From Selaginella tamariscina (lineage: Eukaryota; Streptophyta; Lycopodiopsida; Selaginellales; Selaginellaceae), in contig PUQB01000058.1 in the NCBI GenBank assembly GCA_003024785.1, positions 716,330 to 780,329 of the forward strand: 64,000 nt of DNA, written 5' to 3'. Of this stretch, positions 1 through 64,000 are shown in pieces. Numbering within the stretch: the first letter of the stretch is position 1; each line of letters starts with the position of its first letter. The position numbers and the translations under genes are program-made. The notes under the pieces were generated by a model that saw nothing but the letters and a program-made list of their open reading frames with translations, was not told the origin of the DNA and did not search any database.

Positions 1-600
1 GTCGAGATTGTCCCCGGCGTGCTCTTCATTGACGAGGTCCACATGCTCCACATTGAGTGGTTACACCTTTAAACCGTTTCTTTAAACCTATGCATTAAAT
101 TTTAGTTGTAATCTATATATGTACGCACATGCACACTTATAGTACACACACGCTCAAATATGTTATTGTATAGAAATACATATTACTAGAACCACTTTCA
201 GGTACTGTCTCTCTAGATGATTTATGTATATATATTCGAATGTCAAATTTCAAATTTGAGCGGCATGGAAGGAAAGCTTGGATGTCTGGAAGAAAGCTAC
301 ATTGGCACATATATTGCATGTACATTATGTCACCTCAGCGACGATGTTATACTTGTACATAACACACATATATATTTCTGTAAATTGCACATCTGCATCT
401 CTCTCTCACACACGCACAATTAATATGTTTTTTTCAGGTATGCTATACATCCGATAACGATGACGCCGTTGGCTCGTCAGAAAAAGGAAGGGAAAGGAGG
501 TTAGTATAGAAGGGTTTACTCGCTGTTTATGGATGTGAAGAGGTCTACACAGTTTCTCATGGAGTATCAAGAGCAGTTTATGTTTACACAGAAGACGTAG
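1..600 (+). pseudogene. RUVBL2 (reptin/TIP49b) 3' gene fragment, broken
   Basis: Bases 1-57 encode VEIVPGVLFIDEVHMLHIE, the Walker B region of the AAA+ ATPase RUVBL2 (family form DEVHMLDIE). An intron acceptor near 437 is followed by YAIH and LARQK-type residues, and the C-terminus (VYSLFMDVKRSTQFLMEYQ and on) is readable to a stop at 598-600. RUVBL2 is a subunit of INO80/SWR1 remodelling and R2TP complexes. About 130 residues that should lie between the two blocks (sensor regions and lid) are not found between 60 and 437. The first block runs into stops just after the Walker B, and a few codons and the reading frame are lost around 505-512. The Walker B D to H change (HMLHIE) is also unusual. 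Retained intron boundaries argue for a decayed DNA-level copy and not a processed one. The real gene could lie partly left of the window, but this copy cannot make a normal protein. Confidence 0.8.
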
Positions 601-1175
601 AGATGTTGATATTTCAACTTCACGTTTTAGGTATGTTTAAACGTTATATTAAGCTTTTAAATTTCTCCCCTGAAAATTTCCAGAATTTAAAGTTATATAT
701 TTAATATATGCCTCTTGCAAACAAATATTAAATGTGTTTAAGATATATATATATAGTGTTGTTAAATTCTGTGAAATTACAAATTTAATTATACAAAACT
801 ACACAGACACACAGTTTCACATCTACATCTACATATTGTCTTGTAAACTACACACATACACCGGGAGAGAGAGGAAAGGAATTTGAAACCATAGTATATA
901 ATCACTTAGATGAAAATAATAAAAATATTTTTGCAAAAATAAAACTGATTACATTAAATTTATAAATAAATATTAGGTTTAATTAAGACGTGGTATAATA
1001 ATTAGTTTTTAGGGTGTAGTGCAACTTTATTTAAATTTTTTTAATTACAATAATCGATTTTCACAAATTAAAAATCTTAAAATCAACATTATTTTTATTA
1101 CAAAATATATACATTATACTCAGTTAATTTAATTTTAAATTATATAACAATTAAATTATCATTGAATTAATGTAT
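601..1175. other. AT-rich non-coding stretch
   Basis: Very AT-rich sequence with short poly-A/T runs and no reading frame or repeat structure that I can assign. It separates the RUVBL2 fragment from the transposase relic. Confidence 0.6.
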
Positions 1176-4100
1176 TTAGTTATTTAGTAAAGCCCTTCCA
1201 CTCCACGTCATCACATACCACATCAACATGAGCAGGTCTAATGAATAGCTAATTATCTTGTTAAGCTCATCATAACTATAATTAATCTTAATCTTAAGCG
1301 CTCTAATCTTTACACAATTACCTGGATTCAAGCAGAAAGACTTCCGCTTGTCATCCAAGATGACCACACGCTTCATATCCCGCTCCAGCTGAGACAGATC
1401 CTTAGTTCTCTTGCCATTTACTAATGTGCATGACTCCCTGTGCGATTAACTTGCCTTGTGGATCCAACTTATCCAAGATGGTGTCTCCAACATACATTTA
1501 TGTTTCAACATAATCTAGTTTAGCATCTAACTATATAGTGAATATCTATATTTTCAACATGTATCTTTAACACATTCATATTTTAATTATATATTTGCTG
1601 TATTTTGCATGATAGTTGTTTCACTAATCATAATTAAATTTAATATTAAAACCCTAAATATGTCTATAACCGTATTTTATATCTATAATCGGACGATGCA
1701 TTTCAAGGTAACACCTCTCTCGTACGTTTACATCTCAGCCTTTGAATTATGCAATTTCATAGTTGTCTCTTCTTCTCATTGTAATGGTCATATAACTTCT
1801 TCATATCCTTTCTCATCCACATGCACTTGCCTATCCTCTATATAAACTTTTAGAACTCTAACATACCAAACTCCATTCCCTTACCTTTGCTGGCATGTAC
1901 CTCAACCATGTCATTGACCAAGGGCCAAATGGAAGGTAAACCAATCCTTTCCACTCACAACAACCTGTTAAGAAAGTGAGTTGTTCTACTCTTCAATACC
2001 ACATAATGTCTTGGCCTCTTCCCATCTCTGTATGGAAGTATCACGACCTCCTATTTGATCCTATTAACTGGAAGAATACATCCATAGTTGTACATATGCA
2101 TTCTTGGAGCTAAAACTCCCAAAGCACCTCCCATTTAAACGTGATGCTCGATAAGAAAAATACCTAGGTACTAGACATAGTCTATGCAACCATGATATAC
2201 TTCATGCAGGCTATCCACTCCTCCATACCTAGGTCCAATTCTACAACCCAAATATTCCCTACGGAGAGGATCTCTCCTCTTACAAATATGGTATTAAACT
2301 CATCAACTATTGCTTATATTATCTGGTGCTTATAATGCTACTAACTCTAATGGTGATATTGGTTTGTTGAACGTTCTTGCTTGTTGCTCACTAACATGAA
2401 TATATCCTATATACTTAAGGCATTTTTAAAAATTAAATGGTTGGCAATCAATGTAAACTACACTTCTAGAAACGCATCTTTGGATCTCCAAATTCCACTC
2501 GTCCGGGATAACATGCCATTCTAGTCTCTCATCTTAATGGACAATATGGTATTGAAAAGCTTTACATTGACAACTCTACAGAGAGTTACCTCCACTTGCT
2601 TATTGTTCATTGGAATGCAGTTCAACACTGCAAAGAATCTCTCATGCCCATAACACCAAAGAGCCGTATGCCCAACTCCAAACATGTGATTGACAATACA
2701 TTTCCCTTTGTGAAATGTTTCCACATATCTCACATACCATGACTGGCATAACAATAGAGTTCTCTGCCTTTTCTCCTCACAACACATGTGAGTTCTACTA
2801 TAGTCATAAAGGGTCCTAGTAATGTCCCTCATCAACTCCACGAGCTACATTAAGTGTCAGGGAACTAAACCTATTGTGCAAAACTCGCTATAAATTTGTG
2901 CAAAAGTCTAATGCTGGTTTGCTTTCCAGTTACCATATCTCTAAAATGGTTTATCAAGATATCTCCAACCTTCCAAATAAAAGCTGCGACACTTCTTCAC
3001 TTCTTGCATCCTCAATAGCAAGGCATCCTTGTCTCTTGCGTGGTTCTGAATATGTTTAATTACAGCAACATTTGTCTTCTTCACCACAACTAAAGCTAAC
3101 AAATGCATAACATCAATCGTTGTGTCCTTCAAAACATCAAATGCTTGGCCATTATACAGTTACAAAAGCAAAGATCCTCCTATTTAGCAGTCCAGTCTAT
3201 TTACTTGTCCTTTTTAACTTGTTAGTTCTCTAATAGATAATCCCTTGTCTTCTCAATCGAACGCTCACTTCTCTGCCTCCAAGAATCTTGGTATACACCC
3301 CCAAGTCCACAACCGATCTGGCAATGTTTACAAGGGACAATACCGCCATAAGAAAAAGCTCATTAATATATTCTTTAAATAAGCTGAAATAGGTTGCATG
3401 AATTATCTTTGGATAACTTTGTGATTGCACATTGAGCAACATGGTCACCTATAACTGTCAGTAACAACACACATTGAGTGAACTACTTGTCAAATACACA
3501 ATCCTCTGTATTAAAGTCAATGTCCTAATGAATTGGAACATCATACACATGTAGGTCACTAATCTCTTGTATAATTGGCTACAGAAATGGATCCAGTGCA
3601 TCCCTTCCATTTGGAATGTTGTCTCTTGATATGTAAATGACTAGAAATATGAGATCTCATATCCATTTACACCACTATTGCATATAGTGACATTGTATGC
3701 TTGTAAGGATTGAGTTCTAGTGGTTGTGAAAGTGAAATTATCAGTGTGGATTAAAATGCCCAAGTGTCTTAGATCTCTAGCTTTAAACCTAGGTACATAA
3801 ACAAACTTGTGAGAGCATGTACATGTTAGGACTTCATCACCATTGGTGTCCTTTTATCTCTTTGGACAACCATGTGCTAATAGGGAAAATAATGAAAGGC
3901 CCTACAACATGTTGGGCACACTTGAGGCAACTCTCACTGCTTCAAGGGATTGAAAAATGCATCTAACTTGATCCACTTGTCTCCATGATAAATTTCTTTG
4001 GTTTTGTACATGGAAAATAAAAATTCAAAGTTAATAAACGTGTATATACATCAACAAGTATACTACCTTTGGTGGCCAATCTCCCATAACTTCATACCTC

Positions 4101-5000
4101 AGTTTATCTCAATGGTGTTCCAAGTAAGACCATCAAATGGTAGGACAAGATATAAGCAACTTCAAGTTGTGTCAAAGCGGACTATGTAACCAAGTTACTG
4201 CATCCTTCTGATTAGATGTGTAATTGATAGCTCCACAAGATGAAGAATTGGATCTCATAATCTTCTCTTCATTGTCAAGAATCGGTCGATATAACCAGGG
4301 GGCAAATGCATGTGTTGCTCATCATGGTAGCATATAGCATGTATGTTGAGTATTGGTAGGCCGAGGGTGTGCAAAAACCTCCTCAAAAACTTAGCTGATA
4401 TAGAAACTTTTACCCCATTTACCATGCCAGACCATTCTCCACAACATGCTGCTAGTGGGTCTTTCTCATGAAACATCAAACACAACAGCTCGTCTTGCAT
4501 GCTTTTGGAACATGAATGCATTTGAAAAGTAGAGAATAACTCCACACATTTGAGCACAATTGCATCTTCTCTACTCTATTGTGGCCCAATGTTTACAACA
4601 ATTGTAATGCCCAAAGGAGGCCTTTGCACTTCATCATCTACCGTATCCCCTCTTTCATGTTCTTCATCATTTTCGTGTGGAATCTGTTCATCCATGCTTA
4701 CATCTATCTAAATAGGTTGATATTCTTGACGTTTGGCACATGAAGCTTGCTCTCCATCATCAACTAGAGCATTCATTGGCTTGTCTCTCCTCGATGTCAA
4801 TGCACAAACAACAACCTGGTGTTTCCAATAACCAGATTTACTATATTGTACATTAGATAGGCCCTTTGACACTTGCAAATCTAAATCAGTCCCTTTGTCA
4901 TTCGTCTTTACGTCTATTATTGTTGGTGAGCCCTTTTCTCACGTTTTGTGTGACATTTAGTTGTAGACTATGGTACCATTTGTCGTTTTGGTTCCACCAT
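1176..5000 (-). mobile_element. Decayed CACTA-like (tnp2-type) DNA transposon coding region
   Basis: Minus-strand blocks in several frames read in the order of a tnp2-family transposase. The N-terminal part (about 4255-4998) contains SISAKFLRRFLHTLGLP and AICYHDE. A YVPRFKARDLRHLG block lies near 3800, then a DPFL...EISDLHVYDV block near 3550. GDHVAQC near 3440 followed by PCKHCQ near 3310 matches the family's 'GD.PA...C..C' zinc-ribbon region. Near 2650-2750, FHKGKCIVNH...WCYGHERF resembles the tnp2/DUF4218 'YGP.W.F.FER' motif. A C-terminal DKLDPQGKLIAQG block (about 1460-1490) resembles the 'D..G.++A.G' module of plant transposases. Many stops and shifts interrupt it, so it is a relic. I could not define terminal inverted repeats or a target-site duplication. 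Assignment to CACTA/Plavaka-type is inferred from motif order only. Confidence 0.55.
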
Positions 5001-5524
5001 AGCCTAGAGAAACCCTAGCTCTATACCCTAAACTAGAGGAACCCAAACCCTAACTTTCCCATTTTAAAGAGGAATCTTATCTAAAACAAAGTAACCCTAG
5101 ATTACTCAAGCAAAACCCTAGCTATGGTGATAGCAAGGGTACAATTGGGAGCGGCTCCGAGATAACAACATATTCACTAATCTTTTATGGGTTGAGTGCA
5201 AATGCTATAGATATAGTGATTTTATCAATCAATCAGTGAGTGTAGGTAGTGTCTACCATAATGATTGAATGATAAGGGCCATTTTGATGCTTGTTGTGGC
5301 AATAGTGACAATGGAGAAGGTGCAAGGGATGTAGCTAGATTTGGTCATGTGTGTGGTAGTTGGTGAGGGTTTCATGGCTAGCAAGGGAGAAGCACCAACA
5401 AGGTCACATGGTTATGAAGTAGCTCTAGGAAGGCTCTTGACAATTGCACATATGAAGAAATGGGGCTTTGAGGAATTGTTGAAGTATTTGGAGGGTGTAT
5501 ATGCTCTGTTGAAGTCTTTGCAAG
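5001..5524 (+). other. Telobox-rich stretch and unassigned open frame beside the LTR element
   Basis: Several AAACCCTA-type teloboxes lie at about 4985-5120, as often found in plant promoters. They could have served the minus-strand transposase relic. From 5341 an open frame on the plus strand (MVMCVVVGEGFMASKGEAPT...) runs straight into the 5' LTR at 5525. Its last part past 5525 is LTR sequence, so the frame is probably a chance or interrupted one. I do not recognise the protein. Confidence 0.35.
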
Positions 5525-5927
5525 TGTCACGATCCGATACAAAATACATTATAGGATATGACCTATATGATACAGGATATAGCATACGGGATATAGAATA
5601 TGCCTATAAGATATACCTACAGGATATACCAACAGGATATGCATACAGGATATACTTATAGGATATACCTACAAGATAAAGGACATAATTTTTAGCTCAT
5701 GCCTAGATTAGCTCCTAAAGTATTATTTTTAACTTATGCTTAAATTAGCTTTTGGAGTTGTGAGTATAAAAGCTCCGACCTAATTGTTGTACAATCAATT
5801 ACTATCAACACCAATCATTCTTGATCATTCTTGTCTTGTTCCTTGTTTTTGTTTTGTTCCATGCTCTTGCCTTGCTCTTGAGTCAAACCTTCTTGTTTTT
5901 ATCTTGTTCTTGGGTCGTGACTTGATA
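5525..5927 (+). repeat. 5' LTR of the Ty3/gypsy element
   Basis: Starts TGTCACGATCC and ends near GTGACTTGATA. It matches the repeat at 24934-25266 along its length, but is longer because of an internal tandem of a 'aggatatac..aca' unit at about 5540-5665. It contains TATAAAAG near 5764, a plausible core promoter. Confidence 0.8.
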
Positions 5928-6027
5928 GTTTGATAATAACTGCTTTTATAATTCTCTGATTTTTAGTTACTTTTTTTTTTCTTGGTTCTTTTCCCTTGTT
6001 TTCCTCCTTTTTTCTTTCACAAATCAT

Positions 6028-7340
6028 GATAGATTTTGAGCAATTTCAATGTGAGCACCAAATGTTGCTTCATGAGCTGGCCACTTTGCGTCAAGTGGTC
6101 ACAGATCTAAAAGGTTCCATTAGCGCGGTGCATGCAGCTGATGCATTCTCCAAGGCTGTTGTGTAGGCTCTCTCTCAAGCATCCATGGTTCCCTCTCCAT
6201 CGAACTCTTCTTCGGAGCCAAAGATCAACATGCCGGAAAAGTTCGGTGGCAATCGCGTCGATTTCTAAGGTTTCCTGAATCAGATCAGGCTTTTGATCCG
6301 CATGCAACCACGCCACTACTCGACTGATGCATAAAAGGTTGGCCTTTTGGCATTCTTACTAGTTAGATCCCCATGAGCTTGGGCTACCCCTTTACTGGAG
6401 CGTGAGAAGACTTTGAAGGATTCGTAGCTGCCTTTGAAGCCTACTTTGGAGATCCTGATAAGTACCATTTCGCATGCACAAAGTTAAGGAAGCTCGCACA
6501 AGCATCCCAACCAATTTCCGTCTATGCATCCGAATTTCAGCAACTTTGCACGAACATTCCATGGGACGAGACTGCATTGATCGAACACTTCCATTTTGGG
6601 TTGAGAGATGATGTGAAGGACCTTCTCCTTACGTTACTGGATGCCCAAACCTTAGCGGAGATCATACAATAGGCCGTTTGTTACGACAACCGTTTGTTTA
6701 AACGTCATCAGGAAAAATCATGTCAGTAGTTCCTGCAAACAATCCTATAGCTGTAGCACATGTTCCTACGACATCTTCTGGAGTAGTTCCTATGGAGGTT
6801 GACAAATACAAGTGTGGGCCACTTTCAGTTGCTGAGAAGCAACGTCGTTGTGGTGAGAACTTATGCTTATATTGTGGTGAAGCAGAACACAAGGTGGCAG
6901 AATTTTTGTTAAAGCCAGGAAGTTCAAGACGCGTAAAGTTGAAGCTGAAGTTCAGTCGGAAAACTTCAATGTCCACTTCGTCTAGGAGGCGAAGTTAGAC
7001 GTAGGCGCAGGCTCCATTGGTGTTGCTCACACCAATTCATCACTCAAGTTTTCTGTACACATTCACTTCAATAATCGAGAGCTCAAGGAGTCTGCCTTAT
7101 TAGACACTGGTGCAAATGCATGCTTCATGGATGACACTTTTGTAGCTCAGCATGGTATTCTGGTGGTAAAGTTGAAACGTGCAGTTCCTGTAGAGATCCA
7201 TGCTACCACACCTTTCTCTTGCACCCATGGCGCATTTAATTGTTCGATTTCCTTCAACTTAATCAAGACTCAGAAGACTCCCATTGTTATGGGCATGCCA
7301 TGGTTCATGGTTGCAAATCCTCAGATCAACTAGAGGTCTA
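6028..7340 (+). pseudogene. gag-protease region of the Ty3/gypsy fossil
   Basis: A gag-like start (MIDFEQFQCEHQ) lies near 6028, a PEKFGGNRVDF-type gag core signature near 6230, a zinc-knuckle-like stretch (CLYCGEAEH) near 6862, and an aspartic protease signature LLDTGANA near 7100. Together they identify the first half of a Ty3/gypsy polyprotein. The region is fossil and interrupted, and it continues on the far side of the nested element. Confidence 0.75.
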
Positions 7341-7717
7341 GGATGCTCACGTTTTCCTCTCCGGTAGCCAAAATTAATCCTGTACCTTCTTGCATGCATG
7401 TAGTGTCTGAGGCAGTATAAGCTACAGGATTGACCATGCCTGTTCCTGTATTAGTGTCAAAGGTTCCTCCTTGATAGGATCCACCTCTTGTCATTTCATC
7501 AACACATTCGCAGGTTCTCCTCAGTCCTGTGAATTCACAAAACTTCTATACAGGGTTCTTCCAATTTTGTACACTTTGTCAACATCAGTACATGTTTTCC
7601 CCAATCTTGCCTCTTTTCATTACTTTGCTTCGTTCCATTCCCCAAGATCCCTCCTCTTTTTTATTCACAGCTCCCTCCTCCTCTTCACGTTCTTACCACT
7701 ACTATGCATGAACTTAC
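7341..7717 (+). other. Linker region of the gypsy fossil up to the nested insertion
   Basis: Sequence between the protease region and the nested element. It is presumably the protease-RT linker of the host retrotransposon. No domain is recognisable by eye. Confidence 0.4.
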
Positions 7718-7744
7718 ATGCAAGTTGTAACTAAAATGGGCATG
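7718..7744 (+). repeat. Left terminal inverted repeat of the nested element
   Basis: Reads ATGCAAGTTGTAACTAAAAT then GGGCATG. The reverse complement of 21867-21894 differs at only a few positions plus one extra base. This marks the probable left boundary. Confidence 0.7.
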
Positions 7745-8353
7745 GCTATAGTCCCATTTCCTAATAATTAGCAATTTTAGCTATTTAATTAGCATTTTCT
7801 AATATTAAAGGAATATTCTTTAGAATATATGTTTGAAAATAGAATATTCTTTAGAATATTCTATTTTGTATTCTACCCTTTAATAAATTATAGCATTCAT
7901 TGAACAAAAATTAATAACATTATAAAAGTAGAAGGTATTAAATTATATAATATATTGCCTAATATAACAATTAAGGAAGAGCATAAGAGGTACATTATAT
8001 AAATATTGATGTTGTTATTAAAATATTAATATTTAAATATAACATTATTAATTAAAAAGTTGTAGTAGTAATAATATATATATAAAATCCTATAATAATA
8101 TAGTCAATCTTCCATATCATTTTTTAAATTTATATAGTTAAGTAAACAATTTGGTACTATTATTAAAGAGTTTATAATAATTATGAATATTAAATATATG
8201 ATATTTTATAATTTTGTAATTGCTTTAAGCTTCAAAAAACATATATTCCCTTGCAGTTTTGTTAATCGTGACTTTATCAATGCTTCTTGACATCCACCTA
8301 TATCGAATGGATTTAACATTTATAAAACATGCTGGGTCTTTTTGATTGGGAGA
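7745..8353. other. AT-rich left subterminal region
   Basis: Strongly AT-rich. It holds short repeats around GAATATTCTTTAGAATAT (7808-7862, self-complementary) that may be subterminal motifs. No coding signal. Confidence 0.5.
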
Positions 8354-11300
8354 CTATGTTTTCTCTAGGCATCCATTATATCTTTCGCTCTCCTTTTCGT
8401 GTCGCCTTTTTTGTGGTTTGAACCATGCAACCTTAACAATACTATTTTTTGTAATTACTTCAGGTGTGTCGATAATTTGACCCATCCAAATAGGCTGATT
8501 ATATGACGCATCTGGAGTAATGAGAACCATCATTAGTTTTTGAAGATCCTGGCAGCAATCAAAGTATGCTTTAGGTTTTTGGTTCCTTTGTCCAACAAAG
8601 TGTGGGGTTTGCACTTCCACATCACTACTGGCTTCTATGTCATCTGTGCTCAGTGATGTCATTTCAATCTCCTCTCGCCACCTTGATTTAGGCCAAAAAG
8701 GGTGTTGCAATTCTGTACTTGTGACAGTAGGCCCTTCCAACTCTCGAACAACAGTCTCCCAATAGTCCAACCACATGCTTATATAGTTCTGAGTAACCAG
8801 TTGCCTTATCAGAATTCTTTGGCATCGATTTTTGAACCCATGCCACATATTTTTTGATGCCATCAATAATAACCTCTTGTTCCTTGAGCTGGGCACTCAA
8901 TGGAATAGGGTCTGGTTGTCCTTCTGGGAGAAGTGGCTTTCCATTCTCTCCACTTTTGAAGAGCATTAACCCCTCTTTCGGTAACCACTCCTGCTCTGAT
9001 GGCCGTAACTTGTACTGCATAATAGGTATACCATCTCGTATGGAGAAAAAGAATTGTAGCGGCACAAGGTGACCAACTAAAGAATCACTCCCCTCTTTTA
9101 TATACTCCTTGAGAAATTTTTTGAAGTCTGGCACCTCAGTCACAAGCAAAGCACAACTTTTTTTGGAGATGCAATTTTCAAAAAGATTCATCATATGCGG
9201 TAAGGTAAGTGCACTTGTCCTTTTTGTAGAGTTGGAGACCTTGCTGAAGAACGCATCAATATCTTCATGAGTGTGACCAACCATAAGAAAACTGAGCGTG
9301 ATTGTTTCAAACACACCTTTGGCAACAAGCATTGACAAGTATGCTAGCACATATCTAGAAAATAAAAGTAAGTATGAGCTTGAGAAACCCTTAAGTAAAA
9401 TGATTTACCTATTTTTGTTCTCGCCTGCACAATTATCCATCTGTAAAAGCAAATGACGAGGAAGCTTATTTGATGTTGAGGACACATGTACACTATTTGA
9501 GCTAGATCCCTCCACTGAACCTGAACTCTCAACAGGGCCATCTGTTTTTTGTGCAGGTTGCTGACAATGCCTCTCATATTCCCAAGTAGCCTCAAGTGCA
9601 GACGTGTTCATGAGAGCATTATGTAAAGGTTGAAGGTGTTGTTTCTTCACTTTGAGATCACCGATAGGACTTGTCTGTGAGTGGGCTTCAAGGTTTCTGA
9701 AACACATGGCCAACGACCCAATAGTGAAATTGGAGTCGCTAGACCAATGTGGAAGTGAAAAGTGTCCATATGATTCACAACCGTGTCCATGTGTTAGCAC
9801 ACTGTCAATGAAATCGGAAGTTTCATGACATTTCCAAGGCACTTTGGTGTTGCAACGAGCTTTGGAATGCTGGTCTTTGAATGATCCATCTTGTCATGGA
9901 TCAAGCACAGGTACTCTGATGGGTGTGACACAGAAAGCATGCGGTGTGCATAGTACTGAGACCGGCAAGTTTGTTGCGCAATCATGTGGGCCTCCATCTT
10001 CTTTTGAATGGCAGTGATCTCCACCAAGGTTTTTGCACAAGCCTCTGCAGCCTTCAATGATGTACAAGTGTCACACTTGGAAAAGCTAGAGTGTTTTGCA
10101 ATCTCCACATCCTTAAAATGAGTATTCCATATGTTGTTGAAGGTACCAGTGCAGATTGCTTGCAGCCCCATCAAGCTGAGGCACTTGTTCACATGTTCAC
10201 ACAGCTTCAATTGAGTGTAGATCGAAGGCAAAACCTTGAGATTTTCCCTGACCCCTGCATTTGTGGTTCGGCATTTGTGAGGCATCCTGTCTGCATTTGC
10301 TTCCACAAAAGCCTTGAGTATCTCTATGGCTGCCATAATGTGAGAGCGGGTTTTGACCAAGCCAGTGTTCCCATGTACTGAGGTTCGCGCTCCATCTAAC
10401 CACTCATCCCTCCGACGGTAGAACGTGGTCTTTGGGATCCCATATATACTGTACCAAGCTTTGAAGCAGATGGCCACCTTATTAAATACCATGGATGTAC
10501 TCTGATAACCTGTGTCCGAAGCCATTCCATCAATACACCCAGTTAGTGCAGCATATACAAACTCATGCCTTTGCTTTTGGGTGAGCGTACGAAAGACATG
10601 TCTACATTGGGTAATTTCATTCCGGTCTGCCATCTGACAACACTTCTTCTTGCAGCAGTCAATCGTGGAAATGCTCGTAACACTTTCGGAAGATGTAGGA
10701 TCCATCTTCATCCTCTTGCTGAAACATGTAGGGGAAGATCTGCAACCCATGAATCGCCTTTTTCTTACAATAGGACCAATGCAAGGAACCTCTTCAAATA
10801 TGAGTTGTTCTTCCGGGTTGTTATTATTGAAATCCAACCCAGAATATGTTGAACCATCTTGCCGTCTTAATTCAGATGTTCGCCACCTCACGAGGGATCC
10901 AGGATGCAAAGTGCCATTAGGTGAAACCTCTGTCACAACTACACCCACGAAGTCGGACCCTAGTTTCTCTTCTGACACTGCTTCCATTGGATTTATAGCT
11001 GTGATGATGCCTCTCCCAACCTCAATCTCATGAAGAAAGAGAATCACCTCATCCATCACAGCAGGCAAGCCATCATCTGGAAAACTCGTGCTACTGTTTG
11101 TTTGTGACTCTATATATTCTGTGTCAGCCTTGACTTCATCCAAATTCCACAATACAGGAGAACCCTCCTCAAATTCCATTCCAGGAACCTCAACATGCTT
11201 GAAAATGGTGTTCACCCATACGTACACACAAGATCCTTGGGCAATATTGTGACATGATGCATTATCATCTCGAACTTCCACAGTTCCAGTGCCAACTATC

Positions 11301-12543
11301 TCGTTGTTCCGAAGAAGACATACTTTATCTCCAGTATTATACATATTGTCCTGCACATAAATAATTGTGTTATTTATGATATCTGTTTATGCAATATTTG
11401 TAAGAAATCATAACTGCAGTTGCTTAATAATATGCATGTGCAATAATACATAATTATATATAAAATAATATCTCATGCTTTATTAATATAACTGATGGGC
11501 GGGATTAATCCCGCCGCAGACTCTACCCCTTCAGAGTGAGTCGGCGGGATTAATCCCGCCGCCGACTCTACCCCATCGGAGAGAGTCGGCGGGATTAATC
11601 CCGCCGCCGACTCTACCCCGTCGGAGAGAGGGCGGGATTAATCCCGCCGCGGCTCCCTCGACGAGGAAGTACCGGCGGGATTAATCCCGCCGCGCTCCCT
11701 CCGACGAGGAAGTAGCGGCGGGATTAATCCGCCGCGGGCTCCCTCCGACTAGGAAGTACCGGCGGGATTAATCCCGCCGCCGGATCTTCCTCGTCTGTGA
11801 GAGTCGGCGGGATTAATCCCGCCGCAAATTCCTCCGACGAGGAAGAGGGGCGGGATTAATCCCGCCCACAACACTGACGACGGAGAATAGGCGGCGGGAT
11901 TAATCCCGCCCACAACTCTGACGACGGGGAATAAGCGGCGGGATTAATCCCGCCCACAACTCTCTCCGAAACTATGATTTCAAAGAGATTCGGGATGAAT
12001 TCTGCCCACAAATATTTAAAACAGGGAAGTAGTGGCGAGATTAATCCCGCCACCCCTTCTCTGCCTCCTAAAATGGTTGGCGAGATTAATCCCGCCGACA
12101 ACTCTTTCTAATAAATTCAAGTAAATCATTATCAGTTGAGAGAGTTATCGGCGGGATTAATCTCGCCGCTCTTTTTAAGAGGCGGAGAAGCATTGCCCGA
12201 ACTAATTCTGCCATAGCTATGAAAGAGATGGTGGCGGGATTAATCCCGCCACCTCTTCAAAGAGGCGAAAAAAAATGGCCGGATTAATCCCGCCGCCCCG
12301 GCTAACCGAGAATACTAAGTTAAAAGTATATTTAAACGGGATAAATCCCTAACAGAATATATTGTAATCCTAATGCATTCCTAAATCCCTAAATTCTAAA
12401 ATTTAAGAGAGAATGTAAGAGAGTGAATCTTTATAAATATATCTAAATTTGTTTATAATACTTACTTGTAAACAGCACTGAAGGCGCCGTGCTTTCCTAT
12501 AAACAATAGCGCACCCAATTTAATGTCGCTCCTGAGCTGATCA
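8354..12543 (-). CDS. Transposase-like protein with RNase H-like (DUF7869-type) core
   Basis: Main exon 11353 to about 9409, then an intron (9355-9408, GT-AG), then 9354 to 8354. The N-terminal part (GDKVCLLRNNEIVGTGTVEV) resembles the beta-rich 'GTV' module of plant transposases. Next comes a probable helix-turn-helix region (GIPKTTFYRRRDEWL) and a CDTC motif. Three acidic motifs follow: CLIHDKMDHSKT, LLQMDNCAGENKNRYVLAYL and VGHTHEDIDAFFSKVS, which I read as the candidate catalytic D/D/D triad of an RNase H-fold transposase. An upstream exon (12466-12543, encoding DQLRSDIKLGALL and HGAFSAVY) has a polypyrimidine acceptor and a GTAAGT donor, but its phase is one base off from the main exon. 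Two further single-base shifts interrupt the frame, near 9812 (an ACAGTG where family-like reading needs ACAGGTG) and near 8800. The gene is otherwise well preserved, about 950 residues. Function is inferred; no close family name is certain. Confidence 0.65.
11498..12295. repeat. Palindrome array 1 (about 18 copies of GGCGGGATTAATCCCGCC)
   Basis: An 18-base perfect palindrome, often extended by GC on both sides, recurs about every 43-45 bases from 11498. The left ten or eleven copies are nearly perfect. Copies from about 11980 onward are decayed (for example GGCGAGATTAATCCCGCC). Spacers are also repeated and partly self-complementary (GACTCT...AGAGTC). The array lies between exon 12466-12543 and the main exon of the transposase gene, so it is probably intronic. 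Confidence 0.9.
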
Positions 12544-13540
12544 CTAAGAAGAAAAAAGAAAATCTGAAGAGTGAAAATGAAGAAACCCTTGCCGGAGAAA
12601 GAACCAGATCTGAATTTGAGTGGGAAATTAAATGTATTTTCAAATTTACATGTCAGACTGATAATACTTATGTCAGAAATTCAAATTTTTGAAATAACAG
12701 AAAAGAAAATTTAAGATGAGTTGAAACAAATAACCGACAGTCTGACATATATACTCTCCAATTCCAATGAGTGTTTTAAAATTGCATTTAATGTCATTCA
12801 AGTGCTTCAAGCTGTTTAATATTACGAAATTTTTGTAATTATTCTACATTCTTAATATTCAAGTATATATTATTAAGTTTATATTATATATATATATACA
12901 CTAATACAATAAATAAATTGATATATTATTATGTATCATTTAAAATATATTCATAGTCTGTTTATTATTATTATTTTCTTAATTACTCGAGTAATTAATT
13001 TACATTTCCTACTATTAATGGGATATTCTTTGTTATTTTCTTAATATTCAAAGAATATTCCAATATTAAACATGATTATCATAATTAAATTAGTCTTATT
13101 CTTAATTATCTCAGTAATTATTCTACATTTGTATATATTAATGGGATTTTCTCAATTAATTTGTTATTATTTCAAGAATATTCTAGTGTTAAACCTTATT
13201 ATCAATTTAAATTAATATATATTATTAAAACTATATATGGCTATATATTAGATAAAATCATATATTATTATGTATAATTTAAAATATGTTCATAGTGTGT
13301 ATATTAATATTATTTTCTTAATTATTCGATGTTTGTTTTGCACATATTATATATAAACACAATCATAAATTTATATATACATGTGCACACGCATTAGAAG
13401 CACTTACAGAGACACATATGCACACACATGCACATTGCCCTAAACCAAACTTGAGAAATTATATGTTGCTTCTTTATTGAAAAACATCATGTTCAACGCA
13501 TGTATGATCTATATGTACTCAGTGTGTGTGTATGTAACAC
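12544..13540. other. AT-rich central region of the nested element
   Basis: No recognisable coding sequence except possible undetected 5' exons of the minus-strand transposase just above 12543. It contains GAATATTC-type motifs also seen in the subterminal regions. Confidence 0.45.
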
Positions 13541-14165
13541 ATTGAATTTACACATGTAATATATATGTATGTCTGTGTGTATACATGTGTATGTATATAT
13601 GTGTACTAATATAATATATGCAATGTGTACGATTTTCATTTGTTAACACTCTATCTCTTCTCTCATACATACACAGTGTCACCATGCATAATCCCTTCTC
13701 TCATACATACACACCATGCATGATCATGATCCATAATATGTAGCCTGTCTCTTCTCTCATACATACACACCATGCATGATCCATAATATGTACTGATGTT
13801 ACAATATTATGTAATATGTATAATGTATATCTGTGTATAACACTCACTCCTCTCATACATAAACACCATGCATGATCCATCCTAACCCTAAACCCTAAAC
13901 CCTACATTGAATTTACACATGTAATATGTATGTATGTCTGTGTGTATACACGTGTATGTATATGTGTACTAATATATCCAATGTGTATGAATTTAATTTG
14001 TTAACACTCTCACTCTTCTCTCATACATACACACCATGCATGATCCATGTAAATATGTACTGTCTCTCTTTTCTCAAACATACACACCATGCATGATCCA
14101 TAATATGTATTGTCACTCTTCTCTCATACATACACACCATACATGATCTGTACTCTGTCTCTTAA
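13541..14165. repeat. Tandem repeat block with interstitial telomere-like motif
   Basis: A unit around CATACATACACACCATGCAT then GATCCATAATATGTA recurs at about 13690, 13750, 13855, 14020, 14070 and 14120. A larger duplicated segment starts at 13542 and 13909 (both beginning CATTGAATTTACACATGTAA). CCCTAAA repeats at 13881-13904 give just over three telomere-type units. The block is non-coding. Confidence 0.7.
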
Positions 14166-14514
14166 TATTAATATATATTAATATGTATGTATGTCTATGT
14201 GTATAATACTATGTGTGTATATATGTATCGCTGCATGTGAAACTTTAACACTCTCATACACGTGTTAAACCCTTGCATGATATTTATTCTTGGGGTGTAT
14301 GTGATACACCCACGCACACGCACACGCTGATAATATAATGAAAGAATATTCGTTTAGGGCGAATCTATAGTTATTCTTTTTAGGGTTTAAGTATATTCTT
14401 AAAAGGAATATTCGATTAGGGTTAATATATATTCTATTCCTTTTAGGGTTTTAGTATATTCCTAGGGTTTGTAAGGCGGCGGCGATGGCGAAATCTCCTT
14501 CTCTCTCTCACACA
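14166..14514 (+). promoter_or_regulatory. Possible promoter and first exon of the plus-strand gene
   Basis: Several AGGGTTTT/TTAGGGTT teloboxes and GGAATATTC repeats at 14340-14470 precede an ATG in a GC-rich context (about 14486, MAKSPSLSHT). A canonical donor (CAG|GTGAG) follows near 14513. If used, the first intron would span the microsatellites and array 2 to the acceptor at about 17046. The joining phase with 17047 is off by one base, so this is a suggestion only. Confidence 0.3.
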
Positions 14515-14865
14515 GGTGAGATCTCTCTCTCTCTCTCACACGCACACTCCTTGCGTTTATTTGTGATATTTATTTATTTTTATTCACATATATATTTATA
14601 TGTGTGTGTATCTTAATAATATAATTAGATCTCTATCACTCGCACACATACGCACACTCGTATACATATATACACACAGATATATATATATATATATCTC
14701 CTTCTCTCTCTCTCTTCTCTATAGATCTCTATCTCTCGCACACACGCACACTCGTATACATATACACACACAGATATATATATATATATCTCCTTCTCTC
14801 TCTCTTCTCTATAGATCTCTATCTCTCGCACACACGCACACTCGTATACATATACACACACAGAT

Positions 14866-14933
<68 letters not shown>

Positions 14934-15100
14934 TCTATTTTTATCTATATATATGTGTGTGTGTGTATCTGTATAATTTTATTGATTTGTTAATTGTATT
15001 TCTCGCACACACACGCACACTCCTGTATATATATGTGTGTGTGTGTTTGTTTATCTGTATGATTTTATTTGTTTCACACACGCATACACACGATATACAT

Positions 15101-15137
<37 letters not shown>

Positions 15138-15340
15138 CCTATGTATACATACATATATTATGTGTACCAGTATCTGTATAATTTTATTTATTTATCTATC
15201 TCTCACACACAGACACGTATATACATATACATATACATATATATATGTGTGTGTGTATCTGTATAATTTTATCTGATTTGACTATCTCTGGCACACACAC
15301 GCACTCTCCTACACACACATATATCTGTGTGTGTGTGTGT
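14515..15340. repeat. Microsatellite block (TA, TC, TG)
   Basis: Long alternating TA tracts (about 14866-14933, 15113-15138), CT tracts and CA/TG tracts. A roughly 105-110-base unit (CTCTATAGATCTCTATCTCT, then CACACACGCACACTCGTATA) is repeated at about 14625, 14718 and 14808. Long open frames here (Tyr/Ile and His/Thr-rich) are translations of the repeats. Confidence 0.85.
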
Positions 15341-15344
15341 GTGT

Positions 15345-16745
15345 AGCGGCGGGATTAATCCCGCCGCTATATGGTGAGACGTGTGTAGCGGCAGGATTAA
15401 TCCCGCCGCTATATAATTAGCCACTCGGCGGCGAGATTAATCCCGCCGCTCATTCGTTACCCTCGTGAGCGGCGGGATTAATCCCGCCGCCTACGCATGC
15501 CCTGCGGAATCGGGCGGGATTAATCCCGCCATCATTGGCCTGCCTGAAGGGCCTAGGCGGCGGGATTAATCCCGCCAGATTCTGCACAGGGCATTGGCGT
15601 CCGGCGGGATTAATCCCGCTAACTAAGGCCCGAGTGAAGGGCCTGGGCGGCGGGATTAATCCCGCCGCATACGCATGCCCTGCGCGGAATCGGGCGAGAT
15701 TTATCCTGCCGCCATTGGCCTGCCTGAAGGGCCTAGGCGGTGGGATTAATCCCGTCGGATTCAGCACAGGGCATTGGCGTCCGGCGGATTAATCCCGCCG
15801 ACTAAGGCCCAAGTGAAGGGCCTGGGCGGCGAGATTAATCCCGCCGCGTACGCATGCCCTGCGCGGAATCGGGCGGGATTTATCTCGCCACCATTGGCCT
15901 GCCTGAAGGGCCTAGGCGGCGGGATTAATCCCGCCGGATTTCGCACAGGGCATTGGTGTTCGGCGGGATTAATCCCGCCGACTAAGGCCTGAGTGAAGGG
16001 CATGGGCGGCGGGATTAATCCCGCCGCGTACGCATGCCATGTGCGGAATCGGACGGGATTTATCCCGCCGCCATTGGCCTGTCTGAAGGGCCTAGGCGGC
16101 GAGATTAATCCCGCCGGATTCTGTGCAGGGCATTGGCGTCCAACGGGATTAATCCCACCGCCTAGGGCCGAAGTGAAGGGCCGGGGCAGCGGGATTAACC
16201 CCACTGCCCTGCGCGGAATCGGGCGGGATTAATCCCGCCGCCAAAGGACTGCCTAAAGGGCCTAGGCGGCGGGATTAATCCCGCCTGATTTCGAGCAGGA
16301 AATTGGCGTCCAGTGGGATTAATCCCGCCGCATAGGGACCGAGTGAAGGCCATGGGCGGCGGGATTAATCCCGTCGAGCCTTCAATGCCTGTTGAAGGAA
16401 TGAATCCCGCCACCCTTCACTTTTTTCTCCATTGGTGAGTCGGACCAATCCCAAACGTTTCTGTCTAAGACGTAGAAGGTTTACAACATACCAATGGAGA
16501 GAATTGGGAAGGGTGGGGAAATTCATTTAACCATCCCTTACATGGTGGGCGAGATTAATCCCGCCTCCTTTCTGGAGTCACTGAAGGGGTGTGCCAAATA
16601 AATTCTGCCCAGTTCTCTCTGAGACCGAGAAGGGTGGCAAGATTAATTCCGCACTCCCGTTCAAGGCCTCCAAAAAGGTGGCGAGATTAATCCCGCCCAC
16701 TCTTTCAGGAGGCATTGAAGGGGTGGCGAGATTAATCCCGCCGCA
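15345..16745. repeat. Palindrome array 2 (about 30 copies) with four-unit higher-order repeat
   Basis: The same 18-base palindrome as array 1, spaced about 44 bases. From about 15480 to 16200 the spacers follow a fixed order of four: (ACGCATGCCCTGCGCGGAAT), (ATTGGCCTGCCTGAAGGGCC), (CACAGGGCATTGGCGTCC), (ACTAAGGCCCGAGTGAAGGG). This gives a roughly 178-base higher-order unit present about four times. Copies at both edges, especially after 16380, are decayed. Translations in every frame give GGINPA-like or GLIPPP-like periodic peptides, which are artefacts. Confidence 0.9.
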
Positions 16746-16858
16746 CCTTCCATGTGAATATATATGTGTATTAGTATATATAAATTGCATATCTCATTTT
16801 ATTTACTTTTATCATCTTATCATAATATTTCGAGTAAAAGCTAGGAAACTATGTAAAA

Positions 16859-16941
16859 CTGTCCAGAGCTCACATTTGTGATGGTTCTAAAACGAAATGT
16901 TATCTTTCTTTTGCACTAGCACAAATGTGAACTTTGGACAG
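16859..16941. repeat. 22-base inverted repeat (hairpin)
   Basis: Arms at 16859-16880 and 16920-16941 (CACAAATGTGAACTTTGGAC and its near-complement, two mismatches) flank a loop of about 39 bases. It lies between array 2 and the first recognised exon of the plus-strand gene. It could be a small foldback element, an intronic hairpin or an RNA structure. Confidence 0.65.
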
Positions 16942-17046
16942 TTAATTCCGTCTACTTCTCTCTGTATATTATTTTTGTATATTCGGGTTTATACAAGTGT
17001 GTGTGCATTTTTATATGATTTGTATTCATAGTGTATTATTTTGCAG

Positions 17047-20000
17047 AAGGACGATTTGATCAAACAAGGAGATCGAGTCATTAGTATAGAGTCGTCGTCA
17101 AATTCTGGGTAAAATTAAAATAAAATCTGTTATACTCGGATACTTGAACTAATTATTTTTGTATTCAGATGTGGAATTGAGGTGACATTAAAGACGAGAG
17201 CAGGAGAAGAGATGGGCAGGGGGATTCTAGAATCAACTTGGCCATATTTCAAACTAAACGGGAAGCGCATTGGAACAACCATGGTTGCTGTCAAACTAAC
17301 CTCTGTCACATCGCATGGACAAGCAAAACAATGGAAAGTGGGTGTGCTAGTCAAGCATCCGAAAGCATGCTGTGAACCCAGATTGAACGATGCTCGACAC
17401 ATATGCCTTGTTCCATCCAATGTCATATTCTCGGATCCAGAGGTCGCCAGTTACAACATTAATTTCGGGTGGTTTTGTCGACTTGTGGATAATGACGTTC
17501 ACGTGTTCACTAATGATGTTGACCTTGGAGTTCTTCTTCAACTCAACGAAAGCCCATTTATGGAGGGGATTCATCTGGATGTCTACTTCAAAGATCTTCA
17601 GACTCATTGAGTAGGTGTATTGTCAGGAGATATTGCTTTACAATACAGAAAATCAGCAAGTGGAGCAATCGTTCCTCTTCACATTGAAGAAGAACACTGC
17701 GACATCATAAAGGAGATTGAGAGGGTGGCTTGGTCTCAGGTTCTTTACAGATCACGTTCAATTTGCTTAGAAAATTTCGGGAGCTGGAAGAGTGTGCTGA
17801 GAACCTTAGAACAGCATCAATTGGGGATCACACTGTTGATTCGGATCGTAAAAGAAAATCATTAGTCGTTTTGTCAGCTGCACCTGTGGCGTCCCATGCT
17901 GCAATAAGCCACAAGGAAATGATGTTGGATGATAGGATTTACCAGTGTAGGGTTAAGTATTGCAGCGTCAACCCAAACTTCAATTACAGGCCACTGAATC
18001 AGGAACATGTAGCTGAGCTCATGGAGAAGATGAAGGACGACAATTCTTACACCGTTCCACATAATGCTGTTTTGTGCGCATACTACGAGAGACATAAAGG
18101 CGCTGACAAAGTGTGGATCACAACACCGGAACAAATGAGGAAGGTTCAGACGGAGAATAAAAAATCAGTTAAGTATTACATCATTAGTGACCAGCACACA
18201 ATAACGGCAGCCCAACGACTTCTCAACGAACACAACAAAGGAACGATGGCAACAAAACTTTCCGAGCATACCCGTGAGAAGCTGACGAAAAGATCGGCGT
18301 TTTTAGCGAAGCCGAATCTCACAATCGAGCAATACCATAAGTTATCAGCGGAATGGGACGCTGCAGACACCAACCACTACAACAGCAAAATATGGGAGAA
18401 GTTCAAACACACGCGAGCCTGTGGGGAATCTTTCAGCACCACAAAGAGCTACCGCAGGGAATACACAATCTGCGGAATACCGGGTAAGCAAATTGTTTGG
18501 GTGGGATTTATCTCGCCGGTATATTAATCTGTCTTTTTCCTCAGAGAGTTGAAGAAATTGTAGTAGTTGATTTTGCCCAGGTGGGCGGGAAGGAAACATC
18601 CTTTTTGATGATGTTGATTTCTTGTCCCGAGGATAGGATCTTTGCCAAATGGTTGGGGATTATGGAATCCTTTGCAAAAGGAACACTGAAGAAGAAGCAG
18701 ACAAGTGAAGTGGAGCCCTCAGAGAAGTCTGCAAAGAAACCCAGTAAGACGCCGAAGTCTAAGTCTGTTCAATTATAAAGGATGTAGACAACGATTTCAA
18801 GCTCACATGGTTGAAGCCTTTAAATGGAACAACGATGGAGGAGATGGAAGTCTTGGCTGATTTGGTGATTGATGGCAAATTACAGATTAACAACAGCAGC
18901 CCCACCTCTCCTTTTCATCTCAAGGCAATGGAGTTGAAGACGGTCAGGCACTTCAAGGAGTGGTTGGGAATACACTGCCACAAACTGGGTTGGATTTCGG
19001 CTTCAACATACGAAGAGGTCAAAAATATTTGCATGTGACAAATGATGATATGCTTGTCGAATGGGTGAATCAATCGAAGATCTGGGCAAGAATCTATTGC
19101 ACGCCAACGCCAAGAAGGAGAACATTGCGATGAGCCTTCTCTTATGGCAGTCCTTCAGCAGCGGAGAACCGAGTTGAACCTTATAAAGGAGGATGCTACG
19201 AATCACGACAAGCCCTACAGATGTTTGTTGTTGGATTCGGAGACTTTATGGGGTACCATCACTGCTTGTAGGAAACCGTTTCAATTGTTCGTGATGGATC
19301 GGCGGGTGTCAAAAAATCCTTACAGACAGGACACTAGAGGATTTGGTGGAGAAACTTAGCCGTGCAAGCATGTACAAAGAAGGTATTTATTATTGAATTC
19401 ATACTTGCACTCTTGACTGATATCTACGTTTTCAGGTATTTATTTCTTGATTCTTGCTCATGTCACCGATACCTTTGCCTTCTCCTTTGCCAAGAGGAAT
19501 AAACATCGTTGGACAGGATTTTATATGAATGATGCTGATCCGAAGTGCATTGATTCGGTTGTTCACTTGGTTGTTAGGAATGCGCCAAACAGTTTCAAAC
19601 TTCCAAATGACTGGCCAGGCATCTGTTTGCACTCCAACGGCCCTGAACCTCCATCCGATACACGATAGGTGAGAGTGACGTATTCGGCAATGTACGTTAT
19701 CCAAACATCACAAGTCAAGCGGCACGGAGCATCGTCAACTTGATCAGGGGTCCTCACAGTGATGCGTGGGTTTTTGACTACTGCACTAGGGGGTCCGTCT
19801 TGAAGGAGTGTTACCTTCGGCATACATGTGTATTTGCCGTTGAAAAGGATAAGACCATGGTTGAGGACCTGAACAAGTGGATAGATAGGTTCTCAACTGA
19901 CTACCCCAACGAATCCATAAAGGAGTATTTGAGAAAGTTCCCTCCAGATAAGTGCGATAGCTCTAAGACGAATCTGGTTCAATGTCGGATCTGAGGACGA

Positions 20001-20181
20001 ACTTCAATCAGATATTAGACCGGAAGTTATCTCGAGGAGTACAGAACATTTGCACACTCCATTACCCATGGAAACATCAATAGAAGATGAAGAAGATCTT
20101 GAACCATCTCACAAGCGGCTTAGACCTTCTTCGCCTCACTCAGAAGGTAATAGCGAAGAAGAATTGTTAATGAATTGTTAG
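17047..20181 (+). CDS. ParB-like / methyltransferase-like protein of the nested transposon
   Basis: Exon 17047-17109 (KDDLIKQGDRVISIESSSNS) follows a TTTTGCAG acceptor. An intron ends near 17168, and a beta-rich N-terminal domain (GIEVTLKTRAGEE...) runs to about 17600. The region 17930-18480 reads NPNFNYRPLNQEHVAELMEK and, further on, YYIISDQHTITAAQRLLNEH. This is the pattern of ParB/Spo0J N-terminal domains ('N.R.....+..L..S+...G' then 'DGQHR..AA..L'). An intron lies at about 18484-18543 and itself contains a palindrome-like GTGGGATTTATCTCGCC. A lysine-rich linker follows (about 18690-18775). Around 19770-19860, VFDYCTRGSVLKECYLRHTC and VFAVEKD match the AdoMet-binding 'D.F.G.GS...A......+.+E.D' motif of DNA methyltransferases. 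An acidic tail with a KRLRP basic patch ends at 20181. Several stops and shifts interrupt the frame (for example after LQTH near 17608, and shifts near 17740 and 19030-19400). The copy is probably inactive. Confidence 0.55.
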
Positions 20182-20435
20182 AGTGACGAATAGTTGTAAA
20201 TGAGTGTAACATAAGGCATTTTTGTATATTTCGTTTATATTTGTACAGAAAATAAATTCTCAAGGATTAATGAAGCTTTTAGTTCAAACATGGGTCACAC
20301 ATTAACAAGGTAAATAATATACCTTGATAATTTTAAGGTCAGCTAATTATCATTTTGCAGATGTAATGAAACAATTGAGAACATGGATTTTCAGCATTGG
20401 CATGAGGTAAGAGAGGGGTTTGGCGACAATTTCTT

Positions 20436-21293
20436 GTGCCACATGTCAGAATGACAGAGTTCATGCAGGAAATGGATAATAATGCAGCTCAAAACATCGT
20501 TACCATGGGGGCCACTTCAGTTTTTTCATCATCATTTTTATTGGCTTCAGTTCCGAAATCAATTTCTTCAGCGCATGCAATATCTGAATCTTGTAAGGAT
20601 GATGTACAATTAAATGATGAAGGGATAGGCAACGAGATAGTGGCAACGGATAAATGTGAAAGGGAGCAAACAAGTGATTTGCAAAGTATTCAAGAGGCAA
20701 CGCTATCTCATGTTACTCATGGCCATATTGTGTTGTTGGATGTCAATGGTGTTCTGCTTCATCGACAAAGGCCCGAGGATAGGAAAAAGAAATCAAACAA
20801 GGAGATTTCATTCCTTGTCATGGTAAATTTCGATATGATATTATTTTTCGTCCAGGGTTGGATCGTCTCTTTCAAAAGCTTAAGGAGATGGGTGCGCTTG
20901 TGGGGATTTGGTCATGCATGCAGATTCATAACTTAACACCGCTTAAGAAAACATTGTAGTGTTGCAGAAGAGGTGATTCGTAAAGATTGGATTTTTGACC
21001 AGCGAATGTGTTATAAACCTCTCGAATTTCACAATATAAGAAAGGAAAGCAAGCCATACTTCTTCAAGAATGAAAGAATAATTGGGACTCATGGGGAGAT
21101 CAGTCGCTTAAGGATAATGAAGAATACATATCTTAGTGTAGACGACTCTCCTCAGAAGGCTATGCTCAACCAAAACATTGCTTGTATTCATCCAATCACT
21201 TTCGATCCATATTCTGATACCGATATCATGGATGAGCTAGTGAACTACTTGGATACGTGCCTCAGAAAGAAGAATCTCGAAAAATTTTTGTGA
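20436..21293 (+). CDS. FCP1/NIF-like HAD phosphatase domain protein of the nested transposon
   Basis: After a low-complexity N-terminal part, GHIVLLDVNGVLLHR (about 20722) matches HAD motif I in the plant FCP1-like variant 'LDLNG'. Next come HGKFRYDIIFRPGLDRLFQK and MGALVGIWSCMQ (about 20820-20930), the 'F.+RPG+..F...+' block. KDWIFDQRMCYKP follows, then THGEISRLRIMKNTYLSVDD and SPQKAMLNQNI (about 21095-21175), the 'KDL..L......+++DDSP' block of CTD phosphatases. The second motif I aspartate is Asn (DVNG), which in the HAD family would affect acid/base catalysis, so binding without catalysis is possible. Two frame changes (near 20815 and near 20955) interrupt the domain. It lies in tandem with the ParB-like gene, about 250 bases downstream; the two could be one transcription unit. 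Confidence 0.6.
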
Positions 21294-21866
21294 GCAGTAT
21301 CCACCGTATCATACATTTCCTGAAGCTTTTCTTTCTCGTGATTTTGAATTTTATAAAATGAAGGATAGCAACCGGGCGCTTTATAATATTATTCTTAAGG
21401 AACGTCATTTTTAGATGAGCCTTTATGCAGACCTGGTCTTATTACATCTTATGTATTAACAAGGATGGCAACTCCCAATTGCATTCGTGAGATGTTAGGT
21501 GGTGGCAACAACATCAAATATTGACCAAAATGATTTGATTAATCCGGAGAGTGATGATTTAGACAAAATGAGATTTCTCTGTATGGTTAGGAAAAGTATT
21601 TATAAATAAATTAACATGTTGATAAGAAATGATTTCATTTGTAATTATGTTTGATAGTATTTCTTCATTATTGTAAACTATTTTTAGAATAATATGAATA
21701 TTCTAAGATATTTAGGAATATTCCTTACTAAGTAAGGTTATTGAAGGATTAATTAATTAATTAATTAATATTTAAGGCTTAATTACATATTAATTAAATG
21801 ATTAATTAATAATTAAAACTTAAGTATTAATTAGTAATTTATTTTATATTCCCATTTTTCACGTAT
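21294..21866. other. AT-rich right subterminal region
   Basis: AT-rich DNA with GAATATTCTAAG-type motifs and a TTAATTAATTAA run near 21750-21770. It mirrors the composition of the left subterminal region. No coding signal is seen beyond about 21420. Confidence 0.5.
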
Positions 21867-21894
21867 CATGCCCACTTTAGTTACAAACGTGCAT
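21867..21894 (-). repeat. Right terminal inverted repeat of the nested element
   Basis: The reverse complement reads ATGCACGTTTGTAACTAAAG then TGGGCATG, matching 7718-7744. Immediately beyond it the Ty3/gypsy pol region resumes. Confidence 0.7.
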
Positions 21895-22039
21895 TTGCCA
21901 TCGATCCTACTTTTCTTCATCTTTTTGCTTTTCAAGTAACTCCTACGTCCTCTTTTACCTCTCATGTATCTGACTCCCTGTTTTTTAATCTACTTCTCCT
22001 TCTCCTATTTCTTCCCTACCATCCAAGTATTACTCTTTT

Positions 22040-24870
22040 TAGGATGTTTTTTATAAGCACAAGGCTGCAGTTCTTCCTATTCACAGGTCTTACGGCTGTC
22101 TTATTGATCTTGCGGAAGAAAGACTCCACCGTTCGGACCGATTTATGCACTGTCATCTACAGAATTGGAGATTCTTCGCCAGTACATCAAGCACAACTTG
22201 GCATCTGGCTTCTTCGTCACTCAAAGTCCCCTACAGGAGCACCTATCTTCTTTGTCAAGAAGAAAAATGAGGTTTGCGTTTGGTTGTGGACTGTAGGGGT
22301 TTGAATCAAGTCACCATTTGGAACCGGTACCCATTGTCATTGATCCTGGAACTTCTCAATTGAATACGAGGAGCAAAGGTGTTCACAAAGATCGACTTAC
22401 GAGGGGCCTACAATCTTAACGGATTCGTCAAGGCGATGAATGGAAAACCGCATTTTGTACAAGGTATAGACACTTCAATACATGGTGATGCCTTTCGGAC
22501 TTACAAATGCCCCAACCGTGTTCCAACACACGGTGACGACATCTTTTGCGACTTCTTGGATCAATTTGTGGTGATCTATCGATGACATCTTGATTTTCTC
22601 TAAGGACTAGGCGGCACATGACAAGCATGTACGATTAGTTTTTATAGAAGCTTTGCGAGCATGGCCTATATGTGAAGTTGGAGAAGTGTTTTTTTTACAA
22701 GGATACTATGGAGTTCTTGGGCTACATCGTCTCTCCCTGCCGGCGTCTCAATGGACATGCACAAAGTGAAGACTATTGTGGAGTGGGAAAGGCCTGATGT
22801 ACAATGTTTCATTGGCTTCCAAATTTCTACAAGCGATTCATATAGGACTTCTACAAGCATGTACTTCCACTCACGGAACTCACCAAGCACACAGGGGATT
22901 TCTCTTGGTTCGACAAAGCTGAACATGCATTCATAGCACTCAAGGACGCCTTCACGATAGCTCCAATTTTAGCACATCCTGATCCTTCTCGTCTCTTTTT
23001 CGTTGAAGCAGATGCTTCGGACTTTTTATCCTATCACAAGTTGGAAAAAACAAGTTTCTGCATCATGTAGTCTTTCACTCTCGTAAGTCTTTCGACGGAA
23101 TTAATTACGAGATTCATGACAAGGAACTTAAGGCCATTGTGATTCGTTCGAGGAGTGGCAGCACTTCTGGAAGGTATTTTACATCATGTACAAGTTCTTA
23201 CGGATCACAAGAACCTGGAGTTTTTTCAAACGACTCGAGTTCTCAGTCGACGACATGTTAGGTGGGCAGAATTCCTATCACATTTTGATTTTGTCATCGT
23301 CTATAGGCCTGGTTTTTAGAATGGCAAAGCAGATGCATTGTTCTAGGCGCTCTTACCTTGCATCGACCCCGGCGATCTTACATATGACTGTCAAAAGTAA
23401 GTGTTGTTGGGTCTTGATCGATTTCGGCTTGCAACACTATAGGTTCATCAGGCTCCAGCAAATTCAGCACTTTTACAGGACATTCGTTTGCAATTGGCTA
23501 TAGATGACTTGGCAAAGAATGTGTTTTCACACATTAGTCCTGACATGCAAGCTCCTCTTCCTCTAGTTCCCGTACAGACTATAAGTTGTTTTGCCATACA
23601 TGACGGACTCTTGTAACCGGGAAGGTCTTCTGTACATTCCTATTGGTGTTTATAGGACTCGTGTGGTACAAGATTGTCATGATACCCGGCTACAGGACAT
23701 TTTAGTGTGGCTAAGACAATTGAGTTTGTGACTCGCAACTATTGGTGGCCTGGGTTGCGAGTACGAAGTTGTGACACCTACAACAGGTCGAAGATGCCTC
23801 GTCACTCGCCCTCTGGTCTTCTTTGTCCCCTTTATGTTCCCTCTGCTCCTTGGAGATCCATTTCTATGGATTTTCTCACAGATTGTGGATTTGATGCAGT
23901 TCTTGTGGTGGTTAACCGTTTCACCAACATGTTCATTTCCTACCCTGTACAAGATGGCTACATACCAGACAACTATTGAGTTGGTGATTCGTGAAGTGTT
24001 CCGACATCATGGTCTTTCTAAGAGCATTATTTCTGATCGAGACTCAAAATTATGTCCAGATTTTGGCGAGAGCGTTTCCGGAGTCTACAAGTTAAACGGA
24101 TCTTTCTTCAAAATATCATCCGCAAACTAATGGGTAGTCAGAATGCACGATTCAGACCTTGGGCAGTATCTTTGCTGCTTCATCAGTTACCAACATGACA
24201 ATTGGTTGGACCTCTTCCTATGGCAGAGTTTACTTACAACAACTCCGTTTACACATCTACAAGCCAGACACCTTTCTTCGCTCTTACAGGTTACCATCCA
24301 CATTTTGACTTTGCTCCTCATGCTTCTTCTTCTTCTGCTCATGCAGTACAGGATCATCTCCAGCATCTTCGTCAGGTACAGGATGATCTCCGAGTTCATC
24401 TTCAACAAGCACATGAATGATATAAGCGTCACCCTGATGCTCATCGTCAGCCGGCACTTGCATACAAGATTGGTGATTTCGTGTGGCTTCTTCATTGGCA
24501 TATCTGGACCAACAAGCCTTCTTCTAAGTTGAATTTTTAACAATTGGGCCCTTACAGGATTGTGATTGAGGTCAATCCTTAGCTTTCCGACTAGAATTAC
24601 CATTTACTGTGAAACTTCATCCTGTGTTTCATACTTCTTTGTTGGAAACCATATCATCCTTCTTCTCTTCCTGGTTGTGCTTCTTCTTCTCCCCCTCATG
24701 TGGTCATTAACGATGAACCTGAGTATGAAGTTGCAGCCATCCTTGATTCTTGTCTTCATCGTCGCCAACTTCAATACTTGGTGTATTGGAAAGGTTATTT
24801 GCCTACCGATCGCACTTGGGAACCTACATCCAATTTACTCCCATGCTTCTTCTAAGGTTGATGCCTTCCA
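22040..24870 (+). pseudogene. RT, RNase H, integrase and chromodomain region of the Ty3/gypsy fossil
   Basis: Recognisable signatures in order: APIFFVKKKNE and KVFTKIDLRGAYNL (RT), DDILIFSK, LGYIVSP, LTELTKHTGDFSW, then the RNase H 'D...L.A+' region. An integrase zinc-binding HTTC-like/core region follows with VVVNRFTNM and ISDRDSK. Last is YLVYWKGYLPTDRTWEP, a chromodomain near 24775-24830. The domain order defines a chromovirus. Fossil, with many interruptions. Confidence 0.8.
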
Positions 24871-24933
24871 TTAACATTATCCTGCTAAACCAGGTTCCAG
24901 GACCCGTGGAACTCGTCCTTAGGGAGGAGGTGC

Positions 24934-25266
24934 TGTCACGATCTGATACAAAATACAGGATAGGATATGACCTACAAGATACAGGATACATGATACATGA
25001 TATATGATATGCCTATAAGATATACCTACAGGATAAGGGACATTATGTTTAGCTCATGCCTAGATTAGCTCCTGGAGTATTATTTTTAGCTTATGCCTAG
25101 ATTAGCTCTTAGAGTTGTGAGTATAAAGTTCCGACCTAATTGTTGTACAATCAATTACTATCAACACCAGTCATTCTACGATCATTCTTGTCTTGTTCCT
25201 TGCTCTTGCCTTGCTCTTGAGTCAAGCCTTCTTATTTTTATCCTGCTCTTGGGTTGTGGCTTGACA
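24934..25266 (+). repeat. 3' LTR of the Ty3/gypsy element
   Basis: Starts TGTCACGATCTG and ends GTGGCTTGACA. It matches 5525-5927 but lacks most of the internal tandem units, so it is about 70 bases shorter. Confidence 0.8.
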
Positions 25267-27554
25267 ACAAAGCAGCTATTGAAGATAATGAGATCATAGG
25301 CATTTCATTCTTGACTTTATCGTTTGATCAAATGTACATGTAAGAGTTCCAATCAGTGTCACATCATACTCACATAGGCAGCTACTAGCATTCTCAAGGG
25401 ACACTCGAGAGAAGTATTGGAAGTCCCTCAAATCACGCGATAGAACATCACAAATAGTTGAAGCTTCGAACAACGCAATATATGTGAAAATGTGTGAAAG
25501 GATACTTGGATGTTGATCATGAGCCTAATGATATATTTCTCATTGTTGGGAATAACATAACTGACTATGTTGTAGGTCATGTAGCCTTGAAAGAGTGTGG
25601 ATATGAGTTTGAAGCTACAATTCCCTTCAAGAACATTCAGGTGATTCATAATGTCGTGATCAAGAGGTTTCATGTGTACTTAGAAACCAATTTTATCAGA
25701 AGTGTTGGAAATATAAGTTCACACTCAAATACATACACCACATAAACGACAACATTTATATGTGTACATACAATAAGTTTATGTATTTTGACTCTTTTAT
25801 CTTGCAGGGGACAATGCAAAACGCACTATGGTTTTTTGAGAATTGCTATTTAAGGCTGTGATGAAGCCAATAGTAATGTCTCACTCGGTGCAATGCTTAC
25901 AATACCAAAGTACCGAGTTTCGGAGTACATCCATTACTACTTGCATGGGAAACGTAACTCCCTGAAGAATGCTTGGAGATGCAGAGGTTGTTTCTATTGT
26001 TTTCTATTTGTGTGTGCGTGTGTATGTGTAGTTAAGAGTGTGAGCAAAACACATTTTGAGTACTACTAACATGATTTTGTGATTTTGGCTATAGGGAGTG
26101 GTAGATAGTACATATTTGGACAAACAAAGGTGGAAATTTTAGCCTTTGATGAAATGTCAATAACAGTTGTGACATTTCTTCAAAAGGCATTTCAAGCAAG
26201 AATGGCGCGAGAACATTTTTGGGCACATAAGGAGTTTATTATGGGACTACCATAATATAATCGTCATGTACAATTAATTTACTAATGTTAGAGCTGAGAG
26301 AGATCATTGGAGTAGGTGGACACTTACATGTTCCATTAACATCTAGGATAGGGGAGTCGTTAGAAGTTGGGGTATATGCTAAAAAGCACTTGCACACAAT
26401 ACTAATCTTTACATTAATGCAAGAAATTGTACAATGGCCTAAGTGTTTAACCACTAATGAAGATGATCAAATGATTTTTAGTGAAAGAGAACGAAGGAAA
26501 CGCCTAGCTCCCCCTACAAACAACAAAGGAAGGTTAACATTCCTCCTGCCACATCCACACATGCACTGCAAAAGAAGGTTTACATTTATTGTCTTTCTTT
26601 GTGCGTGTTTGTGTGTTGAGTGCTTTTCATGTGGTACAAATTAGCAGCAGTTATAAGTGGTTTCAAGAGCCATTTGAATTCCACCTCGCAAATAGGACCA
26701 ATGTACATATGAAGCAGGAACTTGTTCTCTAGTTGATGACATACCTACAACATATAAGTAAAAGAGTTTGAATGATAACAATCACTACAAATCTTCACTT
26801 AGGCAGTGAGGCACAAAATGTTCTTAGCATAAAAGTTCTGATACATACTAATGTCATCTTTACAATACACATGAAATAGCATGTAGAAAGGACAAAATGT
26901 GATACTACTTGAAGAAGCAGCAATCCTATTGGTGAAGGTATTATACACATCACAGAACCGGCCGGATTCATAGTCAAGAGGCTAGAGATGATGACAATGA
27001 ACTAGAAGTGAAATCATTTTACAAAGGATTTTAGGATTTCAAGACTCCATATGTCACAAATCTAAAATGTAGCACACTTGGAGATGCTGTGAAGTTCTAT
27101 GGCACAATGATGCATTGGCCTCGAGACATATGGTGACATTGTCAGACCAATTGTACCATAATGTAGGTAGACATGTTTTACCTATTTTCTCACAATATAT
27201 GTATATGTATGCACTCTTTATCTATATGTAAATTGTGAGTGTACAAGCAATATTATTGTTGTACACATGTTTTGACATATATATATTTTCTTTAGGAATA
27301 CATTGAGAGGAGAAGAATGAACTAGTGAAAGAACCTACAAAGGAATCAAAAGGTGAGGATGAGAGAAGTAGGCATGTCGTAAACCCACTTGAAGAACTTG
27401 TCGCAAAACCAGAGAAAAGGATGGAAGCAGAACCACATCAAGAACCTACAATGAAACTAGAGAAGAGGTTGGAAGTAGAACTATATGAAGAACCTACCAC
27501 GAAATTAAAGAAGAGGATGGAAGTAGAAAAAGAAAAGAGGCATGTTGTGGACCC
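25267..27554. other. Unassigned repeat-derived DNA between two LTR elements
   Basis: Contains fragments of open frame without a family I recognise: DVDHEPNDIFLIVGNNITDY at 25500-25560 and a Glu/Lys-rich plus-strand stretch at 27325-27560 with an internally repeated 'EPT.KL(E/K)KR(M/L)EVE' unit. The second LTR element was inserted into the latter; acidic Glu/Asp-Asp-rich codons resume to its right near 31770-31830. Probably an older transposon interrupted by the insertion. Confidence 0.4.
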
Positions 27555-28097
27555 TATTAAACAGGAAAACCTCATCTTTTCCTATTCAACCATTTCCTTT
27601 CTCTCAATCATCAAGAAAGGCTATTCACTCTTCTTCTATCAACTCTCAACATATATATATATATATATATATATATCATATCACCTTCTCTTAGCACAAT
27701 GATTGGTCTCCGAAGTCAATGGCAAGAACGGATTTTGGCTATTGCTTTGTTAGATTCATTCATTGAGAGTATACATACCACACACACAAGATCTTATAAT
27801 ATGCACCTTTATTTCTAACATGAATACAAGAGAACAAAGCGTGGTGACTCTTTTTCCTATTGGAACTTCTTGTGGAGACCCTTTTTTCCCTTACCCTAAC
27901 TACCCTTAAATACTCTTCCTCTCGCCACATCATCCATTTCCTTTTGAGACTTCCTTTTCCTTTTCTTTACTCCTCTTTTCCTCTTGGTAAGGATTTTCTT
28001 CTGTCATAGCCTTTCCTTCCATACTTTCTACGGACCTTCCTCCCCTTATTCTCTTCACAGTAGAATGTTATATGCTCCTAACTTTTTACCTTTAACA
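27555..28097 (-). repeat. 3' LTR of the minus-strand LTR element
   Basis: A direct copy of 31194-31729, from TATTAAACAGGAAAACC to CCTTTAACA, including a (TA)n tract near 27652-27676. Confidence 0.8.
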
Positions 28098-31000
28098 CTA
28101 TCCCCTCCTTATTGTTGTGTCCTTATGATAACTATCCTACTCCTTTCTTTGGATGTTGATCTTCATGGTACTATGGATTCTTTCCTTTATACTTCCAAAA
28201 GTTGTTGTTCTTCTCTTTCTTGAGTTCTTGGTTGGAAGTTGATACCTTAAGTTGTAGCACTTAATTTTAGGCTCAACAATTGCTTTCTCTTCTTATTCTT
28301 GAATAATTTTCTCTTCTTGTTGCTTTGGCTTATTTTCAGTGTCTATATTCACTTGCTTTAAAGGATCTGTGGTATACACATATGTATACTCTACAGATTG
28401 TTCTTGCAAATCAATCTCATACAAGATCGCCTTATAGAACTTTTCCTGTAATCCAAGCCTATCATTTTCCTTCTGCTAAATAGTTTTCTTTTCTTTCAGC
28501 ATTACATGAAGGTCAATATCTGTTAATTCCTTCAAATCAGGATATGCTTTCAGGATTTCTACCTCTTCCTAATCATCTAACCCATTAAACCAATCATATC
28601 CTCTAAAACAAGAGGTCAGATTTCCTTTTTAACATACCTTTTAATATGATTATAAATCACTGGTTTTCCTTCTCCTTCTTGTACCATCATCTTTCCTATT
28701 CTCAAGTTCTGAATAACCTTATCAAACTTAATCTATGGTCTGGTTAAGAACATAATATGGATAGTGTCTTTTTCTTTTTTTCGAAGGACAAGTAAGGATA
28801 TCTTATATTTGAATCCTTTTATTGTGATAGTGACTCCTCTCATTATACCAAGTGGCTTTATACTACATTGATAAACCATTTTAAGGTTAAATGGGGCATG
28901 TTGGATTGGTCCTAAACCCATCCTTTTACATTTACCCTCTTCAATAAAATTCACTCATGAACCTCCATCTATTAACACTCTTTTTAACTTATTCTTGCTC
29001 ACATATATTGTGATACAAGGAACTTGTCCATCATAATCACCTTCATACAGTACTTCCTTATCCATTTTACAAATTATACACCCTTCATTTGAAGGTGATG
29101 TTTGTTGAACTAGACTTAATGCATTATTTGATTTCTTATGTAAGGAGCTACATGCATCAACTATCCAAGCGTAACTTTTACCTTTTAATTTATAGTTGTC
29201 TTATCCTGTAATTGTAAAAATGAAAGACCTTGTTTATCTTTGTCTATAGGACTTATTATGGAACCATCTAATTTATTATCAGTCCGACCCTTTTGGTCAA
29301 GATTTTGCTCCTACTCGTTTACATTTTCTTGTAACAAACCCACCTTCTTGTTAGGAATACTACCTATCTCTCCTTCTCCATAACAAAAATATTCCTTCTC
29401 ATTCCTTTGAAGAGCTGTAACTGCCTTGCAACTGGTGGATACTCATCTTTTCCCTTCTCTATTTGAATTAACCGTGTTGTAGGTTGTACATTACTCATCC
29501 TAATAGAAGTAGGAGGTTGTCCATTCTACCTAGGACATTCCTTAAAGAGATGTACTATTTCACCACATGTATAACACACTTGGGAAGGAAAATTCCTACC
29601 CTATGGTCCTTGTATATCATTTGTCTGATTATATTAATCATTTCTACCTCTTTGACCTTGATAAGGTCTTTCTTCTCCTCTACATTATTTGTTATTTGTT
29701 TCTCTATAAAATCTATCCTTTTGTCATCCATTATATGGACCATTTCTTTCTCCATAATACATGTCCTCTCTGTTTTCGTAAGGAACATCATTCTTTCTCT
29801 CATAATATCTATTGTTCTTATTTTGATAAGGAACCTCATTTCTTCTACAATATGATATATTATTTCTGTTCTTATAAAGAATAACATTATCATTCTTATC
29901 ATTCCCACGATTCCTATTAGGTGGGAACCTTCTAGGAAGTGAATGTTCATCTATTTTCCTTTCTCTTTATATGAACCACATTCTGATTCATTTCTCCATT
30001 GTATGGCCATGATTATTACATTTAGTGCACCATACCTTTGCCTTTATCTCCTCCTTAATTGTCATTCTCTTCAAAGTTTTCATCATTTGAGCCAATGCTT
30101 TCTCATTTATTGGATATTTACGAACCTTTACTACATCAGCTTCCTCTTCCTCTTCATCAGAGGATTCTTCCTTTCTTTATATACTTTTAATTTTCCTTTT
30201 ATAATCTTTTTTATTTGCCTTCTCTTCTTCTCATATATTTTTAATTAATTAATAAGATCCTCTTTATCCTTTTCATTGATAGTGAGTGCTAAATCTCTAT
30301 ATGGTTTTAACAACCCTTATTTATACCATTGCAATAAGCATCCATCTTTACATATGCCTTACACTTTTTTCATGTTTCTTAAAACGGTGTATATATTCAT
30401 TTATCTTTTATGTTTTGCATTGAAGAATGGTTCTTAACTTCTCTAAATATTCCTCAGGCAATTCCTCTTTTCTGAAATATTCTTTAAAAGCATCAGTAAC
30501 TTTCTAATAATCCTTTTTGACTTCCTTTTCAAGATCATAATACTAATTAGAGTCATTTTCTTTCAATATATGTAGAAATATAAGCAACTTTCTGCATCTG
30601 TCACCTTATACAGTTTTACTACCTCTTCAAACTGTTATAAATGTCTTTTCGGATTCTCTTTATTTCCTACAAAGAATGTGGGATATATCACCATACCCCC
30701 AGACATTCTCAGGAAAAGTGCCATATTTGAAATAATGCTTTGCTTTGGTGTACTCCCTTTTACACCTTCCTCCCTTCCTCTTAGGGAGCAATCTCAGTAT
30801 ATGAATATGCACTCCTTCCCATCCTCTCACAGTCTCCTCTAAACCAGATGTTTGATACTGCCTCCAATTCTCTGGATCAGTCTCAGATTTCTGTATTGTT
30901 TCTACAATATCCTCTACTATCTTTTCAAGGATATTTTGACATCTATTCTCGTCAAATTCATATTACTGTTGGGCAGCCACTCTATTGGCTTACCTTTGAT

Positions 31001-31193
31001 TCCTCTAATCAGCTAATGCTGGATCAGGACAATGATTTCTCCAAGGTTCCATTCATTCTTTCTTCTATACACATCCAACTCTATACCTTCTGAGCCATTT
31101 TTAAAATGAAAATTCTGATCAATTGATCAATTTAACCTCTCTTCTCAATTAATGCTAACACTGCAATGGCGAAATTCCTCCGTGGTCGCCAAA

Positions 31194-31729
31194 TATTAAA
31201 CATGAAAACCTCACATTTTTCTATTCAACTGTTTCCTTTCTCTCAACCGTTAAGAAAGACTATACACTCTTCTTTTATCAACTCTCAACATATATATATA
31301 TATATATCAGATCACCTTCTCCCAGTGCCACAATGACTAGTTTCTGAAGTCAACAGCAAGAACAGATTTTGGCTATTGCCTTGTTAGATTCATTCATTGA
31401 GAATATACATACCACACACATAAGATCTTATAATATACACCTTCATTTCTAACATGAATACAAGAGAACAAAGCGTGGAAACTCTTTCTCCTGCTGGAAC
31501 TTCTTGTGAAGACCCCTTTTCCCTTGCCCTAACTACCCTTAACTACTCTCTTTCTTGCTACATCATCATTTTCCTTTCGAGACTTTCTTTTTCTTTTTCT
31601 TATTCTCTTTTTCCTCTCGGTAAAGATTTTCTTTCTTCATAATTTTTCCTTTATACTTTCTACGGACCTTCCTACCCTTATTCTTTTCACAGTAGAATGT
31701 CCTATGCTCCTAACTTTTTACCTTTAACA
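31194..31729 (-). repeat. 5' LTR of the minus-strand LTR element
   Basis: A direct copy of 27555-28097. Flanked on the interior side by the primer-binding-like TTTGGCGACC (minus strand). Confidence 0.8.
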
Positions 31730-33161
31730 TATCCACATGCCATGAAAGCGAATGAGGTACAAAGATGGGAAAGACGAGGAAGACAAGGAAAATGAGGATG
31801 ATGAGGATGATGAATTTGCACTTCCCATTGGATGGTGAGAAAAGCTAAAGTGGTGGAAGTTGGAACTTGGAGTTATTTACGAAAGCTCTATATTTGTCAT
31901 AGCCAATTACAAATGCCATTTTTAAAAGCTTATGCAAGCACATGAACAAACTAGATTATCCTTTCTTTCCTAAGTTAGGATTAAAGGTAGAGCTCTTAAG
32001 TTAAAGCAAGTATGTGGTATATTAATTAGAAAGATGGCTTGGGATAAAGAGACTTTAATACTAAAAGATGTAACAATACCAAAGAAATGAATGATGATAG
32101 GTTTGTCTTTAGACAAAGTACAAAATATATAAAAGATATACATTGTTAGACATAGTTTTGAACTACATAAGTAACACATTATAAGGTCACAACAAAATAC
32201 TACAAATCTAATATAGTGAATTACAGATTAAAAATGCCTATAAAACATATATCATATTAAATGTTTGTAAGTTATAGTAAATAAATACATATCTATTTAA
32301 TATACACATTAAAAATTCATGTATGCTTACATATATAAAGTTTTTGAATTGAATTAGTATGTATAAAAGTCCTAAAACAGATAGATTTAAGATACATGTA
32401 TTCTAATTTTTAAGATTCATGTGTTGATTCCGCATGTAAACACCACAATCTTGTGAACCCCAGCCATTTGTTGGAGAAATTCGTCCATTCTCAACCTCTT
32501 GATCATCTGAGCAAGCAGAATAATCATGCAAGAGAAGATTAAGGTCATGTCATGTCCAAGACAATTGTGGGTTTACATGTGTTCTTAGGATGGGGGCGGC
32601 AGCAAGGTGGACGTGGGATTGGAATACCTTGTGTGCTTCCTCCTCTTGTGTAACCATTGTGTAGCTGTAATGAAATCCCAGTGTGGAGTGCTAGGTAGTT
32701 TGCACAACGAGCCCCATTTAATTTTAATACTTTTGAAGAGGCTTTTAAGATTAATTATTGATATGAAATAGGGGAAAAAAATAAAACTAAAACATGAATT
32801 CCTTGTGAATTAAAATATAAATTTCTTTAGTCTAATGCATTTTTTAACAAGCTTTTTCATTTAAATGTATATAAAAATGGATTTTTAATGCATGTTGATT
32901 TAAAAAATAAAAAAAATGTACTCAATAAATCCTTGGAAAATCTTTTAAAATTAAGGAAAATATTAATTTTCTATACATGTTTTAACTGGGGAGCCTATTC
33001 TACAAGTGTCCCAAGTGCTGCTCACTTCTTCTTCGTCATCGTGATCCTCTGCACGTTCCTCTGCCTTGCACTTATCTTCTTTCTACCTTTAACTTAACAC
33101 ACACAATATTATCTATATGTATATATCCTGCATCACTTCCGTGAAAAAGGAAATGAAACAC
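31730..33161. other. AT-rich intergenic DNA
   Basis: Short Asp/Glu-rich coding-like remnant near 31760-31830, then AT-rich non-coding DNA. It contains the dispersed repeat copy 32795-33012, listed separately. Confidence 0.5.
32795..33012 (+). repeat. Dispersed AT-rich repeat, copy 1
   Basis: Matches 53701-53909 in the same orientation over about 210 bases, with the shared end TATTCTACAAGTGTCCC and the internal TTTTAAAATTAAGG.AAATATT. Non-coding; no inverted ends are obvious. Confidence 0.75.
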
Positions 33162-34876
33162 TTAACATTTATAACATTTGGGAAAAAGCTTTAAGTTTTT
33201 CAGCTTGAGAAGAGCATCCGTATCAGCCCATATACCCAAACCACATTCTGCAACGAGCACCCACAGAATGACAGCTAGATTAATACTAAAATCGGCTACC
33301 CAGCCCAGTCTTGTTAAAGGCTGTAAATGCTTCTGTTTATCCAGTGACCAAAACACTGTACAATAAGCCGCGCAAGGTATGATGAAGAAGTTCCAAGTTA
33401 GCACAGCAGCGTCAAATAGTCTGCTAAGAAGACTGTAATATGGGAATGCTAATGCTGTTGCCCATATCACCATGAACACCGGTAACCTGGACAATGTTCG
33501 CTTTGTATAGCTCGGCGACTCATGTATATGCAGGAGCTTCTCCCACATTGTGTATGCAGCAAGTGAATACATCCCAAAGTTGATGAACTGCAAATGTGAG
33601 CGTGTAATACATATTACATTGTGTGCATGTGTGTGTAAGAGAGAGAGAGAGAGAGAATTCTACCAGATGAATAAGGACGAGGACCATTGCAGTATCTCTA
33701 AACTTGGAACGTGGAAGCACTTGAAATGCATTTGATACTGTGAGCAGTTTGTCTCCGAACACCTGGTCCATACTTATTCTTGGAACCATGACAACTACAA
33801 GCATGTAGAGTGTGCCATAGGCATATGCCATGGAAAATTCTTGAGGCTTCCACATTGCATCCATAATTTCACTAGGAGAAAAATGGTTATATATAAAGGC
33901 AAACACCCATAGATGTGCTTACACTGGAACGGGACAATTCCAAGATTTATAATCTGAGTATAGCCAGAAAAATATTCATGGTAGCTACGAGGAGTTGAAT
34001 GCCTCACATCTGGAGCCTAATATTCAATAACACAATATCCATAACTTGTATGTGTGAGTGTTATAAACCGGATATGCTTACCTTATCCAGAAGTAATGTT
34101 GCTACTGTTATGTAACTAGAGACAAAGATGGTTGCGACAACTCCAATGAACGACCAAATCATGTAGTTGTGAGCACTGGGTATAAAGATTGACAAAGAGA
34201 AGACTGCACCAAGAACACATGTCCACGTTCTCTTGTCAAGTTTCTCATTAATGGTATACACAACACTGCATTTAGCATTATTAATAGTATTATCCCATGC
34301 TAAATGTAAACACACACACGCATACTTGCCACTCGCAGTTATCGGTCCAACTGAAATGTACGACACAAAGCATAAGTTAAATATTAGTGAGACTGCTTTC
34401 CATCTTGCACCCAGGAGTCCACCAATGACTTCATGAAGCTGCAAACTTCTGTTAAGTAATATGCTTTAACTGATATAATAAATTAATGATTGTATTCATA
34501 TCTTTCAGGACGAATTCACCTGAACTGTGGGTTGCTGCCGCTGTAGATCACGAGGATTACCGTCAGGCTGGATTGTTTGTCTCTTATATTTGAGATAAAG
34601 AGCGTTGATCACACTCTCAGTCCACACTCCAATGGCAGCCTGAAGTAAGCAGAGAATGATAGCCGAGGGCAATCCTAGCTGAGCAATTGCTTGAGGCAAA
34701 ATAACAATCCGGGGCGCTAACTGCAAAACAAGGTATACAATTTGCAATAAACGGAATATACAAACCTGAGCCGATGCAATGTTTAGCCAGGCATCGAATG
34801 TGGAGCCTCCATACCATACTACACGGAGAAGCAACTCATGCCAAGTCTTGGTGCTCATGTTCACAAGCAGATGCAC
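33162..34876 (-). CDS. AUX1/LAX-like auxin influx carrier (divergent, 444 residues)
   Basis: Seven exons with consistent phases: 34876-34766, 34720-34520, 34438-34326, 34265-34082, 34016-33925, 33871-33664, 33587-33162. The product belongs to the amino acid/auxin permease family, plasma-membrane proton symporters that import auxin. AUX1 landmarks are VWYGGSTFDAWL, LDGLLG-like IGGLLGARWK, INEKLDKRTWTCVLGA, IPSAHNYMIWSFIGV, EIMDAMWKP, SNAFQVLPRSKFRDTAMVLV, and the C-terminal KLFPKCYKC. About ten hydrophobic segments are present. It is shorter than typical AUX1 (about 485 residues). The conserved GGHAVT region before EIM is replaced by a different, shorter sequence, and the N-terminus is short (ATG at 34876 or 34858). 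The frame is intact throughout. Substrate could differ from auxin. Confidence 0.85.
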
Positions 34877-37800
34877 TCAAACCGTGTCGAGGACGTCAAT
34901 AGTGTTTTTTTTGGTCCCTAACCTGTTATCAGCAACAATGTTCGTCGCTGTTATCTAATCTGATCGTACAATATATCATGCAGTTTTTTTCAACAAAAGG
35001 TGTGAATTGTCCTCTGCATTGAGGCTGACATTTTCTACAGATTTCATAAATTTCAATTTCAACGTATGAAACTTTATAGTGGGGCTGTATGGAAGTTGTA
35101 TTTAGGTGTTGATAATATAAAAAAAGTGAAATGATTTTCATTTTAACTCAGCTTACAGAATTTATTTTATATACGAAGCTATTTTAAAAACTTTTAAAAT
35201 TTTAGATATAGAATTTAAACATAATGTATATATAAATTTTAAACTATTAAAACAGAATTACTGTATTAATTAATATGTTTAGTGTGGTTATATTTATTAT
35301 ATATTCATATTCTAATTATTTGCTTATTAGTTATAACATATATATAGTAAAGGTTTCTTATTCATTTAGCAATTCAGTCTTTACATACACGCACGCACAC
35401 ACGCACACACTATAAAAGAAAGGGAGGGCCAAAGTTTGTTTGTGTGTATACACATCATGACTTTCTCAACAACAGCAACGCTGCAAGAAAGAATGAGCAA
35501 AAATATGTAAACTGTCAGATTCCTCCTTTTTATTTTGTATTTAGAAATATTCTTAATTTATATATTTCAAATTCACATAAAAGAAAAGAATTAAATAATT
35601 AGATTAATAAATTTTGTTTAATTTAAACTGTATTTGTTCTTGTATATACGTATATACACTCTTTCTTTATACTATTCCGACCATAAATTAATTAATACAT
35701 TTAGTGGTGCAAGTATAAATTTACAATACATTTTGAACATATGTATGCGAATCGTATCAGACGATTATTTGAGGTTTTAAAATGTCCAAAATAAATATAA
35801 ACTTAGATATATATTTGAACTTACATATATTTGTATATAAAATAGATACCGGAAGGTTAAGTTATATTAACAGTAAGTTTTAAATAAAAAATTAATTACT
35901 ATTACCGTAATACTATACATATGTAACTATTATATATTTAATAATAGGAGGACCGGTATAGACCCGTTTTTCAAAAAGACTAAAACACTAGATGGTACTT
36001 TTAAAATGGATTTATTTTAGATATTTCATGTCAAATCCATGTCACATCAATGTCAATTATAAGTACAAGTGGGGTTGATAATGGGAACATGACACCTACT
36101 ACATATGTAATACATTTGAATTGTTGCTGTGTGACAATCGTTGATATAATATATTTTTCATATATGTATAAGAATTAAAAGATCTGAATCATTGTCATTA
36201 ACACACTTACTATGTATTATTAATTGGTTGTAATGTTTTAATGTTATTTAGAGTTTTTTTGCATTGTGTAGCATGGGTGATTATGATTATAATATTAATG
36301 TCCAATGCACTACATTGTATTTGCTTAGAATGGAAATGCAACTAAGCATCTTGATTATTTAATATTATAATAAAAAGTAATTTTTTTTCATTATTTAATA
36401 ATACAACATTATATTTACTTCATGATTATTCATAATTCTTTAACTTCCTTCCATATAAGAAATTTAAGTTGCTATTTAATTATAAAGTTGGTGATGCGTG
36501 TAGTGTTAGTCATTTATTATTCATGTTAGTTACCAAATTCTTTCATTTAAGAACTTCATGGCCACTAAGTAGGCATTTGATTATCAAGAGTAGAGTTGGT
36601 TACCATATTGAATTATGTAAGTAATATTGGTTATAAATAATCTCGATGCTCAATAGGAACATGTTGATTATTTTGTTGGTCATTATTTAAAAAATAATAA
36701 TAATAAAAATTAAATGGTTATTTTATTAATCATAATTTTTATGAGAAGCAACAAAAACTTAATGGGTTTTTTTTTTTTTGTACAATTATTTTTATAAAAA
36801 CCAACAAAACTTGAGAACTTCATTAATTCTAAAAAATGAGTAGGCTTAACTAAATGAATATGTTCAAAAACTCAAGCATTTTCAGCATTGTATGGGTAAC
36901 ATGAGAGATTTTGACTCGATTCTTCAATTGTATGTGATTCCTCATTTGAGATAGAAACTTCATGTATATTATTTCTTCTTTAAATGGACTATCTCACAGC
37001 TAATCCATGTGGATGCATGTGTTATAATACCTATTGATTGCCTCGTTTAAATGAAGAAACATATCATAAGTAGTTTGTCATCCTTGCTAACCACCTACTT
37101 CCTTTTTTCATTAACAGATATATCCACCACTTATACATGGGCTATGGTGTCATCTTCTTCTTCCTCATTAAAAAGTTGTTCCTTTTAATGCAGATGTGGA
37201 TAAATTGGTGGTCGGAGAACATGCCCATTCTTATAATATTATGTAGTCATTATCATTTCATATGTGGCAAGCTACTTTTTTAAAAGCTGTGGGAATGAGA
37301 AACCATGATGTTTTTGCACTATGCCATTTTTTTTAAAGTCTTGTGCATTGGATATTTCTTGTTTGGTACCCACAAATTTTGATGGTTGCATGTCCTTATA
37401 TCTTGATTGTATCAGCTCGGTAATTCCTGTGAACCCATGCTACCACATTCCCAAAGTAAACTTCAAATCGGCTAGAATATTATCCCTTTATGTTTTCGAG
37501 AATCTACCACTGCCTAGTCCTAAGGGGATCTCCTTGTTAAGATTTTCTTATGGACCCCATGTGAGATAAATGTTGATTGAAACTAGGAGGACAATAATTT
37601 ATATCACTTTAAAGTCAAACTAGCTCATGTCTTTCCCAATAAGTAAAACTCCACTCTTCACAAGAATTCTTTTCTCTATGTGCATTGCTATGGATTGGGT
37701 CAATGTAGGTGGGCCACTACTTCATCCCATTGCCTAGGCAGTGTCTCATTGTGCGACATAGCAACTTGAATGAACAATCCTAAACTTGTTTTCTAGTACA

Positions 37801-39060
37801 CTTCTTGTTTAATTATGCACTTGAGTTTCTTGGACCCACTACTTAGGAGATTCATTTGGTACATGTCCCTACGAAAACATCACATGAGAATTATTTTCCT
37901 TGCTTAATGGATGTTAAAACTTACCTTACCTTTTTGGTGCACAAACAACCCAATTTAATCTTTTGGTTGGGTAATGTTGGTTACCACTATTTATTACTGC
38001 ACATCATTAATATAGCTTGAGCTTCAAGAAATATCTTTGCATGTATCATTGATTAACTTGCATTGGTCACCCCATGTTGGTCACCCCACGTTGATAACCT
38101 CATGTTCGGCACCTCTTGTACAATGTTATAATAATATTTCTGAATTGTTTCTATGTAAAAAATCTATTTTTGTTCTTCATACATGGCTAAGCTAAGGGAG
38201 AAGTTGTTGACATTATATGAAGTCTATGATTCACATTATGTCTTTGTATTGAGGCTCAAGACCAAGTTTGGTGGTATGAAGTCATTGGGCTTTAAACTCA
38301 ACTACAATAAGTGTGGAATCTTCTAAAAAGTTTGGCTTAAGTATTTTCTTTTCATAAAAGGTTTGGCAACTAATGACTAAAAGTTTAAGAAGCGACTAAA
38401 TGGTGACCATTATATATGATCCTAAACCCTATTGGTCACCATTGTCTTAAACCCTAACCATGTTGGTCACCGTATATAGTAACAAAACTAAAATAACATT
38501 TTTAAAATTAAAAAATCACCAAATGATGATATTTAAATAAAATAAATCACTTCTTCTTTTTTGCCTTATGTGCTTTGTTTGATGCTTTCAAACATGTTCA
38601 CTCCTCATATCTTCTTTACTATGTTCTTGTTTCCACATGGTTGCACCAATGGTTTTAGGGTTTCTATTGCCAAGCATGGATGACCAACATAGTTTAATCC
38701 GTGACCAATAGGGTTAGAGAATCCCCACCACGGTGACCAACAAACCTTAGGGGAGAGTAGAGCTTACTACGGCAAAGCTACAATGGTAATTAGTAAAGTT
38801 TAGTGCATGGCGGCAAAAGGATGCACCAATGCTAGTGTTTTTGCATAGGTTCTCCAATTGCAATGCTAGCCTATAGGGTGTTGCTAGATAGCAATGGTGA
38901 TCAATAGGTTTCACATGGTCATGAAAAGGGTTTGGGGGTAGAGTAGAAATAGTTTATGGCTATACAATTTAGAATCAACGAACAAATGCTAAATTGAAAA
39001 GGTAACCACAATTGGAGACCCTATGTCATAGTTTTTACTATGACTCAACCCTTTACTTTG
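34877..39060. other. Gene-poor AT-rich DNA
   Basis: AT-rich to about 36.9 kb, then moderately complex DNA with recurrent GTTGGTCACC-type words (38060-38480, 38680-38760). The latter looks like decayed repeat. Apart from the ABCG exon fragment at 35453-35523 I see no coding signal. Confidence 0.5.
35453..35523 (-). pseudogene. Fragment of an ABCG exon
   Basis: About 70 bases match exon 7 of the ABCG gene at 47296-47368 (shared CTCAACAACAGCAAC and CTGCA). On the minus strand they read ...FLLILSCSVAVVEKVMM against [17 protein letters not shown]. Flanking GT/CA microsatellite DNA suggests a DNA-level copy of an exon edge. Confidence 0.7.
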
Positions 39061-40800
39061 GACGTTGACTGTTGTTACCTACTGTACTATATTGATAAGC
39101 CCTAGGTGTAGAAGAAACAGCCCGCTTAGTGCACTTGGATATCTAGTGATGGTCCGGCCGGGTGTCATTAGGTATTTGCAAGAAACTCTAGGCGAAGCTA
39201 GCACTTCCATCTAGAAAACTCTTACCTTGGTTTTCCGTATCCCGGTTGGATTAATGGCTAGTTCCGGTGAGTTTGGCATGTCGGATATGCTTAGAAATAC
39301 CCCAGGTTTGACAGGTTAGGGTTTAGGGGTCGATGATAACTCACCAAGTATATTCCCTTGGGAATGAGATTTCAGTGCTAGCCCACTTATGTAAACAGGA
39401 AAACAGGGGGGGGCCTCTGTCACATAAATAAGGTAGTATATAGGAGTGAGGGTTCCTGGGTTCATGACTGAGTTCGTTACTCTTCTCCCGGTGCAAGCTA
39501 GCTTGTGTCGTCAAGGCACAACCCTCTGTTGTGCCGCCCTAACTTCCAGATGCCAGGGTACATCCCACCTTCGGGGTAGCTTACCCTTAACGTTGGCGAA
39601 TCCATGCCTGGGAGGTCTTGTCGGAATGCACGTTCCAAGAGGCAGAGGTTGAGGCTTGTCTCCAGCCTCCTCCTCCACATCAAGCTAGGTGTAGCACTCA
39701 CGGCCAAGCAAGGCACATCCGTGTCCTTGTCCAACTGTGAGCGTGGGATCTTGTTTAACAGGTTCATGTTACTTGGTTCTGAGGGTTCATTGAGGGGTTC
39801 TAGAGTCGCATTTAGGAGCCACGTTTGTGGCACTTGGTGCAACTCTTGAATCTAAGGGCTATGGCATGATAGCCCACATTGGGAAGGTAGTGTCACATGG
39901 AGATGTGACACTGGGCTAAACGTCACATGGTACAATGCCTAAGGCATGCCCTTTAGGGTTATGTCATGGGCTTGTTGCCAAGGGGTTGGATACTTTAACA
40001 AACAGACATGCTTGTGCTTGCACTAGGGTGCTAAGCCTTGGGCATGCTCAAGGGAGGTTAGGTCTCATAACTAGGTGTGCTTTGGCACACTTGGCTAGGG
40101 GAGTGTTCTCCTTGGAATTCAAGGGTTGAACAACCTAAACATGTTAGCAAGAGCCCTTTGTGAGGCACTCGCAAGGTCATGTGCTTAGGGTTATCAAACC
40201 TAGCCTTAAGGAGTTTGCTTAGCAAAACACTCGTGTCCGCCTACGGCGCACACTCGTGTCCTCACTAAGTACTAGCTAGTCTAGGGTATAACTTGGCCAC
40301 TCAAACCCTTAGGGTTAGTCATGGTTCAGGGTACCCCTTGTCGCCCTAAAGGGGTTGTCTCCCGGATGAGGGTGATTCCTCAAGGGGTAAGTGACAATGC
40401 CTTAGCTCTGTCCAGGGTATGTGTGGAACACACGTCTCCTTGATGGGGGTTAGGGCATGAGCTGTCTAGGTCTTCTAGGGCAAGACCCTAAGTCAACTAG
40501 GGTTATCCCTCAAGGGTTTTGGGGGCAGACACTCTAGGGAGACTTAGGCTAAACCCTAAGTCAACTAGGGTATCCCTCAAGGGTTCTGAGGGCAGACATT
40601 CTAGGAGACTTAGGCTAAACCCTAAGTCTCTTGTCCACTTGGGCATTAGAGTCTAACCCTAGGTCGTTGGGGTTGTTCTGGGAAACTTAGCGTTGCTCAC
40701 ACAGGGTGATGACGCCGAATGGCCACCTGGCAGCCACGTGTTGCCACGTGTTGGCCCTTTGGGTTAAAACTCTGACAAATAGTAGGTAAGTTCCTCCCTT
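39061..40800. other. Less AT-rich repeat block, possibly a solo LTR
   Basis: Base composition rises sharply compared with the flanks. A TATATAGG near 39435 and many CCCTAAG/CTAGGG words are present. TTACCTACT near 39076 recurs inverted near the right edge (AGTAGGTAA, 40784). A tandem of about 68 bases lies at 40486-40620. No protein family recognised; the solo-LTR reading is a guess. Confidence 0.35.
40486..40620. repeat. Two tandem copies of a 68-base unit
   Basis: Unit CCCTAAGTCAACTAGGG...GACTTAGGCTAAA at 40486-40553 and 40554-40620, followed by the start of a third copy (CCTAAGTCTC). Confidence 0.8.
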
Positions 40801-43800
40801 CAAATCAGTTTAATCGGTGGTGCTAACATCAAATTTGCAGCCAACCATGAGCATTATTGAGAGTGCTACCACACTATGACGCATTTTGCATGTGGGTATT
40901 GCTTGCAATTCTTTACCACACATAAGTTAATATAAAAGCACATTCAAAAATGCCACAATGCAGATGTCAATTTTGGGGAGATACAACCCTCAAGGCAAAG
41001 CAAGAACATGTAGACATGGTTGTCAAATTAGCTTCTTGGGTCAATCATGCAATAATGCACCAAAATAATCTAATGTTACATTTCAATAGTCGGGAAAACT
41101 TCTCAGTCTTAAATGCAAGCAGAATTAATCAAGCAATGACCACTTTCATATTGAAGAACAACCTCTATCAAGAGTCAATTTCATGTACGATTCACGCATC
41201 ATTTTAATAGTGTAGTTGCATCTCATCAACTATCTTGCAATTTGTGAAATAAATGATTCGTACTAATCTATTACATATACAGTGCTGGGAAGTGCACTTT
41301 AGAAGAATGGTTTAGAAGCATTAGAGATGAACAATGTAGAAAGTATACCAAACCCATGAAGTACAAGTGAGAAGAAGTCAACAAAGGTGTCGAAGAAGAA
41401 GAACGTGGAGGATATATTGGACCCAAAAAGTACGAGGAAAAGAAGCTGGGTAGATATGAAGATGCATCTAACAAGTTAGCAGAGAAGAGTGAAGAGAAGC
41501 TACAACAAGATAATTACAGTGTCATGAACGTTGATGGTAAGAAAGAAGGGGATACCCCAACGTGAGTAAGAGGTTCAAGGGTAAAAGGAAAGAGCACATG
41601 AGTTCAAAAATGGATTATCCCAAAAAAGTGAAACAACATATAAATAATGACTTTGTGTTATGTTTGAAGGAATGTTGAATTATATTTTAATGTGGCAAGT
41701 TTGCTTTGACTTAATGGAAGACGAACCTGAAGCACGAGTTCATTCTCTAGACAAGGTAGAGCACATGAGACTGATAAAAAAATGCGAGTGTAAACGAAAT
41801 AATGGATATACATACAACTTGTACTATACTTTTATGCATGTTACGTAAACCTAACACTTAAAATATTCACGTAATTTAATAAAGTTGTCCTATTTGTCAA
41901 ATATAATATTCAATGCTATTGTTTTTAGATTGGTCCATCGATGAGGATTGCTGAGCCATTCAAGATAAGTTGGTGTTTTCATTCTTATTTAATGATGACC
42001 ACCCTATAGGATATAGCGGAGTCCCACTTGAAGACATTGTTATGGTTGAGGGAGCTTAGCACGGAGATAATGAACAACTATGTCTAGTACGTTATCATGG
42101 CGTTTAGTCTGCATTAACATATGATCATCTTGTAATGGTGGTTTTGTGATCGAGGTTGAAAAGCATCTTAGACAATCCAAAGCATGGGTGATCCCCACCT
42201 TTGATGTGTCAGCAACCTTGTTGTGCAAGGAATTAATCCTAGAAGAGATGACTGCCATGTTATCTTGAGTCTTTGATAAGGAGTGGGGTGAGGAGTGTGC
42301 TTTTGCATTGTTAAAGTACATCTTGTTTGTTTTGTTGAGAGACAACCATATTTCCTTGTTGTTATTGCAAACAAGCACACAAATGAATGGGTATTTTAGA
42401 GTTCACACCTATTCCATGTGGACTCCTTGTGGTGCATGAACAACACAAAGACCGAATGTATATTTAAGCCATACATTGCCTATGAATACGGAAGGTCATG
42501 CACCTAATATAGAGGTCTTAGTAGGATTAGGAAGCTCACTCTGGTTAACTACATGGCATTTAGAAGAAACCTACTTGTGGGGTTTACGCAATGTACTTTA
42601 TGCAAACCATTGTCAACAAACTTCCAAAAAACTTCATTGTCAAGAAATTCAAGAATATGGTGAAGACTTCCACATCCCTTAAGAAGGCACAAACATATTG
42701 GTTTGTAATGAAAGACTTTATTACTACATTTCCTATCCAAAGGCCTGTGTGTGTGGCATGTAAATAATGATTGTTCTTCTTCAAAGTCATTAAATGATGA
42801 GAGCATGGACACATACATTCCATATGCAATGGATGACACACCTTAGTAGTGTTTTATAATGAATGCATAAGAAACACTTTCATTAAATGATGATCAATTA
42901 GTAATGCATGATAATAAATTCTATACAAAGAAAAACATTATGTTGTCAATCCATCATTGTGATCAACAAACTTGCACTAGATCCAATGGTCAAAAAAAAA
43001 AAAATGAGATACAAGATTGAACAGTGATCCAAATGGCCAGACATGAAGTTGTTCGTCTACCCATGTTAGGGTATGTGACTTTCATGGCACAATTGAAGAA
43101 ATCTAGGTCCAAGTCTTCGAAATTGTATGTGCATGTTTTTTGTAAGGAGATCAATTTTAAAAATGGAAAGTGTGTGCATTCACAAATACCTGCACATATT
43201 CTTGTTATAATTGGAATGACTTCAATAATCATAAAACAAAGGCTCACGAGGCAAGGTCAATCTCTACACATCCCCCAAAAAATGGCCAGGGTTCAAGTAA
43301 GGGAGGGAGTTGAAAGAGGGCATGGAAGTTGTGAATAATAAAGCCAAATCCTAATTACATCATACAATGTGAAATATAAAAAGTGTGTAAGGACTACGAG
43401 ATTAAGATTTATAAATGGAATAGTAGAGGTCCTCAATTTTGAAACAAAGAATTCATATGTTGAATATTTCATCAAGTAATGGCAATCCTTGAACCCTCCT
43501 CCTCTTGTGAGAGTATCTTATCCTCATTATGTGTTTATCTTTCAATTCTTTCCATGACACAAGAATAACATTTGTATAAAAGTGCAAGATTAAAGGGATG
43601 ATAGGTTGCTAAAGATGAATCGTAAATAAAGGTTAAAATAAAGGATGAACACCCTAATGGAGATGACACATACAAGGATACTATACAACATGAAGGACAA
43701 GGAAGCTGCTAAGGAGGCTACCCCAAAAAAATATGTTGTAGCCAACAAGGAGCCTACTTTAGAAAAGCAAATTGCATTCAACAAGGAGCCTATCCCCAAA

Positions 43801-46098
43801 AAATAAGTTGTAACAATCGAGAAGGTTGTTCCAAGAGAGCAAGCTATAAAACTCAACTTTACACGTCCTATTTCTATTGAGAAAGTAGCTTTTAAAGCTC
43901 CCAAGCTATTCAAGAGTCGTACCATAGCTTCAAGTTTAAAAAAACCATTTGAAACCTATACACAATGTAAGTGGACTTTGAAACCCCATTTGATGTTGTA
44001 CTCCAAGTGATCGATGCACCACATACTCAAGATAAAGTCACAATCATTGAAGGTGAAAAGGATAGTAAGCAAGAATAAGAAATGGAAAATGTAGTTGGTA
44101 AGCAAGAGCAACAAAATATAAGTTCAAATTTCACATTAATTGTGTTGGCATTTGAGTTTGAAGGATGCAAGAACGAGTAAAAGACAACACAAGAGGACAA
44201 TAGGGCTAACATCTAAAGACAAGAATTTGAAAGAAAATAATTATTAAAAACTCACAATGATGGGCTTCTTTCCATTCTAAATTTGTAGAATGAAGGTTGG
44301 TTAGCTTTTAGTACAATTTGAATTGTGAAACATACACCACATTATTAAGTTCAGAAAGTTAAACTAATAAAGCAACAAAATGTATATGGACAAGTAGTCA
44401 GAGGGTGGTAATCAACATGTTTGACATGATTACCAACATACATGAGGATCGTGTGGATCACACATGGAGGTTTCTTCTTGATTGATGGCATTTCCATAGT
44501 GACCAGCCATACGGTGTTAATCAAAATGGTAACTAATAAAAAATAAAGAGGTGATCAACACAATCTCTCAACAAGAGTCCATGCTAAGAAGATGGTAATT
44601 AACCATGAAGTTGGCACAAAATAATATAGTAACAAAAATTTTTGAGTTGAAAACTTTTAATTGACCCCTTAATTAGTTGGTTGGCTGGCGCATCACTTAT
44701 TATTTAATCTATTTTATTAAGATTAATTTATATATTAGTCTTGATAGTTTTCTAGTGCATGTGCTACTGAACAAAGGAGGTTACAAGTACGAATTTGCCT
44801 TATGTCCCCAATAAGGATTGTCATTCAAACATGCTCAAGCAAAGGCATCACATTCACCATCATTCAGCCACATTCAAGACTCAATTTCAGATGAATAAAG
44901 AAACGTTCATCAAGAGGAGTGTTATTGGGCAACAAAGAATATGTCATGTCCTTGAGTTTCTGCAAATTATGCAAAGAAGCACTACATCAGTTACATGTAA
45001 GCTGCTAAAAGCACTCAACTTTGGGAGTTGTGTGTCCTTGATGACATCATAAGCTGAAGAAAGAACGTTTGCAATGTGTTTCCTAGTGAGAGGAAGAACT
45101 TTCCTGCACTTAAGTCATTAGCACATATTATTTATATAAGCACATAAAACTCAACTGTCTTCTCTCTCATCTAGTTGAAAATCCATTTCATGAGTAAAAG
45201 ATGGTTGATAAACACCTCCCCGATTGAATGTCTAACTTATAACTTTTGAAAGAGCACAACCTTTATGCTCCCACGTTACCAAGGACATACCATGTTCAAT
45301 ACTTTTAAGTCTTTTAATACCACCATATAAAGTTTAAAATGAAACAAATGAGGTTGCAAATGATGTATTACTTAATTTTTTGTCGAACTTGCAATTACAA
45401 AAGCTTGTTCCTCCCAATAAGCATTTATATCTTTTTATACAAGGGCATACTCTTGAGCTCCATTAGAACGAATAAGTCATAAACGGCCATAATAATGAAC
45501 TTCGATATATTTGTAGAATACTGTTGTACACTTCTTATTTATGTTAACTATGTGACCAACAAACCTATCGAGTTGCTCTATCAATTATGGCATGCACTTT
45601 AAGGCACAAATTTGTAATAAGCTGCATATATAAAGATGTCACATATACCTTTGAATGTACTATATACCTCATTGTCAATGTGCCACAGAAGCATAAGCCT
45701 AATCACTATGTAAACATAACTCAAAATTCTTTGAAAACTTTATTATTATAGTGATTTAACTTCATTGCAACCAAACTGCAGCTTATTTAAAATCCTAAAA
45801 TTTAAAGCTTTGCCTAACAGATATGTATACATTGTACATATACATTGGTATAATATAACACACACACACAAATATATGACACCAGCAAATAAATCCCCCC
45901 ACGTAACATACTAGTACATATTCCATAGTTAAAGTGTTTCTAGAAAGAAATTAAAAATCAACTTGCTTACATTGTTAGAATTCATATTTTAAATTGTTAC
46001 AAGTTACATGTATAATATCTAAATAATAAAGTATCACGTAGTATGTATATCTGATACATAAATATCTAGCATACATTAGAGAGAGAATTATATAGGAA
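40801..46098. other. Unassigned repeat-derived DNA
   Basis: Fragmented plus-strand Lys/Glu-rich coding-like pieces (41320-41830, 43640-43930 with an NKEP unit repeated) resemble the acidic-basic tail near 27325. They may belong to one decayed transposon family. No domain is recognised and the frames are badly broken. 44.6-46.1 kb is AT-rich and featureless. Confidence 0.4.
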
Positions 46099-46717
46099 TT
46101 AAAACTCAAATAAGGGATGAGAGGTTTGAAACTGGTCACTATTGGACCTATGTGAAACAACGCTCTTTGCCTTTTCCCATTTCCCGAGAATATTCCCCGC
46201 CTTGTCCATCCAGATATTCCCCAACTTTCCCATATTTCTCCTTGTTCTTGGCCACACATCCTCACTCCCCTTAACCATCCCAAAGAAGAAAAGCCTGTAT
46301 ATTATAACCATGCTAAACACCACTGCTAAGTTTCCCCATTTTGATCGTTTCATGTCAACCTGGTACAAGTCATTCCAGTTATATATGTGTGTGCGTGTGT
46401 GTGCGCGGGTGTGTGTGTGTTATGTATATAAATATAAGTTTACTTAATGTGATATAACCTGGTAAAACTCGGTAAGAACCAAACGGCCGGGAATCTTGGG
46501 GAGTGCAGGGAATCTGTTGGAGAATTCCACGTCTTCAAAGTCGTTCTGGTACATTCCTTGTAAAGAGAACATGTGGAATGCCACGTAAGACAAAGGATAT
46601 TTCCAGAATATCCTTGGTAGCTCGTTTGGAAGACAAAAAATCCTGCTACTAGCATAAACAGTCCCTGTAACCAAGTTACATATATATATATAATAATATA
46701 TATCATTGGTGAACAGG

Positions 46718-46797
<80 letters not shown>

Positions 46798-46885
46798 CTA
46801 TCAATCGTGTACTCTCCTCTCTATAGAGCTCAGAACTGTATACAACGGTATTTTTTACATCTATAAGTACACACACATGTATATG

Positions 46886-46916
<31 letters not shown>

Positions 46917-48309
46917 TGCATGATTGATATATATGTGTGTGTGTGAGCGCGCGTGTGCAGGCTCGTTCTAATTGATTAATACACTGTCAGCATATATCTA
47001 TCTATCTATCTATCTATATATATATATATATATATTATTCAAGAAACTTAGCTTATATATGTGTAAAACACACACACACACACACAAACCTGTATTCCAG
47101 CTCTTGTGATGATATATCTATCTATCTATCTATAGATATTTATATTGTACACATATATACATAAAATATTCAAGAAAATTAGCTTATATAGGTGTAAACA
47201 CACACATGCACGCACGCATGCACACACACACACCTGTATTCCAGCTCCTGTGATGATACCCATGAGGAAATTAGGGACAACACTAGCAACAGCCATCATG
47301 ATACTCTCAACAACAGCAACACTGCAGAAGAGAATGAGAAGGAAATAAATGAAGTGTCCGAATCCTGGGTTAAGGCCGACCATGTAATAGCAAATAAATC
47401 CCGAAACAAAGCATATCATAAATAGAAATGGTAATGACGATAATGTGTTCCCAATTATAAATGCACATACTCCATAGTGTCCATTTAACCTCTCACGTCC
47501 AAAAACCTAATATCATTAAATAAAAATTATTTATAATTAAGAAAAAAATAAATAAAATACCTTCATATCTTCTACAAAGGATGGAAATCCACCAATGGAC
47601 ATGAAGGTGAGGAAGCCTGCCACGTAAGCCATGCAAGAAGCCCTAGCGTGGATGGACTCAAGTTGTGCCAACTTTTAGTAAACGGTCCCAATGCATAGGG
47701 TTAGTATCACGTATATGGCAAGACGTAGCCAATAGTAGCCCATGTCACGTGTCATGTTCGTGAATGATCTCCTTGTTAATGTAATTGCTTGTGTTATAAA
47801 ACTTGCTTGGCTTCCACTAGGTTCCGATACTGTTCCCGTCTACATATATTAAAACGTTATATATATGTATATGTGTGTGTGTCTGTGCGTGTGCGTGTGT
47901 CTGCACGTGTATACGTATACATAAAATTACCAGAGAGGAGTATTGTTCAACTTTGGAGTCGGCCCAGAGGGAAGCAGAAGACAAAGGGTATGCATTTAAC
48001 AGAATATTCAGCACATTAGTGGTGGATATTCTGTTTAAAGGGTCCGAGGAATCCAGTTGATCGTCTATGTAAGAACCTTTTAGGGCTTCCTTGACTCGGT
48101 CAAAGTCGGAGTTTATTGCTCTCAGGAAATGGTCGGATGGATTTCGAAGAGGTGGACATGGAAATCCCGCTGCTGAGAAATACTGCCAAATAAAAACATT
48201 AAATTTATATATACGTGTGTGTGTGTTTGTTGCATATGCTTGTTTTGTGTGTATATGTGTGTCTACTATGTATACACACATATACACTATTCTCTTGCAA
48301 ACCACACTC

Positions 48310-48407
<98 letters not shown>

Positions 48408-49917
48408 CTTGTGATGCTACACACACACCTAACAGACAAGTTCACAATGTATAAGCTGTGGTTATATATATACTCGCTGTCAAATATGCATAGATACACA
48501 CACGCACATATGGGAAGCACAAGTTTATTATGTATTTATGTTGCAAACATATGAACATCTGCATATACACATATTCTCTTGCAGACCACACCCATTACAT
48601 GTGCCCATGTGTGTGTGAGAGAGAGAGAGCGAGAGAGACCTTGTGATGCTATAACACACAAGCAAGTTCATAATGTATAAGCTGTGGTTATATATATATA
48701 CACTCGCTGTCAAATATACATAGATATACACACATACGCACACGCACACACCTGGTGGGCACAAATAGCTTCACCAAAGTAGATAGTTTTCCCGTTTGCA
48801 AGGAGGAATAAGTCATCAAAGAGAGCAAACACTTCGCTGCTGGGTTGATGGATCGATGCTATCACTGTTCTCCCATCCCTTGCCAGCTTTTGTAATGTTT
48901 TTGTCACAAAGAAGGCAGACGCACTGCATAAAAAAACTTCGTTAATCCAACATACACACACACATACACGCACACATAACACATACATACACACAAAACA
49001 AAGAACCAGTATAAACAACATACAAGTTTTATATTTACTATAAAACACATATATAAGAAACAAAATGATATAAGTTTGTCCGCAGCATTGTGTGTGTGTG
49101 TGTACATAAGTATTAAACCCACTACACTCACTCACTCACGCGCACGGGCACACACATACACCTGTCGAGACCACTTGTGGGTTCATCAAGGAACAACAAA
49201 TGGGGACGAAGAAGAAGCTCCAAAGCAATACTAACCCTGCGTTTCTCACCCCCACTTAAACCCCGTAAATGCCAGTTACCAATGGGAGTATCCGCACATT
49301 CAGTCAGTCCCATCTCCAGAATTGCACTCTCCACCATCTCTGCCTTCTCCGACTCCGGCATAGAGTCCGGTAGCCTGAGATTAGCCGAGTACAATATCGT
49401 CTCTCGGACCGTTAGTGTTCCTATCAATATATCCTCCTGTGTCACATATGCCTGTGTATGTAAACGCGCGTGTGTAAGTATATACACTCAACAAATACAC
49501 ACACACACACACACACACACACCACCGCCGTTCCGAAAGCGGTCTTTTGCTTCTGCCCGTTTAACCAAATACTCCCTCCTCTCTCTGCATTCTTAGAGAG
49601 ACGCCCTTGAAAAGTGAAGGAAAACATAAGAACACACACGCACGCACGCACAGGCACGCACCTGCAAGTGAGTCTAGCAATGTAGATTTCCCAGACCCAG
49701 AAGGACCCATGACAGAAAGAAGACGCCCCGGCTCCGCATACCCCGTCACTCCATGTAAGATCTTCCGAACATGGCCCTTGTTTGATGAAACCGTGACCGT
49801 GAGATCTCTCCATGCCAAGTATAACGAAGAAGAGCTCAATTGCTTATCCTCGCTCATCTTCTTCGCAAATTCAGTAGATAGATTGATCGTTGCCCATTCT
49901 TCCATGAAATTAATCAA
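46099..49917 (-). CDS. ABCG (WBC) half-size ABC transporter, interrupted
   Basis: Nine exons: 49917-49662, 49605-49526, 49451-49162, 48923-48752, 48182-47931, 47839-47561, 47506-47234, 46664-46459, 46359-46099. Product about 689 residues, near the usual size of plant ABCG half-transporters, which dimerise in the plasma membrane to export lipids, cutin/wax precursors or hormones. Walker [12 protein letters not shown]-loop YVTQED, signature [16 protein letters not shown], Walker [13 protein letters not shown] and switch IHQPSSEV are present, followed by the transmembrane half ([22 protein letters not shown]). [20 protein letters not shown] resembles the ABCG11/WBC11 clade. Two defects: an in-frame TAA at 47675-47677 in exon 6, and one base missing in exon 8 (a T run at 46628-46643 where TTTTTTTGT would restore [10 protein letters not shown]). 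Either a young pseudogene or partly an assembly error. Confidence 0.85.
46722..46915. repeat. CT/GA and TA microsatellites in an ABCG intron
   Basis: (CT)n at 46722-46770, (TA)n to 46798 and (GA)n at 46900-46915, inside the intron between exons 8 and 7. The open frames here are repeat translations. Confidence 0.9.
47028..47115. repeat. Partial duplication of the exon 7 edge of the ABCG gene
   Basis: Closely matches 47165-47258, including ATTCAAGAAA.TTAGCTTATATA, the CA tract, and CCTGTATTCCAGCTC, which is the 3' edge of exon 7 with its donor. The duplicate lies downstream in the same intron and carries a decoy donor. Confidence 0.85.
48316..48405. repeat. (TG)n(AG)n compound microsatellite
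   Basis: About 24 TG units followed by about 18 AG units in an ABCG intron. A shorter copy of the same TG-AG-CCTTGTGATGCTA block lies at about 48604-48652, so part of the intron is duplicated. Confidence 0.9.
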
Positions 49918-50605
49918 AGAATTCTACAAAAATCACATAAAAAATCATGAAGATCTGCAGAATTGAAGAGCCAATTCTATACAAGATGTAAAAATCGAGA
50001 GTATATGTAACAAGGAAGAGGAGAATTTGCTGGCTTGACATAGTGCGCAATTCATGCGAAGTCTACAAGAAATTTGAAAATCGAATTCACCGCCCGAATA
50101 AACGAATATTCACAATAAATATTCGTCAGAATATTCTTGATTCCTAGTAATATTATATATTTACTCTTTTACTTTTTTCGAAAATGCTCTGCCTCGTTCT
50201 TACAGACCGCACAGAGCGTGGTGTTGCAGAATTCACTGAAGCGTTTAGTGAGGAATCGATCCTGCAATCATGGATTGAATTATTATATATAAACAGACAC
50301 GCACGCACGCACGCACGCAACATTTAATTATATATACTATACACCCACATACAGTATATATTTTATAAAGTAAAGTATAAAACGTGCGTACTTCGATAAA
50401 TATACATTAACATAGTGATATACAATGCGCATGTAGTACGTATAGGTAAACTACAGGTATCATATACACGTGTGTGTGTGTGTGTGTGCGCGTGCGTGCG
50501 TATTTGATTATCTTGTTATAATAATGAAAGATCCATTAATAAATAACAACAATGAAAACAATACTAATAATAATATTAAATAAATAAAGAAAGAAAAATT
50601 ATATA
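49918..50605. other. Intergenic region upstream of the ABCG gene
   Basis: Non-coding; AT-rich with (GCAC)n near 50297-50320 and (GT)n near 50470-50500. It holds the ABCG promoter and the 3' flank of the MAPKKK gene, both transcribed leftward. No clear TATA element chosen. Confidence 0.5.
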
Positions 50606-51029
50606 CTACCTCGTATTGGAGCCTTGTTGGTCATAAGTAACTTCTGTAAGTTGCGAATGACTAACAACTAAAGCCGTTGGATTTGGCCTGACAAATGGAT
50701 GATCCAACAGCTGTGCTGCCGTTGGCCTTTTTGAAGGTTCCACTTGCAAACACTTAGATATAAAATCCCTGGCATCTTCATGAAGATATTCGGAAATCGG
50801 AGGTATCTCCCCATGTCCAACCTTCCACATTACTGTGTTCTGCATATATTTAGAATCAATATATATGTATATATATGTGTGTGTGTGTGTGTGAAGAATA
50901 CAAGCGTATGTTGTGTTAATGTGTATATATACAATTATATATGTATGTGTATATGTAGATCCACGCAAAACTGCCCATGCTTATAAGACTGTCACTTCAT
51001 TTTCAAAAACACAAAACGCACGCATTACA

Positions 51030-51073
<44 letters not shown>

Positions 51074-51280
51074 GTGCGAGTGTGTGGCTGTGTCTGTGTA
51101 AAACTATATACATATGAGTACACGCACCCATTCTAAATCGCTGAAAGGTGGTCGACCAGTAGCCATTTCAAGAACAGTGCATCCCAAGCTCCAAATATCA
51201 GCCGGAAATGATGATGTTTTTCTCGGATTGATCACCTGAACGAAGTTCCTATAGTTAGCGTGTGTGTATGTGTGTGTGTG

Positions 51281-51320
<40 letters not shown>

Positions 51321-52189
51321 CTCTGGAGCCATCCAGTAAGCACTTCCTTTGCAAGATCTCATACTATCAATGTTTTCCAGCTGTCATAGACCAGTTGTTA
51401 ATCTCATTAGTAACATAATGATTAATACAAACTATATTAATTTTCACACGCACACACACATGTAAGATAGTATGTGTATAATAACAGTGTATCATATATG
51501 TATTCACCTGTTTTGCCATTCCAAAATCGGCAAGCTTCACCGTGGCGTTAACATGGACAAGGATATTTGCACATTTTATGTCCCTGTAGAAACATTGTTC
51601 ATAATATAATGCATAATAACTGTGATTACGAAATAGAATAATTACTATAACGCTAATCAATAACTATATACTCTTTGGACACATGACGTACACACACATA
51701 CATACCTGTGGACAACTTTTCTGTCGTGTAGATATTTAAGCCCATTGAGTATTTGCCGTGTATAGGTCCTAATTTGCTCCTCAAAAAGCGGATAAGATCT
51801 ATACTGAGAAGCAAGAGACCCTTGTGTGACAAGCTCCAAGAAAATATATAGCTTGTCCTGATCCTATATAACCAAAGAAAATGGCCACATATTATATCTA
51901 TCTATATACTAACAAAAGACTAGATACTATGTGTATTAACTATTATAGCTATGCTGTAATCATCTCACTTAACACTTACGACGTAAATAAAATGCGTGCG
52001 TGTAAGAATACATGTGTATATGGTTATACAACTGTGTACACATACATGTTCTTACTACTACAACTATTAACAAACTACAGCGTGGAAGGTAGGCACCTTA
52101 CTCTTTCCGTTCCTAGATATTGTACAATATTCTCGTGTTGACAGTTCATCAGTAAATCTATCTCCTGTGAAGTGAAGAATGCAATCATC

Positions 52190-52223
<34 letters not shown>

Positions 52224-53017
52224 CTTGCCTGTTGCAGCTGAATGGCGCTATCCTCATGTGCGCTCAGAAGAGAAACCTCTTTGACAGCAAAAAGTGTCCA
52301 TTACTGAAGAATGTCATATTAATATCAGAATATGTTATATTTATTTTCACTAATATGTATATACCTGCCAATCGATCGATAAACTGATCCAAATGACCCA
52401 GAACCAAGCAAATCCAGCTTCTTCCAGGAGCTGCACGATAGCCTGGTAGTCAGGATGGGACGGTGGTCCTCAAGTTCAGACTGACTGCTGGATTGGCTGT
52501 CGTCCATTGAATCCGATGACCGACTGCCCATGGACTCGAGCGAATCTATACTGCGGTCGTTAATTACCAGACTAGCCTGGATACCACCATCCGAGGCACT
52601 GGAGACAGTACTGAGAGGGGAAAAACGGGGTCTCACTGTGGCTTCCTGTGGAGCGCTGTCCAGTGACATCCGCCGGAGAGTGTTATGAGGCATCCTGGCG
52701 ATATCCATAGACTTTGCCCTCTTGGGTATGTCTTCCTCTGGATGCCGTCCTCCATAGCTGAGCTCACCTGAAGAAGGTCTGCTCATTCTAGCCTCCCACT
52801 CTGAACTATCGATACCCAACATATCTGGTCTCGTTATGCCAAGCCTGTTTAGAAGATTCGACACACCCTCATCACCTTCAATCCTGAATGGGTCTCTGTT
52901 GTCATCTAAGTGGTCCGACACAATATAAGTACTGTGCTTCGCTAGTGCATTCACCCTGCTCAATGTCGGTCTCCCTCTGGAATCAGTGTGTGATAAATCC
53001 TTCTTCTCTCTCTCCAT
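50606..53017 (-). CDS. MEKK1-like MAP kinase kinase kinase
   Basis: Eight exons: 53017-52365, 52303-52229, 52164-52102, 51863-51706, 51583-51508, 51380-51321, 51235-51128, 50839-50606. About 475 residues: a Ser-rich N-terminal region of about 190 residues, then a C-terminal kinase domain with the glycine loop [13 protein letters not shown]-like FAVKEV, HRD split across exons 4/5 (VVHR|DIKCAN), DFG (ADFGMAKQ), GSAYWMAPE, and [27 protein letters not shown] and [13 protein letters not shown] are typical of plant group A MEKKs, which phosphorylate MAPKKs in stress and immunity cascades. The intron after exon 2 uses a GC donor (CAG|GCAAGC). Exon 2 lacks one base in a T run at about 52286-52290: the frame of FAVKEV and the flanking exon phases require one more T. 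Otherwise complete. Confidence 0.88.
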
Positions 53018-54456
53018 TGTTAACTGTTAGTTGTCACTTGTTCCTCCTGCCATGACATTCTGAAAGTACTGTTCCTGTCTGTTCCCTCCAGAACGACAAT
53101 AAACCCCTTGAATTGTAGCGGATTCAAGTATATTATACGGATTAAGCCTGTTAATCCCTCTGCTCCTGTCTGTTCCTGTGTTCCCGACAATAAACCCTTC
53201 GAATCTAGGTTAATCCCCCTAACACTTTGTTGATGCGCTAATATGGATGAAATGCAGCGGATTCAAGTGGTATACTATACGGATTACTCACCGGAGTCGC
53301 CTAGACGCACCGGATGTAGCTGCCCTTGCGATGAATGAGCAAACCCTAGACGGAAACACGGAGGAATAGAAATCCAGCCTGGCAGATTCTGAGCTGTCAT
53401 GCAAATCAACGACTGGGTCCTTTAGTCGTCTTAAAACTGTACTTGTTTACCACTCATACATCATAACTATTATATTATTATTATTGTTTAACCTAATTGT
53501 AACCTAATTTTATAGCTTTTATATTCTAAATTATAAATTTAAAATAAAGATTTTATATTATCTATATTTATTTACTGTTACCACTTGATTAAGTAAATTA
53601 TCATATTAGGCTAATTTGCACAGTTCTTAATTTCAATATTTTTAAGAAGAATTTAACATGTATTACTATTATGACATTAAAAGGAAAAAAAAAATTAAAT
53701 TGTGAATTAATTATGAATTAAAATGTAAATTTCTTTTGAATTAATATATTTTTCTATTTAAATGCATATGTAAATGGGTTTTAGTGCATGTTAATTAAAA
53801 AAATTTAAAAAATTATACGCAAGAAACCCTTGAGAAAACCTTTTAAAATTAAGGGAAATATTAATTTTCCTACAATTTTTTATACATGTTCCTATTCTAC
53901 AAGTGTCCCATAAAAAATCATATTATCTGTAAATTTTTGTTTTAAAATCTAATTTAATCGAACTTTGAAAGTTCAAACTTTTACAGGTTTTATACAATAA
54001 AGTCTTATATTAAAATAATAAAATTTAGATAATTATTTTGCTCTTGTTTTTGAAAATTAAGTAAAACATGTCCTCGCCAAATGAGGGGTGTTCATATACA
54101 CAGAATATTATACATTATATATACATATATGATATCGTATATTACACATTATGATATATATATATGTGTGTGTGTGTATGTTTGAGACCAGCTGGGTTTA
54201 ATTAAAATGAACAACAAATTCATAAATATATGTAATTAGAAAATACATATTTGTATAAAAAAAAGTATACATGATATACTTTATCAAGTATAAAAATTAA
54301 CTAATAATCATGTAAAAGGCGTGGAATACACAATCCTGACCGTTAGATTTTTTTAAATTGACGGCTGAGAAGTGATATAACAAATATAAATTAAAAAATA
54401 TTATATTTTTCTCCTGAGGATGGACACGTGGCAGCATTTGGAGAAATAGATAAACC
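53018..54456. other. Divergent promoter region between MAPKKK and GDT1-like genes
   Basis: From 53018 to about 53330 a probable MAPKKK 5' leader with a repeated segment (CCTGTCTGTTCC, CGACAATAAACCC, GCGGATTCAAGT each occur twice). Then AT-rich DNA containing the second copy of the dispersed repeat (53701-53909). The GDT1 side is close to 54400-54456 (ACACGTGGCAG, a G-box-like element, at 54424). Confidence 0.5.
53701..53909 (+). repeat. Dispersed AT-rich repeat, copy 2
   Basis: Same sequence family and orientation as 32795-33012, ending TATTCTACAAGTGTCCC. Confidence 0.75.
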
Positions 54457-55102
54457 ATGCCCTGTTTTGCTTCTCTAGGAACATGGGCGCCAAACCATCT
54501 GCTGGCGTCCTCGTTCATTCCTTCTCACAGACTATGGAAGTACCAAATGTAGGACATATTTTTCAATATATATTTTATTAATTTCTCAGTAAATTTATTA
54601 ATTTCCAATTTATTTATTTCAGAATTTCAAGGCAGCGCAATGTTCCAGCCCGTGTATCACTTAAACAAAATGCACAGGCAAGTATGTTAATTATTTGTTA
54701 TTTATATTTAATAAGCTGTGATAATAAAATGCATTTGGTAAAATCACAACTTGTTTAATACTTTGTATCTACATGCGTGCAGACATACTTACATACACAC
54801 ACATAACTAACATGGTTGTGTGTGTGTGTGTGTGTGTGTATTAATGTATATATATTAATGCAGAGTGTAGGTGTCCAAGATAGAACTAGTTACAGTACTG
54901 AAGTGTCACTTGAAGTATGCACACATTCTTCAGAGATAAACAGGGTACAAATAAGGAACCTTATGGTTCAACTGGCAGCATTTGGTGGATTTTTTAGTAT
55001 ACAAACCTTTTCTCAAGCACTTGCAGCACCTGAAATCCAACAAGTATCTTCGCTCTTTTCGAGTATTGATGACATAAAAAACGGTTTCGCTTTGGTATAT
55101 GC

Positions 55103-55165
<63 letters not shown>

Positions 55166-55540
55166 TCAGTCGTGTATTGTTATAATCAAGCATATATATA
55201 TATAATGTGTTTGTTACAGGCTTTTCTTTTAATATTCTTCTCTGAACTTGGAGACAAGACATTCTTCATTGCGGTACATTCGTAAACTATGGATGTACAT
55301 ATACGTATGTATATACATCAGTATCAATGTTAATTGAGTGTCCCTAATACACACACACACACACACACATGTGTGTGTGTGTGTGTGTGAAGGTTGCAAA
55401 TTTATTATAAGTCTGTTTGACACTTTACTTTTACATGTAAGCAGGCAATTCTGGCAACTCGAAAGTCAAATATTGCTGTCTTTACGGGCACATTTGGAGC
55501 TCTCGTGTGAGTACATAAGATTACGTCCGTTATATGTATG

Positions 55541-55597
<57 letters not shown>

Positions 55598-56633
55598 GTT
55601 TTGTTTACGTCATTTGGCTTTTATTACAGGGCTATGACGTTAATATCCGTGACACTAGGACGTGCCTTTCACTATATAGATGGTGTTTTACCATTCAGGT
55701 AAAATTATTTTTTAAAACTGCTTATACTGTATACGTATTCTCTACGTATTTGTAAACAGCTTAGGTAATACAGAAATACCGCTCGACGACCTTGCTGCCG
55801 CTGTATTACTGGTAGAGTCAATCCTATTATTTTCTACTTTGTATAACATTCGGAAAGATTTCCAGATATACTTTGGAGTTTCCACCTTAATAGATGCCGC
55901 GTCTATGGAGGGATCGAAAGCAGACGAAGAGCAACAGGAGGTATATTGTTATATTCACACACACACACACACACACACTTATTTTATATTTATGTTTAAT
56001 ATAATTATAAATTATAAAGGCGGAGTTAGCGGTAGCTGGAGTGAATGGTGGAAGCAATACAGTTGGCAGTGTAGTGTTTTCAACATTCGCACTTGTATTT
56101 GTTGCTGAGTGGGTGACAAATCGTTTTTCTCTACAATAGGTAAACAGTATATACATTATATACATATACGCGTACGTGTACGTGTGTGTATGTGTGTGTA
56201 CATATTAACATTGTTCGTGCAGCTCTGGCAGCAGCTTCCTCGCCCATCGGTGTGGTGGCGGGTGCAATTGCTGGTCATGGAGCTGCAACATTGGTAAGTC
56301 AACTAATAATTTTAATAAAAGTTAAATATTTTAAATTTAATTATAAGAAATTTAAATCATAATATACATTTAAATTTATTATTAAATTTATTTAATTATA
56401 AATTTAAATTAAACCATTTTTTATTTCTTTATTTATATAGCTTGCCGTTCTTGGAGGCTCATTTCTTGGAAATTATATATCTGAAAAGGTGTGTGTATAA
56501 ACACATACACACACATATGTGTAAGTGTGTGTGTCCGTATAACACGTGTCAATTGCAGGTGATTGCGTACATTGGAGGGACACTGTTCTTGCTTTTTGCA
56601 GGAGAGACTTTCTTACAGATTTTTATGAAATAA
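54457..56633 (+). CDS. GDT1/PAM71-like chloroplast cation transporter (UPF0016)
   Basis: Twelve exons: 54457-54548, 54623-54677, 54864-55094, 55220-55273, 55445-55506, 55630-55698, 55760-55811, 55866-55940, 56020-56139, 56223-56293, 56441-56488, 56559-56633. About 334 residues. The start at 54457 (MPCFASLGTWAPNH) is chosen because it gives a Ser/basic-rich transit-peptide-like N-terminus and correct phase into exon 2. UPF0016 signature motif 1 is SELGDKTFFIA; motif 2 is EWGDKSFFSTI, but one G is missing at about 56109-56113 (GAGTGGGTGAC for GAGTGGGGTGAC), which shifts the frame. The second half (ALAAASSPIGVVAGAIAGHG, LAVLGGSFLGN) is well conserved. Family members move Mn2+/Ca2+ across thylakoid or envelope membranes for photosystem II. 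Intron 2 has a GC donor. Likely an intact gene with an assembly indel. Confidence 0.88.
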
Positions 56634-57243
56634 AAAGTGGCTATTTTTTAAATTTAAAAAAATTCGGCCTCGTGGTTCAACTAGTCAACCGTCAACGTTC
56701 AAAATTGTCAACGCTGTTTTAGGGTTCTTGAGTGGCAGTAAATGTGTTCAAAAAAAATCTTACGCGTAGCAGACTGAATAGTTCATGGCTGAACAGTGAG
56801 TATGAATGCTTGGTAATCCATTGCAGAACACATAGTGTTTGAGGAATGATCGAATGCGCCAAGCCGTCAGCGCCTTGAAGAACAGTCAGAGAAGATAGTT
56901 CATCATTTTAAGGCGCCATAGCCAGCGCCTTGAAGAACAGTGCCTTGTAGAATAGTGCCTTGTAGGTCACAGAAGATCGATCCAGTAAGGCTAGCCAGCG
57001 CCTAAAGAGTGCAATATTGAGAAATCGAGCCGCCATAGCCAGCGCCTTGAAGAACAAATCTTTCTCGTCTTTCGCAACTGTGCTAAAATTTGCTCGAAAG
57101 GTAGGGCTTTTGTGGATTTCAGAACATTTCGGTGAACTCCGCGAAAATCTGCTGTTTTTTGCTGAATCGAACAAGAGTCTTTCTGTATGAGGAAGCAATG
57201 TGCAATCGGATCTCCGTAAGAAGATCAGGTGAACCGCGGCAAG
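56634..57243. other. Intergenic region and CNGC leader with short repeats
   Basis: The GDT1 3' flank, then from about 56860 the motif CAGCGCCTTGAAGAACA occurs three times (56866, 56924, 57044), with a partial fourth. It probably falls in the promoter or 5' leader of the CNGC gene. No TATA element assigned. Confidence 0.5.
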
Positions 57244-58508
57244 ATGATGAAGCCGACTCGGGTAGATGAGTTTCCATTAACCGGGATTGAAATCCAGGGC
57301 GGCCTACATAATCGGACTAGAAGGTTAGACGGGCAGAATCGGAGTAAAAGGCTAGACGGACAGAATCGGAGTAGAAGACTAGACGATCGGAAGAGGGTGA
57401 ACTCCAAGCGCGTTGCACCGGATGTCGGCCACGAGCATCTGTTCAAGTCCGGGGCTTTGGGTAGATGCCATGATCCGCTCTGCACTACTTGTCCGGCTTA
57501 TCTGGGTCCCGATCCCGATCATTCCTTGGTACATATACATATCTATATGCATACATATGCACGCACACATGTACATACATACGCGTGTATGTATATACGC
57601 ATACACTAGTAAAATGTTTATGTATACATAAACTCGTGTTAACGTACATTTTACAAACTTTAATGCATGGAGCACGTGAAAGTTTCATAGTACGGTGTAC
57701 GTAACATCCTATTTAAATTTGGCACGTAACGGGTTACGTATAATGTACCTTCTACAAGGCATATATACATATATCAACATTCATACTGCAAGCGTGCACA
57801 AACACACAGACGCACGCAGCATATGAAACATTGTTTAACTTATTTGCGGGATTTTAGGCGGATTTTGGGAGACTACAGAGTGACTTTCTAAACTTCTGCA
57901 AGAGCGTTCCTCGTGGAGTTATCAATCCACATACCAGGTTCATTCGGAAGTGGAACAAATTCTTTCTAATTTCCTGTCTCGTTGGAATTTTCCTAGACCC
58001 TCTGTTCTTTTTCTTACTCTCTGTTAAAAAGGTAAGATTTCCATAAAATCTGTCTCTCTCTATATGTATAAGAGTTGGCTAACCTGTGTTTTCAGGATGC
58101 ATTGTGCATAATGATTGATCAAAACTCATCAACTGCATTGTTAGTTTTGAGAAGCATGACTGATACAATCTACTTCATGCACATTCTCCTTCAGGTAAAT
58201 TCAACGTATTTGTGTGTGTGTGTGTGTGGCGTTGGGTTTAAGGTCCAATAATTTGCATGCAGTGCAGTTTCGGCTAGCTTATGTTACTCCATTCCCTGAT
58301 AGTGAAAAACCTTCTGATGAATCTGATAATCAATGGAAATTTGAATCATGGCAACCACCACCGCAAATTCAACCACATCGACCACCTGGAAGCCTCCAAG
58401 AGGTATCTGCCTCCGATAACATTGTTGATGACCCCAAGAAGATTGTATGGAACTACTTAAAAGGCTGGTTTATCTTCGACTTAATAGCAGTTTTACCATT
58501 ACCACAGG

Positions 58509-58558
<50 letters not shown>

Positions 58559-61274
58559 CATAGTGTTTGTATTTACATACGATTATATATAGAAATCTAT
58601 GTTGTCTTAGACACACAGTGTGTATGTGTGTGGCATATATGTGTCAAAACGAGTGATGTTACTGCAGCTTTATTTGTCTGACATGGTGCGTGCAGATCAT
58701 GATAAAGCTCGTTTTACCAGGCTACCTGGGAAAGGCAGCTGGAGCAAACTATGCAAAGAATGTGCTTCGGGTTGCGTTATTACTGCAGGCCGTGCCTAGG
58801 ATAGTTAGAATAATACCCGTTCTCACAGGACACACATCTACAGGTAATCGCAAGATGCTTATACATACTGACATCACACACACACGCACACTCACTGATA
58901 TGTATGTAATATCAGGTTTCACATTCGAGACTGCCTGGGCAAATTTTGTCCTAAATCTTCTTCTCTACATTCTTTGTGGGCACGTTGTTGGTTCATGTTG
59001 GTATTTGTTTGGTCTACAAGTAAGTGTTTGGTATAGTATTATTCAATAACTCTAAGAATATTATTCATAACTAAGAATATTATTTAATAACTCTATGAAT
59101 ATTTATTATTCATTATAAGTTCTTACTACGAAATAATTGAGAGAGAGAGAGAGAGCACTATTAGTATATGTGTGTTGTACATAAAAATTACACATTAATT
59201 AGTACAAATATTACACGCTCTTATAAAGCTTAGTTGGTAATGGGAATATGCTATAAAATAGCTCAACTTATAAGGAGTTAACTATTTAACTCTTTTGAAT
59301 GCAGCGAGTTAACCAGTGTTTGCATAATGCCTGCACGAATGCTACCGTAGCCGGCTGTCAGCGCCATTTTATAGACTGTGGTAATGGACACAACATAGAG
59401 ATGACGCCTTTGAGAAAAGCGTGGGCAAACAACGCCAATGCTACAAATTGTCTCGTGAATCCCTCCTTCGTGTTCACTTACGGAATATATCAGTCTGCTG
59501 TGGGGGTTACCACGGAATCAAACAGCCTTACCAGATATATCTACTCTACTTTCTGGGGATTTCAGGTACCTATATGCATACATGTGTTTGTGCATGTGTT
59601 TGGTGATTACTGGTTTTTCGGTTTTATTTAGTTGCAAGCCATTAATGATATGTATTATGCAGCAAATTAGCACATTGGCAGGGAACCAGATACCGAGTTT
59701 GTTTGTTGGGGAAGTACTGTTTGCAATGACCGTGATTGGATTGGGTCTTCTTCTTTTAACTCTCCTTATTGGAAATATGCAAAACTTCCTCCAGTATCTT
59801 GGTCGCAGGTTGTGTGCGTGTGCCTTGATAAAAAGACTATGGAGTAAATCCATACATTTACTCCATGTATATATATACAGTATATGTGCTTTATAGTGGC
59901 CAAAGAGTCGTTCAAGTTTTTTGAATTTCTTTTTAATTATTTTCAGATCTTTGGAAATGCAACTAAGGAGATACGAGGTCGAGAAATGGATGACACGTCG
60001 CCATTTACCTCCCGACCTTAGAAGGTAAGGAATAAAGCTTACGTTTTTTAAACGATGTACAGTATAGTATTATCCTCCTAAATATCTTTATTTCAGGCGT
60101 GTGAGGCAGTATGAAAGGTTCAACTGGGTAGCAACCAGAGGAGTGGAAGAAGAGGGCATCTTGCGGGATTTACCAGAGGATTTATACAGAGACATTCGAA
60201 GAACATTTTTCTCAGAGATTGCTTCAAAGGTTCGTTCTATTTTTGACATATGTAATATATATACTAAATATAGACGAAATTTTACATAAGTATACATATC
60301 ATTTCATTTGTCCTATACATCTGGTGTTCTCTTATTACACGTAATGATATATTATGTGACTGTATGATAATGTTTGGGACATACATATATATATATATAT
60401 ATGCGTACAGTGTTATTAATTTTTTCTTCTTTTCTTTTTTTTTTTTTTCCACTTGAGATATTTTATTTGTTTGCCATACAAATCATGATACACATGGTTT
60501 AATTAAGCGTAGTGTTTTTACGTATGTAGGTTCATGTGTTGCAAGTAATGGACGATCAAATCCTGGATGCGATCTTTCGGAGACTGCGCCAGAAGCTTTA
60601 CATACAAGGGTGCAGGATTGTAAATTGGAGTCGCCCGATGGAGAGAATGCTATTCATCATGCATGGAACGTTGCATTGCCAGTATCAAGATGGTCAAACT
60701 GCTGAGCTAACTCGTAATGACATTTTTGGCGAAGAGCTCTTGACATGGTGTATCGAACACAATCAACGGACTCGGGATAGGCGTGCCAGAATATGTGAGT
60801 GCGTGTGTGTGTGCGTGCGCGCGTGTGTCTCTTTCTTTGTATGTATATGTTTATACGTTGTTTTATGTAATTCTGGTGGTACACACACACACACACATTA
60901 ATTTGCATACACTGGTGGACAATACATGGGTAAGTATGAACTCCGTTGAAGGTGTCTGTGTATATAGTTGTGTGTGTGGGTAATTATGGCCTCACTGAAG
61001 AATAGATATAATATATGTGTGTATGTATAAGAGAATGGTTATGTTATGCACACTCATTATTCGTCCTTTTTGTGAGTCTGTAAACACACAACAACAACAG
61101 CATGTTTAATTGTTTACCAGGGAATAGAAACACCGGAAAGCGACCCGTTTCCTCGAGGACAGTGTATTGCAAATCCAATGTAGAGGCCTTCGCATTAGAA
61201 GCTGCAGATTTGGAAGAAATTGTTCGTGATTTCCAGCACGTCATCGCATATGACAAAATACAGCGAATTCTGAG

Positions 61275-61314
<40 letters not shown>

Positions 61315-61618
61315 TACAGACTCTTCTATGTACAGAGATGTCTAGACATTCTTATACGTAATATATAGATGCATTATACTAATATCACGCAGTATCTCCC
61401 GCATATGTACGTCTATCTAACATATACACACAGACATAACAAACATAAACATATATCAAATGTTTATTCATTATTACAGAAATGAATCATATTGGTTGAG
61501 AGTATGGGCAGTAAGCACAATACAAATCTACTGGAGATACAGACAGAGGAGGAAACTCAACAAGAGCTTTTCAAGTATTTCTCGCAGCATATTACAACAG
61601 CATCACAATAACAGATAA
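57244..61618 (+). CDS. Cyclic nucleotide-gated ion channel, group IV (CNGC19/20-like)
   Basis: Thirteen exons, all phases consistent: 57244-57528, 57858-58031, 58096-58194, 58268-58507, 58696-58843, 58916-59019, 59305-59565, 59663-59808, 59947-60024, 60097-60229, 60530-60794, 61121-61274, 61480-61618. It encodes 741 residues. The N-terminus has the Cys-rich GRCHDPLCTTCPAY typical of group IVa. Transmembrane segments follow, with an S4-like RVALLLQAVPRIVRIIPVL and a pore FWGFQQISTLAGNQ (filter AGN, as in CNGC19/20), then LIGNMQNFLQYLGRR. The C-linker is EMQLRRYEVEKWM, RVRQYERFNW and LPEDLYRDIRR. The cyclic nucleotide-binding domain has FGEELLTW, and the IQ motif is IQIYWRYRQRRK. Such channels conduct Ca2+ in immunity and salt stress. 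The ATG at 57244 is followed at once by a second (57247). A (TG)n run starts at the donor of exon 4. Confidence 0.93.
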
Positions 61619-62278
61619 ATCATTTTACCTTAACTCCAGTGATTAGTGTTAATTACATGATTTTCTTGTTTATATTACCATATAATCAAATGCGGATTAT
61701 GATCTCTCTGGTGTCCTTTTGGTTCATGGTTTGCCAGGGTGGTGGTACAAATATGTGTGTATGTGTGCATATATGTGTGTATGTGTGTATGTGTGTATCT
61801 GTATGTATAACACCTCCATTTTGCAGGTAATTTATGCGGCTAATGTAGTGCGTGGTTTATCTTTAATTTTCTATTAGGTGACGTGGATCTCGATATTCCC
61901 GATATTCTACTAGCATCTCCACGTGGCAAGTATGTTATGAGAGGGATATTGAAGACATGCACCTCTCTCTCTCACACACACACAATTGTTTTTCAGCTGA
62001 TCAAGCCCCGGGAAGATGGTTCCAAGATCAAACTAGGTACTTTATTTCAGCTTATTAACTTCTACGTGTGTGTGTGTGTGTGTGTTGTATTCAATATATA
62101 TACAGCTTATACATCGATAGGCGTAGAAGTTATGTGTGTGTATGTATGCGTGGGGTGTACACATACATTTGCTGGATGCTCTCTTCCTGTGCAAATACAT
62201 TTATATATTATAATAAATGACCATAATCTTGAGATTGTTATCAAAAGTTAATTACATGAGTTTAATTAAACCACGGAA
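61619..62278. other. CNGC 3' region, with a possible alternative last exon
   Basis: Convergent 3' flank of CNGC and SAUR. A short open stretch at 61879-61960 (DVDLDIPDILLASPRGKYVM) could be an alternative 3' exon or 3' UTR. It is not needed for a complete CNGC. (GT)n and (CA)n runs are present. Confidence 0.4.
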
Positions 62279-62730
62279 CTAACTATATAGCTCAAGAAGC
62301 TCATCAATGGATTCATCCTGTAGCTCGCGAGGATCATAGTTCTCCAGCATCCACAGCAGATGTTCAAACATGACAACCTCACAGGAGACCCTCACATCCT
62401 CACTGTCGAATTCTGACAATCTCTCTATGAAAGACTTGAACAATGGATGGCTCACATGCTTACTCTCCACAATATACCTCCTCCTGTCCTTTCCCACGTA
62501 CACCACGAAGCCTTTGTGTGTGTGTGCATAATACACATGTCAAATTATATATATACACATGTATATACATGTAATAAACAACTACCTTCTTCATCTTCAG
62601 TAGCAGCTTCTCTGTACTCATCGAGATCGCTCCTACATGACGAGGCAGAATCCAGTGATGTGTATGACTTCCTGTTCCTCCTCATAATCTTCCTCTGCCA
62701 GTTCTCTACAATTCTTCTCACCTTACTCAT
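62279..62730 (-). CDS. SAUR-family auxin-responsive protein (125 residues), with an intron
   Basis: Exons 62730-62586 and 62511-62279, joined in phase (EE|GFVVYVG) by a 74-base GT-AG intron. The SAUR core is GFVVYVGKDRRRYIVESKHV, then SHPLFKSFIERLSEF and an acidic SCEVVMFEHLLWML, matching 'G...VYVG...+RF+V...L.HP.F..LL...E.+G+.....+.+PC....F..++..+'. SAURs regulate cell expansion by inhibiting PP2C.D phosphatases and so activating plasma-membrane H+-ATPase. The basic N-terminus (RRIVENWQRKIMRRNRK) and acidic linker are typical. A TATA-like TTTATATATGAA lies on the minus strand at 62762-62773, very close to the ATG. An intron is unusual for this family in flowering plants. Confidence 0.88.
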
Positions 62731-63611
62731 TTTGAAAATTTGAAATTATAGCTGTTATTATTCATATATAAATCCTTGAAATATCATGAATATTCATAAA
62801 ACATATAAAGATTAATGTGTTTAAATAAATGAATTTTTGTAAAACTTAACTGGGTAAGATTGGAAAAGGGCAAAGGTTATGCATTGTTCCCAAACAGTAG
62901 CCAGCTGTCAACTCTGGCTGTCTCGTTTTCTGTCTTCTCTGTTCTTAATTTAATTTAATAAAAATTATATATAAATATTTAATTGAATATAAAATAGATT
63001 AACATCCACACAGAATGTATACGTATTGTTCTTTACGTGATTCTTACGTAGGAAATAGCTGTCTATGTACTTGGATATGACAAAACAAATGGAGTTATTT
63101 AAATAGCTTAAGCGGGTTGGAGTGAATCCTCGTATTGCTATCTATAAAAATATGATATTTTTTAAACTGTCTCTATAGAAACACTCGAGATTTAAAAATT
63201 TATATGCGTCACCAAATATTTTAATATAATGTTATTTAAAATTTTCAGTATATTTTTCAATACATTATAGAAAATATTAATGTTTAAGAATGCAATACAA
63301 TACAGGTAATTGGTGTAACATTTAAACATTTGATGACACACACACACACACACACCACACATATATGTGTATATAGATGAATAATTTGAGCCTGACAGGT
63401 ACTGGATGGATACATGTGATGACACAGGGAAGAATATTACAATTCTGATACTTCTCCAGCAGCTTGTCAATGCATGCAATCAGTAAGGACAATTCCCAAT
63501 GTACATATTGGTGCTTTCCAACTCCAGATTACTGTCCTGGTATATTCACTCTGACAAAGAATATTCATTGTTTTAAACTGTATATCTTGTCTCTTTCTAT
63601 ACACACACACA

Positions 63612-63671
<60 letters not shown>

Positions 63672-63803
63672 ACACACATACATATAATATAGACATACCA
63701 TGAAATATGCAGAATAGATTGCACACACACACACACACTTATACAGACAAGTTAAAGATATAGATATAATGAAATACACATGTATTATCAATACTCTCTG
63801 GCA

Positions 63804-63858
<55 letters not shown>

Positions 63859-63957
63859 AGTATGAAAGATACGTGTACTACTCTAGGAGTTAACACACGT
63901 ACATATATACACACATGAGTGTAACTTTTATAGGTATTAAACTCTTATTTTGATTGG

Positions 63958-63989
<32 letters not shown>

Positions 63990-64000
63990 TGAGTATATTT
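62731..64000. other. Intergenic AT-rich DNA with microsatellites
   Basis: SAUR upstream region, then AT-rich DNA. (CA)n at 63338-63354; (TG)n at 63627-63669; (CA)n at 63722-63738; (TG)n(AG)n at 63807-63858; (TG)n at 63961-63987. Open frames here are repeat translations. Confidence 0.7.

Follow-up and report, generated by a model that had tools for sequence, protein, structure and literature searches.

A giant DNA transposon in Selaginella tamariscina with palindrome arrays beside a putative ParB/methyltransferase-like gene

We find that positions 7718-21894 of the window (the whole 64,000-nucleotide stretch of Selaginella tamariscina DNA analysed here) are one copy of a large plant cut-and-paste DNA transposon, 14,177 bp long and nested in a Ty3/gypsy element. 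Two arrays of an 18-bp palindrome, GGCGGGATTAATCCCGCC, lie between its transposase gene and a divergent second gene (gene 2). Judging from motif order and array position, gene 2 probably encodes an element-borne, methyltransferase-like DNA-binding protein that has an operator array of its own.

A nested DNA transposon with transposase and phosphatase-like genes

The left terminal inverted repeat (TIR; 27 bp, 7718-7744, + strand) reads ATGCAAGTTGTAACTAAAATGGGCATG, and the reverse complement of the right one (28 bp, 21867-21894, - strand) reads ATGCACGTTTGTAACTAAAGTGGGCATG. The start at 7718 is sharp: in all eight loci first fetched, the main alignment to the window stops exactly there, and the outer sequence differs. 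The exact TIR pattern occurs 2,675 times in the 300.7-Mb genome (1,362 forward, 1,313 reverse), compared with 0 + 0 for the reversed control, bearing out the claim of the first-pass annotation that this is a real element with short inverted ends at 7718 and 21894.

The check proposed with that claim was a search for further copies sharing both ends, gene order and target-site duplications (TSDs). Using spacing and TIR as criteria, we chose eleven end pairs and retrieved each complete element (13,800-14,963 bp), which gives 12 copies with both ends once the window copy is added. The outcome was favourable: the further copies share both sharp ends, gene order is identical among those fetched as judged by open reading frame positions, and the three genes (six exon pieces) are matched by 12 of 12 copies, window included. 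As for TSDs, a perfect 4-bp one flanks 6 of the 12 (AAGA, TCTA, AACG, CTAT, TGGT and ATTA), five of the 11 fetched copies (C7, C29, C69, C87 and C3) lack one, and in the window the left TTAC (7714-7717) and right TTGC (21895-21898) agree at 3 of 4 bases. This length would fit the Sola superfamily, which has 4-bp TSDs. Pooled over the 12 copies, all six exon pieces appear constrained, with dN/dS of 0.16-0.50, all below 1.

A second palindrome, GAATATTC, occurs near both ends, at 7811-7861 on the left (element positions 94, 125 and 137) and 21696-21723 on the right (13979 and 13999), with further sites in the central stretch. The left sites lie at similar places in other copies, one being missing in some. 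Two other accounts of the repeats were considered and rejected: that the locus had been copied as a whole along with its gypsy host, given that the flanks differ between the copies compared, and that a T-type subfamily forms a separate element, given that copy T2 belongs to the same family.

The disrupted gypsy flanks reported in the first-pass annotation were confirmed by Pfam matches to gag (PF03732, 2.7e-9), an integrase zinc domain (5.5e-7) and a chromodomain (9.2e-12); protease matches fell below the Pfam cut-off. Two flank pieces of the reverse-transcriptase region gave no Pfam match, and this part was therefore read by eye. LTR-like repeats at about 5525-5925 and 24934-25264 are 83-88% identical.

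The transposase gene (approximately 8228-11344, - strand) has two exons separated by one 54-bp intron (about 9357-9410). In the window copy its frame changes at least twice, whereas in copy C84 it is open (1,021 aa). Its identification now rests on Pfam, with PF25273 (DUF7869) matching the two exon pieces at 1e-10 and 3.9e-27 (42 and 95.5 bits against a cut-off of 26); their pooled dN/dS values are 0.25 and 0.50. We found 41 homologues. Five aspartates (D484, D487, D637, D677 and D679) are invariant in an alignment of 20 sequences; when fragments are included (35 sequences), the positions matching D637, D677 and D679 remain invariant and those matching D484 and D487 are conserved in at least 90%. 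These residues are candidates for the acidic triad that DD(E/D) transposases carry on an RNase H fold. DUF7869 proteins such as those of Riccia sorocarpa and Mytilus edulis, which are predictions known from protein sequence alone, have this domain and Asp pattern in common with the window transposase, at aligned identities of 28-30% (three Riccia proteins) and 26% (the Mytilus edulis one). A sequence search of the PDB returned no relative of the transposase.

Likewise, the FCP1-like gene proposed earlier (approximately 20406-21610, + strand) is upheld by a match to the NIF profile PF03031 in copy C65 (1.5e-12, 47.9 bits against a cut-off of 21.8), and its pooled dN/dS is 0.44. NIF/FCP1 phosphatases carry the catalytic motif DxDx(T/V). 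The NIF-like protein departs from it, reading LLDVNGVLL with the second Asp changed to Asn, and none of 978 protein database candidates proved to be a relative.

Gene 2 and comparable genes in other repeat families

Gene 2 (17086-20181, + strand) comprises four exons with introns of 61, 61 and 53 bp, a layout drawn by analogy with copy C46, where 897 aa can be read; in the window copy the start codon is ATA and the frames are broken. Pooled dN/dS for exons 2, 3 and 4 is 0.33, 0.16 and 0.46. We call the gene ParB/methyltransferase-like by motif order only: a ParB-like stretch, whose sole resemblance to ParB is the YYIISGQHTITAAQRL motif, is followed by a DSETLWGN region and a motif-I-like end. 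Beta-class methyltransferases carry a glycine-rich motif I and a DPPY/W motif; at these places gene 2 reads FDYCTRGSV and DSETLWGN.

Profile searches did not support this label. Gene 2 matched no ParB or methyltransferase profile in Pfam, NCBIfam or PHROGs, the last giving only a family of unknown function (0.0039) plus weaker matches. Out of 5.8 billion proteins, the 7,997 with the highest word overlap were scored and yielded no relative; none emerged in viral contigs either, nor, for the ParB-like exon, in phages. Sequence searches of the PDB gave no matches, or chance-level and repeat-driven ones. A home-made profile of ten beta-class methyltransferases found the domain of a second repeat family (1.6e-10), while gene 2 was absent from its best 12 matches, 11 of which were shuffled gene 2. 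In profile-profile comparison of gene 2 with the second and third families, 17 of 200 shuffles scored at least equally. When the ParB-like part is aligned with profiles, the top placement is on the motif one would expect; for the methyltransferase part the placement is as expected with the home-made profile, but on the wrong stretch in one profile-profile comparison. Because none of these alignments is significant, we file gene 2 in neither family. What survives of the earlier ParB/methyltransferase assignment is a plausible motif-level reading, for which the best support is indirect and comes from the second family.

We compared three repeat families in all, of which families 2 and 3 are related to each other. 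The family 2 gene (L072) combines a ParB-like stretch with an N6_N4 methyltransferase exon matching PF01555 (7.5e-10, 39.6 bits against a cut-off of 26.7), although just the final quarter of that profile is covered (positions 165-220 of 221). Searching bacterial and archaeal genome contigs for this methyltransferase gave 93 pattern matches, none of them confirmed. Family 3 encodes a protein resembling that of family 2; its two members, L073 and L076, proved to be the same family (98%) and count once. In families 2 and 3, the divergent gene has no firm transposase match (SWIM at 0.0023, under the cut-off).

Might gene 2 encode a working DNA methyltransferase that places 4mC or 6mA on the element itself? 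Its motif order parallels that of the family 2 gene, in which Pfam recognises the end exon as a methylase, and self-marking has been proposed for an Ectocarpus element in the available text of PMC12477816. Against this stand the altered DPPY/W and motif I places and the failure of profiles to detect a methyltransferase, and we regard catalysis of this kind as rather unlikely.

Palindrome arrays between divergent genes

The left array (11498-12294), just upstream of the transposase gene, consists of GGCGGGATTAATCCCGCC and close variants of it, spaced mostly at 44-46 bp. The right array (15348-16742) lies upstream of gene 2 and is the larger of the two; between them runs an AT-rich and microsatellite-rich central stretch (12330-15340) that is poorly conserved between copies. 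Intron 2 of gene 2 holds a single site (18500-18517), and 10 of the 11 scanned copies have one in the corresponding position. In total, the window holds 43 palindrome sites, compared with 0 in 100 shuffles, and every one of the 11 copies scanned carries 35-48 near-copies. Information content is 1.3-2.0 bits within the 18-bp palindrome and below 0.5 outside it. Mismatch rates are 0.024 in palindromes and 0.078 in spacers, a difference to which the choice of sites by similarity and array homogenisation could contribute. Genome-wide, exact GGCGGGATTAATCCCGCC sites number 27,128 (reversed control, 0). The arrays were absent from the first-pass annotation. None of the titles and abstract openings retrieved from the literature describes such arrays, which may nevertheless be published.

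In both further families (2/2), the comparable gene is immediately preceded by an array of another palindrome or of a half-site. The family 2 gene adjoins its own array of 13 CAGTCGGCATGCCGACTG sites, mostly in 40-bp steps (30 shuffles gave 0), and family 3 has a spaced array of the half-site GCCGACTG, of which the window element contains 0 copies.

Transposons often carry arrays of transposase sites. The arrays could be transposase binding sites, like the subterminal repeats of En/Spm-like elements, with gene 2 an unrelated accessory. One array does lie just upstream of the transposase gene, and the N-terminal part of the transposase shows weak similarity to Transposase_23 (En/Spm; 0.039, below cut-off), as do 3 of 35 homologues. 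In the 11 copies scanned, however, the arrays sit centrally, with 3.6 kb or more separating them from the left end and about 5.1 kb from the right one, and it is GAATATTC that holds the subterminal places, though it has central ones too. The position of the larger array, the site within a gene 2 intron, and the arrays directly upstream of the ParB-methyltransferase-like gene in families 2 and 3 also argue against this explanation, which we consider unlikely.

Alternatively, the arrays may be boundary or replication features (hairpin DNA, an insulator or origin-like iterons) read by host proteins, with gene 2 a decaying passenger. The sites are indeed perfect palindromes adjoining AT-rich DNA, and gene 2 has no homologue among the database candidates scored. 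Against this stand the dN/dS of its exons (0.16-0.46) and a palindrome whose sequence changes between families while its position beside the ParB-methyltransferase-like gene stays; we judge this explanation improbable. Finally, a repeated host gene cluster without a transposon, which large size and unusual gene content might suggest, is refuted by the thousands of exact ends, by boundaries that are sharp while the flanks differ, by the 4-bp TSDs and by the gypsy location, and has almost no standing.

A proposed self-recognition system and its known relatives

In the preferred reading, that of an element-encoded protein with its own operator array, the transposase would cut at the TIRs, perhaps aided by the GAATATTC sites. 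The gene 2 product would be an element-specific DNA-binding protein of ParB plus beta-class methyltransferase type; as a dimer it would bind the palindrome array and coat the two promoters, thereby regulating the transposase and its own expression. It may also methylate or otherwise mark the element's own DNA; since the methyltransferase motifs look worn in the window family, its role may be more one of binding than of catalysis. As for the phosphatase-like protein, it is probably an accessory that was captured and acts on a host regulator.

A broader proposal, which we hold tentatively and which falls just short of probable, is modular self-recognition in plant transposons: each family's ParB-methyltransferase-like protein would be paired with a family-specific palindrome array between divergent transposase and ParB-methyltransferase genes, related proteins sharing a half-site and unrelated ones using another palindrome.

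ParABS systems and bacterial ParB-methyltransferase fusions work with a ParB-type protein whose palindromic binding sites occur in clusters. Unlike ParABS, the window element is a eukaryotic cut-and-paste transposon in which no ParA was seen, and its ParB similarity is not significant. Closer in kind is Sola1-1_Ec32 of the brown alga Ectocarpus, as described in the available text of PMC12477816: a 21.5-kb element in which a ParB-like plus DNA methyltransferase protein (1,104 aa) is encoded on the other strand from the transposase. Both are giant DNA transposons with such a gene, or one like it, on the opposite strand. The window element differs in residing in a plant and in having a transposase assigned to DUF7869, an extra NIF-phosphatase-like gene, a gene 2 that profiles do not see, and palindrome arrays, which that text does not mention for Sola1-1_Ec32. 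The same text cites similar ParB/methyltransferase proteins on green and red algal transposons (Iyer 2011; Petroll 2025), an accessory of the same kind known here through that citation alone. The bdelloid rotifer N4CMT also brings a bacterial-type methyltransferase domain into a eukaryote, together with a chromodomain (available text of PMC8885841); it is described as a host epigenetic writer, whereas gene 2 belongs to a transposon and has a putative binding-site array. The earlier remark that no described plant transposon with this gene set was known thus needs narrowing: as far as these sources go, ParB-methyltransferase transposons are already published for algae, and the plant members with matched arrays look new.

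For the algal proteins, the available text describes prokaryote-style DNA-binding and methylating transposon proteins without stating the target they recognise. A likely target is visible in the window element, as long arrays of one palindrome, found in every copy scanned and differing between families with the protein. The way in which such proteins locate their own transposon and mark it thus becomes open to direct testing. If modular self-recognition holds, the 27,128 exact sites may put the element in private control of its own chromatin and transcription, and self-regulation encoded by transposons would then join the usual picture, in which silencing is imposed by the host.

Ends, copies and insertion site of the element

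In the 300.7-Mb genome (1,391 contigs), the left end of the element (window 7718-7900) occurs at 100% identity in at least 40 places (40 scored of 531 candidates). The sharp boundaries at 7718 and 21894 proposed in the first-pass annotation are borne out: flanks diverge and the main alignment stops at 7718 in all eight loci fetched, and a pattern covering both terminal inverted repeats (TIRs; left, ATGCAAGTTGTAACTAAAATGGGCATG; right, reverse-complemented, ATGCACGTTTGTAACTAAAGTGGGCATG) has 1,362 and 1,313 exact matches genome-wide, with none in either count for the reversed pattern. Among 100 TIR places, the first in contig order and hence a non-random sample, a count by eye gave 13 pairs that face inward at a distance of 13.8-15.4 kb, which by rough extrapolation means a few hundred near-full-length copies, ~5 Mb in all. 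Two right-end type TIRs lie just 249 bp apart at G000:C1:2394829-2395104 (opposite orientation) and G000:C80:563731-564006 (same orientation), perhaps as duplicated or nested ends.

Eleven copies were retrieved whole (ten pairs and one more). Their selection on spacing and TIR fixes length (13,800-14,963 bp) and ends, leaving gene content, arrays and target-site duplications as unselected features. The duplications anticipated at other copies were found in part: six of the eleven carry a perfect 4-bp duplication (AAGA, TCTA, AACG, CTAT, TGGT, ATTA; chance per copy ~1 in 256, assuming equal bases), but C7, C29, C69, C87 and C3 have none, possibly through recombination among the copies or joins made in assembly. 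The window copy has TTAC/TTGC.

Judged from its flanks, the window copy is inserted within a Ty3/gypsy element. To its left are gag (PF03732, 2.7e-9) and protease matches under the cut-off; to its right, an integrase zinc domain (5.5e-7) and a chromodomain (9.2e-12). The reverse-transcriptase part was recognised by eye, two pieces of it lacking a Pfam match, and LTR-like repeats were found outside these coding parts.

Three genes of the element

The minus-strand gene matches DUF7869, as do all 35 aligned homologues; among the 41 homologues found are protein predictions from the liverwort Riccia sorocarpa and from Mytilus and Exaiptasia. Across a 20-sequence alignment, D484, D487, D637, D677 and D679 are invariant (HDKMD, LQxDN, GHTHEDxDAxF); with 35 sequences, fragments included, D637, D677 and D679 remain so and D484 and D487 reach at least 90%, a pattern as would be expected of a DDD/E transposase. 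Copy C84 retains an open transposase frame of 1,021 aa with one 54-bp intron.

The plus strand carries gene 2, whose four exons are separated by short GT-AG introns; in copy C46 it reads 897 aa, with a late frame change. Its likely start codon (17086-17088) is ATA in the window copy versus ATG in C46. The earlier ParB/methyltransferase label fits the motif order by eye, with a ParB-like stretch (NPNFNYRPLNQEHVAELMEKM ... YYIISGQHTITAAQRL) ahead of a layout like that of beta-class methyltransferases (LLLDSETLWGN ... VFDYCTRGSVLKECYLRHTCVFAVEKD), but every profile, homologue and profile-profile test failed to support it. Pfam, NCBIfam and PHROGs gave no ParB or methyltransferase match (best in PHROGs, a family of unknown function at 0.0039, others weaker), and a homologue search likewise left the identity unsupported. 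A profile built from ten phage and E. coli methyltransferases did not confirm it either, and recovered the domain of a second repeat family (family 2) at 1.6e-10; in profile-profile comparison with families 2 and 3, 17 of 200 shuffles were equally good. We regard the label as a lead.

The third gene is NIF/FCP1-like, as first annotated (PF03031, 1.5e-12). NIF/FCP1 phosphatases usually carry the catalytic motif DxDx(T/V); because this protein reads DVNGV at that position, its catalytic competence is doubtful.

The reading frames of all three genes look to be under selection. Pooled dN/dS over all pairs of 12 copies, which are non-independent and yield values without error bars, is 0.25 and 0.50 for transposase exon pieces, 0.33, 0.16 and 0.46 for gene 2 exons 2-4, and 0.44 for the NIF-like gene. 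Against the column majority, the six exon pieces hold 898 substitutions, 206 one-base indels and 13 in-frame stops in the 12 copies, and 312 substitutions and 135 one-base indels in the nine more similar copies, which exclude C69, the window copy and T2. Such a frequency of one-base indels in coding sequence suggests assembly errors on top of genuine decay.

Palindrome arrays and related families

With up to three mismatches, GGCGGGATTAATCCCGCC has 43 sites in the window, all within the element (0 expected). Allowing four, each of 11 copies scanned (T2 left out) has 35-48: upstream sites number 11-18 for the transposase and 19-29 for gene 2 (C65 and C3 have a few more beyond the block limit), and 10 of the 11 copies have a single site within a gene 2 intron. 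Spacing is typically 44-46 bp, and 236 of the 459 sites are exact. Where blocks within the arrays align at 88% identity or more, palindrome bases differ between copies at a rate of 2.4% and spacer bases at 7.8% (gap rates, 3.0% versus 3.9%). The sites compared had been picked for their similarity in one copy, and homogenisation may contribute to this conservation. Exact sites number 27,128 genome-wide (reversed control, 0), and since this is ~20 per TIR pair, most of them plausibly belong to this family. A short tract of CCCTAAA repeats resembling plant telomeres lies within the central AT-rich stretch (13880-13905).

A genome search with PF01555 gave 739 candidates; all 150 scored exceeded the cut-off. 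Most contain the 106-aa open reading frame that family 2 has, and two of the resulting families were examined. In family 2 (G000:C72:5500-13500), the plus-strand gene carries CWDGNHRL, ParB-like by eye, and its end exon matches the last quarter of PF01555 (N6/N4 methyltransferase, 7.5e-10). Upstream of the gene, thirteen sites of CAGTCGGCATGCCGACTG, mostly in 40-bp steps (0 in 30 shuffles), run to within ~85 bp of the likely start codon. Repeats of GAATATTC follow this gene and also occur near the right end of the window element. A gene beside one family 2 copy combines an LRRNT_2 domain (6.3e-9) with leucine-rich repeats, as is typical of receptor kinases in plants, and so suggests that the host is a plant.

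Family 3 comprises two loci, 98% alike (G000:C14:24800-27300 and G000:C565:327800-330000), whose protein resembles that of family 2 (CWDGNHRL, VPICR...VRRVNP...) and whose gene lies 2-4 kb before PF01555 matches on the same strand. Upstream are eight exact half-sites, GCCGACTG/CAGTCGGC (shuffle mean 0.04, largest 1); the inverted half-sites GCCGACTGAG/CTCAGTCGGC are spaced apart, unlike a single fused palindrome. The window element contains none of these half-sites. On the other side, families 2 and 3 each carry a divergent gene, in which a SWIM finger scored below the cut-off (0.0023). Half-site and protein family go together in the three families studied, which effectively amount to two independent comparisons.

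A putative regulator and its operators

Gene positions place the array of the window element between two divergent promoters. The simplest reading is a transposon that encodes its own DNA-binding regulator, for which the array would serve as operators. Elements of this kind have been described before: PMC12477816 reports ParB plus a methyltransferase on a Sola1 transposon and cites similar proteins for green and red algae. As far as searches of the literature show, judged from titles and the starts of abstracts, the plant host, the DUF7869 transposase, the NIF-like gene and the matched palindrome arrays are new.
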